From NCBI GenBank assembly GCA_021323735.1, contig JAJPKM010000042.1:1-64000 (forward strand): a stretch of DNA of 64,000 bases, in the 5' to 3' direction. This document shows, piece after piece, positions 1-64,000 of this stretch. The position numbers were made by a program, and so were the translations under genes. This DNA comes from Gammaproteobacteria bacterium (lineage in GTDB: Bacteria; Pseudomonadota; Gammaproteobacteria; Steroidobacterales; Steroidobacteraceae). The notes beneath the pieces are model-generated. The model was not told where the DNA came from. It searched no databases and worked only from the letters and a program-made list of their open reading frames with translations. Within the stretch, counting starts at the first letter, position 1. Each line of letters begins with the position of its first letter.

Positions 1-380
1 CCCAGCCTCAAGGCGGCTGGCGCTTCGTGCGTCCGGACGGGCGGCATTACGAGATGATCCGCCGTCCGGCGCCTCGCGCCTACACGGGGGACGAACTGGG
101 CCACGCGCATGCCGAGCTGGGCATTCGCATCGATTGCCACACCGCCGCCACCCGTTGGCGCGGCGAGCGCATGGACTATGAGCTGGGGGTCTGGGTGCTC
201 TGTCAGCAGGCCGCGCGTGCCCGGCGGTTTCGCGACGGCAACGCTTCCGGCGTGTCCAGCACTTCCAGCAATGCCGACGTTTCCGCAGAAACTGTTCAAC
301 AGCCGGTCAATCCGTGTTTCCGCGGAAATTCGTGCAGCGCGATAGGTCAGAAAGTCCGGCTTCCCCGCGCGCCGCGCTGA
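1..380 (+). CDS. DUF222/13E12-type HNH endonuclease, C-terminal fragment (5' end outside window)
   Basis: The reading frame is open from the left edge and stops at 380. The visible part starts just after where the HNH core should be. It carries a GWRFVRPDGRHYE strand, then an ELGIRIDCHTAATRW segment and a GERMDYELGVWVL helix. This order is typical of the C-terminal end of DUF222 (13E12 repeat) HNH endonucleases, which are multicopy in soil gammaproteobacteria and in actinobacteria. The catalytic H-N-H residues lie outside the window, so activity cannot be judged. The last 50 or so residues after the helix are low-complexity and variable. The family match is from memory of conserved phrases and the cellular role of these proteins is unclear. 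Confidence 0.6.
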   Translation, partial: QPQGGWRFVRPDGRHYEMIRRPAPRAYTGDELGHAHAELGIRIDCHTAATRWRGERMDYELGVWVLCQQAARARRFRDGNASGVSSTSSNADVSAETVQQPVNPCFRGNSCSAIGQKVRLPRAPR

Positions 381-589
381 CTTTCGCGCCCACCGGGCGG
401 CGAGGACGGAAATTCCGATGGTCCCCAGCAAGACGGCCAACACAATGAGCAATGGCAGGACTTCTTCCATTTAGGTAAATCCGTGCCCTGAGCGACTCTT
501 CCCACCTTCGGGGCTGCCCCTCGGATTGCAAGTGAGCATGCCGAATATTAAGGCGCCCTTAGTACCTTTGGGCCGAGCAGTGTGCAAAA
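381..589. other. Intergenic stretch without a supported gene
   Basis: Between the HNH fragment and the convergent phosphatase gene I see no convincing gene or hairpin terminator. A minus-strand frame beginning at 470 encodes a 20-residue hydrophobic segment but has no ribosome binding site and runs antisense through the HNH gene. Confidence 0.4.
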
Positions 590-1405
590 TTAACCCGCGC
601 TCAGTAGCGCCGCCCGTACTTGGGATCTCATAGCCTCATCGACGCCGACTTCCCTGCGAAGATACTCAAGCACGTTGCCCTGATCACGTACCATTTGATC
701 AAACGCAGCGTTGAGATAATCGACGTGCGCCGCGAACAACACACTGCGTATGTCATCTGGCATGGTCTGGAGCGGATGATCGCCGGCGGCCACACCCAAT
801 TGAGCTTGGTATTGCGCGATAGTGAATTGCAAAATGTTGCACGTATTCGTCAGCAAGTAATCTTCGACGATGGTCTCGTGCGGTACATCGAGCAACGCCA
901 ACAGCAACGCAATGGCAATGCCAGTGCGATCTTTACCCGCCGCGCAATGCACCAGTACCGGTACCTCGCCTTGCGCAATACACGAGAAAAAGCCACGTAG
1001 GCGCGGCACCATCCACGCGGGCAAGACGCGATAGAGTTCAATCATGCCCGCGTGCATACCCTCAGCTGTATAGGGATGGGCATGGTTGGCAGCGATCGAG
1101 CGGATGGTGGGTGGCGCACTGCCGTCCTCCCAACTCAAGTGCTGTGTGCTGGCATCCAGCCAGCGTGTCGGCTCAAGCTCGCGCTCCTCCGCGCGGCGCA
1201 AATCGCAAATAGAGCGCACGCCAAGCTGATTTAAGTACTCATGATCAGCAGGCGTGAAATAACTTAAGACGCCGGTGCGAAACACGCGGCCCCACTTGAG
1301 TTCCCGACCGTCGCGCGTGCGATAGCCGCCAAGATCTCGAAAATTGCAGCCGCCTTCGAACTTGAGAATGCGCAAGAGCTGTTCTGGCTGGAGTGGGATA
1401 GTCAT
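590..1405 (-). CDS. Tyrosine phosphatase-family protein (Y_phosphatase3 type)
   Basis: A 271-residue protein with the architecture of bacterial protein-tyrosine/dual-specificity phosphatases of the Y_phosphatase3 family. It has an N-terminal NFRDLGGY motif (residues 21-28), an LGVRSICDLRR segment (61-71) and the P-loop HCAAGKDRTG at 153-162, in which Cys154 would be the thiol nucleophile and Arg160 the phosphate ligand. No signal peptide is visible, so a cytoplasmic location is likely. Relatives act on phosphotyrosine or phosphoinositide-like substrates in vitro; the natural substrate here cannot be inferred. The gene lies 124 bp downstream of the Lhr gene on the same strand and could be a distal cistron. 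The start is an ATG directly before the conserved N-terminal region. Confidence 0.85.
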   Translation of the reverse strand: MTIPLQPEQLLRILKFEGGCNFRDLGGYRTRDGRELKWGRVFRTGVLSYFTPADHEYLNQLGVRSICDLRRAEERELEPTRWLDASTQHLSWEDGSAPPTIRSIAANHAHPYTAEGMHAGMIELYRVLPAWMVPRLRGFFSCIAQGEVPVLVHCAAGKDRTGIAIALLLALLDVPHETIVEDYLLTNTCNILQFTIAQYQAQLGVAAGDHPLQTMPDDIRSVLFAAHVDYLNAAFDQMVRDQGNVLEYLRREVGVDEAMRSQVRAALLSAG

Positions 1406-1529
1406 ACAGAAGAGTTCTACTCAGTTGGGCGTCGCGGCTACGGCAGACGACCGGCAGTCGAATTTCCCTATTGCGTGCACCCTATTGCGTGCATCCATTT
1501 TAGCAAATCCCCCTCTTAACCTTTTTATC

Positions 1530-4500
1530 TCAAAGGCTGGGGATCATTTGCGTAGTAATACCCTCCAAGTCATCCAATGCCGCCGGCACATGGCGGCGAA
1601 GCAGCGCGGTCTTCGCCTCCCACTGCTCCTTCGGCGGCAGCTCTTCCATGAAGTGAACTTCGCCTGCGGCAAGCATGGCCACCGGCAACCCATCGCGGTA
1701 CAGCAATCGATTGCCGGCCAGCGACGCAAGCCTCGGTCCGGGCGTCAAGATGCCGATCAAGTTCAGGGGATCGGCGGCGGACAGGGAAAGGTATTGCGCG
1801 GTCGCAGGTTTGCGGCGCACGTCGCGCAGCAAGCCGATGGCTTCCGGCGTCGCAAATTGCTCGCCTGAAAATCCGGCCACGAAACGGCCGCCGCGAATCT
1901 CTCCCCGCGCTTCGAGTCTGCGGCAGCAGCTTAGAATCTCGCGCCACGGCGGCAGCCACTCGGCCTCGCGCACCAGCAATTTCCAGAAAATCACGCCCCA
2001 GCGGCGCAACAGGGTGCGCACGATCTGCTCGACCGCTTCGTCATGACGGTCCTGCGATTCTTCGCTCGGGCGGCGCACCAACGCCCACCGGCCCGCGTCC
2101 GCCATGCCGAACAGCGCGAGGCGCCGCTTGTGACGCGTCGCGTAGGAATTCGGCCTGCCCGCACGCCGCCCGCTCGGCATCAGGAGCACGCGCAGGCCCG
2201 CAAAGCTGTCGGAATTGACCAGGCCGACCGCCACCAATTCCGCCAGCGCCTCCTCCGTCTCGCTGGGCAGCATGCGCACCTCATCCGTAATCTCGTCGAA
2301 GAACGAGGCACCGTGCTCGCGGATGAAATCCGCCACCGCCTGCGCCTTGGATGTCAGATGGGCAGGATCGGATCGATCCGCGAACAAAGACCAGTGCAGC
2401 ACATTGCGCCGGCCGAGCAGCACGATGGGCGTCGAGCGGATGGGCGATGCGCCGCGCGCGAACGCCTCATCGGCGCGCGCCGCACTGCGTGCGGCCAGCC
2501 GCGTCCATATGAATCGCCCGGCTCGGATGTTCTCATCCAACCACTGCGGTTCGTACTCGGTGATTCGCGACGGGATGACTTCCGTCTCCCAGGCACCCGC
2601 GGGCGACTCGAAGCCTTCGAGCTGCGCCAGTATCACCGCCAGCGCATCCGAGCCCTGCATCCGGGCCCCCGGTAGAACCCGCTGCCATTCGCACAGGAAG
2701 CGCAGAAAATCCCGCGCCGCCACCGGTTCGATCTCGGCCCGCAAGCGTTTGACGGTGTAGCGATGAATCCGCGCCAGCAGCCGGCGTTCGCACCATTCTT
2801 CTTGCGCGCCCGCGGCGCTGAAGCGGCCGCGCATGGCGAAGCCTTCGGCCTCCAGCGCGATGAGCGCCACATTGATCTGCGCCTCGGCCAGCTTGAGCGA
2901 ATCGGCGATCTGCGCGGCGGTGATAGGTCCCAAACCCTCGAGCCGGCCGCGAACGATGTCCACGAGCGACTCATCCAGCGGCTCGAACAGTGCACGTCTT
3001 TCCGTGGCCACCCACAGCCCGTGTTGTCCCAGCGACATGCGCAACACCCTGCCCTGCAGCGCCAGATCGTCCATCAACCGGGGCCACGCGGCATTGGAGC
3101 GGCTTTCCTCGTCGGTCATGAAGGTCAGCCACAACAGTGCGTCGTGCAACTCGTCGGGTGTGGCGGCATCCGGCCAGGCCTCGGTGCGCACGCGCGCGAC
3201 CGCCTCCGGATCGAGCTTGCCGATGTCGGCGGCGTCGGTCGGGTCCAGCCAGCGACGGCTCATCACCGCCTGGGTTCTGCGCTCCTCGAGCGGTGCATCG
3301 TCGAGATAGGCATAGGGGCGTGCGTTCAACGCCTCGAGAGCCAGCGGCGAAGGCTCGGTCAGGTCGCGGGCGACGACGCGAATGTCGCCGCTCTCCAGCC
3401 GGCGCAGCACACCCTCGAATTCATCGATATCCATGGCCTCTTCCAGACAATCGCGCACGGTCTGCCTGACCAAGGGGTGATCCGGCACTTCGATCTCGCC
3501 CGGCAGATTCTCGGCGCACGCGACCTGGTCGGGGAACACCGAGGCCAATAAATCCTCGGCATTCATGCGGGCGATCTGGGGTGGAATCTTCTTGCCGCCG
3601 CGAAACCGCGGCAGCGCCAGCGCGATGCCGGCATCCCAGCGCCACCTGACCTCAAACATCGGGGCCGCGCACAACGCCTGGATCAGCACGTGCCGGACCG
3701 AATTGGAATTCAAATAGCGGGCTGCTTCGGCCAGTTCGAAGCTGTGGGCGTGAGTGAGCGAGAGCACGATGTGATCTTCGGTGGCGGCAGCCTGCAGCTC
3801 GAAATTGAAGGTGCGGCAAAACCGTTTGCGCAGAGACAAGCCCCAGGCCCGGTTCACCCGGCTGCCGAACGGCGAATGGATGATGAGCTGCATGCCTCCC
3901 GATTCATCGAAGAAGCGCTCGAACACCACGGTATCCCAGGTCGGCAGGCAGCCCAGCGCCGCCTTGCCGGCACTCAAGTACTGCACCAGCTGAACGGCGG
4001 ACGCCTCATCAAGACCCACGCTCTTGCGCAGCCACTCGAGCGCTGCGCCCGGCACACCCTCGATGCGTTGCTGGAATTCCTCGCGCAGCCGCGACACGGC
4101 TTGGGACAGCTCCATGCTGCGGCCCGGCGCCTCGCCCAGCCAGAATGGAATCGAGGGCGGCTGCCCGTGCGCATCCTCGACGCGTACCGTGCCGCGCTCG
4201 ACGCGCAAAATTTTGTACGAGGTATTTCCCAGCTGGAAAATATCGCCCTGCAAGCTTTCGACCGCGAAGTCCTCGTTGACCGAGCCCACCAAAATGGACT
4301 CAGGTTCCAGCATGACTCGATAGTCGGCGTTATCGGGTATGGCGCCGCCTGATGTGATGGCCGTCAAGCGCGCGCCCTTGCGCGGCCGCAGCATCTTGTT
4401 CACGGCATCGTGATGCAGCAGCGCCCCGCGGCGTCCGCGCCGGGTGCTGAATCCCTCCGCGAGCATACGCACGCAGGCGTCGAACTCCTCGCGCGCGAGA

Positions 4501-5819
4501 CGGCGGTACGGATAGGCACGCCGCATCAGTGCGAACAATTCATCCTCCGGCCATTCACGCGCGGCCACCTCGGCCGTGATCTGCTGCGCCAGAACGTCAA
4601 GGGCATTCTCGGGGATCTTGAGCCGGTCCAACTCGCCGCCGCGGATCGCCTCGAGCAGCGCCGCGCACTCCACCAGTTCATCGCGGGACAGCGGGAACAA
4701 TCGGCCCTTGGACGTGCCGCCCACCGAGTGCCCGGCGCGGCCCACGCGTTGCAAAAAGGCGTTGATGGATCGCGTGGAACCGATCTGGCACACCAAGTCC
4801 ACATCGCCGATATCGATGCCCAGCTCCAAGGAAGCGGTGGCCACCAACACCTTCAACTCGCCGCGTTTCAGGCGTTGCTCGGCGTTCAGGCGGCGCTCCT
4901 TGGACAGGCTGCCGTGATGGGCAGCGACATGCTCCTCCCCGAGACGCTCCGACAAATGCCGTGCCACTCTTTCGACCATCCGGCGCGTATTCACGAACAC
5001 CAGCGTGGTGCGATGCTCCAGGACCAACGCCGCCACTCGATCGTAGACCTGTGTCCATACCTCGCCCGACATCACCGCTTCGAGCGGCGAGGCGGGAACT
5101 TCCAGCGCCAGATCACGGCGCCGGCGATGACCGCTGTCGACAATGGTGCATGGCACCTCCTGCGCACCGGTCAGAAATCTCGCGACCTCTTCGATCGGCT
5201 TCTGTGTCGCCGACAAGCCGATGCGCGTCAACGCGCCGTCGGTCAACGCCTGCAGGCGTTCGAGCGACAGGGCCAAATGGGCGCCGCGCTTGTTGCCGGC
5301 AACGGCATGGATTTCATCGACGATCACGGTGCGACAGGTGATGAGCATGTCCCGGCCGGACTGCGATCCCAAGAGGATGTACAGCGATTCGGGGGTGGTC
5401 ACCACGATGTGCGGTGCGCGGCGCCGCATGCCGGCGCGCTCGGACGAAGTCGTGTCACCCGTGCGTACCACCGCACGAATCTCGACATCCGGCAGACCCA
5501 ACGCAGCGAGTTCTTCGCGAATGCCGGAAAGCGGGGCCTCGAGGTTTCTCTGAATGTCATTGGAGAGGGCCTTGAGCGGCGACACGTACAGAACGCGCGT
5601 CTCATCGGGCAGCGGGCCCTGCAATCCCTCTCTGACCAGCTGATCGATGGCCGCCAGGAACGCGGCGAATGTCTTGCCGGAACCGGTCGGCGCCGCCACC
5701 AATACATGCCGCCCACATTGAAGCGCCGGCCACGCCGACACCTGCGCATCGGTCGGCGCATCGAAAACACGGGAAAACCACGCGGCGACGGCGGGATGAA
5801 ACGAGTTCAGTACGCTCAT
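1530..5819 (-). CDS. lhr: Large ATP-dependent helicase Lhr
   Basis: A 1429-residue superfamily 2 helicase. The Walker A motif APTGSGKT is at 43-50, the DEIH box at 168-171, and [10 protein letters not shown] and a VGRAGHS motif VI are present in the expected order. The length matches full-length bacterial Lhr (about 1400-1550 residues) rather than the 800-900-residue Lhr core or ligase-associated helicases, so the long C-terminal extension is present. Lhr is a 3'-5' single-strand DNA translocase linked to DNA repair. The ATG at 5819 overlaps the stop of an upstream small membrane protein gene by 4 bp, so translation is probably coupled. The frame is intact throughout. Confidence 0.95.
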
Positions 5820-6022
5820 GGGTTCTCTTGGCTGGAGCAGTTAGAGCGCCCCGACAGCGCGCAATCCTGCAGGCGTGACATACCGCTCAAGACATGGGTC
5901 AACAGCAGGCCGCCGACAATCAGCAGCACGATCACCGCCAGGCCGATGAGCGCGCCGCGCCGCGTGGCGGGTGCCGGATCCGGGTCCCGGTCAGGAGGCT
6001 GCCAGGGGTCTGGATTTCTCAT
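5816..6022 (-). CDS. Small single-pass membrane protein coupled to lhr
   Basis: A 68-residue protein starting at ATG 6022. A proline- and charge-rich N-terminus (about 25 residues with [13 protein letters not shown]) precedes one strongly hydrophobic segment (about 26-48) and a short tail with two cysteines. The positive-inside rule puts the N-terminus in the cytoplasm. Its stop codon overlaps the lhr start by 4 bp. An in-frame TTG 15 bp upstream is possible but less likely; the ATG has only a weak GAAAG-like ribosome site. I do not recognise a family, and no function is proposed beyond co-expression with the helicase. Confidence 0.6.
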
Positions 6023-6043
6023 GTGTCTTTCGCGCAACGACCA

Positions 6044-6290
6044 TCATCGGAGCTTCCAGGCGGATAAATCCAGCAAGTGGCGCCGTAGGTCAAGCAAATG
6101 TCGCGCAAAGCGTGTTGCCTGCGCCACGGCTTCAGGCTCAAGATACGCAAACGGGGGAAATGCGTCCAGGGTGCGAGGTGTGGCAGCCTCGATATCGGCT
6201 TTGGGGGGCAATAACCAGAACAGTTGCGGGTGCGGAGGCTGGCGCCAATTCGCATGAGCAGAACTCAATAGATCAATGTCGGGGTGGTCT
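6044..6290 (-). pseudogene. Relic of a coding region (copy A), unknown family
   Basis: Within the 361-bp gap upstream of the first TonB-dependent receptor, the minus strand has an open frame ending at TGA 6044-6046. It encodes ...DAFPPFAYLEP... followed by a VAQATRFARHLLDL helix and LDLSAWKLR. The same peptide, with substitutions and one whole-codon indel, is found at 10752-10877 upstream of the second receptor. The frame continues towards 6385 with no good start codon. The conserved reading frame argues that both are remnants of a duplicated gene rather than random DNA. The upstream limit given is approximate and I do not recognise the protein family. Confidence 0.4.
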
Positions 6291-6383
6291 CGCAAGGCGA
6301 GGCCTGGCCGGTAGTAGCCGCCAAGTACATACCGTCCAATCTTCTTCGAGAATCGTCGGAATAAGGCGAGGAGAGGGAAAAAC

Positions 6384-9164
6384 ATGTTGTCCAAGAACAG
6401 CAAAATCAGCGGTGGAATTCGTTCGCACGGAGGGAGTGCGGCACTCATCAAAGCAGGCTCACTGAGCGGTGCATCCGCGCTCACCCTTGCCGTGCTGGCA
6501 ACCCTGCATGGCACACCGGCCAGGGCCGCCGATGCGGCGGAGGAGGACACGGCACTGACCGAGATCGTGGTCACGGCGGAAAAGCGCTCGGAGAACCTCG
6601 AGCGAGTACCGGCATCGATCAGCGCGTTTACCGCCAAGGCGCTCGATCTGCAGGGCATAGCGTCGGTTCAAGACCTGACCAACTACGCGCCCGGTCTGTA
6701 CTACACCACTTACGATAATCGCCCCTACATTCGCGGCATCGGCCGGAACACCGACAATCTGGCGGTCGAGTCCGGCGTCGCCGTGTATGTAGACGGCGTC
6801 TACAACGGTGCCAACGCCTCGACAATCTTGCAAGATTCGACGCTGTTCGTCGATCAAATCCAGGTTCTGCGCGGTCCGCAAAGCACCTTGTTCGGCCGCA
6901 ACGCCGATGGCGGCACGATCGACTATGTCTCCAAGCGCCCCACGAGCGACTTCGAGGGTGAGTTTCGCACCGGCTACGACAATTTCCAGAAGGCCTTCAT
7001 CGAAGGCGCGGTGTCGGGACCGATCAGCGACTCCGTCCGCTATCGGTTCGGGGCCAATTACACCAACCAGACCAGCGACGGCTTCTACAAGAACTTGAAC
7101 GGCGTCAGGGAGGGCGGCGACGTCGCACAGGGCGGTAACGGCACCAGCTATCACATCGAGGGACAACTCGAAGGCAGCATCGGTTCGAGCTTCGACTGGT
7201 GGACCAAGCTTGCCACGAGCGACTACGACGTGAGCTATCACACGGAAACGCTATTAGGGCCTTTGGATACGCGGGAGTTCCCCAACCCTCTGTTTCCCAA
7301 CGCCAATTTTGGCACTTGCGCGCTGCCCGGAGGCGCCGGCGGCTTAGGCTGCGCCGGCAGCCCGGACAAGATCGTCAGCGTCCTTGCCGGCAAAAACACC
7401 ATCGCGGGAAATCCCAGCGCGCTCGGGACCGGCACATTCGACTCGGGTTTCCAGTCGCAGGCCAAGGAGCAGAACAATTGGATTTTTGCCACTCATCTGA
7501 CCTTCCATGCCGATGGCTTCGACGTGAAGTACTTAGGGGGATATCAGAAGTTCAACTTCGACCTCACGGCGCCGTGGAACAACAGCCAAGGCGTTTCCAG
7601 CGGAATCCTGGGATACACCCTGCAGGGACCTGCCGCGCCTACGCCGCTGTGCGGGCTCTTCTTTGGTGCCAGCAATCTTGCTGGATGCGCCCAAAATCTG
7701 GCGATCAACTCGGCTCACAACGCCTTCACGTTCGATGAGTTCGAACAATTTTTCAGCAATGAGCTGAACATCGCCTCCACCGGCCAGGGACCGTTGCAGT
7801 GGATTGGCGGTCTCTATCAATTCCACGAGAAATACACGCAGCCCATCAATCTGATCAGCCCGGACCAGGCGCAGATCGCAACGCCCTATTCGCTCGGTAG
7901 CCTCATAGCCGGAATAACAGGGGCCATACCCATCGTCGGCTCGCTCAAGCCGGCGCCTGCAAACCCATTGCGCTCGACTTACAACGAATTCACCGCACTT
8001 GCCGAGGACTCCTACGGCATCTTCGGCCAGATCGATTGGCAGGCGAGCAGCCAATTCAAGTTCACCACCGGCTTGCGCTACTCCTACGACAAGAAGGACG
8101 GCGGCCAGGCCTTTCGGAACGTCCTGTTCAACGTCGATGGGCTCATTCCAGGCCTGCCGCTGGGCGTGAATCAATTTGGCGCCAACGCGCCGGCGTTCGA
8201 TGCCACGTCCTGCAAGACCGGCGCGTACAGCGGTACCGGCAAGTGCACCATCGATCCCGTTACGGGTGCAGCCACCAGCACGCTGGACGCGCATTGGGGT
8301 GCCGTCACGGGCGTAGCCGGCGTATCTTGGACACCGACCACGGACATCCTCGGCTACGCGAAATACAGTCGCGGCTACAAGGCCGGCGGGTTCAACTCCG
8401 GTATCAACGCGATCAACCCTGAAACGGCGCAGGAGACCGTGGACGCGTTCGAAGTCGGCTACAAGCAGACCTTTGCGCGGACCTTCCAGGCGAATGCGTC
8501 TGTGTTTTACTACAACTACAAGAACGATCAGCAGCCGCTGGGACAGCTCGATCCGGCCACGAATGTGATCAACACCATTATTGTGAATATTCCCGTGGCG
8601 CACACCTACGGTGCCGAACTGGAGACGATTTGGAACCCGATCACCGACCTCGATATCTCCCTGAACTACGCGTACCTGCACGCGACCATCTCCAGCACGA
8701 ACGGAGTGTGCTATCAGGATGCCGTGGATCCGCTGGCGCTTACGCCCGGCGCGAACACCCGAGGCTGCGCAGCAGGCCTGCAGAACCTCGTCGGTGCGAC
8801 ACTACCCGCATCGCCGCGCAATAAGGTCGCATTGAACGCAATCTATACACTGCACTTCAATCCGGGTTCCCTGGCGCTGTCCGGCGCCTACATCTGGAGG
8901 GATCAGACCTACGACTCGGTCTTCAATCGTCCGTATAACCTGTCGCCTTCCTATTCCCTGGTCAACTTGCGCGGGACCTGGACCGACACCGCCAATCGCT
9001 ACAACGTGATTCTTTATGCCAACAACGTCTTCAACAAGATCGGCCAGGACGCCTCGGCCGGCTTGGCGGTTACGAACCCAGGTCCCGGGCAGGTCATCGA
9101 TCCCTTGGTTAGCTACACCCCGCCGAGGGTCTACGGCGTGGAACTGCGCTACCGCTTCCACTGA
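6384..9164 (+). CDS. TonB-dependent outer-membrane receptor
   Basis: A 926-residue receptor. An extended N-terminus with a hydrophobic core (about 27-41) ends in ARA at 46-48, consistent with a signal peptide. It is followed by a TonB-box region EIVVTAEKR (60-68), a plug domain (about 70-190) with YVDGVY and VLRGPQSTLFGRNADGG, and a long 22-strand barrel ending GVELRYRFH. The terminal residue is His after Phe, where most barrels end in Phe or Trp. Such receptors move siderophores, oligosaccharides or aromatic/lipidic substrates with TonB-ExbBD energy; the ligand is not predictable. The ribosome site AGGAGAGGG lies about 7 bp before the ATG. No regulator is adjacent. The downstream sulfotransferase and second receptor suggest a shared uptake locus. 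Confidence 0.92.
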   Translation: MLSKNSKISGGIRSHGGSAALIKAGSLSGASALTLAVLATLHGTPARAADAAEEDTALTEIVVTAEKRSENLERVPASISAFTAKALDLQGIASVQDLTNYAPGLYYTTYDNRPYIRGIGRNTDNLAVESGVAVYVDGVYNGANASTILQDSTLFVDQIQVLRGPQSTLFGRNADGGTIDYVSKRPTSDFEGEFRTGYDNFQKAFIEGAVSGPISDSVRYRFGANYTNQTSDGFYKNLNGVREGGDVAQGGNGTSYHIEGQLEGSIGSSFDWWTKLATSDYDVSYHTETLLGPLDTREFPNPLFPNANFGTCALPGGAGGLGCAGSPDKIVSVLAGKNTIAGNPSALGTGTFDSGFQSQAKEQNNWIFATHLTFHADGFDVKYLGGYQKFNFDLTAPWNNSQGVSSGILGYTLQGPAAPTPLCGLFFGASNLAGCAQNLAINSAHNAFTFDEFEQFFSNELNIASTGQGPLQWIGGLYQFHEKYTQPINLISPDQAQIATPYSLGSLIAGITGAIPIVGSLKPAPANPLRSTYNEFTALAEDSYGIFGQIDWQASSQFKFTTGLRYSYDKKDGGQAFRNVLFNVDGLIPGLPLGVNQFGANAPAFDATSCKTGAYSGTGKCTIDPVTGAATSTLDAHWGAVTGVAGVSWTPTTDILGYAKYSRGYKAGGFNSGINAINPETAQETVDAFEVGYKQTFARTFQANASVFYYNYKNDQQPLGQLDPATNVINTIIVNIPVAHTYGAELETIWNPITDLDISLNYAYLHATISSTNGVCYQDAVDPLALTPGANTRGCAAGLQNLVGATLPASPRNKVALNAIYTLHFNPGSLALSGAYIWRDQTYDSVFNRPYNLSPSYSLVNLRGTWTDTANRYNVILYANNVFNKIGQDASAGLAVTNPGPGQVIDPLVSYTPPRVYGVELRYRFH

Positions 9165-9203
9165 TCTTAAGGTGGCCTGCTGACTCGAGTCCGTCCACGC
9201 ACT

Positions 9204-9233
9204 ACCATCCAGCGTGTTGCAACGCTGGATGGT
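9204..9233 (+). promoter_or_regulatory. Perfect 12-bp inverted repeat abutting a start codon
   Basis: ACCATCCAGCGT, a six-base loop GTTGCA, then the exact complement ACGCTGGATGGT. The right arm ends two bases before the ATG of the sulfotransferase gene and 69 bp after the receptor stop. There is no T-tract, so it is not a classical terminator. It leaves no room for a free Shine-Dalgarno sequence. It may be an operator, an mRNA structure controlling translation, or an mRNA-end stabiliser for the receptor transcript. Confidence 0.6.
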
Positions 9234-9235
9234 GC

Positions 9236-10726
9236 ATGGGCAAATTGACCGAGCCGCGAGATGTGACGGCACTTTTGAACGGCGCCGCCGCCTTTTATGC
9301 GCAGGGTCGCCTCAACGACGCTGCCGATCTCTATCGACAGGCTGCCGCTGTCGATCCTAAGGACCTGCGGCCGATCTATTCGCTGGCACTCATCGATATC
9401 CGGCGCGGCCGCCTGGAAGATGCCCGGCAACAGCTGCGGGTAGTGACCACGCAAGATCCCGATTTTTACCCAGCGCAGCAAAATCTCGGCGCGGTTTGCC
9501 AGAACCTCAATTTGTGGCAGGAGGCGGCCGACGCGTACCATCGAGCCCTGCGCTTGAATCCCGCCGCCGCGGAGACTCATTTCAGCCTGGCACGCGCACT
9601 GACCGTGTTGGGTAGGATCGCGGAATCCACCGCCTGCTATCGCGCCCTGGCCGCCAATCCGTCGGTGCGGCTTCGAGCCCTGACGCGCCTCGCGATGCTC
9701 GATCCGGCGCTGATCGACGAGCAAGATCTGCCTGCGCTGCAGCGCGCGGCCGAGGATGGCACCGAAACCGCCGCGACGCGGATCGAAGCCTGTTTCGCAC
9801 TTGGCATGAGTCTCGAGCAGCGCAGCGCCTACAAGTCCGCATTCGCCGCCTTCAAGGCCGGCAATCGGCTGAAGCATGACGCCCTGATGGCTTCGCAGGA
9901 TCTTGCAGCACGGCCTGACGCATTGGAGCGTACCCACGACCTCGCGGCGCACTTCGTGATGGATCGTTTTGACGAGGCGTTCCTGCAGAACCGATCACAC
10001 CGCGGCAGCGCGTCGGCGGCGCCGATCTTCATCATCGGCATGCCGCGCTCCGGCTCCAGTCTCATCGAACAAATCCTGTCGAGCCATCGGGACGTTCAAG
10101 GCATGGGGGAAGACGCGGCGCTGTCCATGGCCGATCAGAGCTTCACCGAGCCGGGAGCGGCGGCCAGCCTTGGCGACCTGGCTCAAACCTATCTAGGCTC
10201 AATGCGCCAACGCGGTTGGAAAGGTGCCGGCCGCTTCGTCGATAAAACCCTGGAGAATCATTTGCGCGTCGGCATGATTCACTTGATGTTCCCCAAGTCG
10301 GTGATCATCGACAGCGCGCGCGCCCCGGTTGACACCTGCCTCTCCTGCTATCGTCAATTGTTCACGGAGGGAAACGAGACGCTCTACGACCTTGGGCAAA
10401 TCGGTCGGGCCTACGTTCGCTATCGCCGCGTGATGGAGCATTGGGACCGCGTGCTGCCGGGCCGGGTGATCCGGGTCGAGCACGAAAAACTCGTGGCCGA
10501 CCCGGAAGGCCAAGTTCGCCGGCTTGTGGACGCGTGCAAGCTAGAGTGGGACCCGGCATGCCTACGCTTTTATGAGACCGCCGGTGCTGTCCGCACCGCC
10601 AGCGCCGCTCAAGTTCGCCTTCCGGTGTTCTCAACGTCCACTGGGCGGTGGGCGCGATTTGCAAGCGAACTTGGGCCCCTTTTTGAGGCATTGGGACCCT
10701 ATGCTTCACAGCAGAATGCAGGCTGA
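9236..10726 (+). CDS. TPR-domain sulfotransferase
   Basis: A 496-residue protein. The N-terminal half (about 10-140) contains three or more tetratricopeptide repeats with alternating A/G/Y positions. The C-terminal half is a sulfotransferase domain whose PAPS-binding P-loop GMPRSGSSLIEQ is at 268-279, followed by an FVDKTLENHLRVG segment and an IIDSARAPVDTCLS segment resembling the 3'-phosphate-binding region. No signal peptide is visible. This TPR-sulfotransferase architecture is common next to TonB-dependent receptors in Sphingomonadales and related gammaproteobacteria, where the acceptor is usually unknown. The ATG is preceded directly by a perfect hairpin and not by a recognisable ribosome site, which is unusual. 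No alternative upstream start in frame was found. Confidence 0.88.
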   Translation: MGKLTEPRDVTALLNGAAAFYAQGRLNDAADLYRQAAAVDPKDLRPIYSLALIDIRRGRLEDARQQLRVVTTQDPDFYPAQQNLGAVCQNLNLWQEAADAYHRALRLNPAAAETHFSLARALTVLGRIAESTACYRALAANPSVRLRALTRLAMLDPALIDEQDLPALQRAAEDGTETAATRIEACFALGMSLEQRSAYKSAFAAFKAGNRLKHDALMASQDLAARPDALERTHDLAAHFVMDRFDEAFLQNRSHRGSASAAPIFIIGMPRSGSSLIEQILSSHRDVQGMGEDAALSMADQSFTEPGAAASLGDLAQTYLGSMRQRGWKGAGRFVDKTLENHLRVGMIHLMFPKSVIIDSARAPVDTCLSCYRQLFTEGNETLYDLGQIGRAYVRYRRVMEHWDRVLPGRVIRVEHEKLVADPEGQVRRLVDACKLEWDPACLRFYETAGAVRTASAAQVRLPVFSTSTGRWARFASELGPLFEALGPYASQQNAG

Positions 10727-10751
10727 TGTGTCTTATATGCCACTAACATGC

Positions 10752-10877
10752 CTACGTCTTTCCAGCGCTCAAATCAAGCACCTGACGCCATTTGTCAATC
10801 AAATGTCGCAGAAAGCGTGGTGCTTGCGCCACGCTTTCCGTAGGCTCAAGATACGCAACTGGCGGGAGTGCGTCCAT
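10752..10877 (-). pseudogene. Relic of a coding region (copy B), unknown family
   Basis: The minus strand encodes MDALPPVAYLEP, then a VAQAPRFLRHLID helix and VLDLSAGKT, ending at TAG 10752-10754. It is the counterpart of the peptide at 6044-6165. An in-frame TAG stops the frame a short way upstream of the ATG, so only about 41 codons remain. It could be a real micro-gene, but decay of a duplicated gene is more likely. It sits between the sulfotransferase gene and the second receptor gene. Confidence 0.4.
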
Positions 10878-10982
10878 GGGTATGGATGCCAATCTTAAAG
10901 AGTCGCACGGGGCCTACAGCCCGGTGCAACGAAGCAGCGCAGCTGCACCAATAATTCTATCGATCGAAAGGTGAATGACCGT

Positions 10983-13538
10983 ATGACAAATCAAACTGTG
11001 TCCTCCCGGCGAGCTTTTTCACTCGTCCTCGCCCTAACCGCGAGTTTTGCCGGCGCCGAGGCGCTGGCGGCGGACGCTTCGAACGCACCGGCACTGGAAG
11101 AAATCATCGTTACCGCGGAAAAGCGCTCGGAAAATTTGCAGGACGTGCCGATTTCCGTGGTCGCTCTGTCCGCACAGCAGATCAAGGATGCCGGCATCAC
11201 CGATATCAGAAATCTCACCATCCTCACCCCCGGACTCACCGTCACCTCCGAGGGCAACGAAGCCATCACCACCGCGCGTATCCGCGGCATCGGCACGGTC
11301 GGCGACAATCCGGGACTCGAGTCCTCCGTGGGCGTCAACATCGACGGCGTCTATCGACCCCGCAACGGCGTCGCGTTCGGCGACTTGGGCGAGATCGAGC
11401 AGATCGAAGTTCTGTACGGCCCCCAGGGCGAATTGTTCGGCAAGAACAACGATGCCGGCGTCATCAACGTCACCACCAAGCGACCCTCGAATACCTTCGG
11501 CGTGACCGCCGAGGTGACGGGCGGCAACTTGAACGACCGGGAGTTCCGCTCCTCCGTCACCGGACCGCTGAACAGCATCATGTCGGGACGTTTGTATGTG
11601 GGTTTCGAGGAGAACTCCGGTTTCCTGCAAGTCAATGACGGTGTCGGCCCCAGCACCCAGAACAACACCAACGACCGCCACGCCATCAACGGCCGGGGCC
11701 AGCTGCTCATCACGCCCAGCGACGATTTGGAGGTCTTGCTCATCGCCGACTATTCCAAACGCATTGAATCCTGCTGCGGCGCCGTGGTCGAGTATCCGGG
11801 CCCCTTCCAGGGGCTGGTCAATTTCTTCGCGTCGACACCGATACCTGGCCTGGGCGGCAAACCCGGTGCGCTCGGCGATTCTCCGCTCATCGGCCAGCCC
11901 GGCGTGAATCGGCTGCCCCAGAGTTACCTGGCCTATGCCAACCAGCCTGCCGCTCAGGATGTGCGCGACACGGGCCTGTCGGCACAATTTGACTGGAATC
12001 TGGGCTTTGGAAAATTCACCTCGATCACCGCCTGGCGCGACTTCACGGTATCGGGCGGCAATGACGTGGACTACACCGGCATCGATCTGTTCTACTTCCC
12101 GAACAACGGCGACGCCAACTTCACCGATTTCAAGCAATTCAGCGAGGAGCTGCGCTTGGCCGGCAAGGAGGGCGCGTTGAGCTGGTTGGTGGGCTCATTC
12201 TTCAACAACGAAATCCTCTCGACCCGCACCACGGGCTCCATCGGCAATCAATTCGAGGGCTACTTGAGTTCGGTGGCATCCTTGGCCGCAGGACCACCCC
12301 CGGGCGGTGGACCACCCCGAGCCAACCCTTTCCTGATATCGCAGATCACCGGCACTCCGTATGGCAGCACCTTTGACGGTACCGGCTATGACGACGGCTA
12401 TCAGCAGACGGCCAGAAGCTTTGCCCTGTTCACCAACGAGACTTGGAACATCACCCAGGGGCTGGACCTGACCTTCGGCTTGCGTGGCACCGAAGAGAAG
12501 AAAACGGCCGTTGCGGCCTTCAACAGTATCGGCGGCGGCCCGGGCTGTTCCGCGTTGATCAGCCCTGCCAACGTGGGGAAGGTCATCACGCAACCGGGTA
12601 ACGCGGCACCCTTCCTGATCGGCTATGGGTGCTTCAGCGGACTAGACCCGGCATTTACCGGTACGGGATTCAACCAGTCGAACACCGAGAACAACTTGTC
12701 GGGCACGGTCAAGCTGGCCTATCACTTCAACCAGGACGTGATGACCTACGCCTCGCTGGCGGACGGCTACAAGGCGGGCGGCTACAACCTGTCGCGCGTC
12801 ACCAACGCGCCGTCGGCCAAGGATCCTTTCGGTCTTGCGCCGGACTACAACACGCACTTTCCGCGTGAAACGGTCGACTCGGGAGAAGTGGGCATCAAGA
12901 CCACGCTGTTCGACAAGACACTGCGCTTGAATGGCGCGCTGTTCTATCAGCGGTACAAGGATTTCCAGCTCAACACGTTCACCGGCGTGCAATTCGTGGT
13001 CACCTCGCTCGACCGAGTGGTGTCCAAAGGCCTTGACCTGGATTTCGCCTGGGCCACGCCGATCACGGGGCTGACCTTCGCCGGCGGTGTGACGCAGGAT
13101 CTGACCAACATCGACAATTTCGGCAACGCCTTGCCGGATTTCTGCGGCGGCCCGGGAAATACCGCCTGCACCCACCGCAACAACGATCGCCTGTCGTTTG
13201 CTCCCCTGTGGTCCGGTGCGCTCTCCGGTACCTACCAGGTCCCGCTGTCGAGCACGTTGACCCTGCGTACCAGCCTGGAGGAGAAGTACAACACGTCGTA
13301 CAACACGGGCTCTGATCTCGATCCGCGCAAGATTCAATCCGGCTTCGGACTGCTGAATGGGCGTATCGGACTGGGTGCGCCGGATGAATCCTGGGCGATC
13401 GAGGCATGGGGAGCCAACCTGGCGAATCGATACTATTACGCCGTCGCCTTCGACTCACCGTTCCAGTACAACACCATCTCTTCCTACCTGGGCGAATCGC
13501 GGACCTTCGGTCTGACGGCGCGGGTGAAATTCAAATAG
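10983..13538 (+). CDS. TonB-dependent outer-membrane receptor
   Basis: From ATG 10983 the protein has 851 residues. The signal peptide hydrophobic core (12-20) ends with ALAA at 27-30, and the TonB-box region EIIVTAEKR follows at 40-48. The plug contains RIRGIGTVGDNPG, IDGVYRPRNGV and VLYGPQGELFGKNNDAG, and a long barrel ends in ARVKFK. A GTG at 10971 in frame is possible, but the GAAAGG ribosome site overlaps it and fits the ATG better. Plug motifs resemble those of the first receptor, yet extracellular loops differ strongly, so the two probably have different ligands. A strong rho-independent terminator follows 30 bp after the stop. Confidence 0.92.
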   Translation: MTNQTVSSRRAFSLVLALTASFAGAEALAADASNAPALEEIIVTAEKRSENLQDVPISVVALSAQQIKDAGITDIRNLTILTPGLTVTSEGNEAITTARIRGIGTVGDNPGLESSVGVNIDGVYRPRNGVAFGDLGEIEQIEVLYGPQGELFGKNNDAGVINVTTKRPSNTFGVTAEVTGGNLNDREFRSSVTGPLNSIMSGRLYVGFEENSGFLQVNDGVGPSTQNNTNDRHAINGRGQLLITPSDDLEVLLIADYSKRIESCCGAVVEYPGPFQGLVNFFASTPIPGLGGKPGALGDSPLIGQPGVNRLPQSYLAYANQPAAQDVRDTGLSAQFDWNLGFGKFTSITAWRDFTVSGGNDVDYTGIDLFYFPNNGDANFTDFKQFSEELRLAGKEGALSWLVGSFFNNEILSTRTTGSIGNQFEGYLSSVASLAAGPPPGGGPPRANPFLISQITGTPYGSTFDGTGYDDGYQQTARSFALFTNETWNITQGLDLTFGLRGTEEKKTAVAAFNSIGGGPGCSALISPANVGKVITQPGNAAPFLIGYGCFSGLDPAFTGTGFNQSNTENNLSGTVKLAYHFNQDVMTYASLADGYKAGGYNLSRVTNAPSAKDPFGLAPDYNTHFPRETVDSGEVGIKTTLFDKTLRLNGALFYQRYKDFQLNTFTGVQFVVTSLDRVVSKGLDLDFAWATPITGLTFAGGVTQDLTNIDNFGNALPDFCGGPGNTACTHRNNDRLSFAPLWSGALSGTYQVPLSSTLTLRTSLEEKYNTSYNTGSDLDPRKIQSGFGLLNGRIGLGAPDESWAIEAWGANLANRYYYAVAFDSPFQYNTISSYLGESRTFGLTARVKFK

Positions 13539-13568
13539 CAGAGGTCTTGTATCTGACTGGACTCAAAG

Positions 13569-13600
13569 CGGCGGGCCTGAAAAACCCGCCGTTTTTTTTT
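13569..13600 (+). terminator. Rho-independent terminator after the second receptor
   Basis: A stem CGGCGGG/CCCGCCG with a nine-base loop CCTGAAAAA is followed directly by nine T residues. It lies 30 bp after the receptor stop. The esterase gene downstream is therefore likely to have its own promoter in the T/C-rich stretch 13601-13710. Confidence 0.9.
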
Positions 13601-13724
13601 GCTCGGTATCATTCGGTAGTTCGTTCGCACTCCGATCTACCGATCTGTCGTTCTGTACTTCGTTACTTCGATCCGTGCTTCGATCTGAAAAGACGCAATT
13701 CTAAGAACTGAAAAGGGGGTTCTC

Positions 13725-15431
13725 GTGGAGAAGAAATCAGACACCCAGACCGACGAGGCTACCAGTCGTCGTGAGTTCCTGAAGGCCTCGGCGCTCAGCA
13801 TTGCCGCGGCAGGCGTGACATCGTTGGCGACGCGGCCTACGGCGCAAGCCCAGGCGCAGCCGGTGGCGGGTCACCCGGCAACGGCTCCGGCCTCGGCGTC
13901 AGCACCGCCGGCACGCGCCGGAGACGGCCTGTTCGTCGAGACCGACACGGCCTACGGCAGGGTGCAGGGCATCCAGAACATCGGCATCAAGGAGTTCAAA
14001 GGGATCCCCTACGGGGCGCCCACCGGCGGCCGCAATCGGTTCATGCCGCCGAAAAAACCGGTGGCGTGGAAGGGAGTCCGCGAGTGTCTGGCGCACGCCC
14101 AGATCAGCCCGCAAGTGCCGGCCGATCTGCGCTCGGACTACGCCATGATGATTCACTGGGACTATCAGCCCGGGGGCATGGGTGAGGATTGCCTGTCGTT
14201 GAACATTTGGACGCCCGGCCTCAAGGATGGAGCCAAACGTCCCGTGCTCGTGTCCTTTCATGGCGGAGGCTTCACCGCCGGCTCCGGTAACGCCATTGGC
14301 TACGATGGAGCCCAGCTCGCGCGTTTCGGCGATGTCGTCGTGGTCACGGTCAATCATCGGCTGGCGAGCTTCGGCTACCTGCACCTCGCCGACTTGGGTG
14401 CGCCGCCCGAGTTCGCCCATGCCGGCGTCAGCGGCATCATGGACCTGACGGCATCGCTCGAATGGGTGCGGGACAACATCGAGAACTTCGGGGGCAATCC
14501 TCGCAACGTCATGATATTCGGCCAGTCCGGCGGCGGCGCCAAGACCAGTACCATGCTGGCGACCCCCGCCGCGAAGGGCCTGTTTCATCGCGCGGCGGTG
14601 CAAAGCGGTTCATTGTTGAAGTTCATGCCGCGGGACCGGGCGACGCAGAACGCCGAAGCGCTGTTGAAGCAGCTCGGCATACCCAAATCACGCATCGCGG
14701 ATTTGCAGAAAGTGTCATGGCAACAACTGCTGGAAGCGCAGGCTGCGGCCGTCGCCGCGGCGCCGAGCTTGGGCAACGGGCCCGTGCTCGATGGCAACTA
14801 TCTGCCGCATGACCCCTTCGATCCGGCCGCACCGCCGGAGTCGGCGGAAATTCCGCTCATCGTGTCGACCACGCTCGAAGACGCCGCGCTCAGCCTGACT
14901 AACTTCACGCTCAACGAGGCAGATTTGAAAGCGCTGATCGACAAGCGCTTCAAGGACAAGGGCAACGAGATCCTGGCGTTGTACCGCAAGTACTATCCGG
15001 AGAAATCGCCCTACTTGATCCAGGCGATGATGCTCACCGACTCAGGCTTCCGCCGCTCCGCGATCAAGCAGGCGGAGCTGAAGGCGGCACAGGGCAAGGG
15101 TGCCGTCTATATGTATCAATGGGACTGGCCGACGCCCGCCTTTGGCGGGCGCTACGGCGCGGTGCATGGACTCGATGTGTCCGGATCCTTCCGGGAAGCT
15201 CGGGAGGGCAACGATATGGCGCGCGTCGCCGATCAGCTCTCCTCCAGCTGGGTGGCCTTTGCCAAGACCGGCAACCCCAATAATTCACGCATACCGCCGT
15301 GGCCGGTCTTCGACCTAAGCGCGCGTGCCACCATGGTATTCGGCACGCCGACCCAGTTGCAAAACGACCCACGCGGCGAAATTCGCAGCTTCTGGGAACA
15401 CATGCCGCCGCCCGGTGGCCCGCTGGGTTGA
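13725..15431 (+). CDS. Tat-exported type B carboxylesterase
   Basis: A 568-residue alpha/beta-hydrolase of the carboxylesterase type B family. The twin-arginine signal SRREFLK (14-20) is followed by a hydrophobic stretch and a Pro/Ala-rich linker up to about 65. The oxyanion-hole HGGGF is at 179-183, the GEDCLSLNIWTP signature at 153-164, and the nucleophile elbow FGQSGGG places the catalytic Ser at 268. The VHGLDVSG segment near the C-terminus probably supplies the His. The GTG start follows a good AAGGGGG ribosome site. The enzyme would hydrolyse carboxylic esters in the periplasm. Next to a receptor and an MFS transporter it could release an acid for import; this is an inference from context. 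Confidence 0.9.
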   Translation: MEKKSDTQTDEATSRREFLKASALSIAAAGVTSLATRPTAQAQAQPVAGHPATAPASASAPPARAGDGLFVETDTAYGRVQGIQNIGIKEFKGIPYGAPTGGRNRFMPPKKPVAWKGVRECLAHAQISPQVPADLRSDYAMMIHWDYQPGGMGEDCLSLNIWTPGLKDGAKRPVLVSFHGGGFTAGSGNAIGYDGAQLARFGDVVVVTVNHRLASFGYLHLADLGAPPEFAHAGVSGIMDLTASLEWVRDNIENFGGNPRNVMIFGQSGGGAKTSTMLATPAAKGLFHRAAVQSGSLLKFMPRDRATQNAEALLKQLGIPKSRIADLQKVSWQQLLEAQAAAVAAAPSLGNGPVLDGNYLPHDPFDPAAPPESAEIPLIVSTTLEDAALSLTNFTLNEADLKALIDKRFKDKGNEILALYRKYYPEKSPYLIQAMMLTDSGFRRSAIKQAELKAAQGKGAVYMYQWDWPTPAFGGRYGAVHGLDVSGSFREAREGNDMARVADQLSSSWVAFAKTGNPNNSRIPPWPVFDLSARATMVFGTPTQLQNDPRGEIRSFWEHMPPPGGPLG

Positions 15432-15503
15432 TATATAAGCGTGAGCCCCCGATGTGCGGCACACTATGGAGCGAGGGCAGGTCATTGTTGGGGAGTAGAA
15501 TAA

Positions 15504-16886
15504 ATGTCTGTTAGTCCGCAATCGCTCGAGGCCGGCGTCCCCGTCGGCCCTACGGCTGGCGTCGGGATTGGCGCAAAAGCCGCCACAGGTGCGAAATTTG
15601 CGCTGTTCCTCCTGTTCGCCATCAATCTGCTGAATTTCTTCGACCGGCAATTGCTCGGATCCTTGGGCGAACCGATTCGCAAGGAATTTTTGCTGAGCGA
15701 CACGGCGCTGGGATTCTTGGGCAGCGTGTTCATCTGGATGTACGCCATCGTTGGGCTGCCCATGGGCCATTTGAGCGACAAGTGGCATCGAACCAAGCTG
15801 ATTGCCATCGGCACCACGGTATGGAGCCTACTCACGGCCGCAACCGGCATGGCGCAGAATTTCGCGCAGCTATTCGTTGCGCGATTGGGGGTGGGTTTGG
15901 GCGAGGCCACCTGCGCGCCCGCGGGTCAGTCCCTGATCGGGGATTTTTTCCCGCCGAACAAACGCGCCTTCGCGATGGGCGTATTCATGCTCGGCCTGCC
16001 CGGAGGGCTGTTTCTTGCCTATGCCGCTTCCGGAATCATTTATGCGCACCTAGGATGGCGCGCCGCTTTTTATATCGCCTGTGTTCCCGGATTGTTGCTC
16101 GCTCTCCTGGCGCTGCTCATGCGCGAACCGCTGCGCGGTGGGCTCGATCCCGGCCGTGTGGTGACCAAGCCGAGCGGATCGCTGATCGCGCCGTACCTCG
16201 CCGTCCTGCGCCTTCCGACCATGTGGTGGATCATCCTTTCCGGCATTTTCCACAACTTCAATATGTATGCCTTGGGATCCTTCAACTCGGCATTCCTGCA
16301 GCGTTTTCATGGAATGAGCGTACGGGACGCGAGCGTTGCGTCATCGTTTGCGGTGGGCGCGGTCGGCGCCATCGGCTTGATCGTGGGCGGCTGGCTCGCG
16401 GATAGAATGAGCATCAAGCGCCGCAATGCCAGGCTGGTCCTGTCCGCCTGGTGCATGAGCATCGCGGCACCGTGCATTTTCTTCGCCGTCAATCAGCCCA
16501 AGGGTTCGATCACTCCGTACATCCTGTTGATGGCCATGGGTACGGTCACGATGTATGTGTATTACTCGACCGTTTACACGGCGATACAGGATGTGATCGA
16601 GCCGCGCCTGCGCGGCACCGCGGTCGCCATCTATTTCTGCTGCATGTATATCTTTGGCGCGAGCATGGGGCCGGTCGGAACCGGCATATTGAGCGATCAC
16701 TTCGCGCACAAGGCGATGCTCGATGCCGGCGCCACCACCATGACCGAGGCCTTCAGAGCCATCGGCCTGCATAACGCGATGTATGCCATCCCCGCGTTGG
16801 CTCTGGCCGCGGCCGCGGTGCTATTTGCAGCCTCGCGTACCATGGACAAAGACGTACGCAAGCAAGAGCTAGCGCACCATGCCTAG
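15504..16886 (+). CDS. MFS transporter (spinster-like / organic anion type)
   Basis: A 460-residue protein with about 12 hydrophobic segments. The first starts near residue 31, after a cytoplasmic Ala/Gly/Pro-rich tail. The loop after TM2 contains GHLSDKWHRTK, the MFS motif A, and TM4 has RLGVGLGEATCAPAG, typical of the spinster-like MFS subfamily common beside degradation operons. It sits 72 bp after the esterase, with a GGGGAGTAG ribosome site. It probably imports the carboxylate or other hydrolysis product into the cytoplasm. Its stop is only 12 bp from the convergent TPR gene, leaving no space for a conventional terminator. Confidence 0.88.
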   Translation: MSVSPQSLEAGVPVGPTAGVGIGAKAATGAKFALFLLFAINLLNFFDRQLLGSLGEPIRKEFLLSDTALGFLGSVFIWMYAIVGLPMGHLSDKWHRTKLIAIGTTVWSLLTAATGMAQNFAQLFVARLGVGLGEATCAPAGQSLIGDFFPPNKRAFAMGVFMLGLPGGLFLAYAASGIIYAHLGWRAAFYIACVPGLLLALLALLMREPLRGGLDPGRVVTKPSGSLIAPYLAVLRLPTMWWIILSGIFHNFNMYALGSFNSAFLQRFHGMSVRDASVASSFAVGAVGAIGLIVGGWLADRMSIKRRNARLVLSAWCMSIAAPCIFFAVNQPKGSITPYILLMAMGTVTMYVYYSTVYTAIQDVIEPRLRGTAVAIYFCCMYIFGASMGPVGTGILSDHFAHKAMLDAGATTMTEAFRAIGLHNAMYAIPALALAAAAVLFAASRTMDKDVRKQELAHHA

Positions 16887-16898
16887 CGCGCATCAAAG

Positions 16899-18509
16899 TC
16901 ATTTCATCGCCGCTTGCGCATATTCAAGATCTTTCAGGGCCGCACCGCTCGCGTTCTTGCAATTGGCGAGTAGGGTTCGGTAATACCCTACTGCCAATTT
17001 GCGGCGCCCCAGGCGCTCGGCGGCCTTGCCGGCCCCCAGCAGCGCGTTGAAGCGATTGGGATCGCTCACAAGCACCCGCTGATACTCGCGCAATGCCTCG
17101 ACGTTTCTACGCGAAAGTAACAGCATTTCAGCGAGCATCTCGCGAGCCGGCAACTCTACTTCGCCCTTGCCGATTTGTGTCTGTCGATCGGCAACGGGGC
17201 GAAGCAGTTCGATGGCGCCTTCCAGGTCACCTTGGGAGAAGCGCGCCCAGGCGCGTATCTCGTCGGGCAGTGAAGCGCGCGGGGCGCCGGCCCGCATGCT
17301 GGGCTGAGCCTCCGCCAAAGCCTCGACACTTTGCGCCGCAGCCTGTGCGCCCTGTGCGTCATGCAAATGAGCGGCCGCGATGGCGTGAGCCAGCAAGGTC
17401 CGGCTTTGGCCGACCCAATCGCTTCCCTCGATCGACTGCAAACTCGCGGCCATTGCCCAGTCCCGAGTCTCGATTGCGAACAACGCCGGGTAGCGGGCTT
17501 CGACATCCCCATAATAAGACGGGTAGCGCGGGTCGACGTCGGACCGTTTGACGGTGGCACCTTCGGCGACGATCGCCGACGCCTCCGTATCGTGTCCGAT
17601 CTGTAGATAAGCGTATTCCAGGAACTCCATGGCATGCAGGCGATTCTCGGCGCCCACCGGCACTGCCGGGTTCTCCGAGGCGGCCTTCGACGCCAGGTTC
17701 GAGCGGATGTCATCGTCCCACAACCCCAGCCGGGCGAAGATGTGTCCGGGCATATGCAGCGCATGCGGAGCGGCAGGCGCGATGGAAGCGTAACGTCGGG
17801 CCGCTTCCAGGCCCTGCTGCGCCATCACCGGATTGTCACTGGCATGGAGGATGTAGTGTGCAATGCCCGGATGGTCCGGATGCCGACGTAACAGAGGATT
17901 GAGAATGGCCACGGCCTTCTTGGGGTTGATGAGAGCCACATCGTCACTCGGATCCGAATTTATCAAGGCAAGCGCGTAGAAAACCTGAGCCTCCAAGTCA
18001 CTCGGATAGCGCGCGGCTACGTCTTCCATCGCATCGGTGTATCGCTTGGCGTATACCTCGAAGTCGCTTTCTGTATAACCGTCGAAGAAACGATGTACGG
18101 CTTGAATGTATGCCGCCTCGCGTGGATTCTTCTCTCGTGCGGTGTCGGCCTTGGCGAGGGATTGGTTCGCCCTGCTTGCACCTTCGGAAGTGGGGCCGCC
18201 ATTCACCTGATTGAAATCGGCCATCGCCACACCCCAATACGCCATCGCGCAATCGGGATCGGCACTCGCTACCTTCGTGAAAGTTCTCTCGGCTTCGTCC
18301 AGCCAGAAAGAATGCAGGAGCGCGACGGCGCGATTGAAGTCGGCCTGCACCTGTGGCCGGCACGAGGTCTCGAATGAGACGGTGCCGAGCCGCGCACCCT
18401 CCGGCATTTTCTCGGCGTGTTCGTGAGCGGGGGCGGAGAAACCCAAAAGACATCCCACCAGGGCAAGGACAATCGACGGCAGTTGGCCGCACCGGCTCGC
18501 GAAGTTCAC
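16899..18509 (-). CDS. Secreted TPR protein at the 3' end of the beta-oxidation operon
   Basis: A 536-residue protein with an N-terminal signal peptide (hydrophobic 11-26, AHEH after it). TPR-like helices follow: a repeat around WLDEAERTFTKVASADPDCAMAYWGVA, a HAL-HMPGHIFARLGLWDD region and two C-terminal repeats (from about 395). The central HMPGHIF segment is characteristic of a family of TPR proteins of unknown function in Proteobacteria. The start is GTG, nine bases after the stop of the acyl-CoA dehydrogenase upstream and without a clear ribosome site, so translational coupling is likely. Its role in an otherwise cytoplasmic catabolic operon is not obvious; a periplasmic scaffold is only a guess. 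Confidence 0.8.
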   Translation of the reverse strand: MNFASRCGQLPSIVLALVGCLLGFSAPAHEHAEKMPEGARLGTVSFETSCRPQVQADFNRAVALLHSFWLDEAERTFTKVASADPDCAMAYWGVAMADFNQVNGGPTSEGASRANQSLAKADTAREKNPREAAYIQAVHRFFDGYTESDFEVYAKRYTDAMEDVAARYPSDLEAQVFYALALINSDPSDDVALINPKKAVAILNPLLRRHPDHPGIAHYILHASDNPVMAQQGLEAARRYASIAPAAPHALHMPGHIFARLGLWDDDIRSNLASKAASENPAVPVGAENRLHAMEFLEYAYLQIGHDTEASAIVAEGATVKRSDVDPRYPSYYGDVEARYPALFAIETRDWAMAASLQSIEGSDWVGQSRTLLAHAIAAAHLHDAQGAQAAAQSVEALAEAQPSMRAGAPRASLPDEIRAWARFSQGDLEGAIELLRPVADRQTQIGKGEVELPAREMLAEMLLLSRRNVEALREYQRVLVSDPNRFNALLGAGKAAERLGRRKLAVGYYRTLLANCKNASGAALKDLEYAQAAMK

Positions 18510-18518
18510 GCGTTCAGG

Positions 18519-19673
18519 CTAGACGCTGCTTACAGCCTGCCGCAGCGTATCGCTGAAGTTCGCCAGGTGATAATCGGCATCGCCGAGGCTCAAGTCGATC
18601 ATGGTCAGTCGCTTGAAGTAGTGGCTGACGATGAGTTCGTCCACCACGCCCATGCCGCCGTGCATCTGCACCGCGCTCTGCCCCACCAGGCGCCCCGCCT
18701 GTCCTATGTACGCTTTGGCCGCCGAAATCGCGCGATGGCGCTCCGCTGCGTCCTGCGAGTCGGCATGCACCGCGGCAATGATGGCCATGGAGCGCGACTG
18801 CTCCGCGGCAATCAGCATGTCCGCCATCTTGTGCTTCAGCGCCTGGAATGTGCCAATGGCGACGCCGAACTGTTTGCGGGTCTTCAGATAGTTCAAGGTC
18901 GCCTGATTCAGCGCGTTGATGATGCCGACGGCCTCGGCACACAGCGCCGCGTTGGCGCGATCAACGGCGCGCTCGATGATGGGCAATGCGCGGCCCGGCG
19001 CACCGATCAAGGCGTCGGCACCCACCGTCACCTCATCCAGTTTCAGATCCGCGGCGCGCGCGCCCCATTGCGTCGGATAGGCGGCGACGGTAAGCCCTTT
19101 CGCGTCGCGCGGCACCAAGAACAGCGAGATGCCGTCCCGATCGCCGGTGCCGCCGCTGCTGCGCGCCGAAACCAGATAGTGGTCGGCGGACGCGCCGTCG
19201 AGCACCACGGTCTTGCGTCCCGTCAGGTGCCAGCTGCCCCCGCTCTCCCGCGCCGTGCAGCCGACATAGGACAGATCGTAGCGCCCCGCGGCCTCGTAGG
19301 CGGCGAGCGCGAGTTTCAATTCGCCGGCCGCAATCTGCGGCAGCATCTTCTGTTTCATCGGCGTAGGTGCGGCGTCGCGGATCAACCCGCCGCAGGTCAC
19401 GACGGTACTTAGGTAAGGCTCGAGCAGCAGTCCCTGCCCGAACTGTTCCATCACCAGCATGATGTCGACGGCGTTGCCGCCCAAGCCGCCGAATTCCTCA
19501 GGGTACGGCAGCGACAGCAAGCCTAGTTCGGCGTACTGAGTCCAGGCCTCCGCAGAGTATCCTAAGCTCGACGCGGAGAATTTTCGGCGCTTATCGAAGT
19601 CGTAGTCGCGTGAAATGAAACGCTGCAGGGTTTCCTGCAGGGCCAATTGTTCTTCGCTGTAATTGAATTCCAT
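18519..19673 (-). CDS. Acyl-CoA dehydrogenase, PimD-like small subunit
   Basis: A 384-residue acyl-CoA dehydrogenase. N-terminal FNYSEEQLALQETL, LGLLSLPYPEEFGGLGG and C-terminal QMHGGMGVVDEL follow the phrases of PimD, the small subunit of pimeloyl-CoA dehydrogenase, and PIGSF-like AIGTFQALKHKMADM is present. The YEGT-type carboxy-terminal base motif of medium-chain dehydrogenases is missing; the tail reads MIDLSLGDADYHL. That fits the view that it is the partner subunit of the PimC-like protein encoded 23 bp upstream. FAD-dependent alpha,beta-dehydrogenation of a dicarboxylyl or other bulky acyl-CoA is likely. The intercistronic gap upstream contains an A-rich tract rather than a strong ribosome site. 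Confidence 0.85.
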   Translation of the reverse strand: MEFNYSEEQLALQETLQRFISRDYDFDKRRKFSASSLGYSAEAWTQYAELGLLSLPYPEEFGGLGGNAVDIMLVMEQFGQGLLLEPYLSTVVTCGGLIRDAAPTPMKQKMLPQIAAGELKLALAAYEAAGRYDLSYVGCTARESGGSWHLTGRKTVVLDGASADHYLVSARSSGGTGDRDGISLFLVPRDAKGLTVAAYPTQWGARAADLKLDEVTVGADALIGAPGRALPIIERAVDRANAALCAEAVGIINALNQATLNYLKTRKQFGVAIGTFQALKHKMADMLIAAEQSRSMAIIAAVHADSQDAAERHRAISAAKAYIGQAGRLVGQSAVQMHGGMGVVDELIVSHYFKRLTMIDLSLGDADYHLANFSDTLRQAVSSV

Positions 19674-19696
19674 GGTTGCTCGTTTTTGCTTTTTTT

Positions 19697-20908
19697 TTAC
19701 AGACCCAAGATCATCTGCGAGATGATGTTTTTCTGGATCTCGGTGGAACCCGCGTAAATTGTGGTCTTGCGCTGATTGAAATACTGGCCGGAAATCGGCG
19801 GCGCGTAGGACCGGTAATGGGAACTCAGCAACGGATTGCCGGCCCAGCCCATCTCGAGCGCCTCGCGGACATACGGCAGTGCATCATGCCCCAGCGCGTG
19901 CATCTTGAGCTCGGCAAGCTGTTGAATGATCTCCGAACCCTTGATCTTCAGAACCGAGACTTCGGGCCCCAATGTGCCTTGTGCCTTCGCCGTCGCGGAC
20001 AGCACCCGCAGATTGGTGATCTCGAGCGCCATCAACTCCATTTCCACTTGAGCGATGCGGTCGCGGAAACGCGAGTCCTCGATGAGCGGCCGGCCATTGG
20101 ACGTCTGTTCGCTCGCGATCTCCTTGAGCTTCTTCAAGGCGCGTTTGCAGGCGCCTATGCCGGCGTTGCCGCTACGCTCATGGGTGAGCAGGAATTTGGC
20201 GTAGGTCCAACCCTTGTTCTCTTCGCCGATCAGGTTCTGCACCGGCACTTTCACATTGTCGAAGAAGATGTCGTTTATCTCGTGTTCGCCGTCGAGCATG
20301 ATGATGGGACGGACCGTGATGCCGGGGCTCTTCATGTCGATCAGCAGGAAGGAAATGCCCTGCTGCGGCCGCGCTTCGGAGCTGGTGCGGACCAGGCAGA
20401 AGATCCAGTCCGCATACTGGCCCATGGTATTCCAGGTTTTCTGGCCGTTGACGATGTAGTGATCGCCCTGGCGCACCGCGCTGGTACGCAGCGAGGCGAG
20501 ATCGGAACCGGAACCGGGTTCGGAATACCCTTGGCACCACCAGTCATCACCCGACAGGATGCGCGGCAGGAAGTATTCCTGCTGTGCGGCGTTGCCGAAG
20601 GTCTGCATCACGGGTGCCAGCATTTTCAGCGAGAACGGATTCTGCGGCGGTGCGCAGGCGTCCGCACGCTCCTCCTCGAAGATATGCTGCTGCACGATAT
20701 CCCAACCGGTGCCGCCGAAGCGTTTCGGCCAGTTGACTGCGCCCCAGCCCTTGCGAAACAGAATCTTCTGCCAGCGCACCATGTCTTCTTTGGAAATCCG
20801 CCTCCCCAGCTGCAGCTTGGTGCGGATGTCCGTGGGCAATTCTGCGTCGAAGAAAGCGCGCACCTCGGTGCGAAATTTCTCTTCTTCCGGGTTGTATTTG
20901 AGATCCAT
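19697..20908 (-). CDS. Acyl-CoA dehydrogenase, PimC-like large subunit
   Basis: A 403-residue acyl-CoA dehydrogenase. Recognisable segments are GWGAVNWPKRFGGTGW (about 55-70), the QGYSEPGSGSDLASLRT flavin/substrate loop, NGQKTWNTMGQYADWIF and C-terminal YFNQRKTTIYAGSTEIQ. These match PimC of Rhodopseudomonas pimelate degradation and related FadE-type subunits that pair with a second ACAD. At the place of the medium-chain catalytic Glu (YEGT) there is Ala (YAGS), so the base must be elsewhere, as in isovaleryl-CoA-type enzymes, or come from the complex. A GAGGA ribosome site lies 8 bp before the ATG. Confidence 0.87.
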   Translation of the reverse strand: MDLKYNPEEEKFRTEVRAFFDAELPTDIRTKLQLGRRISKEDMVRWQKILFRKGWGAVNWPKRFGGTGWDIVQQHIFEEERADACAPPQNPFSLKMLAPVMQTFGNAAQQEYFLPRILSGDDWWCQGYSEPGSGSDLASLRTSAVRQGDHYIVNGQKTWNTMGQYADWIFCLVRTSSEARPQQGISFLLIDMKSPGITVRPIIMLDGEHEINDIFFDNVKVPVQNLIGEENKGWTYAKFLLTHERSGNAGIGACKRALKKLKEIASEQTSNGRPLIEDSRFRDRIAQVEMELMALEITNLRVLSATAKAQGTLGPEVSVLKIKGSEIIQQLAELKMHALGHDALPYVREALEMGWAGNPLLSSHYRSYAPPISGQYFNQRKTTIYAGSTEIQKNIISQMILGL

Positions 20909-20932
20909 AGCAGTCTTCCTCTAAGAGCGAGC

Positions 20933-21931
20933 TCAATCCATCGTGACGACGATCTTGCCGCGCGCCGAGCGCGATCCCAATCGGCCGATCGCCTCTCCGC
21001 CGCGCGACAGCGGAAATCGCTCGGTGACGGCGGGTTTGATTTTACCATCGAGATACAGCGCCATGAGTTCGGCCACATTGGCGGCGTGGACCTTAGGATA
21101 CCGGCTGGTGAACTCACCCCAGAAGACGCCGACGATTTCACAACCCTTGAGCAGCGGCAGATTCAGCGGCAGCTTCGGGATGCCGGCGGTGAAGCCCACG
21201 ACCAGGTGGCGCCCAGCCCAAGCGATTGCACGCAGCGCCGCTTCACTGTAGTCGCCGCCGATTGCGTCGTAGATGACATGGGCTCCGTCCGGACCGCAGA
21301 CGGCCTTGAATCGATCGGTGAGGCTGCGGGCCGCGGTCTTGTCCAGAGAACCTGAGGGGTACTGCACGCCGTCGTCGGCGCCATGCTCGCGCGCCAGCGC
21401 CAGTTTCTCCGCGCTGGAGGCCGCCGCAATGACGCGAGCCCCCATCGCCTTGCCAAGCTCCACCGCCGCCAAACCGACGCCGCCGGCCGCTCCCAGCACC
21501 AGCAGGGTCTCACCGGCGCGCAATTTGGCCCGATCCTTGAGCGCATGCTGCGACGTCCCGTAGGTCAGCAGCAATGCCGCCGCTTCCTCGAACGGCATGC
21601 TGTCGGGGATCTTCCAGCAGTGCTTGGCGTTGGCCACGGCCTTCTCGGCCATGGCACTGCGCACCGGACTTACCAAGACACGGTCGCCTACTTTCACATT
21701 CGTAACGCCCTCGCCGAGAGTCTCGACGACGCCGGAGAGCTCACCGCCGGGCGCGAAGGGCCGCGGCGGCTTGATCTGGTAGAGATCCTGAATGATGAGC
21801 AGATCCGGGAAATTCACACCGACGGCGCGCACGGCGATGCGGACCTCGCCGCGGCCCGGCACGGGCTCCGGAATATCTTCCAGCACCAGCGATTCGGGGC
21901 CGCCGGGTTGGCGGCTGAGTAATGCTTTCAT
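20933..21931 (-). CDS. NADPH:quinone oxidoreductase-like zinc-independent MDR enzyme
   Basis: From ATG 21931 the protein has 332 residues. The medium-chain dehydrogenase/reductase fold is shown by GRGEVRIAVRAVGVNFPD (27-43), PGGELSGVV (61-69) and the Rossmann GAAGGVG at 147-153. Zinc-ligand cysteines are absent, as in the quinone oxidoreductase and enoyl-reductase branches. The ATG overlaps the stop of the acyl-CoA ligase gene by 4 bp (ATGA), which supports this start over an upstream one at 21997. In this operon it may reduce a 2-enoyl-CoA or enone intermediate; a housekeeping quinone reductase role is the alternative. Confidence 0.85.
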   Translation of the reverse strand: MKALLSRQPGGPESLVLEDIPEPVPGRGEVRIAVRAVGVNFPDLLIIQDLYQIKPPRPFAPGGELSGVVETLGEGVTNVKVGDRVLVSPVRSAMAEKAVANAKHCWKIPDSMPFEEAAALLLTYGTSQHALKDRAKLRAGETLLVLGAAGGVGLAAVELGKAMGARVIAAASSAEKLALAREHGADDGVQYPSGSLDKTAARSLTDRFKAVCGPDGAHVIYDAIGGDYSEAALRAIAWAGRHLVVGFTAGIPKLPLNLPLLKGCEIVGVFWGEFTSRYPKVHAANVAELMALYLDGKIKPAVTERFPLSRGGEAIGRLGSRSARGKIVVTMD

Positions 21932-23619
21932 GATTGCACCGCCATTGGCGACGAGGACGTGGATTTGGCGTTTTCGCGTTCCTGCAGTTCGCGCCACATG
22001 ATCTTGCCGGCGCCCGATTTGGGCAGTGCGTCGACGAATTCGACGAAGCGCGGCACCTTGTAAGCGGCCATATTTTCACGGCACCAATCGATGATGGCCT
22101 GCGCTTCGATCTTTCCGCGCCACTCAGCCTTGAGGACGATGATCGCTTTGACCGTCTCGCCGCGATGCGCGTCCTTGGCCCCGATGATGCACGCTTCCTG
22201 CACCGCCTGGTGCTGATACATGAACGATTCGATCTCGGTCGGCCAGACCTTGTAACCGGAGGCATTGATCATGCGCTTCAGCCGGTCGACGATGAAGAAG
22301 TAGCCGTCGCCGTCCATCCTTCCCAGATCGCCGCTGCGGAAGAATTTCTTGCCGTCCAATTCGATGAACACCTGCGCAGTGTCCTCGGGCTTCTTCCAGT
22401 AACCCAGGAACACCTGCGGACCGTGCATGATGATCTCGCCCACCTCGCCGGCCGGCAATTCACGCAAGGTGGCCGGATCGATGACGCGGGAATCCACATC
22501 GAAGATCGGGATGCCGAGGCATTGCTGCTTCGGGTGGTCGGCCGGATTGATGTGAGTGGCCGCTATGGTTTCGGTCAGGCCATAGCCCTCGACATAGGTG
22601 ATACCCACGTTGGCGAGCCGTTGCGCCACGGCGGCCGGCATCGCGGCGCCGCCGCCGCTCAAGCGGCGGATCGAGGACAGATCGTACTTGTCGATGTTCG
22701 GATTCAAGAAAAAATCCTGAATCATGGTGGGGATCGCGGTCCAACTGGCGACCTTGTAACGCTCCACGCATTGCGCCGCGACTTCCCGGTCCCAGCGAGG
22801 CAGCAGAACCATGGTATTGCCGATGAACAGCGGTCCGTTCATGCCGCCCTGCATGCCGGTCACATGAAACATGGGGGCCACGGCCAGTAAAGTCATTTCC
22901 GGTTGCAGGGCAAACCACTGCATGCTGGCCACCGTGGTGTGCATCACGGTGCGATGTGTGTGCATGCAGCCCTTGGGCTGCCCCGTCGTGCCGGAGGTAT
23001 ACGGCATCACACACAGGTCGTCCGGACCCGCCGTCAGCGGGCCGGGCCTGAAATCGGCGGCAAGGACATCCTTCCAAAGCACCAAACCCGGCGCTTGATA
23101 GTCGATCCGAGGCGCACTGATGAAATCAGGCACGGCCAGGGTGGTCGATACCTTCAAGTAATCGGAGTAGGCCGCGACGATGACATGCGTAAGATCCGCG
23201 CTCTTGAGCAGCGGCTCGACCCGCGGATACAGCTCCTGCGACACCAGCATGGTCACCGCACCGGCATCCTTGGCGTAGCGCAGTATTTCCTGCGTGAGAT
23301 TCATCGGATTCAGCGGCACCACGACGGCATTCGCGCGCAGGATGCCGTAGTAGCCGATGATGAACTGCGGGCTGTTCTGCATGAGCAGCAGCACGCGGTC
23401 GCCCTTTCGCACGCCGCACTTCTGCTCCAGGTATCCCGCTACCCGCTCGGCCTCGTCGTGAAATGCCGAGAAGGTCACCGGCGTGTCGTAATACACGAGG
23501 TATGGCTTATCGGGATAGCGGCGCGCCGACACCTCGGCGTTGTAGAACAAATTCGTGGCGGGCGCGATCAACCGATGCATCGCATGCGCGGGCCAAAATT
23601 TGAAATGCGCGTTCGACAT
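21928..23619 (-). CDS. AMP-forming acyl-CoA synthetase (ligase)
   Basis: A 563-residue ANL-superfamily enzyme. The phosphate-binding loop YTSGTTGQPKG is at 207-217, the GYGLTET A5 motif is present, GDLGRMDGDGYFFIVDR corresponds to A7/A8, and PKSGAGKIMW near the C-terminus provides the adenylation lysine. It would activate a free carboxylic acid to its acyl-CoA for the beta-oxidation enzymes encoded around it. It starts five bases after the preceding acyl-CoA dehydrogenase stop and overlaps the next gene by 4 bp. Similar ligases are the entry enzymes of pim and lva operons (PimA, LvaE); the substrate cannot be read from sequence. Confidence 0.92.
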   Translation of the reverse strand: MSNAHFKFWPAHAMHRLIAPATNLFYNAEVSARRYPDKPYLVYYDTPVTFSAFHDEAERVAGYLEQKCGVRKGDRVLLLMQNSPQFIIGYYGILRANAVVVPLNPMNLTQEILRYAKDAGAVTMLVSQELYPRVEPLLKSADLTHVIVAAYSDYLKVSTTLAVPDFISAPRIDYQAPGLVLWKDVLAADFRPGPLTAGPDDLCVMPYTSGTTGQPKGCMHTHRTVMHTTVASMQWFALQPEMTLLAVAPMFHVTGMQGGMNGPLFIGNTMVLLPRWDREVAAQCVERYKVASWTAIPTMIQDFFLNPNIDKYDLSSIRRLSGGGAAMPAAVAQRLANVGITYVEGYGLTETIAATHINPADHPKQQCLGIPIFDVDSRVIDPATLRELPAGEVGEIIMHGPQVFLGYWKKPEDTAQVFIELDGKKFFRSGDLGRMDGDGYFFIVDRLKRMINASGYKVWPTEIESFMYQHQAVQEACIIGAKDAHRGETVKAIIVLKAEWRGKIEAQAIIDWCRENMAAYKVPRFVEFVDALPKSGAGKIMWRELQERENAKSTSSSPMAVQS

Positions 23620-23624
23620 GACTC

Positions 23625-24848
<1,224 letters not shown>

Positions 24849-24865
24849 GGGATTCCTCTGTTGGT

Positions 24866-25936
24866 TCAAACGTCGAATGATTGTTGTACGAGCTGCCATC
24901 CCAACTCGGCCAGCGGCTTGGCCCTGCGGCCCGCCTGCAGTGCCGTTTCGCTCGAAGCGTTGCCCTGCAGAGCGCGCGCCAACACCCCTTGTAGAATCGC
25001 GGCCATTCGAAACATGCAAAATGCCTGGTAGTAGGTCCAATCCCGCGGCGCTATCGGCGCGATGCCGCGCAGGCGGCAGTATTCGGCGACGCATTCCGCC
25101 TCGCTCGGAATCAGGTAGGTCTTTGGATCCACGCCGCCGAGGCCGCGAAACTCCGCGACGCTGAGGTGGTAGCGCATGCAGTAATACGCCAGGTCGACTA
25201 GAGGGTGGCCGAGCGTCGACAGCTCCCAATCGAGAACCGCCAGGATGCGCGGCTCGGTGGGGTGAAAAATTGTGTTATCGAGGCGGAAGTCGCCGTGCAC
25301 GATCGAGGTTTGCTCGTCCGCGGGAATGTGCTTCGGCAACCAATCGATCAATCGTTCGATACCCTCGATCTTTTCGGTTTCCGATGCGCGGTATTGCTGC
25401 GTCCAGCGGGCAACCTGGCGCTCGACATAGTGTCCCGGCTTACCGTAGTCGCTCAAGGACGCGGCGGCATAATCCACCGAATGCAGCGCGGCAAGCACGC
25501 GCACCATTTCGAGGTAGATGTCGCGGCGGCCGCTCGGCGCGACCTCGGGCAACAGCGCATCCCAGAAAATGCGGCCCTCGACGTAGTCCATGACGTAGAA
25601 AGCGCTGCCGATCACCTCGCTGTCCTCGCACAGCGCATACACCGGCGCCACCGGCACGCCGGTGTCTTCGAGCGCGGCGAGCACGCGAAACTCGCGGTCG
25701 ACTGCATGCGCCGAGGGCAGGAGTTTTCCCGGCGGCTTACGCCGCAACACGTAGCGGCGTGCGGGGGACTGCACCAAGAAGGTCGGGCTCGACTGGCCGC
25801 CGGCGAACTGCTGTACCTCGATGGGGCCGGAAAATCCCGCGATGTGCACCTGCATCCAAGCGGCCAGGCGCGCACTGTCGATCGAGTGGCGCGCCGGGGT
25901 CTGAGACAGGCCCGCCGCTGGGATGCTCATGTTCAT
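24866..25936 (-). CDS. APH-family acyl-CoA kinase (ACAD10/11 kinase-domain/LvaA-like)
   Basis: From ATG 25936 the protein has 356 residues. The aminoglycoside-phosphotransferase fold is shown by [20 protein letters not shown] (ATP-lysine region), the catalytic loop VHGDFRLDN and the metal motif [13 protein letters not shown]. This is the subgroup found fused to acyl-CoA dehydrogenase in vertebrate ACAD10/11 and as LvaA in the Pseudomonas levulinate operon, where it phosphorylates the 4-hydroxyl of an acyl-CoA. The ATG overlaps the SDR stop by 4 bp. A much longer in-frame reading to 26752 runs out of frame through the SDR gene and is not used. Antibiotic resistance is unlikely given the context. 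Confidence 0.9.
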
Positions 25937-26703
25937 GTACTCGAGGCGCCGCCGTCCACGGCGATGTACTGTCCGGTGACATGCCGCGAGGCATCCGATG
26001 CCAGATACACCGCCGCGCCTTGCAGATCCGTATCCCCGCCGATTCGCCCCAGCGGCGTGCGCGCGATCACGTCGCTCATCATGGTGTCCAGCAACCCGCT
26101 GGCCATCTTGGACGGGAAAAACCCGGGGCAGATGGCATTGACACGAATGTTGTACTGGCCCCATTCGCCCGCCAGCGCCCGCGTCAGGTGCAGTGCAGCC
26201 GCCTTGGACGAATAGTAGGCAGCGGCCTTCATCTGCATGCCCGCGCGCAGTGCCGCGGTCGATGCGATGACGATGATATTGCCGGATCGCTGCGGGATGA
26301 AGCAGCGATTCGCGACCGCCTGGCTGAGCGCGAATACGCTCGAGGCATTCAGCGTCATGACCTTGTTCCAGGCCTCCAGCGGATGATCCTCGGCCTTCGC
26401 GCCCCAGGTCGCACCGGCATTGTTGACCAGAATGTGGATGCCGCCGTAGTGCTTGACCACGGCATCGACCAGCGCCGGCACTTGATCGGGCTTCGACAAA
26501 TCGTTGACGACGGTCAAGGCGTCGATGCCCTGCTTTTTGAGGTCCGCCTTGGCCTCTTCGAGCTCCGGCGCCTTGCGCGCACTGATGGCGATCTTCGCGC
26601 CCATCTCGCCCAGGCCTTTCGCGATCTGCAGGCCTAGGCCGCGCGAGCCGCCGGTGATCAGCGCCACTTTCCCGCCGAGCTCGAACAAGTCGCGCAATCC
26701 CAT
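25933..26703 (-). CDS. Short-chain dehydrogenase/reductase
   Basis: A 256-residue classical SDR: nucleotide-binding TGGSRGLG at 17-24, NNAGA at 94-98, catalytic Ser148 in IVIAST and Tyr163-x3-Lys167 in AYYSSK, and PG-FFPSKMA after the beta-6 strand. It probably oxidises or reduces a hydroxy/keto acyl-CoA. It begins directly after the thiolase stop with no intergenic base and overlaps the kinase gene by 4 bp, so it belongs to the same polycistronic unit. LvaD is also an SDR, which fits a lva-like step, but the family is too broad to fix the reaction. Confidence 0.9.
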   Translation of the reverse strand: MGLRDLFELGGKVALITGGSRGLGLQIAKGLGEMGAKIAISARKAPELEEAKADLKKQGIDALTVVNDLSKPDQVPALVDAVVKHYGGIHILVNNAGATWGAKAEDHPLEAWNKVMTLNASSVFALSQAVANRCFIPQRSGNIIVIASTAALRAGMQMKAAAYYSSKAAALHLTRALAGEWGQYNIRVNAICPGFFPSKMASGLLDTMMSDVIARTPLGRIGGDTDLQGAAVYLASDASRHVTGQYIAVDGGASST

Positions 26704-27882
26704 TCAGGCGACCTCGAACAAGCCTGCCGCGCCCTGCCCGCCGCCGATGCACATGGTGACCACCACGAGCTTGGCGCCGCGGCGCTTGCCCTCGATCAGC
26801 GCATGTCCGGTAAGCCGCGCGCCGCTGACCCCATAGGGGTGGCCGACCGCGATGGCGCCGCCGTTGACGTTCAAACGATCGTCGGGGATACCCAGCTTGT
26901 CGCGGCAGTAAAGCACCTGAACGGCAAACGCTTCATTCAATTCCCACAAATCGATGTCGCTGATCTTGACGCCGGCACGCTTGAGCAGGCGCGGTACCGC
27001 ATAAATGGGGCCGATGCCCATTTCATCCGGCTCGCATCCGGCTACGGCGAAGCCGCGGAAAATGCCCAGCGGCTTCAGGCCGCGCTTCTCGGCAAGCTTG
27101 GCGTCCATCACCACGCACGCGCTGCTGCCGTCGGAGAACTGGCTGGCGTTGCCCGCGGTGATCACGCCGCCCGGCATGGCCGAGCGGATTTTCGAGACCC
27201 CTTCCAGCGTGGTGTCCGGACGAATGCCCTCATCGCTGGCAATGGTGACCTCGCGGGTCGATATGGCACCGGTATTCTTGTCGATCACACCCATGGTGGT
27301 CGTCATCGGAGCTATCTCATCCTTGAACTTGCCGGCCGCTTGAGCGGCGGCGGCGCGCAGCTGGCTGCGCACGCCGTATTCGTCCTGGGCCTCTTTGGAG
27401 ATGTTGTAGCGCTTCGCCACATTTTCCGCCGTCTGCAGCATGCTCCAGTACAGCGTGGGCTTGTGTTCGTCGATCCACGGATCCTTGCGCATGTGGGTGT
27501 TGGTTTCGTTCTGCACGCAGGAGATGCTTTCCAGGCCGCCGGCGACGATCACTTCCGCGCCCTCGGTCATGACGCGCTGCGCAGCCAACGCGATCGATTG
27601 CAACCCGGAGCTGCAGAAACGATTGATGCTCAAACCCGCCGTGGTGATCGGCAGGCCGGCACGCAGCGCGATCTGGCGCGCGATGTTGCCGCCCGTGGTG
27701 CCTTCGCCCATGGCCGATCCCATGATGACGTCTTCCACTTCGGCGGGGTCGATGCCGGCGCGGGCCACCGCGTGCTGCACCGAGTGTGCGCCGAGGGTGG
27801 CACCGTAAGTCATGTTGAATGCGCCCTTCCAGCTCTTGCCGAGACCGGTGCGCGCCGTGGATACGATGACTGCTTCTGTCAT
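26704..27882 (-). CDS. Acetyl-CoA C-acyltransferase (thiolase)
   Basis: A 392-residue thiolase. The acyl-accepting cysteine is Cys90 in [21 protein letters not shown] histidine loop and the second cysteine in [11 protein letters not shown] complete the active site. It cleaves 3-ketoacyl-CoA to acetyl-CoA and a chain shortened by two carbons. The ATG overlaps the stop of the upstream bifunctional gene by 4 bp and has a GAGGATC ribosome site. Position and partners match PimB in pimelate operons or FadA in fatty-acid beta-oxidation. Confidence 0.93.
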
Positions 27883-29993
27883 TTGTCTGATCCTCTATGT
27901 GCGCTGAATGTTTTACCGTCCTGGGCGAGGCGCGCCAGCAGCGGGGCCGGCGTCCAGAATGCCTTGTCGACGCGCGGCTGTGCGGCAATGTGCCGCAACG
28001 CGCGCGCCACTTCGCTCAAGCCCACTTGATCCGCATGGAACATCGGGCCGCCGCGCCAGGCGGGGAAGCCGTAGCCGTTGAGGTATACGATGTCGATATC
28101 GGAACTGCGCTGCGCGATGCCGTCCTCGACGATGCGCGCCCCTTCATTGATGAGTGCGTAGATGCAGCGCTCGACGATTTCTTCGGCGGACACCTTGCGC
28201 GGCGTGACGCCCTGTTGGCGGCGGTACTTTTCGATGATGTCGGTAACCGCGGGATCGGGAATGGCATTGCGCGAACCGGCCTCATAGCGATACCACCCGG
28301 CGCCGGTTTTCTGTCCGAAGCGCCCGGCCTCGCACAAATCATCCGCCACATTTTTCATGTCGCGGTCGGGGAATTCAGCGGCGCGGCGCTTGCGTGCGGC
28401 CCAGCCGATATCGAGGCCTGCCAGGTCGCTCATGCGAAACGGCCCCATCGCCATTCCGAAATCCTCCAGCGCCTTGTCGATCTGGGCCGGCAGCGCACCG
28501 GCCATGACGAGGTCGTGAGCGGCCGCACCGTAACGGGCGATCATGCGGTTACCGATGAATCCGTCGCAGACGCCCGAAATGACGGCGACCTTGCCGATCT
28601 TCTTGGCCAATTGCATGGCGGTCGCGAGCACATCCTTTGCCGTCTTGGCGCAGCGCACGATCTCGAGCAAGCGCATGACGTTCGCCGGACTGAAGAAATG
28701 CAGGCCGATGACATCCTGGGGACGTTTGGTGAACGCGGCAATCTCATTGAGGTTCAGCGCCGAGGTGTTGGAAGCCAGAATGGCGCCCGGTTGAACTACC
28801 TGGTCCAACTTCTCGAACACCTGCTTCTTGACCTCCATGCTCTCGAACACCGCTTCGATCACCAGATCGCAGTCCTTCAAGAGCGCATAGTCCAGCGTCG
28901 GCGTGACCAACGCCATGCGCTGATCGAGCGCGGCTTCGGTTAAGGTTCCCTTCTTCAGCGCCCCGCCGTAGTTGCGGCGCATGGTCGCCAGTCCCTTGTC
29001 CAGGGCTTCCTGCTTCATCTCCAACAGGACGACCGGAATCCCCGAGTTGATCAGGCTCATGCTGATACCGCCGCCCATCGTACCTGCGCCGATGACGCCC
29101 ACTTTGCGGATCGGGCGTACCGGCGTATCGGCCGGCACGTCGAGAATGTGCGAAGCGGCACGCTCGGCCTGGAACAGGTGACGCAGCGCAGCGGACTCCG
29201 GCGACAGCATCAGCGCCGCGAACAGTTCGCGCTCGCGTTTGATTCCGGCATCGAAGGGCCTGTCGAATGCGGCGGAGACGGCTTCCACGCACGCCACCGG
29301 TGCGGGATAGCGGCCCGCCATCGCCTTGGCGCTGTTGAGCGCGAAGCGAAAGAAGGCCTCATGGTTGGGCATGTTGACCTTCGAGTCACGCACGCGCTTC
29401 AGCCCAAGTTTCTCGCCGATGACGCGGCGGGCAAACGCCGTCGCGGCCTCCATCAAATCGCCGTCGGCGAAAGCGTCGAACAATGGCGTGCCGCGAAGCT
29501 TTTCAGCGGGTACCGTCGCACCCGAGGCAATCATGTTCAGCGCAGCCTCCGCTCCGATCACTCGGGGCAGGCGCTGCGTGCCGCCGGCGCCGGGCAACAG
29601 GCCGAGTTTCACCTCCGGCAGGGCGATCTTCGCCCCCGCTGCTGCCACTCGATAGTGACAACCGAGGGCGAGTTCGAGGCCACCGCCCATGCACACGCCA
29701 CCGATCGCCGCTATCACCGGTTTGGCGCTGCCTTCAACGGCGCCGATGACGGTCATCAGGTGCGGCTGGGCAGACGCCTTGGGAGTACCGAATTCGCGAA
29801 TATCGGCACCGCCGGAGAAGACGCCGCCGGCGCCGGTCAAAATAATGGCCTCGACGCTGGGATCGGCATTCGCCCGCTCGATGCCCTCGACGATGGACTG
29901 CCGGAGCTCGAAGCCCAGACTGTTCACCGGAGGATTGTCGAATTGGAGGACGGCGATGCCGCCCGCCTTGATCTCGAAGTTAGCCTTACTCAT
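27879..29993 (-). CDS. Bifunctional enoyl-CoA hydratase/3-hydroxyacyl-CoA dehydrogenase (PimF/FadB-like)
   Basis: A 704-residue protein. The N-terminal crotonase domain (about 1-190) has [15 protein letters not shown] and [14 protein letters not shown], with the oxyanion-hole glycines, and [15 protein letters not shown]. The HAD Rossmann domain begins near 295 with [12 protein letters not shown]. The HAD C-terminal domains contain [29 protein letters not shown] and [11 protein letters not shown]. It hydrates enoyl-CoA and oxidises the 3-hydroxyacyl-CoA with NAD+. It is the first gene of the ten-gene operon. Its start has only a weak ribosome site, and the promoter must lie in 29994-30150. Confidence 0.93.
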
Positions 29994-30236
29994 GCTGATC
30001 GTGATTCCATTGTGCAGAACTGGGTTCCGTCGTTTAGGCCGGCTAATGTAACAGCGCGGGGTGCCATTTGAGAAGCAAGGGCGTTACGTAGTGGACACCG
30101 TGCCGCATGCAAATTGATTGTGGAATCCGCGCCGAATATGCACGCGACGCGCATCGGCCGGAGTGGGGCGTGATTCCGCTGAATTATGCACTCCGCGCTC
30201 ATTGCCCGGGCCGCAGCATCCGGCGATACTGCGGGC
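29994..30236. promoter_or_regulatory. Divergent intergenic region upstream of beta-oxidation operon and SDR gene
   Basis: The 243 bp between the divergent starts must hold promoters for both directions. No strong sigma-70 box pair or clear palindromic operator stands out. The best plus-strand candidate, TTGATT (30114-30119) with TATGCA after a 17-bp spacer, is poor. Confidence 0.3.
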
Positions 30237-31022
30237 ATGAATATCTTGAAAGGCAAGTCAGCCATCGTCACCGGCGCGGCCAGCGGCATCGGACGAGCCA
30301 GCGCCCTGTTGTTTGCCGCCGAGGGCGCTGCCGTGGTGGCGCTGGATCGCGCACCGGAAGTCGAAGCCACGGCCGCTGCGATTCGCTCGGCAGGTGGCCG
30401 CGCCATTGCCCTGGTCAAGGATTCCTCTGCCGAGGGTGATGTCGCCGGCGCGGTGGCCACGGCGCTGCAGGAATTCGGCGGCCTGGATGTCTGCTATGCG
30501 AATGCCGGCATCAGCGGCGGGCTGGTGCCCTTCCTCGAGGAAACGGCGGAGCGCTGGACAGAAGTCCTGAAGATCAATCTCATCGGCACATTTCTGCTGG
30601 CCAAACATGCGGCCATGGAAATGGTGAAGCGCAAGCGCGGGTCCATCATCTGCACCGCATCGGTTGCGGGGCTGCGCTCCGGCGCGGGCGGCGTGCCCTA
30701 CAGCGCCAGCAAGGCCGGCGTCATCAGCATGGTGCAAACGGTGGCGAACCAACTGACGGGCACCGGCGTGCGGATCAACGCCATCTGCCCCGGCCTGATC
30801 GAGACCGGCATGACGCGCCCGATCTTCGAGCGCGCACGCGAACGCGGCAGTGAGGGAAAGATCGGGCAGCTCAATCCTTTGCAGCGCTATGGCGTGCCGC
30901 AGGAAATCGCACAGGCCGCGTTATTCCTGGCCTCGGATGCGGCCTCCTATGTCAACGGCCAGGCCATTGCCGTCGACGGCGGACTGTCCTCGTCGCATCC
31001 GATCGTGATCGCGCGTCATTAA
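30237..31022 (+). CDS. Short-chain dehydrogenase/reductase
   Basis: From ATG 30237 the protein has 261 residues and starts [19 protein letters not shown], the normal N-terminus of classical SDRs; upstream in-frame residues look non-native. NAGIS follows beta-4, the catalytic motif is YSASK, and [13 protein letters not shown] follows beta-6. The C-terminal [16 protein letters not shown] is typical. Cofactor is probably NAD(H), as an acidic residue (ALD) follows beta-2. It is divergent from the beta-oxidation operon and may oxidise an alcohol in the same pathway. A strong hairpin follows the stop. Confidence 0.88.
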
Positions 31023-31029
31023 GCTAGAA

Positions 31030-31061
31030 AAATGCCGCGGCCTGTTGGGGCCGCGGCATTT
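31030..31061. terminator. Bidirectional terminator hairpin
   Basis: AAATGCCGCGGCC, a loop TGTTGG, then GGCCGCGGCATTT: a perfect 13-bp stem. Read on the plus strand it ends the SDR transcript with a short T run. Read on the minus strand the stem continues into five T residues, so it can also end the transcript of the secreted-protein genes. Confidence 0.85.
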
Positions 31062-31106
31062 CTTCCATAGCTGACTCGACCCGGCGGCTACGGTTCCACG
31101 GTTCGC

Positions 31107-32198
31107 CTATTGCTTCTTGGTTCCGCCCGCTGCGGGAGCCGCTGCCGCAGTCTTGTTGGCCGCCGCGGCCTTGGCCTTCTCCGCCGCCGCGGCATCGTCC
31201 GCGCGGGCGCCGGAGAGAATGCCTTCGAGTGCGTAGTTGCCTTCATGGCAGGCGTACTCGAAGATCCGGCCCTTGGACGAGGTGAATTCGTATTCACCGC
31301 TCCACGGCCGATCCCAGGTGCTCGGGTCCTCGACCGTGAACTGATACAGGATGCGATGCGCGCCGACGCGCGTGAAGCGTTCGGTGACCTTCAAGTCCTT
31401 CCACGCACCGCGCAGTGCAGTCGCGCGCGGAAAATTGGTGGTCTCGACCACCAGCGTGGGACCCTCGTACCAGCCGATGGAATCGCCCATCCACGGCCGC
31501 TCGCCATCGGTGCGATGTTTGGCGCCGAGGTGAATCATGCGCACGTCATGCACCATCTCGACCACGATGGCCACCGTGTCCTTGCTCTGCGCGATCTCAT
31601 AGTTGTTGTTGTAGAGCAGCGGCAGCATCACCGGGCCCGCGCTGTAGCCGAAAGATGTCAGGCAGCGCTCGGCCAAGGTCATGTTCTCGGGATTTTCGCC
31701 GCGATGGGCATATTGCTCCATGCCCGGAGCGGTAACACCCGCCTTATAGGGCGGCAGCCGTCCGTCAGCGGGATCGGTGATGAACGAGGTGCGCGGTTCG
31801 CCGTTGACGCGCATGACCGTCGTACCCGGGTCGATCCACGCGGAGTTATACCCACAGCCCGCACCGCTGAAGCCTCGGCCGCACTCATGAGGCAGGTCCG
31901 CAGTCTTCACCTTCGGGTCGGTGGGCTTATTGCCGTCGGCGACGAGTTTCGCATCCTCGCCCTCGACCTTCTTCACCTCATCATCCGTCATTGCCCTTCG
32001 GCCGCCGTATTCCTTCGGCCGCTCGAGCACCGTCAGGGTCGCATTGGTCCAGGTGCCTTCGAGATCCGGTTGGCCGTAGGCATTCAGCGGCGCTTTATAG
32101 GCACCGGCCGCCGCAGCACCTGCCGCAAATGCGGCGGAGGCAGCCAGCGCCGATATGACCGCAGCCGCCGTCAAGGCAGTGAATTTTCTCGTGTTCAT
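31107..32198 (-). CDS. Secreted protein of unknown function, paralogue of the next gene
   Basis: A 363-residue exported protein. The signal peptide is about 1-28 (AAAVISALAASAAFAAG). The mature part begins with YGQPDLEGTWTNATLTVLERP and carries CGRGFSGAGCGY, NNNYEIAQSKDTVAIVVEMVHDVRMIHLG and a GDSIGWYEGPTLVVETTNF strand. The pattern WMGDSxGxWEGxTLVVxT recurs in the next gene and in proteins often found beside PQQ enzymes and DUF6152 proteins. The C-terminal 35 residues are Ala/Lys-rich, like a coiled or disordered tail. It starts at ATG 32198, overlapping the preceding stop by 4 bp. I know no biochemical function for the family. Confidence 0.8.
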   Translation of the reverse strand: MNTRKFTALTAAAVISALAASAAFAAGAAAAGAYKAPLNAYGQPDLEGTWTNATLTVLERPKEYGGRRAMTDDEVKKVEGEDAKLVADGNKPTDPKVKTADLPHECGRGFSGAGCGYNSAWIDPGTTVMRVNGEPRTSFITDPADGRLPPYKAGVTAPGMEQYAHRGENPENMTLAERCLTSFGYSAGPVMLPLLYNNNYEIAQSKDTVAIVVEMVHDVRMIHLGAKHRTDGERPWMGDSIGWYEGPTLVVETTNFPRATALRGAWKDLKVTERFTRVGAHRILYQFTVEDPSTWDRPWSGEYEFTSSKGRIFEYACHEGNYALEGILSGARADDAAAAEKAKAAAANKTAAAAPAAGGTKKQ

Positions 32199-33103
32199 TT
32201 CAGGGGCTCCTTACGCAAGTCGCCATACATCAACTCTTCAACGAACTCGACACATTTGAACTGCTGCAATCGAGCATCATCGCCGAGGCGGCGATACATG
32301 AGCATGCTCATTTTCCACGGGCGGGTGAATGTCGCCGGGTCGGTGATTTCGGCCTCATAGCGCAGCGTATTCTCGTTCACGAGGCTCCAATGCTCGACCA
32401 CCGTCATGTCGCCCGAATGGAAGTTGCCCGCGCGATCGAACCAAGTACTGTCGTTTTGTGCCGTGACGGTCACCACCAGCGTATCGCCCTCCCATCTGGC
32501 CACCGATTGACCCATCCAGCTATCGATGGGCGCCGGACCCGGGTCATTGAACAGGATGTCGCGCACCGCGCCATCGTATTCATAGGAGATCAGCATGGTC
32601 TTCGAAGACTGCACGATCTGAAACGGCATGGACATGTAATTGGCCCGCGGCACGCCGGGCAGGTTGCATTTCACTTCCGGATCGCGCTCCAAATAGTGTT
32701 TCTGATTGTCCTGCTTTTTGGCGAGCGCTTCGGGTCGGTACGGAATCTTGCCGCCCTCGACCACGCCCATGCCGGCCGGTACCGAGCCTACCGCACCCAA
32801 AGCCACGATGGCCTTTGCGGGTACGGGAACCACCGGCCCCGGCCGCAACTCCAGTGCGGCGGCCGCGAGGTGCGGCTCGATGTTCCAATTGGCCGTGTTC
32901 ATCACCGACCAGACGCCGCTGAAATTAGGGTGCCCGCCGACCCGATCGATGGCGCCGGCGGATGCCTTATGCAGCACCGTGTGGGGCGCCGTGGCGGCCG
33001 GTTGTGCGTGGCCTATGCCTATGCTCGATGCGGCCATCGATCCGGCCATTGATGCGAGCGCCAATATCTTTATCTTCTTGTTCAGAAACTTCCCCCCGGT
33101 CAT
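32195..33103 (-). CDS. Secreted protein of unknown function
   Basis: From ATG 33103 there are 302 residues; a TTG 21 bp upstream is the alternative. The signal peptide (KKIKILALASMAGSMAASS, cleavage near GHAQP) is followed by HPNFSGVWSVMNT, LPGVPRANYMSMPFQIVQSS, SWMGQSVARWEGDTLVVTVTAQ and VVEHWSLVNENTLRYEAEITDP. It shares the WEGDTLVV and ENTLRYEAEITDP pattern with its downstream neighbour, so the two are divergent paralogues in one operon with the DUF6152 gene 43 bp upstream. It is likely periplasmic. The beta-strand-rich pattern suggests a barrel or propeller-like fold, which is a guess. Confidence 0.78.
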   Translation of the reverse strand: MTGGKFLNKKIKILALASMAGSMAASSIGIGHAQPAATAPHTVLHKASAGAIDRVGGHPNFSGVWSVMNTANWNIEPHLAAAALELRPGPVVPVPAKAIVALGAVGSVPAGMGVVEGGKIPYRPEALAKKQDNQKHYLERDPEVKCNLPGVPRANYMSMPFQIVQSSKTMLISYEYDGAVRDILFNDPGPAPIDSWMGQSVARWEGDTLVVTVTAQNDSTWFDRAGNFHSGDMTVVEHWSLVNENTLRYEAEITDPATFTRPWKMSMLMYRRLGDDARLQQFKCVEFVEELMYGDLRKEPLK

Positions 33104-33145
33104 GCCGCCTGTCGCCGGCGGCAACCATCTCGCGCCTACTCTCGA

Positions 33146-33589
33146 CTATTTCTCGTTCGGATCCGAACCGTCTTTCGGCGCACCCGTTCCGCTCGAGCCC
33201 ATGAATACTTTGTGGCCGTCCAGGAAAGTGACGTCGCGGCCGTTCGCCTTGCAGGCCGGGCGGCAGCGAGCGTCCTTGGCGCGGTAACCGCGGACGATGA
33301 TGGTTTCACCCGCTTTCAGCGAGTCGCGCGTGAGGCCCTCGCGCAGTAGCGTATTGGGCGTACCCGCCTCGACCATCCACTCCTGAGTGACGCCGTCGGT
33401 GACGACGTCCATGTGCACCCAAGTATGCGGATTGATCCACTCCACCTTGGTCACCTTGCCTTGAAGCATGAGCGGCTGATTGCCGTCGAATTCCGCCTGA
33501 AAGGCGTGGTGAGCCAGGGTAGGCGCGCCGATGGCGCCCAAGATCAACGCAGCAGCCAGACTCGCCGCTTTGTCGGTGCGAAAATTCAT
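33146..33589 (-). CDS. DUF6152 family secreted protein
   Basis: A 147-residue protein with a signal peptide (about 1-26, ending LAHHAF). The core contains GKVTKVEWINPHTWVHMDV, followed by WMVEAGTPNTLLREGLTRDSLKAG and a VRGYRAKDARCRPACKANGR strand with two cysteines. This is the DUF6152 pattern (small OB-like periplasmic proteins), usually encoded with PQQ dehydrogenases and DUF6644 membrane proteins. A strong GGAGGAAAT ribosome site precedes the ATG. It is divergent from the DUF6644 genes, sharing a 222-bp promoter region. Confidence 0.85.
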   Translation of the reverse strand: MNFRTDKAASLAAALILGAIGAPTLAHHAFQAEFDGNQPLMLQGKVTKVEWINPHTWVHMDVVTDGVTQEWMVEAGTPNTLLREGLTRDSLKAGETIIVRGYRAKDARCRPACKANGRDVTFLDGHKVFMGSSGTGAPKDGSDPNEK

Positions 33590-33690
33590 GTGGGATTTCC
33601 TCCAGCCAACGACATATTTAAGTAGACCCCGAACGTATCAAATTATCGGTCATGGCACCGAGCATTGCTGGACGGCGCAAAAAGGGCCCG

Positions 33691-33709
33691 TATAATCGCG
33701 GCTTATAAT
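33691..33709 (+). promoter_or_regulatory. Tandem -10-like elements in the divergent promoter region
   Basis: Two perfect TATAAT hexamers (33691-33696 and 33704-33709) lie 13 bp apart inside a repeated TATAATCGC. TTGCTG at 33665-33670 is a poor -35 with a 20-bp spacer to the first. They are about 105-120 bp before the first DUF6644 gene and are the best promoter candidate for the plus-strand cluster. Confidence 0.45.
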
Positions 33710-33811
33710 CGCTTCAGACGGCTGTTTTGGCAATACACTTTCCGTTGCGTCCTCAAGATTGTTCGAGTAATCAACGGGTAGCCGCGGCTGATATATAACA
33801 GCGGAGAACCC

Positions 33812-34363
33812 ATGCTCGAGGGACTGGTCGGCAAATTGGCGGATACGCCGTGGAGCATCGGACTGCACGAATCGCTGTACCTCTACGCGATCACCGAATC
33901 CACGCATGTCATGTCCATCATGCTTTTCGTGGGCACCATCGCCACGGTAGATCTGCGTTTGTTAGGCATTTCTTATAACAGCGTCCCGGTATCGCAGATG
34001 CTCTCGCGGATGCTCCCCTGGACGGTGGCCGGCTTCATCCTGCTGGTGATCACCGGCGCCATGCTGTTCCTCGCCATCCCGATCCGCACCTATCACAGCC
34101 TGTGGTTCAGGCTGAAGTGCATCATGATCCTGATTGCGGCGGTCAATATCGCCATTTTCACTTTCAAGGTGGAACGCGACAAAGCGGCCTGGGACTTAGG
34201 ACCGGTGCCTCGCAAGTCGAAGGTTTGCGCCGCCATATCCTTGAGCGCCTGGGCCTGCGTCATCGTGTTCGGCCGGCTCATCGCGTACAACTGGTTCGAC
34301 TGCGACAGCATCACCTCGCCTACCATGGCCGAACTGACCGGCTGCCCGCTGGATCCTGGCTGA
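33812..34363 (+). CDS. DUF6644-type inner-membrane protein
   Basis: A 183-residue protein with four or five hydrophobic segments (about 35-55, 68-92, 103-121, 141-160). His-containing stretches near the first helix (ESTHVMSIMLFVG) suit haem or quinone ligation as in small b-type cytochrome-like proteins. Phrases such as ESTHVMSI and LRLLGISYNSVP match the DUF6644 family that accompanies DUF6152 and PQQ proteins. A GGAG ribosome site precedes the ATG. The next paralogous gene starts three bases after its stop. Haem binding is an inference. Confidence 0.75.
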   Translation: MLEGLVGKLADTPWSIGLHESLYLYAITESTHVMSIMLFVGTIATVDLRLLGISYNSVPVSQMLSRMLPWTVAGFILLVITGAMLFLAIPIRTYHSLWFRLKCIMILIAAVNIAIFTFKVERDKAAWDLGPVPRKSKVCAAISLSAWACVIVFGRLIAYNWFDCDSITSPTMAELTGCPLDPG

Positions 34364-34366
34364 ACC

Positions 34367-34831
34367 ATGAGCCTGTATCACACCGCACAGAACCTCGAGG
34401 CCTCGGCACTCGGCCAAACCATCCGCGAGTCCACGTGGTTGTTCCCGGCGATCGAGTCGGCGCATCTGTTGGCTCTCGCACTGCTGGGCGGCTCCGTGCT
34501 CATCCTCTCCCTGTCGATCTTGGGTGTGGGATTGAAGATCTCTCCCGCGCTGATCTTCAAGAGCGCGCGCCGTTACATGGATGCGGCAGTCATCGTGTTG
34601 CTGGCCACCGGCCTGTTGCTGGGAATTTCCGAGCCGGTGAAGCTCTATGGGCGCCAGGCATTCTTGGTGAAGATGATTTCACTCGTCGTCGCGCTGTTGG
34701 TGACCTATGCCGCCTTCAATCCCTTGATCAAGCGCGGCGCTTCCGGCCTTGCCATGCGCAGCGTGACGGTCATGACCATGGCGGCTTGGCTCATGGTGGC
34801 CATGGCCGGCCGTTGGATCGGATTCTCTTAA
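34367..34831 (+). CDS. DUF6644-like inner-membrane protein (paralogue)
   Basis: A 154-residue protein with about four transmembrane segments. An N-terminal ESTWLFPAIESAHLLALALLGG helix carries the same E-S-x-H pattern as its upstream neighbour, followed by LGVGLKISPALIFK, a VLLATGLLLGISEPVKLY helix and two more. The two proteins may form a heterodimeric membrane anchor for the periplasmic dehydrogenase encoded 60 bp downstream; this is inferred from gene order only. It begins three bases after the previous stop. Confidence 0.72.
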   Translation: MSLYHTAQNLEASALGQTIRESTWLFPAIESAHLLALALLGGSVLILSLSILGVGLKISPALIFKSARRYMDAAVIVLLATGLLLGISEPVKLYGRQAFLVKMISLVVALLVTYAAFNPLIKRGASGLAMRSVTVMTMAAWLMVAMAGRWIGFS

Positions 34832-34891
34832 TTAATTCTTCTAATTCGATTCTCCTACTTAAAACACGTTTGCATTCGGGGAGTAGGTTTC

Positions 34892-36793
34892 ATGGACAAT
34901 AGCCGAATCTACATTTGCGCCGGTTTTGTCTTGACTTGCGTGCTGGGAGCATTGGCCGCGGCGCAGGAGAGCACGCCGCCGGTCAGCGGTGAATCGGTAT
35001 TCAACTCGCGCTGCAAGAGCTGCCACGACCCGGCGGTGGAACGCGCCCCGACGCGGACGGAATTGGCCTTCCGGTCCCCGGGGGACATCGTCATCGCACT
35101 GACCACCGGCGTGATGGCGCCCATGGGCAAAGGGCTGTCGCGGCCGGAAATCGAGGCCGTCGCGCTGTTCCTTGCGCCCGGCCAGCAGTTGGGCACGGCC
35201 GGCACCGACCCGCTGTGCGCCACTCATGGGCCCATTAAGGCCAGCGCCTCGGATTGGCCCGCGCTGGGACCGGACGAAAATTCGACGCGTTTTCAGCCCA
35301 ACCCTAAGCTTCGCGCGGCCGACGTACCGCGCCTGAAGGTGAAATGGGCTTTTTCCATGCCGGGCGGCGGCCAGCCCACGGTGGTGGGCGACTGGCTGTT
35401 CATCACGAATCGGAACGGCAAGTTCTACGCGCTGGACGCAAAGTCCGGCTGTGTGCACTGGGCCATCGAGGATGCCCCGTCGCGCAATACGCCGATGGTG
35501 ATCCGATCGTCGATCTCGCCCAGCGGCTGGGCGACGTTCGTCGGGGTCGGCAAACGCGTCGTGCGCGCCTTCGATGCGCAAACCGGGACCGAGATCTGGC
35601 ACAGCGAATCGCTGGACAATCACGCCGCTTCGTTCATCACCGGTACGCCGGTGGTGTCGGGCGACCAGCTGTTCGTGCCGGTTTCCTCGGGCGAGGAGGT
35701 AGCCGCCATACAGCCGAACTATTCCTGCTGCACCTTCCGCGGGAGCCTGGCGGCGCTCGACCTGAAGACCGGCCGCAAGCAATGGCAAACCTACATGATC
35801 ACCGAACCGATGGTGCCCATTCGCAAGAACGCCAACGGCGTGCAGATGCAAGGGCCGGCCGGCGCGCCCGTGTGGGCATCGCCGACGGTCGACGCGAAGC
35901 GCGGCCTGGTCTATGTCGTGACCGGCGACAGTTATACGGATGCCCCCACCGAGGGCGACGATGCCATCGTCGCTTTGGAGATGAAATCGGGCAAGGTTCG
36001 CTGGAGAAATCAAGTCACCACGAACGACAACTTCATCGTGGGCTGCAGCGGTCCGGTCAAGGCCGTCAACTGCCCGACGCCGACCGGTCCTGATTTCGAC
36101 TTCGGCGCCACACCCATCCTATTCAAGCATGGCGCGAAGCAAATCCTCGTTGCCGGCCAGAAATCCGGCATCGTCTACGGCGTGGATCCCGACAGCGGAC
36201 GCACTCTTTGGAAAACAACCGTGGGCGCGGGTTCGCCGCTGGGCGGCGTGGAATGGGGGATCGGTGCCGACGCGAAATATGTCTTCGTGCCGAATTCCGA
36301 CATCGGCGAGATCTTCGACGAGATCGCCGTGGCCGCCGGCGCGCCGCGTTCGCGCGACTACACATCGCCCGGCAAACCCGGCTTGTATGCGCTCGATCCC
36401 TTCAGCGGCAAGATCGTCTGGGGCACCCCGGCCCCGGTCGCCCCCTGCCACTACGCGGGGGACCGTTCGAAGGACTTCACCAAGGGAGCCTGCGTGCGCG
36501 CGCAATCCGCGGCGCCCGGCGTCATACCGGGCGTGGTGTTTTCGGGAACCTTGGACGGGTGGTTCCGCGCCTACGATGCCTCGAGCGGAAAAATCGTGTG
36601 GGAATTCAGCACCACGGCGCAGACCTACAGCACGGTCAACGGCAATCAGGCGCAGCCCGGCGGCGGCATCGACGGCATGGGACCGACCATTGCCGGAGGC
36701 ATGGTGTACACGATGTCCGGATTCAACGGCGCCGCGCGCACCGGCAGCAACGGGGTGAACGTCCTGCTGGCGTTTTCCGTGGATGGAAAGTGA
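34892..36793 (+). CDS. PQQ-type propeller dehydrogenase with N-terminal cytochrome c domain (polyvinyl-alcohol dehydrogenase-like)
   Basis: A 633-residue exported quinohaemoprotein. The signal peptide (1-24) is followed by a cytochrome c domain with Cys41-x2-Cys44-His45 and probable Met ligands in GVMAPMGKG (74-81). The eight-bladed propeller starts near 120 with repeated W-strands (GKFYALDAKSGCVHW, LAALDLKTGRKQW, LYALDPFSGKIVW, FRAYDASSGKIVW). A vicinal cysteine pair is at 279-280 (YSCCTF). Length and the haem-first order match polyvinyl-alcohol dehydrogenases, which oxidise secondary alcohols in the periplasm. The GGGGAGTAGG ribosome site is strong. The substrate may be another alcohol. Confidence 0.88.
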   Translation: MDNSRIYICAGFVLTCVLGALAAAQESTPPVSGESVFNSRCKSCHDPAVERAPTRTELAFRSPGDIVIALTTGVMAPMGKGLSRPEIEAVALFLAPGQQLGTAGTDPLCATHGPIKASASDWPALGPDENSTRFQPNPKLRAADVPRLKVKWAFSMPGGGQPTVVGDWLFITNRNGKFYALDAKSGCVHWAIEDAPSRNTPMVIRSSISPSGWATFVGVGKRVVRAFDAQTGTEIWHSESLDNHAASFITGTPVVSGDQLFVPVSSGEEVAAIQPNYSCCTFRGSLAALDLKTGRKQWQTYMITEPMVPIRKNANGVQMQGPAGAPVWASPTVDAKRGLVYVVTGDSYTDAPTEGDDAIVALEMKSGKVRWRNQVTTNDNFIVGCSGPVKAVNCPTPTGPDFDFGATPILFKHGAKQILVAGQKSGIVYGVDPDSGRTLWKTTVGAGSPLGGVEWGIGADAKYVFVPNSDIGEIFDEIAVAAGAPRSRDYTSPGKPGLYALDPFSGKIVWGTPAPVAPCHYAGDRSKDFTKGACVRAQSAAPGVIPGVVFSGTLDGWFRAYDASSGKIVWEFSTTAQTYSTVNGNQAQPGGGIDGMGPTIAGGMVYTMSGFNGAARTGSNGVNVLLAFSVDGK

Positions 36794-36811
36794 GCGGCGC
36801 GCCCGCCCGGT

Positions 36812-37258
36812 TTATTCGAGGCAGACCACGAGTTTGGCGGAGTGCGTGCGCCAGTTGATGGGGATGACGAAGGATCGCGAGTGCGGCGTGGTCACTTTTT
36901 CCAGGTCGTGCGCAATGACCACGGGAACCGAGATGACGAAATTCTTGCCGAAGTCGCGGCGCGCGTTGCCGGAAATGGTATTGGCGACCTCGCCGACGAG
37001 ATCCTTGATGTTCTCGTCGCTGGTGTCGGTTTCCTGCATGCGCATGAGCAGCACCGTGAGCATGCCGCGGGGGGCAGTGAAATAGACGACGCCTTTGCGC
37101 GCGCCGGTGACCCCGATGACGCCTGTGTATTCATAGGCGCCGGGGTTGCCGTCCGTGACCAGGTACGGCGAGCCGACCGTGGCCGACTGTTGCGCGGAGG
37201 TCTCGAAGTAGTTGGTCGTTCCTTCGATGAATGTGCGGATTTCTGCTTCTTTGAACAT
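36812..37258 (-). CDS. cheX: CheX-like phosphatase of phosphorylated response regulator
   Basis: From ATG 37258 the protein has 148 residues: MFKEAEIRTFIEGTTNYF, repeated beta-strands (YTGVIGVTGARKGVVYF) and the helix DLVGEVANTISGNARRDFG, in which Glu90-x2-Asn93 corresponds to the E-x-x-N active pair of CheC/CheX/FliY phosphatases. CheX removes the phosphoryl group from CheY~P. Its start lies one base after the cheY stop, so this is the last of five nearly fused cistrons. It converges with the PQQ dehydrogenase gene. No flagellar or chemoreceptor genes are nearby, so it probably shapes the output of a non-chemotaxis relay. Confidence 0.85.
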   Translation of the reverse strand: MFKEAEIRTFIEGTTNYFETSAQQSATVGSPYLVTDGNPGAYEYTGVIGVTGARKGVVYFTAPRGMLTVLLMRMQETDTSDENIKDLVGEVANTISGNARRDFGKNFVISVPVVIAHDLEKVTTPHSRSFVIPINWRTHSAKLVVCLE

Positions 37259-37259
37259 C

Positions 37260-37652
37260 TCAAGCCTCCGACAGCAGCTCTTCCAACGCATCGTTGAGCT
37301 GGCGATCGGTGAAAGGCTTGCACAGGAATCCGTTCGCGCCTTTTTCAATGGCTTCGACCGCGGTGGCTTTATCGGCGAGCGCCGACACCACCAGAATCAG
37401 CACCTCGGAATTGATTGCGATCAGTTCCTCGACGCATTCGATCCCGTCCATTTCCGGCATGGTCAAGTCCATGGTCACCACATCGGGTTGAGTGCGGCGA
37501 AACATTTCTACCGCGGCACGGCCGTTGCTGGCGGCGCCGACCACTTCGAGGCGGGCGATCTGCTGGGAGCGTTCTATGCGCCGCCGGATGATATTCGAGT
37601 CATCGACGATCATGAGCTTCAATGTGCCCTTGGAGCGAACCGACGTATCCAT
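37260..37652 (-). CDS. CheY-like single-domain response regulator
   Basis: A 130-residue receiver domain with no output domain. The acidic pair is Asp17-Asp18 (IVDDS), the phosphoacceptor Asp62 (TMDLTMPEMDG), the switch Ser90 (VVSAL) and Lys112 (LCKPF). All catalytic residues are intact. It begins one base after the CheA-like kinase stop, so it is the likely direct acceptor of the phosphoryl group from His448 of that kinase. With the CheX gene immediately downstream this makes a kinase-receiver-phosphatase triad. Confidence 0.92.
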   Translation of the reverse strand: MDTSVRSKGTLKLMIVDDSNIIRRRIERSQQIARLEVVGAASNGRAAVEMFRRTQPDVVTMDLTMPEMDGIECVEELIAINSEVLILVVSALADKATAVEAIEKGANGFLCKPFTDRQLNDALEELLSEA

Positions 37653-37653
37653 T

Positions 37654-39858
37654 TCAAGCCGCTTCCGTATTCCCGGCGCGTTTGGCCGGCGGCAGACTCA
37701 ATGTGATACGCGTGAACTTCCCTGGCACGGTAGCCAGCGAAACCTTGCCGCCGACCTGCTGCATGAGCCCGGCCATCAAATTCATCCCCACGCCTCGCCC
37801 CGCATCCTTGGTGGCATTCTCCACCGTCGAGAACCCGGGCTGGAAGAGCAGCGAGAACACTTGTTTCGCATCCAAGGTGGCTGCCTTCTCCGGCGTGATG
37901 AACCCCTTCCTCAGTGCCGCCTGCTTGATCTTTTCGGTCGACATGCCCTGCCCGTCGTCTTCGGCGATGAGCTTGTAGCCGGCGTCGCCGAGTTCCTGGA
38001 ATATCAGCTTGAGCTGTCCCTGCGTGGGCTTCCCGGCGCCCAGCCGGTCGTTCGCGGATTCGAGGCCATGTACGATGGAATTTCGCACGGCCTGCACGGC
38101 AATATCCTTGACGATGCGCCGATACTGATCCGGCACCGTATCGAATCCCAGGCATTGCAGGGACGCTTCCTTGTTGTTTTCGTTGGCCACCCGCGCCGTC
38201 AGCTGCTGCAGCATGGAGGGCACGCTGCCCTCGTTTTTGGCGATAATTTCCGAGCCGCCACGCTCGATGACCGCCGTATCCGCATGGGCGTCGGAGTCGC
38301 CACCGGCGGCGACATGCAGGCGCGCCAGGCGCGAAACCAAGTCGCCGACGGACTGCAAGTGGGTCAACAGGTCGTCCAGCTTGATGACCAGCGGAAGGAA
38401 GTCGTTGCCCGACAGATCGGATTTCTCGCGCAAATTCTTCAAATCATCCTCGAAGGAGTGCGCGCGGCTCTCGATGGACGACAATCCCAGGGCCGCAGCT
38501 TCGCCTTTCACCGAATGGACTTGACGGAACAGGGTGTCGAGCTTCTTGCGGAAGGCGCTCTCCTCGCGGGCCGGCTCGCGCAGCACCGCGTTGATCATTT
38601 TCATCGCGGCGTTGGAGTCGCTCAGGAATGAAGCCAGCTGCGTCGGATCGACGTGCAGAATACCCAGCAAGGTATCGACTTGTGCCTGTGCCTGCGTCTG
38701 CGAGGTCTGCAGTTCTCGGGCGAGATCCACGCGGGCGCTGACATCCGCGACCGCCACCAGCACATGCGTGATCTTGTTGTCGACCCGCACGCGGTGGAAA
38801 TCGAACTGCAAATAGCGCGTGGCGATCTTGCCCTGACCCGAATCGAAATTGACTTCGATTTCGCCGAGCGGGTTGATGGTCTTGACCAGGTTCTCCTTGG
38901 TGCGTTCCGACCACAGCACCCCGATGAACTTGAGGGCCGTCGCGAGCGTCTTCTCGGAAACGATGTCCTTGAGCAGCGTCTCGAAGGGCAGCCCGGCGAA
39001 ATCCGTGCGCTGAAACAGCGATTCGAGCGCGCTCGAGTATGAGGCACCGATGATGAGGTTCTCATCGAGCAGGAACAAGCCGTCCTTCACCGTGCGCAGG
39101 ATATCCGCGGTCTGTTGACGCGCCTGGCGCAGCGAGGCGTCCTGGCGTTGCCGCGCGAGCATCAAAATCGATACCAGTGCCGCCAGCACGATCGCGATGA
39201 GTAGGCCGGTGAGCATGACGAGGCGCAATTCGGTGGCCGAGCGCGCGCTGCCGGTCTGCAGGTCGGTCACGATGGCATTGAGCTCGCCGTCGATCAACGG
39301 TATCACGCGCTTGGTGATGCGGATGGAGGTGGCGAGGTCCCGTTCCAGCTGCTTACCGCTCTCATTGAGCGCAGTACCGGTCGTCTCGTTGTCCTGGTAG
39401 GGCACGCCCTTGAATTTCAGGATGGGATCGAGCGACTCCTGCTCCTTGGCCCACAGTTCGCGCAGTGCCGCGGCATGCTTGCCGGAGATGGGTTCGCCCT
39501 TGGCGGAGGTGTCGCCCGACAAGGCGAACCAGCTCGCGGCACGCGACGCGTTCATCTCATGCAACCCGGCGTCGAGCTTGGTGGCGGCATCGCGCAGCTG
39601 ATCGATCGATTCCTGGATATAACCGCGCGTCGTCAAGTGGTCGTGCATCGAGTCGAGCGATGCGTGGATGAGTGCCGGATTGCGCTGCTGCTGTCCGACG
39701 AACTTGAGGGACACGGTGGTATCGGCCAGTTCGCTGGCGAGTTCCAGACCCGGTATCAATACGACGGCAACGAAGGCGAAGGCGAGGATGATCACCAGCA
39801 CCACCAGGCCGCCTCCGGTCATTCGCGGTACTAAACTGCTGGCAAGACGACGGTTCAT
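37654..39858 (-). CDS. Membrane-bound CheA-like Hpt histidine kinase without CheW domain
   Basis: A 734-residue protein. TM1 is about 16-38 and TM2 about 213-234, enclosing a 175-residue helical periplasmic sensor. A PAS-like domain (about 250-380) and a helical linker follow. The Hpt-like histidine is His448 in QVHSVKGEAAALG. The CheA-type ATPase has N-box AVRNSIVHG (589-598), EDDGQGM (633-639) and GRGVGMN (687-693). It ends about 40 residues after the ATPase, so no CheW-like regulatory domain exists. P2 is also not recognisable. It would sense a periplasmic or membrane cue directly and phosphorylate the CheY encoded next. The gene starts three bases after the Ser/Thr kinase stop. Confidence 0.88.
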   Translation of the reverse strand: MNRRLASSLVPRMTGGGLVVLVIILAFAFVAVVLIPGLELASELADTTVSLKFVGQQQRNPALIHASLDSMHDHLTTRGYIQESIDQLRDAATKLDAGLHEMNASRAASWFALSGDTSAKGEPISGKHAAALRELWAKEQESLDPILKFKGVPYQDNETTGTALNESGKQLERDLATSIRITKRVIPLIDGELNAIVTDLQTGSARSATELRLVMLTGLLIAIVLAALVSILMLARQRQDASLRQARQQTADILRTVKDGLFLLDENLIIGASYSSALESLFQRTDFAGLPFETLLKDIVSEKTLATALKFIGVLWSERTKENLVKTINPLGEIEVNFDSGQGKIATRYLQFDFHRVRVDNKITHVLVAVADVSARVDLARELQTSQTQAQAQVDTLLGILHVDPTQLASFLSDSNAAMKMINAVLREPAREESAFRKKLDTLFRQVHSVKGEAAALGLSSIESRAHSFEDDLKNLREKSDLSGNDFLPLVIKLDDLLTHLQSVGDLVSRLARLHVAAGGDSDAHADTAVIERGGSEIIAKNEGSVPSMLQQLTARVANENNKEASLQCLGFDTVPDQYRRIVKDIAVQAVRNSIVHGLESANDRLGAGKPTQGQLKLIFQELGDAGYKLIAEDDGQGMSTEKIKQAALRKGFITPEKAATLDAKQVFSLLFQPGFSTVENATKDAGRGVGMNLMAGLMQQVGGKVSLATVPGKFTRITLSLPPAKRAGNTEAA

Positions 39859-39861
39859 GGA

Positions 39862-41211
39862 TCAAGCGCTCCGCTGTGGTTTGCTGGGTTTGCGAGTCAT
39901 CAATTCCGCACGCAAGACATCCAAGGCATCCAAGAATTCCGCGGCGGAGGCAAATCGTTCTTTCGGATCTTTCGCCAACAGGCGATCCATGATCGACTGG
40001 TAGGGTGCCAAGTGATCGGGCATGCGCGGTACCGGGGCGCCACGGTGCGCCGCCAGGATGTCCGCCAGCGTCTTTCCCATGAAGGGCAAGGTGCCGCAGA
40101 GCATTTCGTAGAACACCACACCGAGACTGTAAAGATCGCCCCTGGCGTCGGGTTCCCGGTCATCGATTTGCTCGGGGCACACATAGTAAGGCGTTCCCGT
40201 GCAATCGCTGGCACTGGCACTGGCCGGATCATTCGACAGAAACCCGCCCCGCGCGGATCCGAAGTCGATGAGCACCAGGCGATTCTCGTTGGTCAGCATG
40301 AGATTGGACGGTTTTAGATCGCGATGGACCACGCGCGCAGCGTGCACGATTTGCAATGCCTCGCCGATTTGATGCGCATAATTCATGGCGTCCAATTCGC
40401 TCACCGGATGCTTCAGCCGCTCGCGCAAGCTCCCGCAGGGAAAGTATTCCAGCGCCAGATACAAATAGTCGTCGGTCGTGCCGAAATCGAGGACATTGGC
40501 GATGGATCGGTGATTGAGCTTCGACAAAATCGCGCATTCCTTGGTGAAGCGCTCCCTGTCGGCCTCGGACATCAGATGCCGCCCTTTGACGGCCTCGATT
40601 TTCAATGCGACCGGCTGCGGGAAGTCATCGTTGCGTGCCAGGTAGACACTGGCGGCGGAAGATTGCGCGATCTTCTTCATCATGGTGTAGCCGGCGATTT
40701 CCGGCTGGCGCCATCGGTCTGCCGCGGTGTTTGCGGCGACGGCCGGCGGCGGCGCCTCGAGCAACGGCTGAAGCGCGGTGCAGAGTTCGCCGATGATCAC
40801 CGAATGGATGGGCCAGTAATCGCTGGCACCCAGCTTCATGACGCGTGCGGCACTGCGTTCGTTGCCGCCGCGGGCGAACACGAATATCGGCAAGTTCGGC
40901 GCCTGCTCATGCAGGCGCTTGAGAGCCGCGAGCGATCCGTTGGCCGCTTCCGGCGGACTGAATTCGACGATGAACATTACCGCCACGTACGCACGCAAGC
41001 GCTCGGTTGAAATGGCATCGAAGCCGGCACGCGTCACCGTATCCGCATCGATTTTCGGCATTGCGCGGCGCACCAGGCCCGCGAGCCGCAAGCGCAGTTC
41101 CAGCTCATCGTGCACGATCAGGCACAGCACCGTGCCGCGGCTGCGCTCAACGGCAGTCGGCGGTACCAGCGTGGTACTCGTGGCCGAGGTGGTTGCGGTT
41201 TGACTGTTCAC
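39862..41211 (-). CDS. Ser/Thr protein kinase with N-terminal degenerate receiver domain
   Basis: A 449-residue protein. Residues 27-150 look like a receiver fold (VLCLIVHDELELRLRLAG; IFVFARGG; KLGASDYWPI), but the phosphoacceptor place reads VMFIVEFS with Glu83 in place of Asp, so it is probably a pseudo-receiver. The Hanks kinase domain (about 173-440) is intact: Lys204 in VALK, catalytic HRDLKPSN at 296-303, DFG at 316-318, and GTPYYVCPEQ. No transmembrane segment is seen, so it is soluble. It sits between the TonB fusion gene (8 bp upstream) and the CheA-like gene (3 bp downstream), suggesting crosstalk between phosphorelay and Ser/Thr phosphorylation. Substrates are unknown. Confidence 0.9.
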   Translation of the reverse strand: MNSQTATTSATSTTLVPPTAVERSRGTVLCLIVHDELELRLRLAGLVRRAMPKIDADTVTRAGFDAISTERLRAYVAVMFIVEFSPPEAANGSLAALKRLHEQAPNLPIFVFARGGNERSAARVMKLGASDYWPIHSVIIGELCTALQPLLEAPPPAVAANTAADRWRQPEIAGYTMMKKIAQSSAASVYLARNDDFPQPVALKIEAVKGRHLMSEADRERFTKECAILSKLNHRSIANVLDFGTTDDYLYLALEYFPCGSLRERLKHPVSELDAMNYAHQIGEALQIVHAARVVHRDLKPSNLMLTNENRLVLIDFGSARGGFLSNDPASASASDCTGTPYYVCPEQIDDREPDARGDLYSLGVVFYEMLCGTLPFMGKTLADILAAHRGAPVPRMPDHLAPYQSIMDRLLAKDPKERFASAAEFLDALDVLRAELMTRKPSKPQRSA

Positions 41212-41219
41212 GGCAGCGT

Positions 41220-43277
41220 CTACTTGGGCACGCGGTAAGCGATGCGCACCTGCGTGCCCACGGCGATGGCCTTACCGCCCTGCACCACCGGCTGGTAGCG
41301 CAAGTGGCTCACCGCTTTGGTCGCCGAGGTCTCGAACACCTTGGGAGGCGTGGCATTCAGAACTTTCACATTCGTAACCACACCGTCGGGTCCGACCGTA
41401 TAGCCGACTTCCACCCATCCCTCGATGCCGCTCTGCAGGGCTCGCGGCGGATACTGCACGTCAAGCTTGGTCAGGCGCGTCAACGACTGTTCCGGCACTT
41501 GCAACGGTCCGGCGCCCGCGACTTTCCTTTGGCGAATTTTGTCGTTGAGCGCATCCAAATCGGCGGAGGCGCCAAGACCGGTGGCGAGTTGCACCAGCGT
41601 CTCCGACCTGTCCAGGTCGCCGGCGTCAAGCGCGGCGCGCGCGCGCTCGACGATCTGCCCCTGCACTGCGCCGCTGATCTGCGGAAGCGCACTGTTTTTC
41701 GGATCGGCACCGCGCAGCTGATTGACATAGAACAATGCGCTGTCATTGTCCGGCTCGGTGAGCTTGCCCTGGGCCAGACGCGACTGCGCCAGCTCGAGGT
41801 ACTGCGGCAGCTCAGGCTTCGGCGCCGACTGACTTTTGGCCTGGCTCAGTTCACGCTGCAGGCCGGTCACGGTTGCCGCAGGCGCTCCCATGGTGTGCAT
41901 CTCGGCGAGGACTCGCTCCGCGTCGCCGTAGTTTCGTTGCTGGATGGCGCCGTGCGCCATTTGCACCAGGCGCTTGACCAAGTCCTGCGTCTGCGCCTGC
42001 AAGGCGGGGCCGCCGGCACCGGCTTGTTTCGCTTGATCGAGGTAGTAGAGCGCACTGTCGTTGCGCGGATCGATCAGATGATCTTGCTGCACGCGTGCAT
42101 CGACGAGCTGGAGCAGCCGGGTCACCTCGAAGTCGGCCCGCCGACGATGAACATCATCGCGCAGTTGGGCAATTTTCGCGGGCGGAAGTGCCTTCGAGCG
42201 CGCCGCCTCATCGAGCAACTGGGTCGCGCGGTCGAAGTTCTGGGCATTGAGGGCGGCGAGAATCTGTGCCGGACCTATTTCGGCGCGCAGACTTGCTATT
42301 TTTTCGTCGAGAGCCGACAAGCGCTTGTCGTTCGCATCGATGCTGCGTGCGGTCTCCAGGAACTGCAATGCCGTGTCGAACTTGCGCTCATCGAGAGCCG
42401 ACTGCACGCGCGCAATCAAGATCTCCGCAAGGCGCTGCAGTCCTTGCCGCGCCTCGCCATTGTTGGGGTTGAGAACGAGCACTTCGCGATAGAGTGAGAG
42501 CGCGCTGGCTGCCGCCGGATCGATGAAGTGCCGATCCTGCATGGCTTCCTGCGCTCTCTCGATGAGTGCGTCGATTTTTTCGTCGACTTCGGCCGGCGAC
42601 TTCGGAGCGGTCGGGGCCGCGGCCGCCTTGGCAGGCTCTGATGCAGACGGTGCCGACGATGTAGATGATGCGCTCACCGGCTTCACGTCACCGGGGCCCC
42701 GGCGGGCGAGCATGAAAGCAACCAGCGCCGCGATGAGGACTCCGCCGATCACGGCCGGGACCAGCCAAGGTTTTTTCGGAGCGGCGGCAAGGGTCGGTGT
42801 CGGGGTCGAGCCGTCGCCCAAGAGCGCCAGACGTGAATTCACCTCTTCGTGGGCGCTGTCGAGCGCACCGGTGAGCACGTTGTCCTCGATGGGCAACCCG
42901 ACGTGGGCTACCACCTGCCGATGTTGAATGGGCAGCGTCCACGCATTGCTGCTCGTAGCATGGTCCAACGCGACGATGGCAAAGCGCGAGGAATGCATAT
43001 GCAGACGCGACAGCACCGACGCCGGGTCCGGATGGTTACGCGCATCCCACAACACGATCCCGGCCTGGCCCGAGGGCACCGAACCGACCAACTCGTCGAT
43101 CGTGTCGATCTGCTTTAGAACCAGCCCGCCATTTAAGTCGGCGCCTATCTGCGGCCACAACGATTCGTCGCCGGTAACCAAGAACACGGTGAGCTTTTGC
43201 TTTCTCACCGCTTGAGGCATTGCCCGCTCGGCTGGCTCCGCTGTTGTAAGTTCATGTTTTCTCAAACTCTTCGGCAT
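41220..43277 (-). CDS. Receiver-like/TPR/TonB C-terminal domain fusion (energy transducer-like)
   Basis: A 685-residue protein. An N-terminal cytoplasmic receiver-like domain (about 28-145) has Asp78 in IVLWDARN at the phosphoacceptor-like position but lacks a clear acidic pair. One transmembrane helix (171-191) is followed by a Ser/Ala/Pro linker. A long helical TPR-like region (about 220-590) contains three or more repeats with the recurrent phrase ID-P-NDSALYY/LFY. The C-terminal TonB_C domain begins near 600 (QYPPRALQSGIEGWVEVGYTV). The TonB part would be periplasmic. Classical ExbB/ExbD genes are not nearby. It is the first gene of the five-gene unit. The ATG has a GAGG ribosome site nine bases upstream. 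Confidence 0.85.
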   Translation of the reverse strand: MPKSLRKHELTTAEPAERAMPQAVRKQKLTVFLVTGDESLWPQIGADLNGGLVLKQIDTIDELVGSVPSGQAGIVLWDARNHPDPASVLSRLHMHSSRFAIVALDHATSSNAWTLPIQHRQVVAHVGLPIEDNVLTGALDSAHEEVNSRLALLGDGSTPTPTLAAAPKKPWLVPAVIGGVLIAALVAFMLARRGPGDVKPVSASSTSSAPSASEPAKAAAAPTAPKSPAEVDEKIDALIERAQEAMQDRHFIDPAAASALSLYREVLVLNPNNGEARQGLQRLAEILIARVQSALDERKFDTALQFLETARSIDANDKRLSALDEKIASLRAEIGPAQILAALNAQNFDRATQLLDEAARSKALPPAKIAQLRDDVHRRRADFEVTRLLQLVDARVQQDHLIDPRNDSALYYLDQAKQAGAGGPALQAQTQDLVKRLVQMAHGAIQQRNYGDAERVLAEMHTMGAPAATVTGLQRELSQAKSQSAPKPELPQYLELAQSRLAQGKLTEPDNDSALFYVNQLRGADPKNSALPQISGAVQGQIVERARAALDAGDLDRSETLVQLATGLGASADLDALNDKIRQRKVAGAGPLQVPEQSLTRLTKLDVQYPPRALQSGIEGWVEVGYTVGPDGVVTNVKVLNATPPKVFETSATKAVSHLRYQPVVQGGKAIAVGTQVRIAYRVPK

Positions 43278-43647
43278 CTTATGGCCTCATGTTGCAATCG
43301 TCCGCGGCGGCTTCATTGCGCCGCGATCGCATTCGTATACCGCGAATGTTCTGTGTTTGGCTTAACACAATAAGGTTCCGGCAAATGCGGGGCTGAGGAC
43401 ATGCTTTGGGTCACATTTGGCTGCGCCCAAACGCCCGGAAAGGCCGTGATGGCCAGGGCAAACATAAAAGATGAGAACTGCTTAACAGAGCGGGGAGGCT
43501 TCCCCCGCAGAAATGCGCGTTACCGGCGCCGATCGCCGCTAGGTCGCCCGCTGGAGTTCCGGCCGAGCTTGCCGATCACATGACCCGGTACAAATCGCCG
43601 GTCGCACAGTCACATTTTGCCGGCCAAGTCGGCCGGAATCGCCACCG
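43278..43647. other. 370-bp intergenic region upstream of the signalling operon
   Basis: No convincing gene lies here; a 60-codon plus-strand frame (43401-43583) lacks a ribosome site and natural composition. The stretch must hold the promoter of the minus-strand five-gene operon. Visible structures are a 6-bp inverted repeat at 43352-43369, a GC-rich hairpin GCGGGG/CCCCGC near 43490-43510 without T-tract, and a CCGGCC/GGCCGG hairpin at 43620-43636 just after the upstream gene's stop. Confidence 0.5.
43352..43369. promoter_or_regulatory. Short inverted repeat, possible operator of signalling operon
   Basis: TGTGTT, a six-base spacer TGGCTT, then AACACA. It lies about 75 bp upstream of the TonB-fusion ATG in an otherwise GC-rich region. 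A 6-bp palindrome of this kind can arise by chance, so this is weak. Confidence 0.25.
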
Positions 43648-44022
43648 CTACTGCTTGGTGCCGGTAAAGGTCCCATCGCCGAACTGGCCGAGCGACACCC
43701 GTCCGCTCATGGTCTTGCCGTCGGTCTTACCCGAATACTTGACGGCCAAGCTTTGCCCCTGCCCCTCGACCTTGTATTCGATCGTCACATCCTCGCCCTT
43801 CACCGTACCGGTCACCTGGGCCTCGCCCAACTGACCTTTGTAGCTTCCGGACAGGGCTTCGCCTTTCTGAACCAGAATAAATGTCGGAGAGCCGCTGCCC
43901 GCCCCGGTCTCGACCGCCATGATCCACGTGCCGGTGACGTCTGCGGCGCTCGCCAAGTGCGCAAATGCCAAGGCCGCACCCGCCAGCAAGACACCCAAAG
44001 TTGTTTTGAGTTTCGTCACCAT
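43648..44022 (-). CDS. Small secreted beta-rich protein
   Basis: From ATG 44022 the protein has 124 residues, with a clear signal peptide (LGVLLAGAALAFAHLASA, cleavage near 27) and a mature domain of short alternating strands: VTGTWIMAVETGAGS, FILVQKGEALSGSYKG and VTGTVKGEDVTIEYKV. This pattern recurs in small periplasmic lipocalin/avidin-like proteins, many annotated hypothetical. A GGGGGA ribosome site precedes this ATG better than the upstream in-frame ATG at 44052. It is divergent from the membrane-protein gene. No function can be assigned. Confidence 0.75.
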   Translation of the reverse strand: MVTKLKTTLGVLLAGAALAFAHLASAADVTGTWIMAVETGAGSGSPTFILVQKGEALSGSYKGQLGEAQVTGTVKGEDVTIEYKVEGQGQSLAVKYSGKTDGKTMSGRVSLGQFGDGTFTGTKQ

Positions 44023-44140
44023 CGGTATTCCCCCATGAGTTGAGCCTCGCATGATACGCCAAGACCCGGGGCCGCTTGAATTCCGGAGTGCACCGGAGCG
44101 CCGGCCTGGTCACCGGCTCCCCGGGCAATTCGACAACATA

Positions 44141-44159
44141 TACTCTATGATACAGAGTA
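44141..44159. promoter_or_regulatory. Inverted repeat, candidate operator for the winged-helix regulator
   Basis: TACTCT, spacer ATGATAC, AGAGTA, in the 174-bp divergent region between the small secreted protein gene and the membrane-protein gene. It overlaps AT-rich hexamers that could act as -10 elements (TATACT 44139-44144, TATGAT 44146-44151). Its place makes it a plausible binding site for the regulator encoded at 44774-45169. Confidence 0.4.
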
Positions 44160-44196
44160 CTTGACGACGCACGGAATCGTCGGTTAGTGTCGATCC

Positions 44197-44790
44197 GTGG
44201 ATGACACAACCGCACGCCTCGATTCCCATGCAGTGGCCACGCTGCGCTACATCCGCTCCTCCATGGAGGGCGCGGTGCTGCTGGCTGTCCCCGGCTCGGC
44301 CGGTATTGTTTTGGGCAGCATTGCCTTGGCTGCCGCGGCCCTGTGTTTCACGCCGAGCTTGCGCCACTACTGGCTGGGGATTTGGCTGGGAGCCGCGCTG
44401 GTCGGCGCGGTCATCGGCAGTATCTTGATCGTCAGGGAATCGTCTCTGCGCGATCTGCGTCTGGCCGGCACGCCCTTGCTCAAGTTCGCGCTATGTCTGT
44501 CACCCTCCTTGGGTGCGGGTCTGGTGATGACGGCCGTGCACTGGTTTGCCGGCAACCTGCATGCCATCCCCGGCACCTGGCTGCTTCTGTACGGCTGTGC
44601 ATTGGTCGCCGCGAGCGCGGCTACGACGCGGATCATTGCGACTCTGGGTGTCTTCTTCATCTTGTTCGGATTATTGGCGCTGCTGCTGCCGGATGAGTGG
44701 CAGATATCGATGTTGGGCGCCGGTTTCGGCGGTCTGCATATCGTCTTCGGCATTCTGATCAGACGCATGAGCCATGGCAGTGAAACTTAA
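44197..44790 (+). CDS. Multi-spanning inner-membrane protein of unknown function
   Basis: A 197-residue protein with about six hydrophobic segments (starting near 27, 55, 93, 118, 140 and 165), short loops and an Arg-rich end. The start is GTG, without a strong ribosome site. The gene overlaps the next gene (winged-helix regulator) by 17 bp, indicating translational coupling. I do not recognise the family. Its linkage to a regulator and a cis-prenyltransferase suggests a role in membrane or isoprenoid-lipid physiology, which is an inference. Confidence 0.7.
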   Translation: MDDTTARLDSHAVATLRYIRSSMEGAVLLAVPGSAGIVLGSIALAAAALCFTPSLRHYWLGIWLGAALVGAVIGSILIVRESSLRDLRLAGTPLLKFALCLSPSLGAGLVMTAVHWFAGNLHAIPGTWLLLYGCALVAASAATTRIIATLGVFFILFGLLALLLPDEWQISMLGAGFGGLHIVFGILIRRMSHGSET

Positions 44791-45169
44791 ACTGCGCGCC
44801 GCGATACCGGCGGCACAGAAGCGGACCAAGTTGGCCGCGGTAGCCGAACTGCCTTCGACATCTGCCGACCACAACGATGCGACATTCGACCGGCTGGTAT
44901 ACGAGCGCGTGCGGCTGGGCATCATGAGCGCCCTTGCGGTGCGCGACGAGCTGACCTTCAATGAGCTGAAGTCCCTGTTCGATGTCAGCGACGGCAATTT
45001 GAGCGCACACGCGCGCAAACTCGAGGAAGCGGCGTACCTAACCTGCACGAAATCCTTCGAGCGGCGCCGTCCGAAGACCGTGTATCGCCTGACGGCGCTC
45101 GGTAGGAACGCCTTGAATCGGTATCTTGACCACGTCGAAGCGGTGATCAAGGCAACGCGTCGCACATGA
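44774..45169 (+). CDS. Winged-helix transcriptional regulator
   Basis: A 131-residue protein. After a basic 40-residue N-terminus, FDRLVYERVRLGIMSALAV starts a winged-helix domain. LTFNELKSLFDVSDGNLSAHARKLEEA is the helix-turn-helix, and RRRPKTVYRLTALGRNAL the wing and last helix. This matches the ArsR/PadR-like HTH_34 type of small regulators (DNA-binding winged helix, no effector domain). The overlap with the membrane-protein gene and a 42-bp distance to the prenyltransferase gene suggest one operon, possibly autoregulated via the palindrome at 44141-44159. Confidence 0.85.
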   Translation: MAVKLKLRAAIPAAQKRTKLAAVAELPSTSADHNDATFDRLVYERVRLGIMSALAVRDELTFNELKSLFDVSDGNLSAHARKLEEAAYLTCTKSFERRRPKTVYRLTALGRNALNRYLDHVEAVIKATRRT

Positions 45170-45211
45170 TTTCTCTTGGCTCACGAACTTTGTATTGCAG
45201 AGCAACCTAAT

Positions 45212-45928
45212 ATGCACGTAGCAATCATCATGGACGGTAACGGACGCTGGGCCTCGCAGCGCGGGCTGCCGCGCACCGCCGGCCACCGCGAGGGGGCGAA
45301 GACCGTCGACAAGGTGGTCGAAGCTGCGGCGCGACGCGGTATCGACACCTTGAGCCTCTACGCATTCTCGGCCGACAACTGGGGCAGGCCGCGCGGTGAA
45401 GTCGCGGCGTTGTTCGCGCTTCTGCGCCGCTACCTGCTGTCCCAGACTCCCCGATGCCTGGAAAGAGCGATTCGGATCAACGTGGTGGGCCGCAGAGATC
45501 GCCTGGCACCGGAAGTTCTTCGTACGATCGAGCACAGCGAAGGAGCCACGGCTCATTGTTCCGGAATGACGTTGCGTATCGCAGTCGACTACTCGGCGCA
45601 GCATTCCATGCTGCAGTCTTGCCGGCGCATGGCACTGGAATCCTCGATCGAGCGATCTCGCTTCAAGGAGCATCTTGCCGAGGTCGATCATGCGGTGACG
45701 GTGACACCGGACGTCGACCTGCTGATCCGCACGGGCGGCGAGAAGCGGTTGAGCGACTTTCTACTGTGGGAATGCGCCTATGCGGAACTGTGCTTCGTCG
45801 ATGCGTTCTGGCCGGACTACGACGAGCTGGCCTTTGCCGAGGCTCTTGATGAGTTCGCGAAGCGTGAGCGCCGATTTGGCCAGATCGGCACGCCCGGCCG
45901 CGTTCCCGCGCGCGTGAACCACGGCTAG
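45212..45928 (+). CDS. Cis-prenyltransferase (UppS-like paralogue)
   Basis: From ATG 45212 the protein has 238 residues. The start MHVAIIMDGNGRW is how this subfamily begins. Conserved features are the DGNGRW motif with its catalytic Asp, YAFSADNWGRP, and RTGGEKRLSDFLLWE near the C-terminus. In place of the N-Y-G-G-R block of housekeeping undecaprenyl-diphosphate synthases it reads AVDYSAQHSM. It would condense isopentenyl diphosphate onto an allylic primer; chain length may differ from C55. The neighbours cdsA, dxr and frr that usually flank uppS are absent, so this is probably a second, specialised copy. A TTG start at 45176 is possible. Confidence 0.85.
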   Translation: MHVAIIMDGNGRWASQRGLPRTAGHREGAKTVDKVVEAAARRGIDTLSLYAFSADNWGRPRGEVAALFALLRRYLLSQTPRCLERAIRINVVGRRDRLAPEVLRTIEHSEGATAHCSGMTLRIAVDYSAQHSMLQSCRRMALESSIERSRFKEHLAEVDHAVTVTPDVDLLIRTGGEKRLSDFLLWECAYAELCFVDAFWPDYDELAFAEALDEFAKRERRFGQIGTPGRVPARVNHG

Positions 45929-45962
45929 CCCAATGGGTTATTCCGTAGGAGGGGAGCGGTAA

Positions 45963-46229
45963 ATGGCGACCGGTTGGGCGAAAGAAGGGGCCGTGCAGGA
46001 GCAGATCGACGCGACCGTCAAGGATGCCATCAGCCTGGCGCAAAGCCGTTTGCCCCAGGGGCCATCACTCAGCCACTGCGCCGAATGCGGCACCGAGATT
46101 CCGCAGGCCCGCCGCGACGCAATACCGGGCGTTCGCTTGTGCCTTTCCTGCCAGGATACCCAGGACCGCGAGCAGGCACGCTCAGCCGGCTATAACCGGC
46201 GCGGCAGCAAGGATAGTCAGCTGCGCTGA
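45963..46229 (+). CDS. DksA/TraR-type C4 zinc-finger protein
   Basis: An 88-residue protein with Cys39-x2-Cys42, 17 residues, then Cys60-x2-Cys63, the four-cysteine zinc finger of the DksA/TraR family, and a short N-terminal helix. It is shorter than DksA (about 150 residues) and lacks the long coiled coil, resembling TraR or YbiI. TraR-like proteins bind the RNA polymerase secondary channel; that role is unproven here. A strong AGGAGGGGAG ribosome site precedes the ATG. The gene converges with the DUF1501 gene, six bases between stops. Confidence 0.85.
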   Translation: MATGWAKEGAVQEQIDATVKDAISLAQSRLPQGPSLSHCAECGTEIPQARRDAIPGVRLCLSCQDTQDREQARSAGYNRRGSKDSQLR

Positions 46230-46235
46230 CGGCCG

Positions 46236-47453
46236 TCAAACCAACTTCAGGTCGATCGACGCGGCCTGCGGAAAGATATCCGCGCTTTGCGCGGGCGACA
46301 GATCCCACAGCGAACGGAACAAGCCGCCCAGGACCGATCGGTAATCGTTCAGCACGGGAAAATCCCGATTTTGAAACAGCGTGGCTTGCGCGACTCGCTG
46401 CTGCTCTCCGCAGATCTTTCCGCCGCTGATCGATCCGCCCAACACCCAATAGACGGTACCGTGGCCGTGATCCGTTCCACGATTGCCGTTCTCGCGAAAC
46501 GTCCGGCCGAATTCGGACACCACCACGACCACGGTGTTGTTCCACTCCGCGCCGAGAGACTGGGCAAAGGTCTGCAGACCCTTCCCCAAACTGCCCAAAT
46601 TGTTGGCCAGCGTTCCCTGTGCCGCGCCCTCCCCCACATGGGTATCCCATCCCCCGATGTCGACGAATCCCAGCCGGTATTTGTCGCGCATCAACCGGCC
46701 CATGCGTTCGGCTTGGAGTTCGAAACCTCGGGTATTGACGGCGTTGCGATTGGCCGCGGTCATCTCGTCGGCCATCTCTTGCGCCACTTCGTGGCGCAAT
46801 TCCAGACCGGTGCTCACCGCAGCTTCGAGGCGATGCCCGGCATACATGTCGTTCAGGATGCGCGCCTGCCGCTCGTCGAAGGGCTGTTTGCCCACGTTCT
46901 TGAGCGAAAGGTTGGGCACGCCCGCCGGGCCTTCGAAGGCCAGCGGCAAGGCATCCGTGAACGCAATCGATGCGTTCCCGGAAGAGCCGGACAAGATTTC
47001 AGCGAGGCGCCCGAGAAAGCCCGATCGATAATTGCGCTTGCCGGCCGCCGGCTGGCCGAGCTCGATGCTGTCCTGGGTTTCGAAATGGCTGCGCGACAGA
47101 TCATCCGTGCCGGCAAAGGGTACGAATGCGGCCTGCCGCTGCAGGTACATCTCGCCGACCGTATCGCGAACTGCGGGTGCCAGCGCCCAATCGCCGTCCA
47201 GCGCGAGGGCGCCGCCGTTGGACGAGGGACCGGGTCCGGGAATGGCTATCGTCGGACGCGCCTCATAGTAGAAGCTGCTCGAATAGGGGATCAGCAGATT
47301 GGTGGAATCGTACCCGCCGCGCAGAAAAACCAGCAGAAAACGCGGCCCTGCGCCCGGTGCGGCGTACAAGCGGCCGGTGATCGAGGCGCCGGCCAGCGCC
47401 GCCGCGCCGGCTGCCAACAAACGACGCCGGGTCATGGATGCTCGATTATTCAT
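46236..47453 (-). CDS. DUF1501 family Tat-exported protein
   Basis: From ATG 47453 the protein has 405 residues. The Tat-like signal MTRRRLLAAGAAALAG starts at residue 7. The mature part begins FLLVFLRGGYDSTNLLIPY, with DDLSRSHFETQDSIE, IGGWDTHVGE, VVVVVSEFGRTFRENGNRGTDHGHG. These are the DUF1501 hallmarks, which resemble alkaline-phosphatase/sulfatase-superfamily metal sites (D-x-H, FGR, DHG). It overlaps the DUF1800 gene by 8 bp, the usual order for this pair. The pair is thought to act in the periplasm or cell envelope, but its reaction is unknown. Confidence 0.88.
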   Translation of the reverse strand: MNNRASMTRRRLLAAGAAALAGASITGRLYAAPGAGPRFLLVFLRGGYDSTNLLIPYSSSFYYEARPTIAIPGPGPSSNGGALALDGDWALAPAVRDTVGEMYLQRQAAFVPFAGTDDLSRSHFETQDSIELGQPAAGKRNYRSGFLGRLAEILSGSSGNASIAFTDALPLAFEGPAGVPNLSLKNVGKQPFDERQARILNDMYAGHRLEAAVSTGLELRHEVAQEMADEMTAANRNAVNTRGFELQAERMGRLMRDKYRLGFVDIGGWDTHVGEGAAQGTLANNLGSLGKGLQTFAQSLGAEWNNTVVVVVSEFGRTFRENGNRGTDHGHGTVYWVLGGSISGGKICGEQQRVAQATLFQNRDFPVLNDYRSVLGGLFRSLWDLSPAQSADIFPQAASIDLKLV

Positions 47454-48984
47454 AGTTGAATTCCGGCGATGAGAGCAGAAAGGTGTTCCACTCCTGTTGT
47501 GAATTCGCGCGATCGAGCGCGGTCTTGGTGTGCGTGGCGAGAAACGGCTCGATGGCCTGGTAGTACAGTCGATTCGCGAGCTGCGGGAAACCCACCGTGG
47601 TGGCCGCGCTTCCGTCTTCTGCATCGAACAGCGCGGCGTTGCCGGCACCGATGCTGCGGGCGATTTCGAATCGCCGACTCATCTGCCCCGAGCTTGCCCA
47701 GCCCAGCTCGGTCATGGGATAGCCGTCGGGGGTCTGGCGGCCGAACGGAGCCTCGCCCAGGCCGTTGAGCCAATTCAGCATGGGACGGGCATTGCTGATC
47801 GATTTGCCGTCGTAGGCTAGGCGCACGGCTGAGATCACGAAGCGCATGGGGTCCTTGAATTTCGCTCCAAACGAGACGGCCATTTCGGGCGATATGAATA
47901 GCGCATGCAGTACGGCCCCGATGTCGCCGTCGGTTCGCATGAAGGTCTGCGTCAGGCGCTCTACCAGGATGGGCGGCGGGTCGTCGGCCACGAAGTAGAC
48001 CGCCAGCTCACGGGATATGAACCGAGCGCAGGCGGGTTGCGCGACGATGATCCTCACCGCATCCTCCACTTCACCGAATCCGGTGCCTCGCACCGGCTGA
48101 CCGAGGAGAGTCTTGGCGCCGAAGTCATGGCGGGCCGGGTTGAACTCAAATGCCCCGCGCCGCAAGTACAGGCGCTGCCACTCAGGCCTCAGGTGCGGCG
48201 CATTCCCGGCATTGATGCCCACGCCCGTGAGCACCCGTGCCAGTTCCTGAACATCATGCTGCGAGTAACCCCCGCTGACTCCCAGGGTATGAAGTTCCAG
48301 GAGTTCCCGGGCATAGTTCTCATTGATGTGGCCCGCGGCGTTTTGACCGTTGTCGAGGTACTGCAGCATGGCCGGATGCTGCAGTGTCGCCATCACCAAA
48401 TCCTTGAAATACCCGAACACGTGCGGCCGAATCGCTTGCTCCTCGTAGTCGCCGACCAGCCACCGCAGATTCGCCTTGTACTGGAACACACTGAAGTGAT
48501 TCAGCCAGAACCAGGTCATTTGTTCTTGGAGCTGCGCGGGCGAATAAACCGCCCGCAGCAACTCACGGCGAATGGCCTCATAGGCAAGCCTGTTGCCGCG
48601 CTCGTTGAGCGTCTTGCGCGCCTGGTCCCGTTCCGGCCCGTCAGGCATGGCATTGATCGCCTTGAACTGCGCATTGACGCCGGCGATGGCCTGCACAGGA
48701 TCTGCGCGCGTGATTTCAAGACCCGCAATCTGCGCGGCGATCGGTGCGGGCAACGCCGCCTGCGCCGGATGCAGCTGTTGATCGAGGAATTTCTCCTTGC
48801 CCAACCGGCGAAAGTCGGCGACACCGGCCGCATCCAGGCCGAACGATATGCGCTCGAGCCACAGCGTGTCCTCACGGTGCAGCGGGCGCAATGGCTCCGG
48901 TGCGGTGCGCGGCTGACCGGGTTGCGTCGAGCACCCGGCCAGAAGCACTGCGGTACAGAGACCCACGAGATCACGCCGGCTCAT
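47446..48984 (-). CDS. DUF1800 family lipoprotein
   Basis: From ATG 48984 the protein has 512 residues, begins MSRRDLVGLCTAVLLAGC and has a lipobox LAGC with Cys18, so it is probably an outer-membrane lipoprotein. A TTG at 49020 is an alternative start. DUF1800 motifs are present: WLERISFGLDAAGVADF, EQMTWFWLNHFSVFQ, HPAMLQYLDNGQN, NENYARELLELHTLGV and GYSQHDVQELARVLTG. The DUF1800-DUF1501 pair is widespread in Bacteroidetes, Planctomycetes and gammaproteobacteria. The catalytic role is unknown; conserved His and Asn residues may bind a ligand or metal. Confidence 0.88.
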   Translation of the reverse strand: MSRRDLVGLCTAVLLAGCSTQPGQPRTAPEPLRPLHREDTLWLERISFGLDAAGVADFRRLGKEKFLDQQLHPAQAALPAPIAAQIAGLEITRADPVQAIAGVNAQFKAINAMPDGPERDQARKTLNERGNRLAYEAIRRELLRAVYSPAQLQEQMTWFWLNHFSVFQYKANLRWLVGDYEEQAIRPHVFGYFKDLVMATLQHPAMLQYLDNGQNAAGHINENYARELLELHTLGVSGGYSQHDVQELARVLTGVGINAGNAPHLRPEWQRLYLRRGAFEFNPARHDFGAKTLLGQPVRGTGFGEVEDAVRIIVAQPACARFISRELAVYFVADDPPPILVERLTQTFMRTDGDIGAVLHALFISPEMAVSFGAKFKDPMRFVISAVRLAYDGKSISNARPMLNWLNGLGEAPFGRQTPDGYPMTELGWASSGQMSRRFEIARSIGAGNAALFDAEDGSAATTVGFPQLANRLYYQAIEPFLATHTKTALDRANSQQEWNTFLLSSPEFNYE

Positions 48985-49060
48985 GCGAAGGTAACGGCCT
49001 GCCGCGGTGCGGGTTGACAAGGATTCAGCCGGCCACTTGGCGGCAGCCCATGAGCGAGGC

Positions 49061-49106
49061 CTGCTTGACCGTTCATTTGCATGCTGCTTGACCGTTCATT
49101 CGCATA
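49061..49106 (+). repeat. Tandem 23-bp direct repeat
   Basis: Two adjacent copies of CTGCTTGACCGTTCATTYGCAT with one base between them (49061-49082 and 49084-49105), differing at a single position (T/C). The period of 23 bp is about two helical turns, as in operators bound by cooperating dimers. The second copy contains the -35 element of the promoter before the small gene at 49159. Confidence 0.75.
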
Positions 49107-49116
49107 TACGTACTAT
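49088..49116 (+). promoter_or_regulatory. Sigma-70-type promoter
   Basis: TTGACC (49088-49093), a 17-bp spacer, then TACTAT (49111-49116). It lies about 40 bp before the start codon at 49159. The following AT-rich DNA has three GTAC tetranucleotides (49110, 49126, 49134) and may carry further protein contacts. Confidence 0.6.
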
Positions 49117-49158
49117 TTAATATATGTACCAATGTACTTATATAGCGAGGAGATCAAG

Positions 49159-49404
49159 ATGGAAGTCGAGAGAGTTCAGACGGGAATCAGAATCGAAAAA
49201 CGCCTGCTCAAGGTGCTGAAGGCGCTGGCCGAACTGAAGGACTTGTCGCTCGGAGATTTGCTCGAGGGTATCGTCCTTCACGCATTCGACGGAAAGACCG
49301 CCTTCTCCAAGGACACCTTGGCGCAAATCGCGGACTTGAGGAAGATCTACCACCTGCCGCTGCGAGCCGGCGACAGTCACAAGCTCAAGGACAAATCCGC
49401 ATAG
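49159..49404 (+). CDS. Small ribbon-helix-helix-like protein
   Basis: An 81-residue protein with an AGGAG ribosome site nine bases before the ATG. The N-terminal strand RVQTGIRIEK, helix RLLKVLKALAELKD and helix SLGDLLEGIVLHAFDG fit the ribbon-helix-helix fold of Arc/MetJ/CopG regulators. A Lys-rich C-terminus follows. The tandem 23-bp repeats and promoter directly upstream suggest autoregulation. No toxin gene follows; the next gene is an antiporter 58 bp downstream. The fold is inferred from pattern only. Confidence 0.7.
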   Translation: MEVERVQTGIRIEKRLLKVLKALAELKDLSLGDLLEGIVLHAFDGKTAFSKDTLAQIADLRKIYHLPLRAGDSHKLKDKSA

Positions 49405-49462
49405 GATTATAGGCCGCCGCACCCACACCGCAGGAAGGAACCGTATCGAGGGGGAAGCACTG

Positions 49463-50743
49463 ATGAGTACATCGATCAGCGAGACCGAGAATCTATTGTT
49501 CATCACTCTTCTGCAGCTCATCGTGATGGTGGGTGCCGCTCGGTACATGCATACCGTGTTTCGCCGCCTCGGGCAGCCGGGCGTCATCGGCGAGATCTTC
49601 GCAGGCCTGCTGCTGGGACCCTCTTTGATGGGCTATTTCTTCCCGCAGGCCTCGCTGGCCCTGTTCGGCCGGCAAGCGTCGGTGCCGATCACCATCATCA
49701 GCCAAATCGGCCTGATACTGCTGATGTTTCAAATCGGCATGGACTTTGAATTCGCTCACTTGAACACGCGGCGCAACACCCGAGCCACTATTGTCGTCAC
49801 CCTGTTCTCGGTCGCCGTACCTCTGAGCGCCGGCATCCTCCTAGGAAGGCTATCCGCACCGGCGTTGGCACAGGGCATCGACCCGGTACGCTACAGCCTG
49901 TTCCTGGGATTGGGACTGGCGATCACCGCGGTACCCATTCTCGGGCGCATTCTGCGCCAGTATGGACTCACCCATACGGAAATCGGCGTCGTCGCCATTT
50001 CGGCGGCTGCGATCAACGATGTGATCGGATGGCTGTTGCTGTCCGTCGTATCGGCGTATGCGGCATCGGCATTCTCGGCCGCGCACCTGTCGTTTCAGCT
50101 GGGCGGGTTGCTGCTCTTCGTCGTCGTGCTCTGGTGGGTATTGCGTCCCCTCACCTCGCGCCTGGTGGCACGATTTCCCGCGAGCGAAGGCGAGATGAAT
50201 CCGAATCTCATGGCCATCGTGATCTGCCTGATATTCGCCTTAGGTATCTGCACCTACCGACTGGGGATTTTCGCGATATTCGGCGGCTTCGCGTGCGGCG
50301 TTCTCTTCCACCGCCACCTTGAGTTCGTGAATGCATGGCGGCGCCAGGTCGGCCGCTTCGTGCTGGTATTTTTCCTGCCCGTGTTCTTCACCTATACGGG
50401 TCTTCGAACCAATGCCCTGGGACTTTCAAGTGGCGCCGATTGGCAATGGCTGGCGATCATCCTCGGCGTCGCGATTCTGAGCAAGATCGTGCCGGTGTAC
50501 TTCGCGGGCCGAGCGTGCGGCTTCAATCACAACGACTCCTCCATCTTGGGCACGCTGATGAATACGCGCGCATTGATGGAATTGATCGTACTGAACATCG
50601 GATTCGATCTGAAGCTGATCCCGCAAAAGGTGTTCACCATGCTGGTGATCATGGCGGTACTCACGACGCTGATGGCCGGCCCCTTGTTGAAGCGACTGCT
50701 GACCAAGGGCGGCCATCCCATCCCGGTGGGGGTCGAAGCTTAA
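49463..50743 (+). CDS. CPA2/Kef-type cation:proton antiporter
   Basis: A 426-residue membrane protein with about 12 segments. PGVIGEIFAGLLLGPSLMG (38-57) and LLMFQIGMDFEF are hallmark segments of Na+/H+ exchanger domain proteins. In TM5 the ion site reads AAAINDVIGW, with Asn-Asp as in electroneutral CPA members. The C-terminal regulatory TrkA-N domain of full KefB/KefC is missing, so it is a core-only transporter. It may exchange Na+ or K+ for H+; NaCl or pH stress is a plausible cue, not shown by the sequence. Confidence 0.9.
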   Translation: MSTSISETENLLFITLLQLIVMVGAARYMHTVFRRLGQPGVIGEIFAGLLLGPSLMGYFFPQASLALFGRQASVPITIISQIGLILLMFQIGMDFEFAHLNTRRNTRATIVVTLFSVAVPLSAGILLGRLSAPALAQGIDPVRYSLFLGLGLAITAVPILGRILRQYGLTHTEIGVVAISAAAINDVIGWLLLSVVSAYAASAFSAAHLSFQLGGLLLFVVVLWWVLRPLTSRLVARFPASEGEMNPNLMAIVICLIFALGICTYRLGIFAIFGGFACGVLFHRHLEFVNAWRRQVGRFVLVFFLPVFFTYTGLRTNALGLSSGADWQWLAIILGVAILSKIVPVYFAGRACGFNHNDSSILGTLMNTRALMELIVLNIGFDLKLIPQKVFTMLVIMAVLTTLMAGPLLKRLLTKGGHPIPVGVEA

Positions 50744-50766
50744 CCTGAACAGTTCAAGAGTTCAGG
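50744..50766. terminator. Hairpin between convergent genes
   Basis: CCTGAAC, a nine-base loop, GTTCAGG, directly after the antiporter stop and 42 bp before the end of the convergent MAPEG gene. There is no T-tract, so a terminator function is possible but not strong. Confidence 0.35.
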
Positions 50767-50807
50767 GCGCCAACCCTGCCGGCTATTCGACACTCACAGC
50801 GTACTCG

Positions 50808-51197
50808 TCACAGCCATGCTGCCAGCAGCATGACCACACCGGCAATCGAGACTGCCCACACGGCGGTGCGCAGGTAGGGAATGCCGACGATATAGACGGG
50901 CAAGTACACCAGACGCGCCCAGAAGTAGAGTTCCGCACCCATTGCCGAGTGCCCCTTGCCTGAACCCTGCGCCACCACGGCCAGCACGGCAGCGGCGAAA
51001 AACGGGAAGGTCTCGAGAAAATTCCGATACGCTCGATCAGCGCGCGCCGCCACGCCGATCAGCGGTTTTACTTCCCCATCCCGGTTGCCGGCATTCCATG
51101 TGAGCCCGCGTTGCTGGGTCGACAGCGAAGCGGCAACGACGAGATACAACAACCCCAGGCATACGGACCATCCCAACATTTGTAGTTCTACCGACAT
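50808..51197 (-). CDS. MAPEG-family membrane protein
   Basis: A 129-residue protein with four hydrophobic segments (about 5-25, 57-75, 87-104, 108-128). The AARADRAYRNFLETFPFFAAAV segment is the MAPEG signature: Arg/Asn before a Glu-Thr-Phe-Pro turn. Human members are membrane-bound glutathione transferases and eicosanoid enzymes; bacterial members are mostly uncharacterised. It is encoded alone. Confidence 0.9.
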   Translation of the reverse strand: MSVELQMLGWSVCLGLLYLVVAASLSTQQRGLTWNAGNRDGEVKPLIGVAARADRAYRNFLETFPFFAAAVLAVVAQGSGKGHSAMGAELYFWARLVYLPVYIVGIPYLRTAVWAVSIAGVVMLLAAWL

Positions 51198-51357
51198 GCG
51201 GCCTCCCCTGTTTCCATGACAACTGCTTCATGATAGCAAACGGCCGCGACAACCCCGGAGTCGGACAGCCGGCCAGCGGTGGCGGTGGATGCGGCGGGGG
51301 CGAGAGTCCTTTACCATGGCCTATGCCTGCGCTTCCGCGCAATTTTGGAGGACTTAA

Positions 51358-51933
51358 ATGAGACACTCGCTCCGGATGTTCGCCCTCGTTCCCCTGCTCA
51401 TCGCATCGGTGGGCGCGGCCCACGCAGGCAGCTATGAGGACGCTGCCGACCTGTTTAAAAAGGCCGGTTCCAGCGCCGCGTTTTTCTCCAAAAGCTACGC
51501 CTATGCGGTTTTCCCGACGGTCGGGTCGGGCGCGGTGGTTGTGGGCGGCGCTTATGGCAAGGGGCAAGTGTATGTACACGGAGCCCCTACCGGTGAGGTC
51601 AAGATGGGTGCGATCAGCTTGGGCTTCCAGGCCGGGGGCAAGGCGTACAGCGAGATCATCTTTTTCGAGGACAAACGGGCCTTGGACGAGTTCGAGTCCG
51701 GATCTTTCGAATTCGGCGCCGATGCCAGCGTCGTCGTCATCACCGCAGGGGCCAACGCAGGTGCGGCCACCAATGGCGCCAGCGCGGGCGCCAGCGCCGG
51801 AGAGAACGATGCCACCACGCGCGGCGTCTACCAGAAAGGCATGGCGGTGTTCATCATCGCCAAGGGCGGCCTCATGTACTCGGCCTCCATCGCGGGGCAG
51901 AAATTCTTCTACAAGCCGGGCCGGGCCCAATGA
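51358..51933 (+). CDS. SYLF-domain (Ysc84-like) lipid-binding protein
   Basis: A 191-residue exported protein. A signal peptide (about 1-22, AHA) precedes FFSKSYAYAVFPTVGSGAVVVGGAYGKGQVYV and GFQAGGKAYSEIIFFEDKRALDEF, which are typical SYLF sequences. C-terminal KGGLMYSASIAGQKFFYKP completes the domain. An Ala/Gly-rich loop (about 128-150) is inserted. SYLF domains bind phosphoinositides or other lipids in eukaryotes; bacterial members are periplasmic. GGAGGA lies seven bases before the ATG. Confidence 0.9.
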   Translation: MRHSLRMFALVPLLIASVGAAHAGSYEDAADLFKKAGSSAAFFSKSYAYAVFPTVGSGAVVVGGAYGKGQVYVHGAPTGEVKMGAISLGFQAGGKAYSEIIFFEDKRALDEFESGSFEFGADASVVVITAGANAGAATNGASAGASAGENDATTRGVYQKGMAVFIIAKGGLMYSASIAGQKFFYKPGRAQ

Positions 51934-51954
51934 GCCGGGCGTAAAACCCTTTGA

Positions 51955-51983
51955 CACGGCGGGTTCTTGGATTGTCCGCCGTG
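51955..51983 (+). terminator. Hairpin downstream of SYLF gene
   Basis: CACGGCGG, a 13-base loop, CCGCCGTG, starting 21 bp after the SYLF stop. No T-tract follows. It may slow or end transcription, or protect the mRNA 3' end. Confidence 0.35.
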
Positions 51984-52085
51984 CGTTGATCTTGGCAAAC
52001 ATCGAGAAATGCGCATCATGGGAGGCACGCTGCACGTGTCACCATCCCTCGCCGGCCCACTGGCGTTTCTCGCGGAGAGATTAAG

Positions 52086-53150
52086 ATGAAAGGCATTTTA
52101 CCCGTGATGCTGTCTTTGTTGCTCGGGGCTTCGGCTTTCGGGCAGAGCGCACCTGAGATCGCTTTCGATTCCGCGCCGGATTTCTTCAAGCTTCCCAGCG
52201 GAATATATTTCGGTGAGGTGACGGGCATTGCCGTCAACTCGAAGAAACATATCTTCGTGCTCTCGCGGGGCAATACCAGCGGTCCCGCCTACGCGGCGGC
52301 CGCCGCGCAACTTATGGAGTTCGACCCCAGCGGCCGCTGGGTGCGCGAAATAGGCAAGAATTTGTATGCCTGGTCGTATGGGCATGCGGTGCGTGTGGAC
52401 CGATATGACAACATCTGGGTTGCCGACAAAGGTTCCGACATGGTCGTGCGATTCGACCCCGAAGGTCGGGTGACGCGGGTATTCGGCCGCAAACTCGAAG
52501 CCGCGGACGAGAACACTCATCCGCTGTCTCACCCAAATCCACCCTTGCCGCCCATCGACGGATTGTTCCGACAGGTCACCGACATGACCTGGGACTCGCA
52601 TGACAACGTCTACATCAGCGACGGCTATATCAACTCACGGGTGGCCAAGTACGACAGGGACGGCCTCTGGATGGGCTCATGGGGGGAGCCCGGGTCCGGA
52701 CCTCGACAATTCAATACCCCGCACTCCATCGTCTCGGACCGGCAGGACCGGATCTATGTCGCCGACCGCGGCAATGTGCGCATTCAAGTGTTCGACACCT
52801 CCGGCAACCTGCTCAACACCATCAAGATCGACGTGCCCGCGCCTGCCGACAGTCCCGTGGCCATCGGCAATCGTCCCACCGAGGCCAGTCCCGGGAATCT
52901 ACACCCCGGCGCGCCGTGGGCCCTGTGCATCACGCCGGGGCCGGTGCAGTACCTCTATGTCTCGGACGGCTATCCAGGCCGCATTTACAAGTTATCCATG
53001 GATGGCAAGGTCTTAGGATGGCTGGGCGGAACGGGCAAGACCTTGAAGAAATTCGGCTGGGTGCACGAGATCGCCTGCCCGTCGGAAAACGAACTCTACG
53101 TCGCCGAATTGTTGAATTGGCGCGCGCAAAAACTCACCCTGCATCCTTGA
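52086..53150 (+). CDS. Secreted NHL-type six-bladed propeller protein
   Basis: A 354-residue protein with a signal peptide (1-19, LLLGASAFGQS). Repeated blades follow: KHIFVLSRGN, MEFDPSGRWVREIGKNLY, YDNIWVADKGSDMVVRFDPEGRVTRVFG, HDNVYISDGYINSRVAKYDRDGLWMGSWG, QDRIYVADRGNVRIQVFDTSGN. These are NHL repeats, as in peptidyl-alpha-hydroxyglycine lyase and other six-bladed propellers. Metal-binding His/Asp at blade tips (HAVRVD, HSIVSD, HEIACP) suggest a lyase/lactonase-type site. The GGAGAG ribosome site is good. Confidence 0.88.
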   Translation: MKGILPVMLSLLLGASAFGQSAPEIAFDSAPDFFKLPSGIYFGEVTGIAVNSKKHIFVLSRGNTSGPAYAAAAAQLMEFDPSGRWVREIGKNLYAWSYGHAVRVDRYDNIWVADKGSDMVVRFDPEGRVTRVFGRKLEAADENTHPLSHPNPPLPPIDGLFRQVTDMTWDSHDNVYISDGYINSRVAKYDRDGLWMGSWGEPGSGPRQFNTPHSIVSDRQDRIYVADRGNVRIQVFDTSGNLLNTIKIDVPAPADSPVAIGNRPTEASPGNLHPGAPWALCITPGPVQYLYVSDGYPGRIYKLSMDGKVLGWLGGTGKTLKKFGWVHEIACPSENELYVAELLNWRAQKLTLHP

Positions 53151-53256
53151 CGCCGCAGAACGCCGCCATGGGTAGCCGCGTCAGGGGATTGAGGGCTCGG
53201 ACCCAACCCGGCGGTGCAAGCGCCTCGCAATACATGGCACCGCCCAAGGGTTCCAG

Positions 53257-55284
53257 CTAACCCGAAAGGTCGGTGTGCCTACTCGCCGTGACGACCGCGG
53301 CCAACGCTTCGGCCAGGGCCCGCTGCGTAAAAGGTTTGGCGAGGCGCATGAAGTCAACACCGGCCGTCCGCGGCAAATCCGCGTAGCCTGTGGCCAGGAT
53401 CGCAGGCAGCGCGGGGCACCGCTCTCTGATTTTCTCGATCAGCTGAATGCCCGTCATTACCGGCATGGCCTGATCGGTGATGACCAGTTCAATGGCCGGC
53501 GTCGAGTCGATCGCTTCCAGCGCCTTGGCGCCGCTTTCCACAGCGATCACTTCATGCCCCAAATCCTCGAGCATCGCGACGATGTTGGCCGACACCAGGC
53601 TGTCATCATCGACGGCCAGGATGCGGAGCCGCCGCCTGGTTTGCGCCGATTCGCCAGGTTCCCCCGCATCGTGCGGTACGGACTTCGCGGCGCTCTCCAC
53701 AACCACAGGCAGCCATAGCTCGATGGTCGTGCCTGTTCCGACGGTACTATGCACCATGAGTTTGCCGCCGGACTGCGCGGTGAGCCCATCGACCATGCAA
53801 AGGCCCAGGCCGGTGCCTTTGCCGATCCCCTTGGTCGTGAAGAAGGGTTCAGTCGCTCGAGCCAACGTGGCCTCATCCATGCCGTGTCCGGTATCGCTGA
53901 CCGACAGGCAGGCGAAGCGTCCGGCCGGAAGGTTGGTCGCATGACCGGCCTGCACGGATTCCTCGGCGATCGAAATCGTCAGCGTGCCGCCATCGGCCAT
54001 GGCATCACGGCCGTTGATGGCAAGATTCAACAGGGCCGTCTCGAGCTGATTCGGGTCCGTGCGCACCAGCACCGCGTCGCGCGGAAAGCGCGTCTCGATC
54101 TGGACGGTGGGGCCGAGCGAGCGCTCCAACAGCTCCATCATATTGTTGATCAAGCTGATGAGATCAACGTTCTCATGTTTCAACTCCTGGCGTCTGGCAA
54201 ACGCCAGCATGCGCTGCGTCAGCGACGTTCCTCTCTTGGCGCCTTGCACGGCGTTGTCCAAGAGCGAGAGCAGCCGCTGGTCGTCCGGCAGCCGCTTGCG
54301 CAAAATCTCCAGGCTCCCCAGGATGGCCATGAGCAAATTGTTGAAATCGTGTGCGGCACCGCCGGTGAACTGGCCCACGGCCTCCATCTTCTGAGCCTGA
54401 CGCAGTCTCGCTTCCGTGGCGCGCCGTTCGGTGATGTCACGGGTAATCTTGGCGTAGCCGACCAGCACTCCGTCGGTGCGCACGGCATCGATGATCACAT
54501 TCGCCCAAAAACGAGTCCCATCCTTGCGCATGCGCCATCCTTCGGTCTCCAACCTGCCGTCGCGTGCGGCAGTGCGCAGGCCGGCGGCCGGAATCCCCGC
54601 GGCGCGATCCTCCGCGGAGTAAAAGCATGCGAAATTCTTGCCGATGATTTCCGCCGCTTCATAGCCTTTGATGCGCCTCGCGCCCGCGTTCCAGCTGACG
54701 ATGCAGCCCTTGGGGTCCAGCATGAAGATGGCATAGTCGGTGACGCTATCCACCAGCAACTCAAAGGTCCGCTCGCTTTTCTGCAGCTGGTGCAGAGCCT
54801 CCTCCAGCTCCCGGGTCCGCGCCGCCACCTTCTCTTCCAATTCGATGTTGAGCTGCTGCAGAGCGTTTGCGGATTCCTTGCGATGGGTCACATCGCGTGA
54901 GATGGCGAGCTGGCCCAACGTTCCGTCGCCTAGAGCGATCGGCACGGCGTGCGTCTCCATGTGACGGCGGGTTCCCTTCAGACCGATGATGTCAAATTCC
55001 CATTTGAGCCGCTCACCCGCACAAACGCGTTCATGATTCGCGCGCCAGGCGGCCCTGTGTTCCGGAGCAATCCAGTCGACGGTGTTCGCCGATTCCACGC
55101 GCTTCCAGGATTCGACTTCGATCATCATCAAGCCGGCCCGATTCATCTGCATCAGTCGCCCGTCTCGGGCGACCACTTTGATGCATTCAGGGCTCGTGTC
55201 GGTAATGGCCTCCAACAGTTCAGCGGCATCGGGCGGACCATCGGCGTTCGCAAGTCGACCCCGGACATGGACAGTTCCGAGCAT
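53257..55284 (-). CDS. Hybrid PAS/PAS histidine kinase with C-terminal receiver
   Basis: From ATG 55284 the protein has 675 residues; an ATG 33 bp upstream is possible but the AGAGG ribosome site fits this one. Two PAS domains (about 22-140 and 172-292; the second has WNAGARRIKGYEAAEIIGKNF) are joined by a coiled coil (141-172). The HisKA histidine is His312 in GGAAHDFNNLL, followed by the ATPase (NLAINGRDAM, DTGHGM, GTGLGLCMV) and a receiver with Asp604 (TDQAMP) and Lys650 (AKPF). No transmembrane segment is seen, so it is cytosolic. No cognate regulator gene is adjacent; an internal relay to an unlinked Hpt is likely. Confidence 0.9.
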   Translation of the reverse strand: MLGTVHVRGRLANADGPPDAAELLEAITDTSPECIKVVARDGRLMQMNRAGLMMIEVESWKRVESANTVDWIAPEHRAAWRANHERVCAGERLKWEFDIIGLKGTRRHMETHAVPIALGDGTLGQLAISRDVTHRKESANALQQLNIELEEKVAARTRELEEALHQLQKSERTFELLVDSVTDYAIFMLDPKGCIVSWNAGARRIKGYEAAEIIGKNFACFYSAEDRAAGIPAAGLRTAARDGRLETEGWRMRKDGTRFWANVIIDAVRTDGVLVGYAKITRDITERRATEARLRQAQKMEAVGQFTGGAAHDFNNLLMAILGSLEILRKRLPDDQRLLSLLDNAVQGAKRGTSLTQRMLAFARRQELKHENVDLISLINNMMELLERSLGPTVQIETRFPRDAVLVRTDPNQLETALLNLAINGRDAMADGGTLTISIAEESVQAGHATNLPAGRFACLSVSDTGHGMDEATLARATEPFFTTKGIGKGTGLGLCMVDGLTAQSGGKLMVHSTVGTGTTIELWLPVVVESAAKSVPHDAGEPGESAQTRRRLRILAVDDDSLVSANIVAMLEDLGHEVIAVESGAKALEAIDSTPAIELVITDQAMPVMTGIQLIEKIRERCPALPAILATGYADLPRTAGVDFMRLAKPFTQRALAEALAAVVTASRHTDLSG

Positions 55285-55518
55285 GGCGACCTCTCCCCGC
55301 GAAAAACCCTGTGGCATTACTCCAATCTACACACTTTCACGGCTACGCCTGCCGCCGAGGACCAGGAAGCCTTCGTAGGAAAGCCCTTACACTCGATCAC
55401 GGCACGGCCGCGAATCTCAACGAGCGACGCAACAGTGAGGTGCTTGATCGAACAGCATACCCTGCCTTAAGACTTCCCGACTTGCGCGCCCCGCTCGCTC
55501 GAATCACACTGCTGCGCC

Positions 55519-56337
55519 ATGCGAGTCGTCACCTACAACGTCAACAGCATCAACGCGCGGCTGCCGAATTTTTTGCGCTGGCTTTCGGAGTACTCACCCG
55601 ACGTCGTGTGCCTGCAGGAACTGAAGGCACCGCAGGACAAATTTCCGGAGGCGGCCATTCGCAATGCCGGTTACGGCGTCGTCTGGCACGGCCAGAAGAG
55701 CTGGAACGGCGTGGCAATCTTGAGCAAGAACGCGGAGCCTCAGGAGATTCGGCGCGTTCTGCCCGGCGACCCCGAGGATTCGCATAGCCGATATATCGAA
55801 GCGCAGGTCGGCGGCATCGTGGTGGGATGCCTCTATCTGCCCAACGGCAATCCGGCCCCGGGGCCGAAATTCGAATACAAGTTGCGCTGGCTCAACCGGC
55901 TTCTCGCCCATGCCGCGGAGCTGCTGCTATCGGGAAGCCCGGTCGTACTCGCCGGCGACTACAACGTGATACCCACGGAGTTCGACGTCTACAAACCCGA
56001 GCGCTGGGTCGATGATGCGCTGTTCAGAATCGAGGTTCGCGAGGCATTCGCGCGTCTCACCAAGCGCGGTTGGGTCGACTCGGTGCGCGCCAGCCACCCT
56101 AACCAGAGCATGTACACCTACTGGGACTACTTTCGCAACGCCTACGGCCGCGACGCCGGCCTCAGGATCGACCATCTGCTGCTGAGCCCCTCCTTGTCCG
56201 CGCGCCTGGTCGATGCCGGCGTGTACCGCGAAGTGCGCGGTTGGGAAAAAGCCAGCGATCATGCACCGACCTGGGTGGAACTGCAGGACGCGCCTGCGCC
56301 GGCCCCCGCCGCCTCTTCCACCGAAGCACCGCACTAG
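55519..56337 (+). CDS. xth: Exodeoxyribonuclease III family AP endonuclease
   Basis: A 272-residue protein of the exonuclease III (Xth) type. Mg/active-site motifs are in order: NVNSINARL (8-16), QELKAP with the catalytic Glu, YLPNGNPAPG, GDYNVIPTEFDV, and SDHAPTWV at about 250-257 with the catalytic His. A short Ala/Pro tail ends the protein. It cleaves DNA 5' of abasic sites and trims 3' ends in base-excision repair. It is encoded alone; ribosome site weak. Confidence 0.93.
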   Translation: MRVVTYNVNSINARLPNFLRWLSEYSPDVVCLQELKAPQDKFPEAAIRNAGYGVVWHGQKSWNGVAILSKNAEPQEIRRVLPGDPEDSHSRYIEAQVGGIVVGCLYLPNGNPAPGPKFEYKLRWLNRLLAHAAELLLSGSPVVLAGDYNVIPTEFDVYKPERWVDDALFRIEVREAFARLTKRGWVDSVRASHPNQSMYTYWDYFRNAYGRDAGLRIDHLLLSPSLSARLVDAGVYREVRGWEKASDHAPTWVELQDAPAPAPAASSTEAPH

Positions 56338-56518
56338 CTCGCTGGGGTCCGGTCCGGCGGCCTGCCGTTCGCGACCCCCTTGCGCCGCTGGCGCCGTGTA
56401 CATGGCGGTTCGGCGCACACTTGGGCACCGGCCACGATCGTTCAGTAACGTGTCTCCACGGACGATGAATCACCGTCGATTCATCGCAGACTTTTGTCGA
56501 AACCACCGGGAGACTACC

Positions 56519-56983
56519 GTGATTCACCGATCCATGCTTCGATTCGCCTCTATTGCGATCTTGAGTACTACCGCCACCTATGCGCTGGCCGGAGACTTTT
56601 TCGAGGACAAGGGCGTTGCGCTCAGCAGCTACGATCCACTTTCGTACTTCACCTCCGCGCCCGATCCGATTCCGGGGGTCAAGGAACTGAGCTATGAGTA
56701 CAAGGGGTCCAAGTTCTACTTCATCACGGGCACGCATTTGCATGCCTTTGCCGGCGATCCGGAGCATTACGCCCCGCAATACGGCGGCTTTGACGCGTAT
56801 GGCGTGTCGCAAGGCCGCAAGGTCGGTGCGCACCCGCGCATATTCGCCGTGGTCGATGGGAAGCTCTATCTGTTCAGCGACACCGAGTCACGCAAGAACT
56901 GGAAGAAGGACATCCCGGGCAATGTCGCGCGCGCCTCTGAGCAGTGGTCGGACGTATCGAAACTGGTGGCGCAGAACCGCTGA
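56519..56983 (+). CDS. YHS-domain secreted protein
   Basis: From GTG 56519, with a GGGAG ribosome site, the protein has 154 residues; ATG 56534 is the alternative. A signal peptide (about 6-24, ending ALAGD) precedes a YHS-like domain: GVALSSYDPLSYF, YEYKGSKFYFITGTHLHAFAGDPEHYAPQYGGFDAYGVSQGR. This is the form common in gammaproteobacteria (YHS domain-containing protein), usually thought to bind metal. The classical Tyr-His-Ser core is partly replaced. Function unknown. It converges with the ABM-family gene. Confidence 0.85.
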   Translation: MIHRSMLRFASIAILSTTATYALAGDFFEDKGVALSSYDPLSYFTSAPDPIPGVKELSYEYKGSKFYFITGTHLHAFAGDPEHYAPQYGGFDAYGVSQGRKVGAHPRIFAVVDGKLYLFSDTESRKNWKKDIPGNVARASEQWSDVSKLVAQNR

Positions 56984-57007
56984 GGCGGTGAGTGGGGCAA
57001 CCTGGCA

Positions 57008-57035
57008 GGGCCGGCGTCGATAGCGACGCTGGCCC
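57008..57035. terminator. Bidirectional hairpin between YHS and ABM genes
   Basis: GGGCCGGCGTCG, loop ATAG, CGACGCTGGCCC: a 12-bp stem with one mismatch in the gap between two convergent genes. No T-tract on either side. Position supports a terminator for both. Confidence 0.45.
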
Positions 57036-57048
57036 CTGGGGCTGGGGC

Positions 57049-57369
57049 TCAGGATTCCACCGGCTGGATATCTTCCAGCACTTCATACTGCCGGACCCTA
57101 TCGTCGTATGTGTCGACAGTCGCCAGGGCGCCGGTGTCGATGACGACGTTCTCGAGTACCGGGGCCGCGAATGCGCGAACGGCATCCACAGACTGCCAGC
57201 GCGTGAGAACCAGGAACTCCGTATCGTCCCCGCTCGACCGCTGGCTCAAGAATCCACCCAAGAAACCCTTTTGCTTGCGCAATTCGGGCATGATCTGGGT
57301 TCGAAAATATTCCGGATACTTGTGGGCTTTCGAGTGCCTGGCGCGGCAACTCCACTTGCGAATAATCAT
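57049..57369 (-). CDS. Antibiotic-biosynthesis-monooxygenase (ABM) fold protein
   Basis: A 106-residue ferredoxin-like alpha/beta barrel protein: MIIRKWSCRA first strand, YFRTQIMPELRKQKGFLGGFL, DTEFLVLTRWQSVDAVRAFA and a C-terminal strand. The pattern F-x-V-x-T-x-W-x-S-x-D/E-A-x-x-x-F is that of ABM-domain proteins, which include haem-degrading enzymes and small monooxygenases. Substrate unknown. It lies 114 bp upstream (in its own direction) of no other gene and appears monocistronic. Confidence 0.8.
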   Translation of the reverse strand: MIIRKWSCRARHSKAHKYPEYFRTQIMPELRKQKGFLGGFLSQRSSGDDTEFLVLTRWQSVDAVRAFAAPVLENVVIDTGALATVDTYDDRVRQYEVLEDIQPVES

Positions 57370-57482
57370 CTGTTTTCACCCTGTTCGCGCCGCACCGTAC
57401 TCATCCCGGACGGCGAATGATTCCGTTCTTCCGATATATTAACGTCATCCCTCGGCGCGGATTTGAGTTTTGGCGGCCGCGC

Positions 57483-58355
57483 TCAAGGCGACATCTCGTC
57501 ACCCCGATGATGCCAGGCAACCACCCTTTGCCTTTGCTCGCCGAGCTTTTCGATGCCCAAGTGCATCACATCGCCGGCCTTGAGAAAAAGCGGCTCGGGT
57601 TTGCGGCCCAGTCCTACACCGGGCGGGGTGCCGGTAATCAGCAGGTCACCGGGATACAGCGTCATGAATTGACTGACGTAGGCGATCAAATCCCGTACCG
57701 GAAAAATCATGTTCAGGGTATTGCCGGTCTGCATGCGGCGGCCGTTGAGATCTAAAAACAGCTCGAGCTTTTGCACATCGCCGACTTCGTCGGCCGTGAC
57801 CAACCAAGGTCCCACGGGTCCGAAGGTATCGCATCCCTTGCCCTTGTCCCATTGCGTGCCTCGCTCCAACTGAAAGGCGCGCTCCGAGACGTCGTTGACC
57901 ACCACGTATCCCGCGACATGATCGAGCGCCTGGTCCGCGCCGACATAGCGCGCGGTTCGGCCGATGATGACACCGAGCTCGACCTCCCAATCGCTTTTCA
58001 TCGAATCCTTGGGCAGCATGACATCGTCATCGGGACCGCTCAGGCAGCTGATTGCCTTGGTAAACAACGCCGGCTCCGTGGGAATCGGCAAGTGAGCTTC
58101 CTTGGCATGATCGGCGTAGTTCAAGCCGATTGCGATGAACTTGCCGATGCCCCTGACCGGAACGCCAAGCCGCGGCGTACCCTCCACCCGCGGCAGCGCA
58201 TCCACATCCAAGGCGGCGAGCCGCGCCAAAACTTCAGGCGTCACCGTTTCGGGTGCAACATCCCGGATATGCGCCGACAAATCACGGATCACACCCCGGC
58301 GGTCCACAAGACCCGGCCTCTCGCCTCTCGGCGGCCCATAACGCAGAAGTTTCAT
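57483..58355 (-). CDS. Fumarylacetoacetate hydrolase (FAH) family enzyme
   Basis: A 290-residue protein. The N-terminal domain (1-70) is followed by the FAH fold: GIGKFIAIGLNYADHAKEA, SDWEVELGVIIGRTARYV with the metal-binding Glu residues, GYVVVNDVSERAFQ, KGCDTFGPVGPWLVTADEV and GDLLITGTPPGVGLG. Members hydrolyse or decarboxylate beta-diketones and acylpyruvates, often in aromatic or sugar-acid degradation. A GAGGAACC ribosome site precedes the ATG. It is divergent from the OYE gene. Confidence 0.92.
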   Translation of the reverse strand: MKLLRYGPPRGERPGLVDRRGVIRDLSAHIRDVAPETVTPEVLARLAALDVDALPRVEGTPRLGVPVRGIGKFIAIGLNYADHAKEAHLPIPTEPALFTKAISCLSGPDDDVMLPKDSMKSDWEVELGVIIGRTARYVGADQALDHVAGYVVVNDVSERAFQLERGTQWDKGKGCDTFGPVGPWLVTADEVGDVQKLELFLDLNGRRMQTGNTLNMIFPVRDLIAYVSQFMTLYPGDLLITGTPPGVGLGRKPEPLFLKAGDVMHLGIEKLGEQRQRVVAWHHRGDEMSP

Positions 58356-58439
58356 TTCGCCTGGTTCCTCATTCCCAAGTATGCAGCGCCGGGCCGGGCC
58401 CTGCTAGCATCACGGGGTCACCAATGACCTGAGGACTTC

Positions 58440-59546
58440 ATGACCACGCTATTCGATCCGATCAGCATCGGCCCTGTGACCTGCCCCAACCGCATCTGGA
58501 TGGCGCCGCTGACCCGCGGCCGGGGCACGCGCGACCACATTCCCACCGAACTCATGGCCACCTATTACTCCCAGCGCGCGGGCGCAGGGCTGATCATTTC
58601 GGAAGCCACCGGCATCAGCGTCGAAGGCAGCGGCTGGCCCTATGCCGGGGGACTCTGGGGTCGCGAACATGTGGATCATTGGCGGGTGGTGACCCAGGCT
58701 GTGCATCGGGCGGGTGGCCGCATATTCGCGCAGCTATGGCATATGGGACGGCTGGTGCATCCCTCCCTGCATGGTGTCCAGCCGGTCTCCGCCAGCGCGA
58801 CCACGGCGCCGGGCAAGGCACACACCTATGACGGCAAGCAGCCCTATGCGCAAGCACGGCCGCTCGGCATCGAGGAGATTCCCCGGCTGATCGGCGACTA
58901 CGTGACCGCGGCGAGAAACGCCATCGACGCCGGCTTCGACGGGGTCCAGCTGCATGGCGCCAATGGCTATCTCATCGACCAATTCCTGCGCGATGGCAGT
59001 AACCAGCGCACCGATGCCTACGGCGGCCCGATCGAGAATCGCGTGCGTCTGCTGCGCGAAGTGGTGGCGGCGCTGGTGGGCGCCGTCGGCAAGGAACGTA
59101 CCGCCGTGCGCCTATCGCCCAACGGCGACTCGCAGGGCGTCGACGACAGCGACCAGGCGGCCCTGTTTCCCGCCGCCGCGGCAGTCCTCGATTCACTCGG
59201 CATCGCGTTTCTCGAGTTACGCGAACCGGGTCCCAACGGAACCTTCGGCAAGACGGATCGTCCGCCGGTGGCGCCGCTCATCCGCCGAGCCTTCAAAGGG
59301 CCCTTGGTGCTGAACTCGGACTATGATCTTGCGCGTGCGCAAACGGCCATCGCCACGGGTGCCGCGGATGCGATCACGTTCGGACGAAAATTTCTGGCAA
59401 ACCCAGATCTCCCCTATCGATTCGCGCACGATCTGCCGCTCAATCCCGACGATCCGAAAACATGGTATTCGCAGGGAGCGGATGGCTATGTGACGTACCC
59501 CGAGGTGAGGAGCCTCCGGCAGGCCCCAGGGGAGACAGTGGCGTGA
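58440..59546 (+). CDS. NADH:flavin oxidoreductase, old yellow enzyme family
   Basis: A 368-residue FMN enzyme. MTTLFDPISIGPVTCPNRIWMAP, TRGRG, SQRAGAGLIISEAT, FAQLWHMGR, DGVQLHGANGYLIDQFLRDGSNQR and the C-terminal TFGRKFLANPDLP are classical OYE (N-ethylmaleimide reductase-like) segments, with the His-x2-Asn substrate pair in LHGAN. It reduces alpha,beta-unsaturated carbonyls or nitro-esters. A GAGGAC ribosome site precedes the ATG. The GMC oxidoreductase gene starts seven bases after its stop, so they form one operon. Confidence 0.93.
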   Translation: MTTLFDPISIGPVTCPNRIWMAPLTRGRGTRDHIPTELMATYYSQRAGAGLIISEATGISVEGSGWPYAGGLWGREHVDHWRVVTQAVHRAGGRIFAQLWHMGRLVHPSLHGVQPVSASATTAPGKAHTYDGKQPYAQARPLGIEEIPRLIGDYVTAARNAIDAGFDGVQLHGANGYLIDQFLRDGSNQRTDAYGGPIENRVRLLREVVAALVGAVGKERTAVRLSPNGDSQGVDDSDQAALFPAAAAVLDSLGIAFLELREPGPNGTFGKTDRPPVAPLIRRAFKGPLVLNSDYDLARAQTAIATGAADAITFGRKFLANPDLPYRFAHDLPLNPDDPKTWYSQGADGYVTYPEVRSLRQAPGETVA

Positions 59547-59553
59547 GGCACAG

Positions 59554-61170
59554 GTGAAACAGCTGGCCGGAGACTATGACCACATCATCGTCGGCGCGGG
59601 AACCGCGGGATGCATCGTGGCCAACCGATTGTCGGCCGACCTGAAGCGGCGGGTACTGCTGCTGGAGGCTGGGGGACGCGATGACTGGATGTGGTACCAC
59701 GTGCCGGCGGGTTATCTATTCACCATCGGCAATCCGCGTTCCGACTGGATGTTCCGCACCGAGTCCGAGCCGGGGCTCAACGGGCGCTCGCTCGCCTATC
59801 CGCGCGGCAAGGTCATCGGAGGCTCGTCGGCCATCAACGCCATGATTTGCATGCGCGGACAGGCGGCCGACTATGACGGCTGGCGATCCTTGGGGCTCGA
59901 GGGCTGGGGCTGGGCCGACGTACTGCCTGCGTTCAAACGCGTGGAGGACCACTTCCTGGGGAAGAGCGAGCACCACGGCGTCGGCGGAGAGTTTCGCGTG
60001 GAAGCACCGCGGGTCAGATGGCGGGTGCTCGACGCCGTGCGTGAGGCCGCCGTGCAGGCGGGCGTGCCCGCCATCGACGACTTCAATTGCGGCGACAACG
60101 AAGGCGTTTCCTATTTTCACGTCAATCAAAAACGGGGGCGGCGCTGGTCGGCGGCAACGGGATTCCTCAAGCCCGCACTCAGTCGCAAGAATCTGAGGCT
60201 CGAAATGCATGTGCTGGTCGAGCGTTTGATCGTCGAAAATGGCCGCGCCTGCGGTGTGCAGTTTTCGCGTGGCGGGGAGAGGTTCGAGGTTCGCACCGCC
60301 GGCACGGTCATCTTATCGGCCGGCGCGATCGGCTCGCCGCAGATTCTCAGCTTGTCGGGCATAGGCCGGCACGAGTGGCTCGCCCCCGTCGGCATCAAGA
60401 CGCTGCTCGAGCGGCGCGGTGTAGGCTCGAATCTGCAGGATCATCTGCAGCAGCGTGCAATTTATAAAGTGAGCGGCGTGAAGACGCTGAACGAAATGTA
60501 TCACTCGGTGCCGGGCCGCGCATGGATGGGCATGGATTACCTATTGCGGCGGCGTGGGCCGCTGACCATGGCCCCTTCGCAGCTCGGTATCTTCATGCGC
60601 TCGAGTTCGGCGGAGCGGCGCGCGAACATCGAGTTCCATGTGCAGCCGCTGTCGCTCGACAAGTTTGGCGATCCCCTGCATCGCTACCCGGCCATCACCT
60701 TGAGCGCCTGCAATCTGCAACCCACCTCGCGCGGCACCGTGCGGCTTCGATCCGCGGATCCCGAGGCGCCGCCGCTGATTGCGCCGAATTATCTCGCGAC
60801 CGCGCAGGACCGCGCCGTCGCCGCGGACGCCATTCGCTGTACCAGGCGCATCATGGCCCAAGACGCCGTGCGGGCATTCTCCCCGGAGGAATTTCTACCG
60901 GGCCCGAAAGTTGGCGACGATACCGAGGCGCTGGCCGCCGCCGCCGGCGATATCGGAACGACGATCTTTCATCCCGTGGGAACCGCGAGAATGGGACTGG
61001 CCGACGATGCAGAAGCCGTCGTCGACGCGCGCTTGAGAGTCCACGGGATCGAGCGTCTGCGGGTGGTGGATGCCTCCGTCATGCCGACGATCCCGTCCGG
61101 CAACACCAACACCCCGACGGCAATGATTGCCGAGAAAGGCGCCGGAATGATTCTCGAGGACTTTAGCTGA
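59554..61170 (+). CDS. GMC-family FAD oxidoreductase (choline dehydrogenase-like)
   Basis: A 538-residue flavoprotein. The FAD-binding GAGTAG is at 14-19, LLLEAGG at about 35, the GMC signature GSSAINAMI... near 89-97, SAGAIGSPQILSLSGIG (signature 2) and the active-site TIFHPVGTARMG plus SGNTNTPTAM (about 515-524). It oxidises primary or secondary alcohols to aldehydes or ketones, passing electrons to a quinone or oxygen. The GTG start has GAGG close upstream. Probably acts with the OYE enzyme on one substrate, for example a terpenoid or steroid alcohol; not determined by sequence. Confidence 0.92.
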   Translation: MKQLAGDYDHIIVGAGTAGCIVANRLSADLKRRVLLLEAGGRDDWMWYHVPAGYLFTIGNPRSDWMFRTESEPGLNGRSLAYPRGKVIGGSSAINAMICMRGQAADYDGWRSLGLEGWGWADVLPAFKRVEDHFLGKSEHHGVGGEFRVEAPRVRWRVLDAVREAAVQAGVPAIDDFNCGDNEGVSYFHVNQKRGRRWSAATGFLKPALSRKNLRLEMHVLVERLIVENGRACGVQFSRGGERFEVRTAGTVILSAGAIGSPQILSLSGIGRHEWLAPVGIKTLLERRGVGSNLQDHLQQRAIYKVSGVKTLNEMYHSVPGRAWMGMDYLLRRRGPLTMAPSQLGIFMRSSSAERRANIEFHVQPLSLDKFGDPLHRYPAITLSACNLQPTSRGTVRLRSADPEAPPLIAPNYLATAQDRAVAADAIRCTRRIMAQDAVRAFSPEEFLPGPKVGDDTEALAAAAGDIGTTIFHPVGTARMGLADDAEAVVDARLRVHGIERLRVVDASVMPTIPSGNTNTPTAMIAEKGAGMILEDFS

Positions 61171-61178
61171 GCATTGCT

Positions 61179-61454
61179 CTAGCGATGGATGGTAATCGAG
61201 GGATCCAGCAGGACCAACGCATCGCCAGCCTGAAATGCACCCGTTCTGAACATATCGTCACGGGTGTAGGCGCGCCCATAGCCACGGCAACCCGACTTGG
61301 AGTCTATGAGACTACCCGTGTCCGTGAGGCAGTTAGGGTCCTTCAGGGCAGCCGTCGCCGGTTTTGAGTTCGGACTTTGCGGGGTAGCTGCACAGCCGAA
61401 TAGCATGAGTCCCGCAGCTGCTGCACTCAGGAATCGCATCGTACTGGCGTTCAT
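61179..61454 (-). CDS. Small lipoprotein
   Basis: A 91-residue protein with a lipoprotein signal peptide: RFLSAAAAGLMLFGC, lipobox LFGC with Cys21. The short mature part has three more cysteines (NCLTDTG, KSGCRGYGR) that may form a disulfide, and a YGRAYTRDDMFRTG segment. A perfect AGGAGG ribosome site lies four bases before the ATG. Similar short lipoproteins with CLxxTGS and a RxY-D segment occur in gammaproteobacteria without known function. Its stop lies eight bases from the end of the convergent GMC gene. Confidence 0.82.
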   Translation of the reverse strand: MNASTMRFLSAAAAGLMLFGCAATPQSPNSKPATAALKDPNCLTDTGSLIDSKSGCRGYGRAYTRDDMFRTGAFQAGDALVLLDPSITIHR

Positions 61455-61617
61455 AATACCTCCTGCTTACGGCCCCCATCCTACGCCAACCCCGATGCCG
61501 CGCAACTCGAGGCTATCGGTGCACCGAACCGCGGTCGGTTCCCAGCCGGGGACTGGTGTGGGGGATCTGGTGCCCCATCCCGTTCTAGTCCGCCGGCCCT
61601 GCGTCCGGCCAAGCGGC

Positions 61618-62742
61618 TCAAGAGCGCTCGAAACGAGCCACGGTCTCGACGTGTTCGGTAAAAGGGAAAAGATTGAAGGCGCGAAGCCCCGTGAGCCGCA
61701 GCTTGCCGCCGGAAGTCAGTTGCGCCGCGTCATGGCGCAGCGATTCCAACCCGCAGCTCACATACAAAAACCTTTCCGGTGGATCCTGGCTCAAGGTTTG
61801 CGTAAGTTCGGGGTCCAAGCCCTTTCGCGGCGGGTCGGCGATCACCACCTGTGCGGCGGATGCTTCCCGGCAGGCCGAGCCTGCGGTGCCTTCGATCACC
61901 GACACTTTGGCGCGATCCTCGGGCCCAAGTTGCGCGAGACCGAGTTCCAGCCCGCGCAGCGAGTGCTCGCCGACCTCGTTCAGGCGTATCTCGCCGACAC
62001 GGGCCAACAAGGACAGGCCAATGGCCCCCACGCCCGCGTAAAACTCAGTGACCCGTGAACCCTGAGGAATTTCGGAGCGCAGATAGCCGATGATGTCATG
62101 GGCAGCGTCGAGATTGCTCTGACCGAAGGCGCCCGGCGGATAGTGAACCGCCGCGCCGCCGAAGTGTTCGATCACGCTTTCGGGGCCGTACCACGGGTGA
62201 AAGACGGGACCCAATATGGTGTTGGAGCGCTCGAGATGGGCGTTGAACCACAAGCTGTGCAACTGGTTGCCGAGCCGTTCCCGAACCAGATCCAGGAGGG
62301 CCCGCAGAGGTTCCGGCGTGGCGCTGTTGGCTACGATGACGACTTGCGCAGTTTGCGAACTGCGCTCGATGACTACTTGTAGATAACGCGCCAGGCCCAG
62401 ATGTGCTCCATCCGAGTAGCTGCTCACCCCAGTCTCGACCAGTGCACGGCGCACGACCGCCGCCACTTGGTTTATCAGGGCGTGCTGAATGCTGCAGCGA
62501 GGAGTGTGCACGACGCGATGGGTACCGAACTCAAACAGTCCGATCTTGGGCGAGTTCAGCCGTCCGCGGATCGCCAGGCGTGCGCGCAGGCGAAATTCGG
62601 ACGTGGGCCCTAAGACCACCGGAATTTCGGGTAGGCCGTGAGCGCGCGCCAGTTCATCGAGCGCATCGCGCGCCACGCCGGCAATACCTGGCGCGCCGAA
62701 ACGCGGACACGCCCCGCAGGGAGGCCGATGCGGGCACGTCAA
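61618..62742 (-). CDS. RNA m5U methyltransferase (RlmC/RlmD type)
   Basis: A 374-residue SAM-dependent methyltransferase. The iron-sulfur cluster cysteines are Cys3, Cys9, Cys12 and Cys83 (TPRCSIQ). The SAM motif is EFYAGVGAIG, IADPPRKGLD follows, the catalytic nucleophile is Cys330 in YVSCGLESLRHD and the general base Glu363 in PFTEHVE. It lacks the N-terminal TRAM domain of RlmD; size and layout are nearer to RlmC. It should form 5-methyluridine in 23S rRNA, exact position uncertain. The gene is not in an evident operon; 163 bp separate it from the lipoprotein gene. Confidence 0.9.
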   Translation of the reverse strand: MTCPHRPPCGACPRFGAPGIAGVARDALDELARAHGLPEIPVVLGPTSEFRLRARLAIRGRLNSPKIGLFEFGTHRVVHTPRCSIQHALINQVAAVVRRALVETGVSSYSDGAHLGLARYLQVVIERSSQTAQVVIVANSATPEPLRALLDLVRERLGNQLHSLWFNAHLERSNTILGPVFHPWYGPESVIEHFGGAAVHYPPGAFGQSNLDAAHDIIGYLRSEIPQGSRVTEFYAGVGAIGLSLLARVGEIRLNEVGEHSLRGLELGLAQLGPEDRAKVSVIEGTAGSACREASAAQVVIADPPRKGLDPELTQTLSQDPPERFLYVSCGLESLRHDAAQLTSGGKLRLTGLRAFNLFPFTEHVETVARFERS

Positions 62743-62942
62743 TTCCTGGGCTGACCCGGATTTGGCGAGTTCACCGATGATACGTCTTACTTTGCAGCGG
62801 TTCGAAGATTCATGCGGCGGCCAGAAGATACGATCGCCAACGAATTATCGTAGCATACCCAAACGTCGGCTCCCTCGACGATCTCCCAGCCCGTCGCGCT
62901 CGCGGCGACGGGAATATTCAATACGAAACCGGGCCCGCGGAT
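62743..62942. other. Intergenic region, hairpin only
   Basis: No gene is supported. An 8-bp stem CCCGTCGC/GCGACGGG lies at 62890-62912, about 30 bp past the end of the DUF4142 gene, without T-tract. The rest must carry the promoter of the methyltransferase gene. Confidence 0.4.
62890..62912 (-). terminator. Hairpin after DUF4142 gene
   Basis: Stem CCCGTCGC/GCGACGGG with a seven-base loop. On the minus strand it follows the DUF4142 stop by about 30 bases. No U-tract follows, so confidence as a terminator is low. Confidence 0.35.
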
Positions 62943-63467
62943 CTACCGGGGCGTTGCGCCGCGAGGATCATCCACATTGAGGCGGGCGCTCGCCAGAACG
63001 CTCCAGTCCTGAGGCGCAATGCGCTCGAGCAGCGAGTCGACCATTCGTTTCCGCGTTTCGAGCACGATGAGCGCTCTGCTCGACAGGGCGGAGATGTCGG
63101 GATTCTTGATCCTTTGCCCGCGCCGGTACAGAAGGTTCGCCTTCTGATAGCCCTCCACCATGCTTACCGCATAGGCCGAATCGAAGTCCGCCGCGGCCTT
63201 TTCACCCATTTGCCGAACCAAACGCCGATGGTCCTCGTCCAGGTCTTGCGGCACGGCCAGACCCTTGCGAGTGGCAATGGCGGTAATGTCCGCCAGGGTC
63301 TTGCCGCAATCCGCGATCATCTGAGCGGCAAATTGGCGAACTTCGTCGGTACCGGCGCGCGCGACCGCGAGATGACCCAGTTGTATTGCGGTCATGCACT
63401 CGAGGCTGGCCATGGTAATGAAGGTGTCCGGGAGAATGCTCTCGAGCGGTATCTTTTCCAGTTTCAT
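62943..63467 (-). CDS. DUF4142 ferritin-like protein
   Basis: From ATG 63467 the protein has 174 residues: DTFITMASLECMTAIQLGHLAV, DEVRQFAAQMIADCGKTLADITAIATRKGLAVP, DFDSAYAVSMVEGYQKANLLYRRG. These helices match DUF4142, a four-helix ferritin-like domain, with Glu and His at positions that bind metal in relatives. Most DUF4142 proteins carry a signal peptide; this one does not, at least from this start. A GAGGA ribosome site supports ATG 63467. An in-frame extension to 63716 has no natural composition. Confidence 0.82.
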   Translation of the reverse strand: MKLEKIPLESILPDTFITMASLECMTAIQLGHLAVARAGTDEVRQFAAQMIADCGKTLADITAIATRKGLAVPQDLDEDHRRLVRQMGEKAAADFDSAYAVSMVEGYQKANLLYRRGQRIKNPDISALSSRALIVLETRKRMVDSLLERIAPQDWSVLASARLNVDDPRGATPR

Positions 63468-63522
63468 GACAGTCCTCGTTCGTTTCGCGGGGCGATCGAC
63501 TAATTCTTCAGTATGAGCGAAG

Positions 63523-63568
63523 GCTCCTACGGCTCGCACCGACGAAAATCCGATGAACGCGTAGGAGC
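63523..63568. repeat. Inverted repeat with REP-like core
   Basis: GCTCCTACG and its complement CGTAGGAGC are separated by 28 bp in the divergent region between DUF4142 and thioesterase genes. The GTAGGAGC core is common in REP elements of Pseudomonas and Xanthomonas relatives. It may be a decayed REP or BIME, or a regulator binding site. Confidence 0.35.
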
Positions 63569-63675
63569 AGAGCCCGAAACCACGTAAGGAAGCCGCCGTG
63601 TGCCCGTTTGCGTGCTCCCATGGGCACGGTACAGTACATCCCGTCGAGGGATTCTCGATTTTTCGGAGATTCAGG

Positions 63676-64000
63676 GTGCATGAGCTGTTGCGCTTGCCGT
63701 CGGCCTTCATCGGCACACACCGAGTGACGTCCCAGGAAATTGACGCCTACGACCATGTGAACAACGCGGTCTATTTGCAATGGCTGGATAAAATCGCCTG
63801 GGCGCACTCGTCCGCCTTGGGGATATCGATCGAACATTGCCTTGCCCTTCGCCGCGGGATGGCGGTGCGCCATACTCGCGTCGATTATCTCGAGGCGGCG
63901 GTGATCGACGATAGTTTGCTGGTGGCGACCTGGCTCGTGGCCTGTGACGGGCGCCTGCGGTGCACGCGCCGGTTCGACATCCTGCGCGAGACCGACGGCA
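63676..64000 (+). CDS. Hotdog acyl-CoA thioesterase (4HBT/FatB-like), 3' end outside window
   Basis: The frame is open from GTG 63676 (GGAG ribosome site eight bases upstream) to the right edge, 108 codons so far. IDAYDHVNNAVYLQWLDKIAWAHSSALG is the 4HBT thioesterase signature: the D-H-V-N-N-x-x-Y-L-Q-W block gives the catalytic Asp/Asn, and AVRHTRVDYLEAAVIDDSLLV is the next pair of strands. It should hydrolyse acyl-CoA thioesters; substrate unknown. Confidence 0.85.
   Translation, partial: MHELLRLPSAFIGTHRVTSQEIDAYDHVNNAVYLQWLDKIAWAHSSALGISIEHCLALRRGMAVRHTRVDYLEAAVIDDSLLVATWLVACDGRLRCTRRFDILRETDG

Follow-up and report, generated by a model that had tools for sequence, protein, structure and literature searches.

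What might five closely packed genes do together when they combine chemotaxis-type phosphotransfer proteins with a TonB-type domain and a Ser/Thr kinase? The question is raised by an operon at positions 36812-43277 of the window, as we call the whole 64,000-nucleotide stretch of DNA that was analysed. The initial annotation described five minus-strand genes with gaps of 8, 3, 1 and 1 bases, and the reading frames confirm both strand and spacing. From 5' to 3' on the minus strand, the genes encode a TonB fusion, a Ser/Thr kinase, a histidine kinase (HK), CheY and CheX, and the features with the evidence behind each are as follows:

43278-43647, strand not assigned: intergenic region upstream of the operon, presumed promoter location
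41220-43277, minus strand: REC-TM-TPR-TonB_C fusion, 685 aa (Pfam, alignments, AlphaFold model, Foldseek)
39862-41211, minus strand: Ser/Thr kinase with an N-terminal pseudo-receiver, 449 aa, GTG start (Pfam, active-site residues)
37654-39858, minus strand: membrane histidine kinase (HK), 734 aa (Pfam, TM helices, structural model)
37260-37652, minus strand: CheY-like single-domain response regulator, 130 aa (Pfam, active-site residues)
36812-37258, minus strand: predicted CheX phosphatase, 148 aa, ATG at 37258 (Pfam, solved-structure match, alignment)

The sigma-70 consensus has no match in the upstream region (43278-43647), and promoter and terminator scans gave nothing above chance. The scanned neighbours in the window encode metabolic and transport proteins, a PAS histidine kinase, proteins of unknown function and two TonB-dependent receptors, the latter at 6384-9164 and 10971-13538, more than 23 kb from the operon. 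None of these scanned neighbours carries an MCP, CheW, CheB, CheR or flagellar domain, in agreement with the original reading that chemoreceptor, CheW, CheB/R and flagellar genes are absent nearby. There are no ExbB/ExbD genes in the operon. Elsewhere in the same genome there are canonical CheA/ChpA-type kinases, flagellin, several PilT-family genes and ExbD homologues. A pair of minus-strand genes, DUF1501 and DUF1800, is found at 46236-49020 of the window.

Is this arrangement peculiar to one genome, as would argue against a single system? Using gene calls made in relatives with a simple codon-usage caller written for this analysis, the order TonB-STK-HK-CheY-CheX recurs in at least ten genomes (the window, L021, L022, L025, L026, L027, L028, L149, L150 (with L145) and L006), all from the window's family. 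The flanking genes vary between most genomes while the operon block stays. Since the order is conserved against different flanking genes, it is not a chance arrangement, and its recurrence supports the earlier proposal that the five genes are one conserved functional unit. Many members of the family have TonB-HK-CheY-CheX without the Ser/Thr kinase, and the variant order HK-CheY-CheX-TonB occurs in L030, L043, L157 and L159. Judging from these sequence comparisons, the core of the operon is the HK-CheY-CheX triad, around which the flanking genes change.

The kinase family is present in 50 of 246 genomes at the order level. At the class level, kinase matches above the threshold come from 17 of 369 genomes, five of which match only in the C-terminal ATPase region, and 13 of 369 have a CheX of the operon's type. 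The triad itself is sparse in Gammaproteobacteria, being found in several families and in 11-12 of the 369 sampled genomes (G000 included). A phylum-wide search gave matches only in Gammaproteobacteria, with two candidates scored per genome, which makes it weak evidence of absence elsewhere. Five of the 369 genomes encode a protein that strongly matches the receiver-TPR part of the TonB fusion over its full length. All five belong to the 12 with strong HK/CheX matches, and in three of them a long distance separates the TonB gene from the triad. This unlinked co-occurrence, seen in two lineages only, is suggestive of a joint function.

No output gene common to all triad loci was found. Conserved neighbours were considered as a clue to function and rejected: the flanks in L032-L034 and L038-L039 form an amine/amino-acid cluster (aminotransferase, GntR regulator, DAO, Gln-synthetase and permease) that is not common to the other loci. 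Two triad loci have unusual structures. At L040:778-3060, HK and CheX are 82 bases apart and CheY is missing between them, through loss, relocation or an assembly fault. At L094:6242-13931, the HK-CheY-CheX set occurs twice in tandem, one copy having two successive CheX genes.

What kind of kinase heads this triad? Pfam detects an Hpt domain (1.4e-8) and HATPase_c (6.5e-11), and two transmembrane helices (residues 17-35 and 213-231) bracket a periplasmic domain. In distant homologues this periplasmic part is PilJ-type (PilJ domain, 6.2e-15). The structural model and the sequence together place a PAS-like module (258-372), the Hpt domain (405-519) and a CheA-P4-type ATPase (546-722) in the cytoplasmic part, with a disordered linker joining Hpt and ATPase in the model. 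The phospho-histidine candidate is His448 (codon 38515-38517), situated in the helical Hpt domain. By both sequence and fold the HK is similar to CheA P1 and P4, and on these grounds it is predicted to use CheA-like chemistry. CheA relies on chemoreceptors for sensing. In a published survey (PMC10542144) it is characterised by four core domains present in all members, Hpt, P3, HATPase and CheW, and by having no sensor domain of its own. Among 19 HK family members, no Pfam match to CheW or to P3 (H-kinase_dim) is found. Assignment of the HK to CheA was therefore rejected: two of the four core domains, P3 and CheW, are lacking, and the protein carries a periplasmic sensor itself; the label "CheA-like" given initially does not make it one.

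The other two members of the triad are more conventional. CheY (Response_reg, 3.9e-27) is a receiver without an output domain, and it has the phospho-Asp, Thr/Ser, Lys and acidic pair of a single-domain regulator (Asp62, Ser90, Lys112 and DD, all intact). The CheX gene product is assigned to the CheX phosphatase family by its profile match (PF13690, 1.7e-20) and by matches to solved CheX structures at 1e-15; its catalytic Glu90 and Asn93 (Glu-x-x-Asn) are invariant in 17 homologues, and it is predicted to dephosphorylate CheY-P. With active sites intact in HK, CheY and CheX, the set of kinase, receiver and phosphatase is complete, as had been proposed.

Do these three proteins belong to one pathway? 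A natural experiment is provided by HK homologues in which loss of the phospho-histidine accompanies loss of CheY and CheX. Among 75 distinct homologues, a count that leaves out three classical CheA sequences found by the same profile, CheX is directly downstream in 55 of the 56 that bear the histidine, the remaining one being cut by a contig end, and CheY is beside 54 of these 56. The His-less homologues have neither CheY (0/19) nor CheX (0/19). A Fisher test of this association gives p = 7e-17, a value that overstates independence because many of the sequences are related, and the histidine has been lost in at least two separate lineages. This coupling of His and CheX is the best comparative evidence available, and it fits a single pathway in which His, CheY and CheX would act together.

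A His-less copy is present in the same genome. On contig C10 (L044:7337-10349), a Ser/Thr kinase gene is followed by a soluble, membrane-free HK paralogue in which Asp replaces the phospho-histidine, with no CheY or CheX alongside. This second locus is conserved in L100-L115 as a receiver-like Ser/Thr kinase and then a His-less HK paralogue, most with Asp at the phospho-histidine site; overall, receiver-Ser/Thr kinase genes are found beside 17 of the 19 His-less HK paralogues. The second locus (L044, L100-L115) also adjoins a trypsin/PDZ (HtrA-like) protease gene, and in L112 a TonB fusion lies upstream of its Ser/Thr kinase and His-less HK.

The first gene of the operon, annotated from the outset as a receiver joined to TonB, is a true fusion. 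Pfam recognises TonB_C (PF03544, 1.7e-17) and has no match to the receiver, which is seen by structure. In the AlphaFold model (mean pLDDT 82), residues 29-150 adopt a receiver fold, followed by a membrane helix (172-190), a TPR-like solenoid (228-587) and TonB_C (608-682). With Foldseek, the receiver, made of alternating strands and helices, matches 3kcn, 3hv2 and DctD; the solenoid matches TPR superhelices; and the C-terminal domain, in which the YP motif is kept, matches receptor-bound TonB (6i97_D, TM-score 0.90, and 2gsk_B). The receiver presumably sits in the cytoplasm and the TPR-TonB_C arm in the periplasm. Asp78 (codon 43044-43046) is at the end of strand 3, the phospho-acceptor place of receivers, is present in 26 of the 26 sequences that cover the site and is the sole invariant residue of the receiver domain in two alignments. 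In the window's clade the switch Lys and Thr/Ser are lost (Lys is Leu in the window protein), so Asp78 may be structural; the Lys is retained in L030, L157, L159 and a paralogue from the same genome. In TonB, a transmembrane-helix histidine (Ser/His motif) provides the coupling to ExbB/ExbD. No histidine is found in the helix of the window protein, nor on inspection of the family alignment, which makes classical ExbB/ExbD coupling unlikely. The fusion thus has the C-terminal domain of a TonB energy transducer and neither the N-terminal Ser/His-motif helix nor ExbB/ExbD in its operon.

Related proteins occur in other settings. A second receiver-TM-TPR-TonB_C protein of the same genome (contig C47, L199:8600-10504) keeps the phospho-Asp and Lys and does not adjoin a triad. 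In a distant family (L174:6133-7860, L201:7097-8818 and L202:7725-9446), receiver-TPR-TonB_C genes have ExbD-like genes within a few genes of them, in contrast to the gene of the operon.

The Ser/Thr kinase (Pkinase, 2.7e-47) has the catalytic residues of a Hanks-type enzyme, with Lys204, Asp298 (HRD) and Asp316 (DFG) intact, and a degenerate Gly-rich loop. Its receiver has Glu83 at the place of the phospho-acceptor Asp, and Pro134 near that of the Lys, which is absent; the designation pseudo-receiver is borne out. In L086, a distant homologue encoded next to an HK-CheY-CheX triad retains an intact receiver, and the L153 homologue keeps Asp and Lys, so the window's receiver looks like one that has lost phosphorylation. 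In a kinase tree bearing on an origin of the operon copy from the second locus, the branches are long. The place first given to this kinase in the system is not upheld: it is an operon member in the window's clade and is not essential, as most homologous operons are without it.

On balance, we consider it probable that the operon is a self-contained, membrane-anchored phosphorelay whose output is achieved by protein contact and not by transcription. An envelope signal would be sensed by the two-helix-anchored periplasmic domain of the HK, related to PilJ-type sensors, and would pass through the PAS-like module, leading the HK to phosphorylate its own Hpt His448. The phosphoryl group would then move to Asp62 of the stand-alone CheY, and CheX, through Glu90/Asn93, would erase CheY-P and keep the signal short-lived. 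We infer this direction of flow (HK to CheY, with removal by CheX), which the comparative data back, together with the partners, the signal and the physiological output. CheY-P, perhaps along with direct phosphorylation of Asp78, may alter the binding of the TPR-TonB_C arm to an envelope partner. The TonB fusion would be the most likely effector and the Ser/Thr kinase an optional branch; in the window's clade, the latter, with its non-phosphorylatable receiver, would most likely dock to the circuit and phosphorylate a further target. More tentatively, the operon could represent a new class of envelope signalling system, one where a CheW-free, sensor-bearing Hpt kinase would phosphorylate both a CheX-erased CheY and the receiver of the TonB fusion, so that a cytoplasmic switch moves a periplasmic TonB-like arm, a His-less copy of the kinase having been repurposed as a partner of receiver-Ser/Thr kinases. 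If the TonB fusion is phosphorylated, this would be a direct inside-to-outside route in which a cytoplasmic receiver controls a periplasmic TonB-type arm without ExbB/ExbD. The operon further suggests that chemoreceptor arrays are not required for a CheA-type catalytic core, with erasure by CheX, to function.

How do other explanations compare? The relay might control type IV pili or surface behaviour. The HK would then combine a PilJ-like sensor and a ChpA-like kinase in one protein, and the TonB fusion would act like Pseudomonas TonB3. The PilJ domain of distant HK homologues and the several PilT-family genes of the genome point this way, as does the precedent of P. aeruginosa, in which TonB3/PocAB is required for pilus assembly and polar localisation (PMC5285504). 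However, neither this operon nor its counterparts in the checked relatives adjoin an identified pilus gene; PilJ-type domains are also known outside pilus systems, and neither the TPR arm nor the receiver of the fusion is described for TonB3; we regard this as a real possibility that falls short of probable. That the Ser/Thr kinase is instead the main output seems rather unlikely to us. In that case CheY-P would control the enzyme by binding its pseudo-receiver, and the TonB fusion would be a substrate of the enzyme. In several families (L086, L153, L149, L150) HK homologues are indeed accompanied by receiver-kinase genes, as are nearly all His-less paralogues, and Lys, HRD and DFG are intact, but the Gly-rich loop is degenerate and most TonB-HK-CheY-CheX operons have no adjoining Ser/Thr kinase.

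The initial annotation suggested a link to transport by the TonB receptors. On this view TonB-dependent uptake would be what the operon senses or drives, and the fusion would serve outer-membrane receptors as a regulated energy transducer. While the resemblance of its TonB_C domain to receptor-bound TonB, the kept YP motif and the two receptors in the window are in its favour, the distance of those receptors, the helix without the coupling histidine and the absence of ExbB/ExbD from the operon, with ExbD homologues elsewhere in the genome, leave the link unsupported. A tie to the window's own receptors was rejected on distance and the missing histidine, and the wider uptake explanation is improbable. 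Least credible, and disfavoured, is the absence of any joint function, with an ordinary two-component pair lying beside unrelated envelope and kinase genes. Many triad loci do lack the Ser/Thr kinase and TonB genes, but the order is kept against changing flanks, the gaps are only 1-8 bases, and the triad and the TonB fusion are found in the same genomes even where they are not linked.

The preferred phosphorelay can finally be set against known systems. A literature search covering mainly freely searchable papers turned up none that describes the five-gene set. Like the CheA-CheY-CheX chemotaxis cycle, the operon has an Hpt kinase with a CheA-type P4 ATPase, a single-domain receiver and a CheX with catalytic Glu and Asn; unlike it, the operon has no chemoreceptor, CheW, CheB or CheR, and its HK has its own membrane sensor and lacks P3 and CheW domains. 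With Pil-Chp (PilJ, ChpA, PilG/PilH) and TonB3/PocAB it shares a PilJ-type sensor in distant members, an Hpt kinase, a CheY-like regulator and a TonB_C protein. It differs from them in that sensor and kinase are fused, CheX is present, the TonB protein bears a receiver and a TPR arm, and no pilus gene is nearby. The fusion resembles TonB/ExbB/ExbD transducers in its C-terminal fold and presumed periplasmic placement, whereas its transmembrane helix has no His, its operon no ExbB/ExbD, and a TPR solenoid replaces the Pro-rich spacer of a protein that also has a cytoplasmic receiver. The operon kinase, a receiver followed by a PknB-like kinase domain, is organised like Hanks-type Ser/Thr kinases with receivers, but Glu occupies the Asp site of its degenerate receiver, and its gene is within a histidine-kinase operon. 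Each part is already known, and it is the combination that appears to be new.
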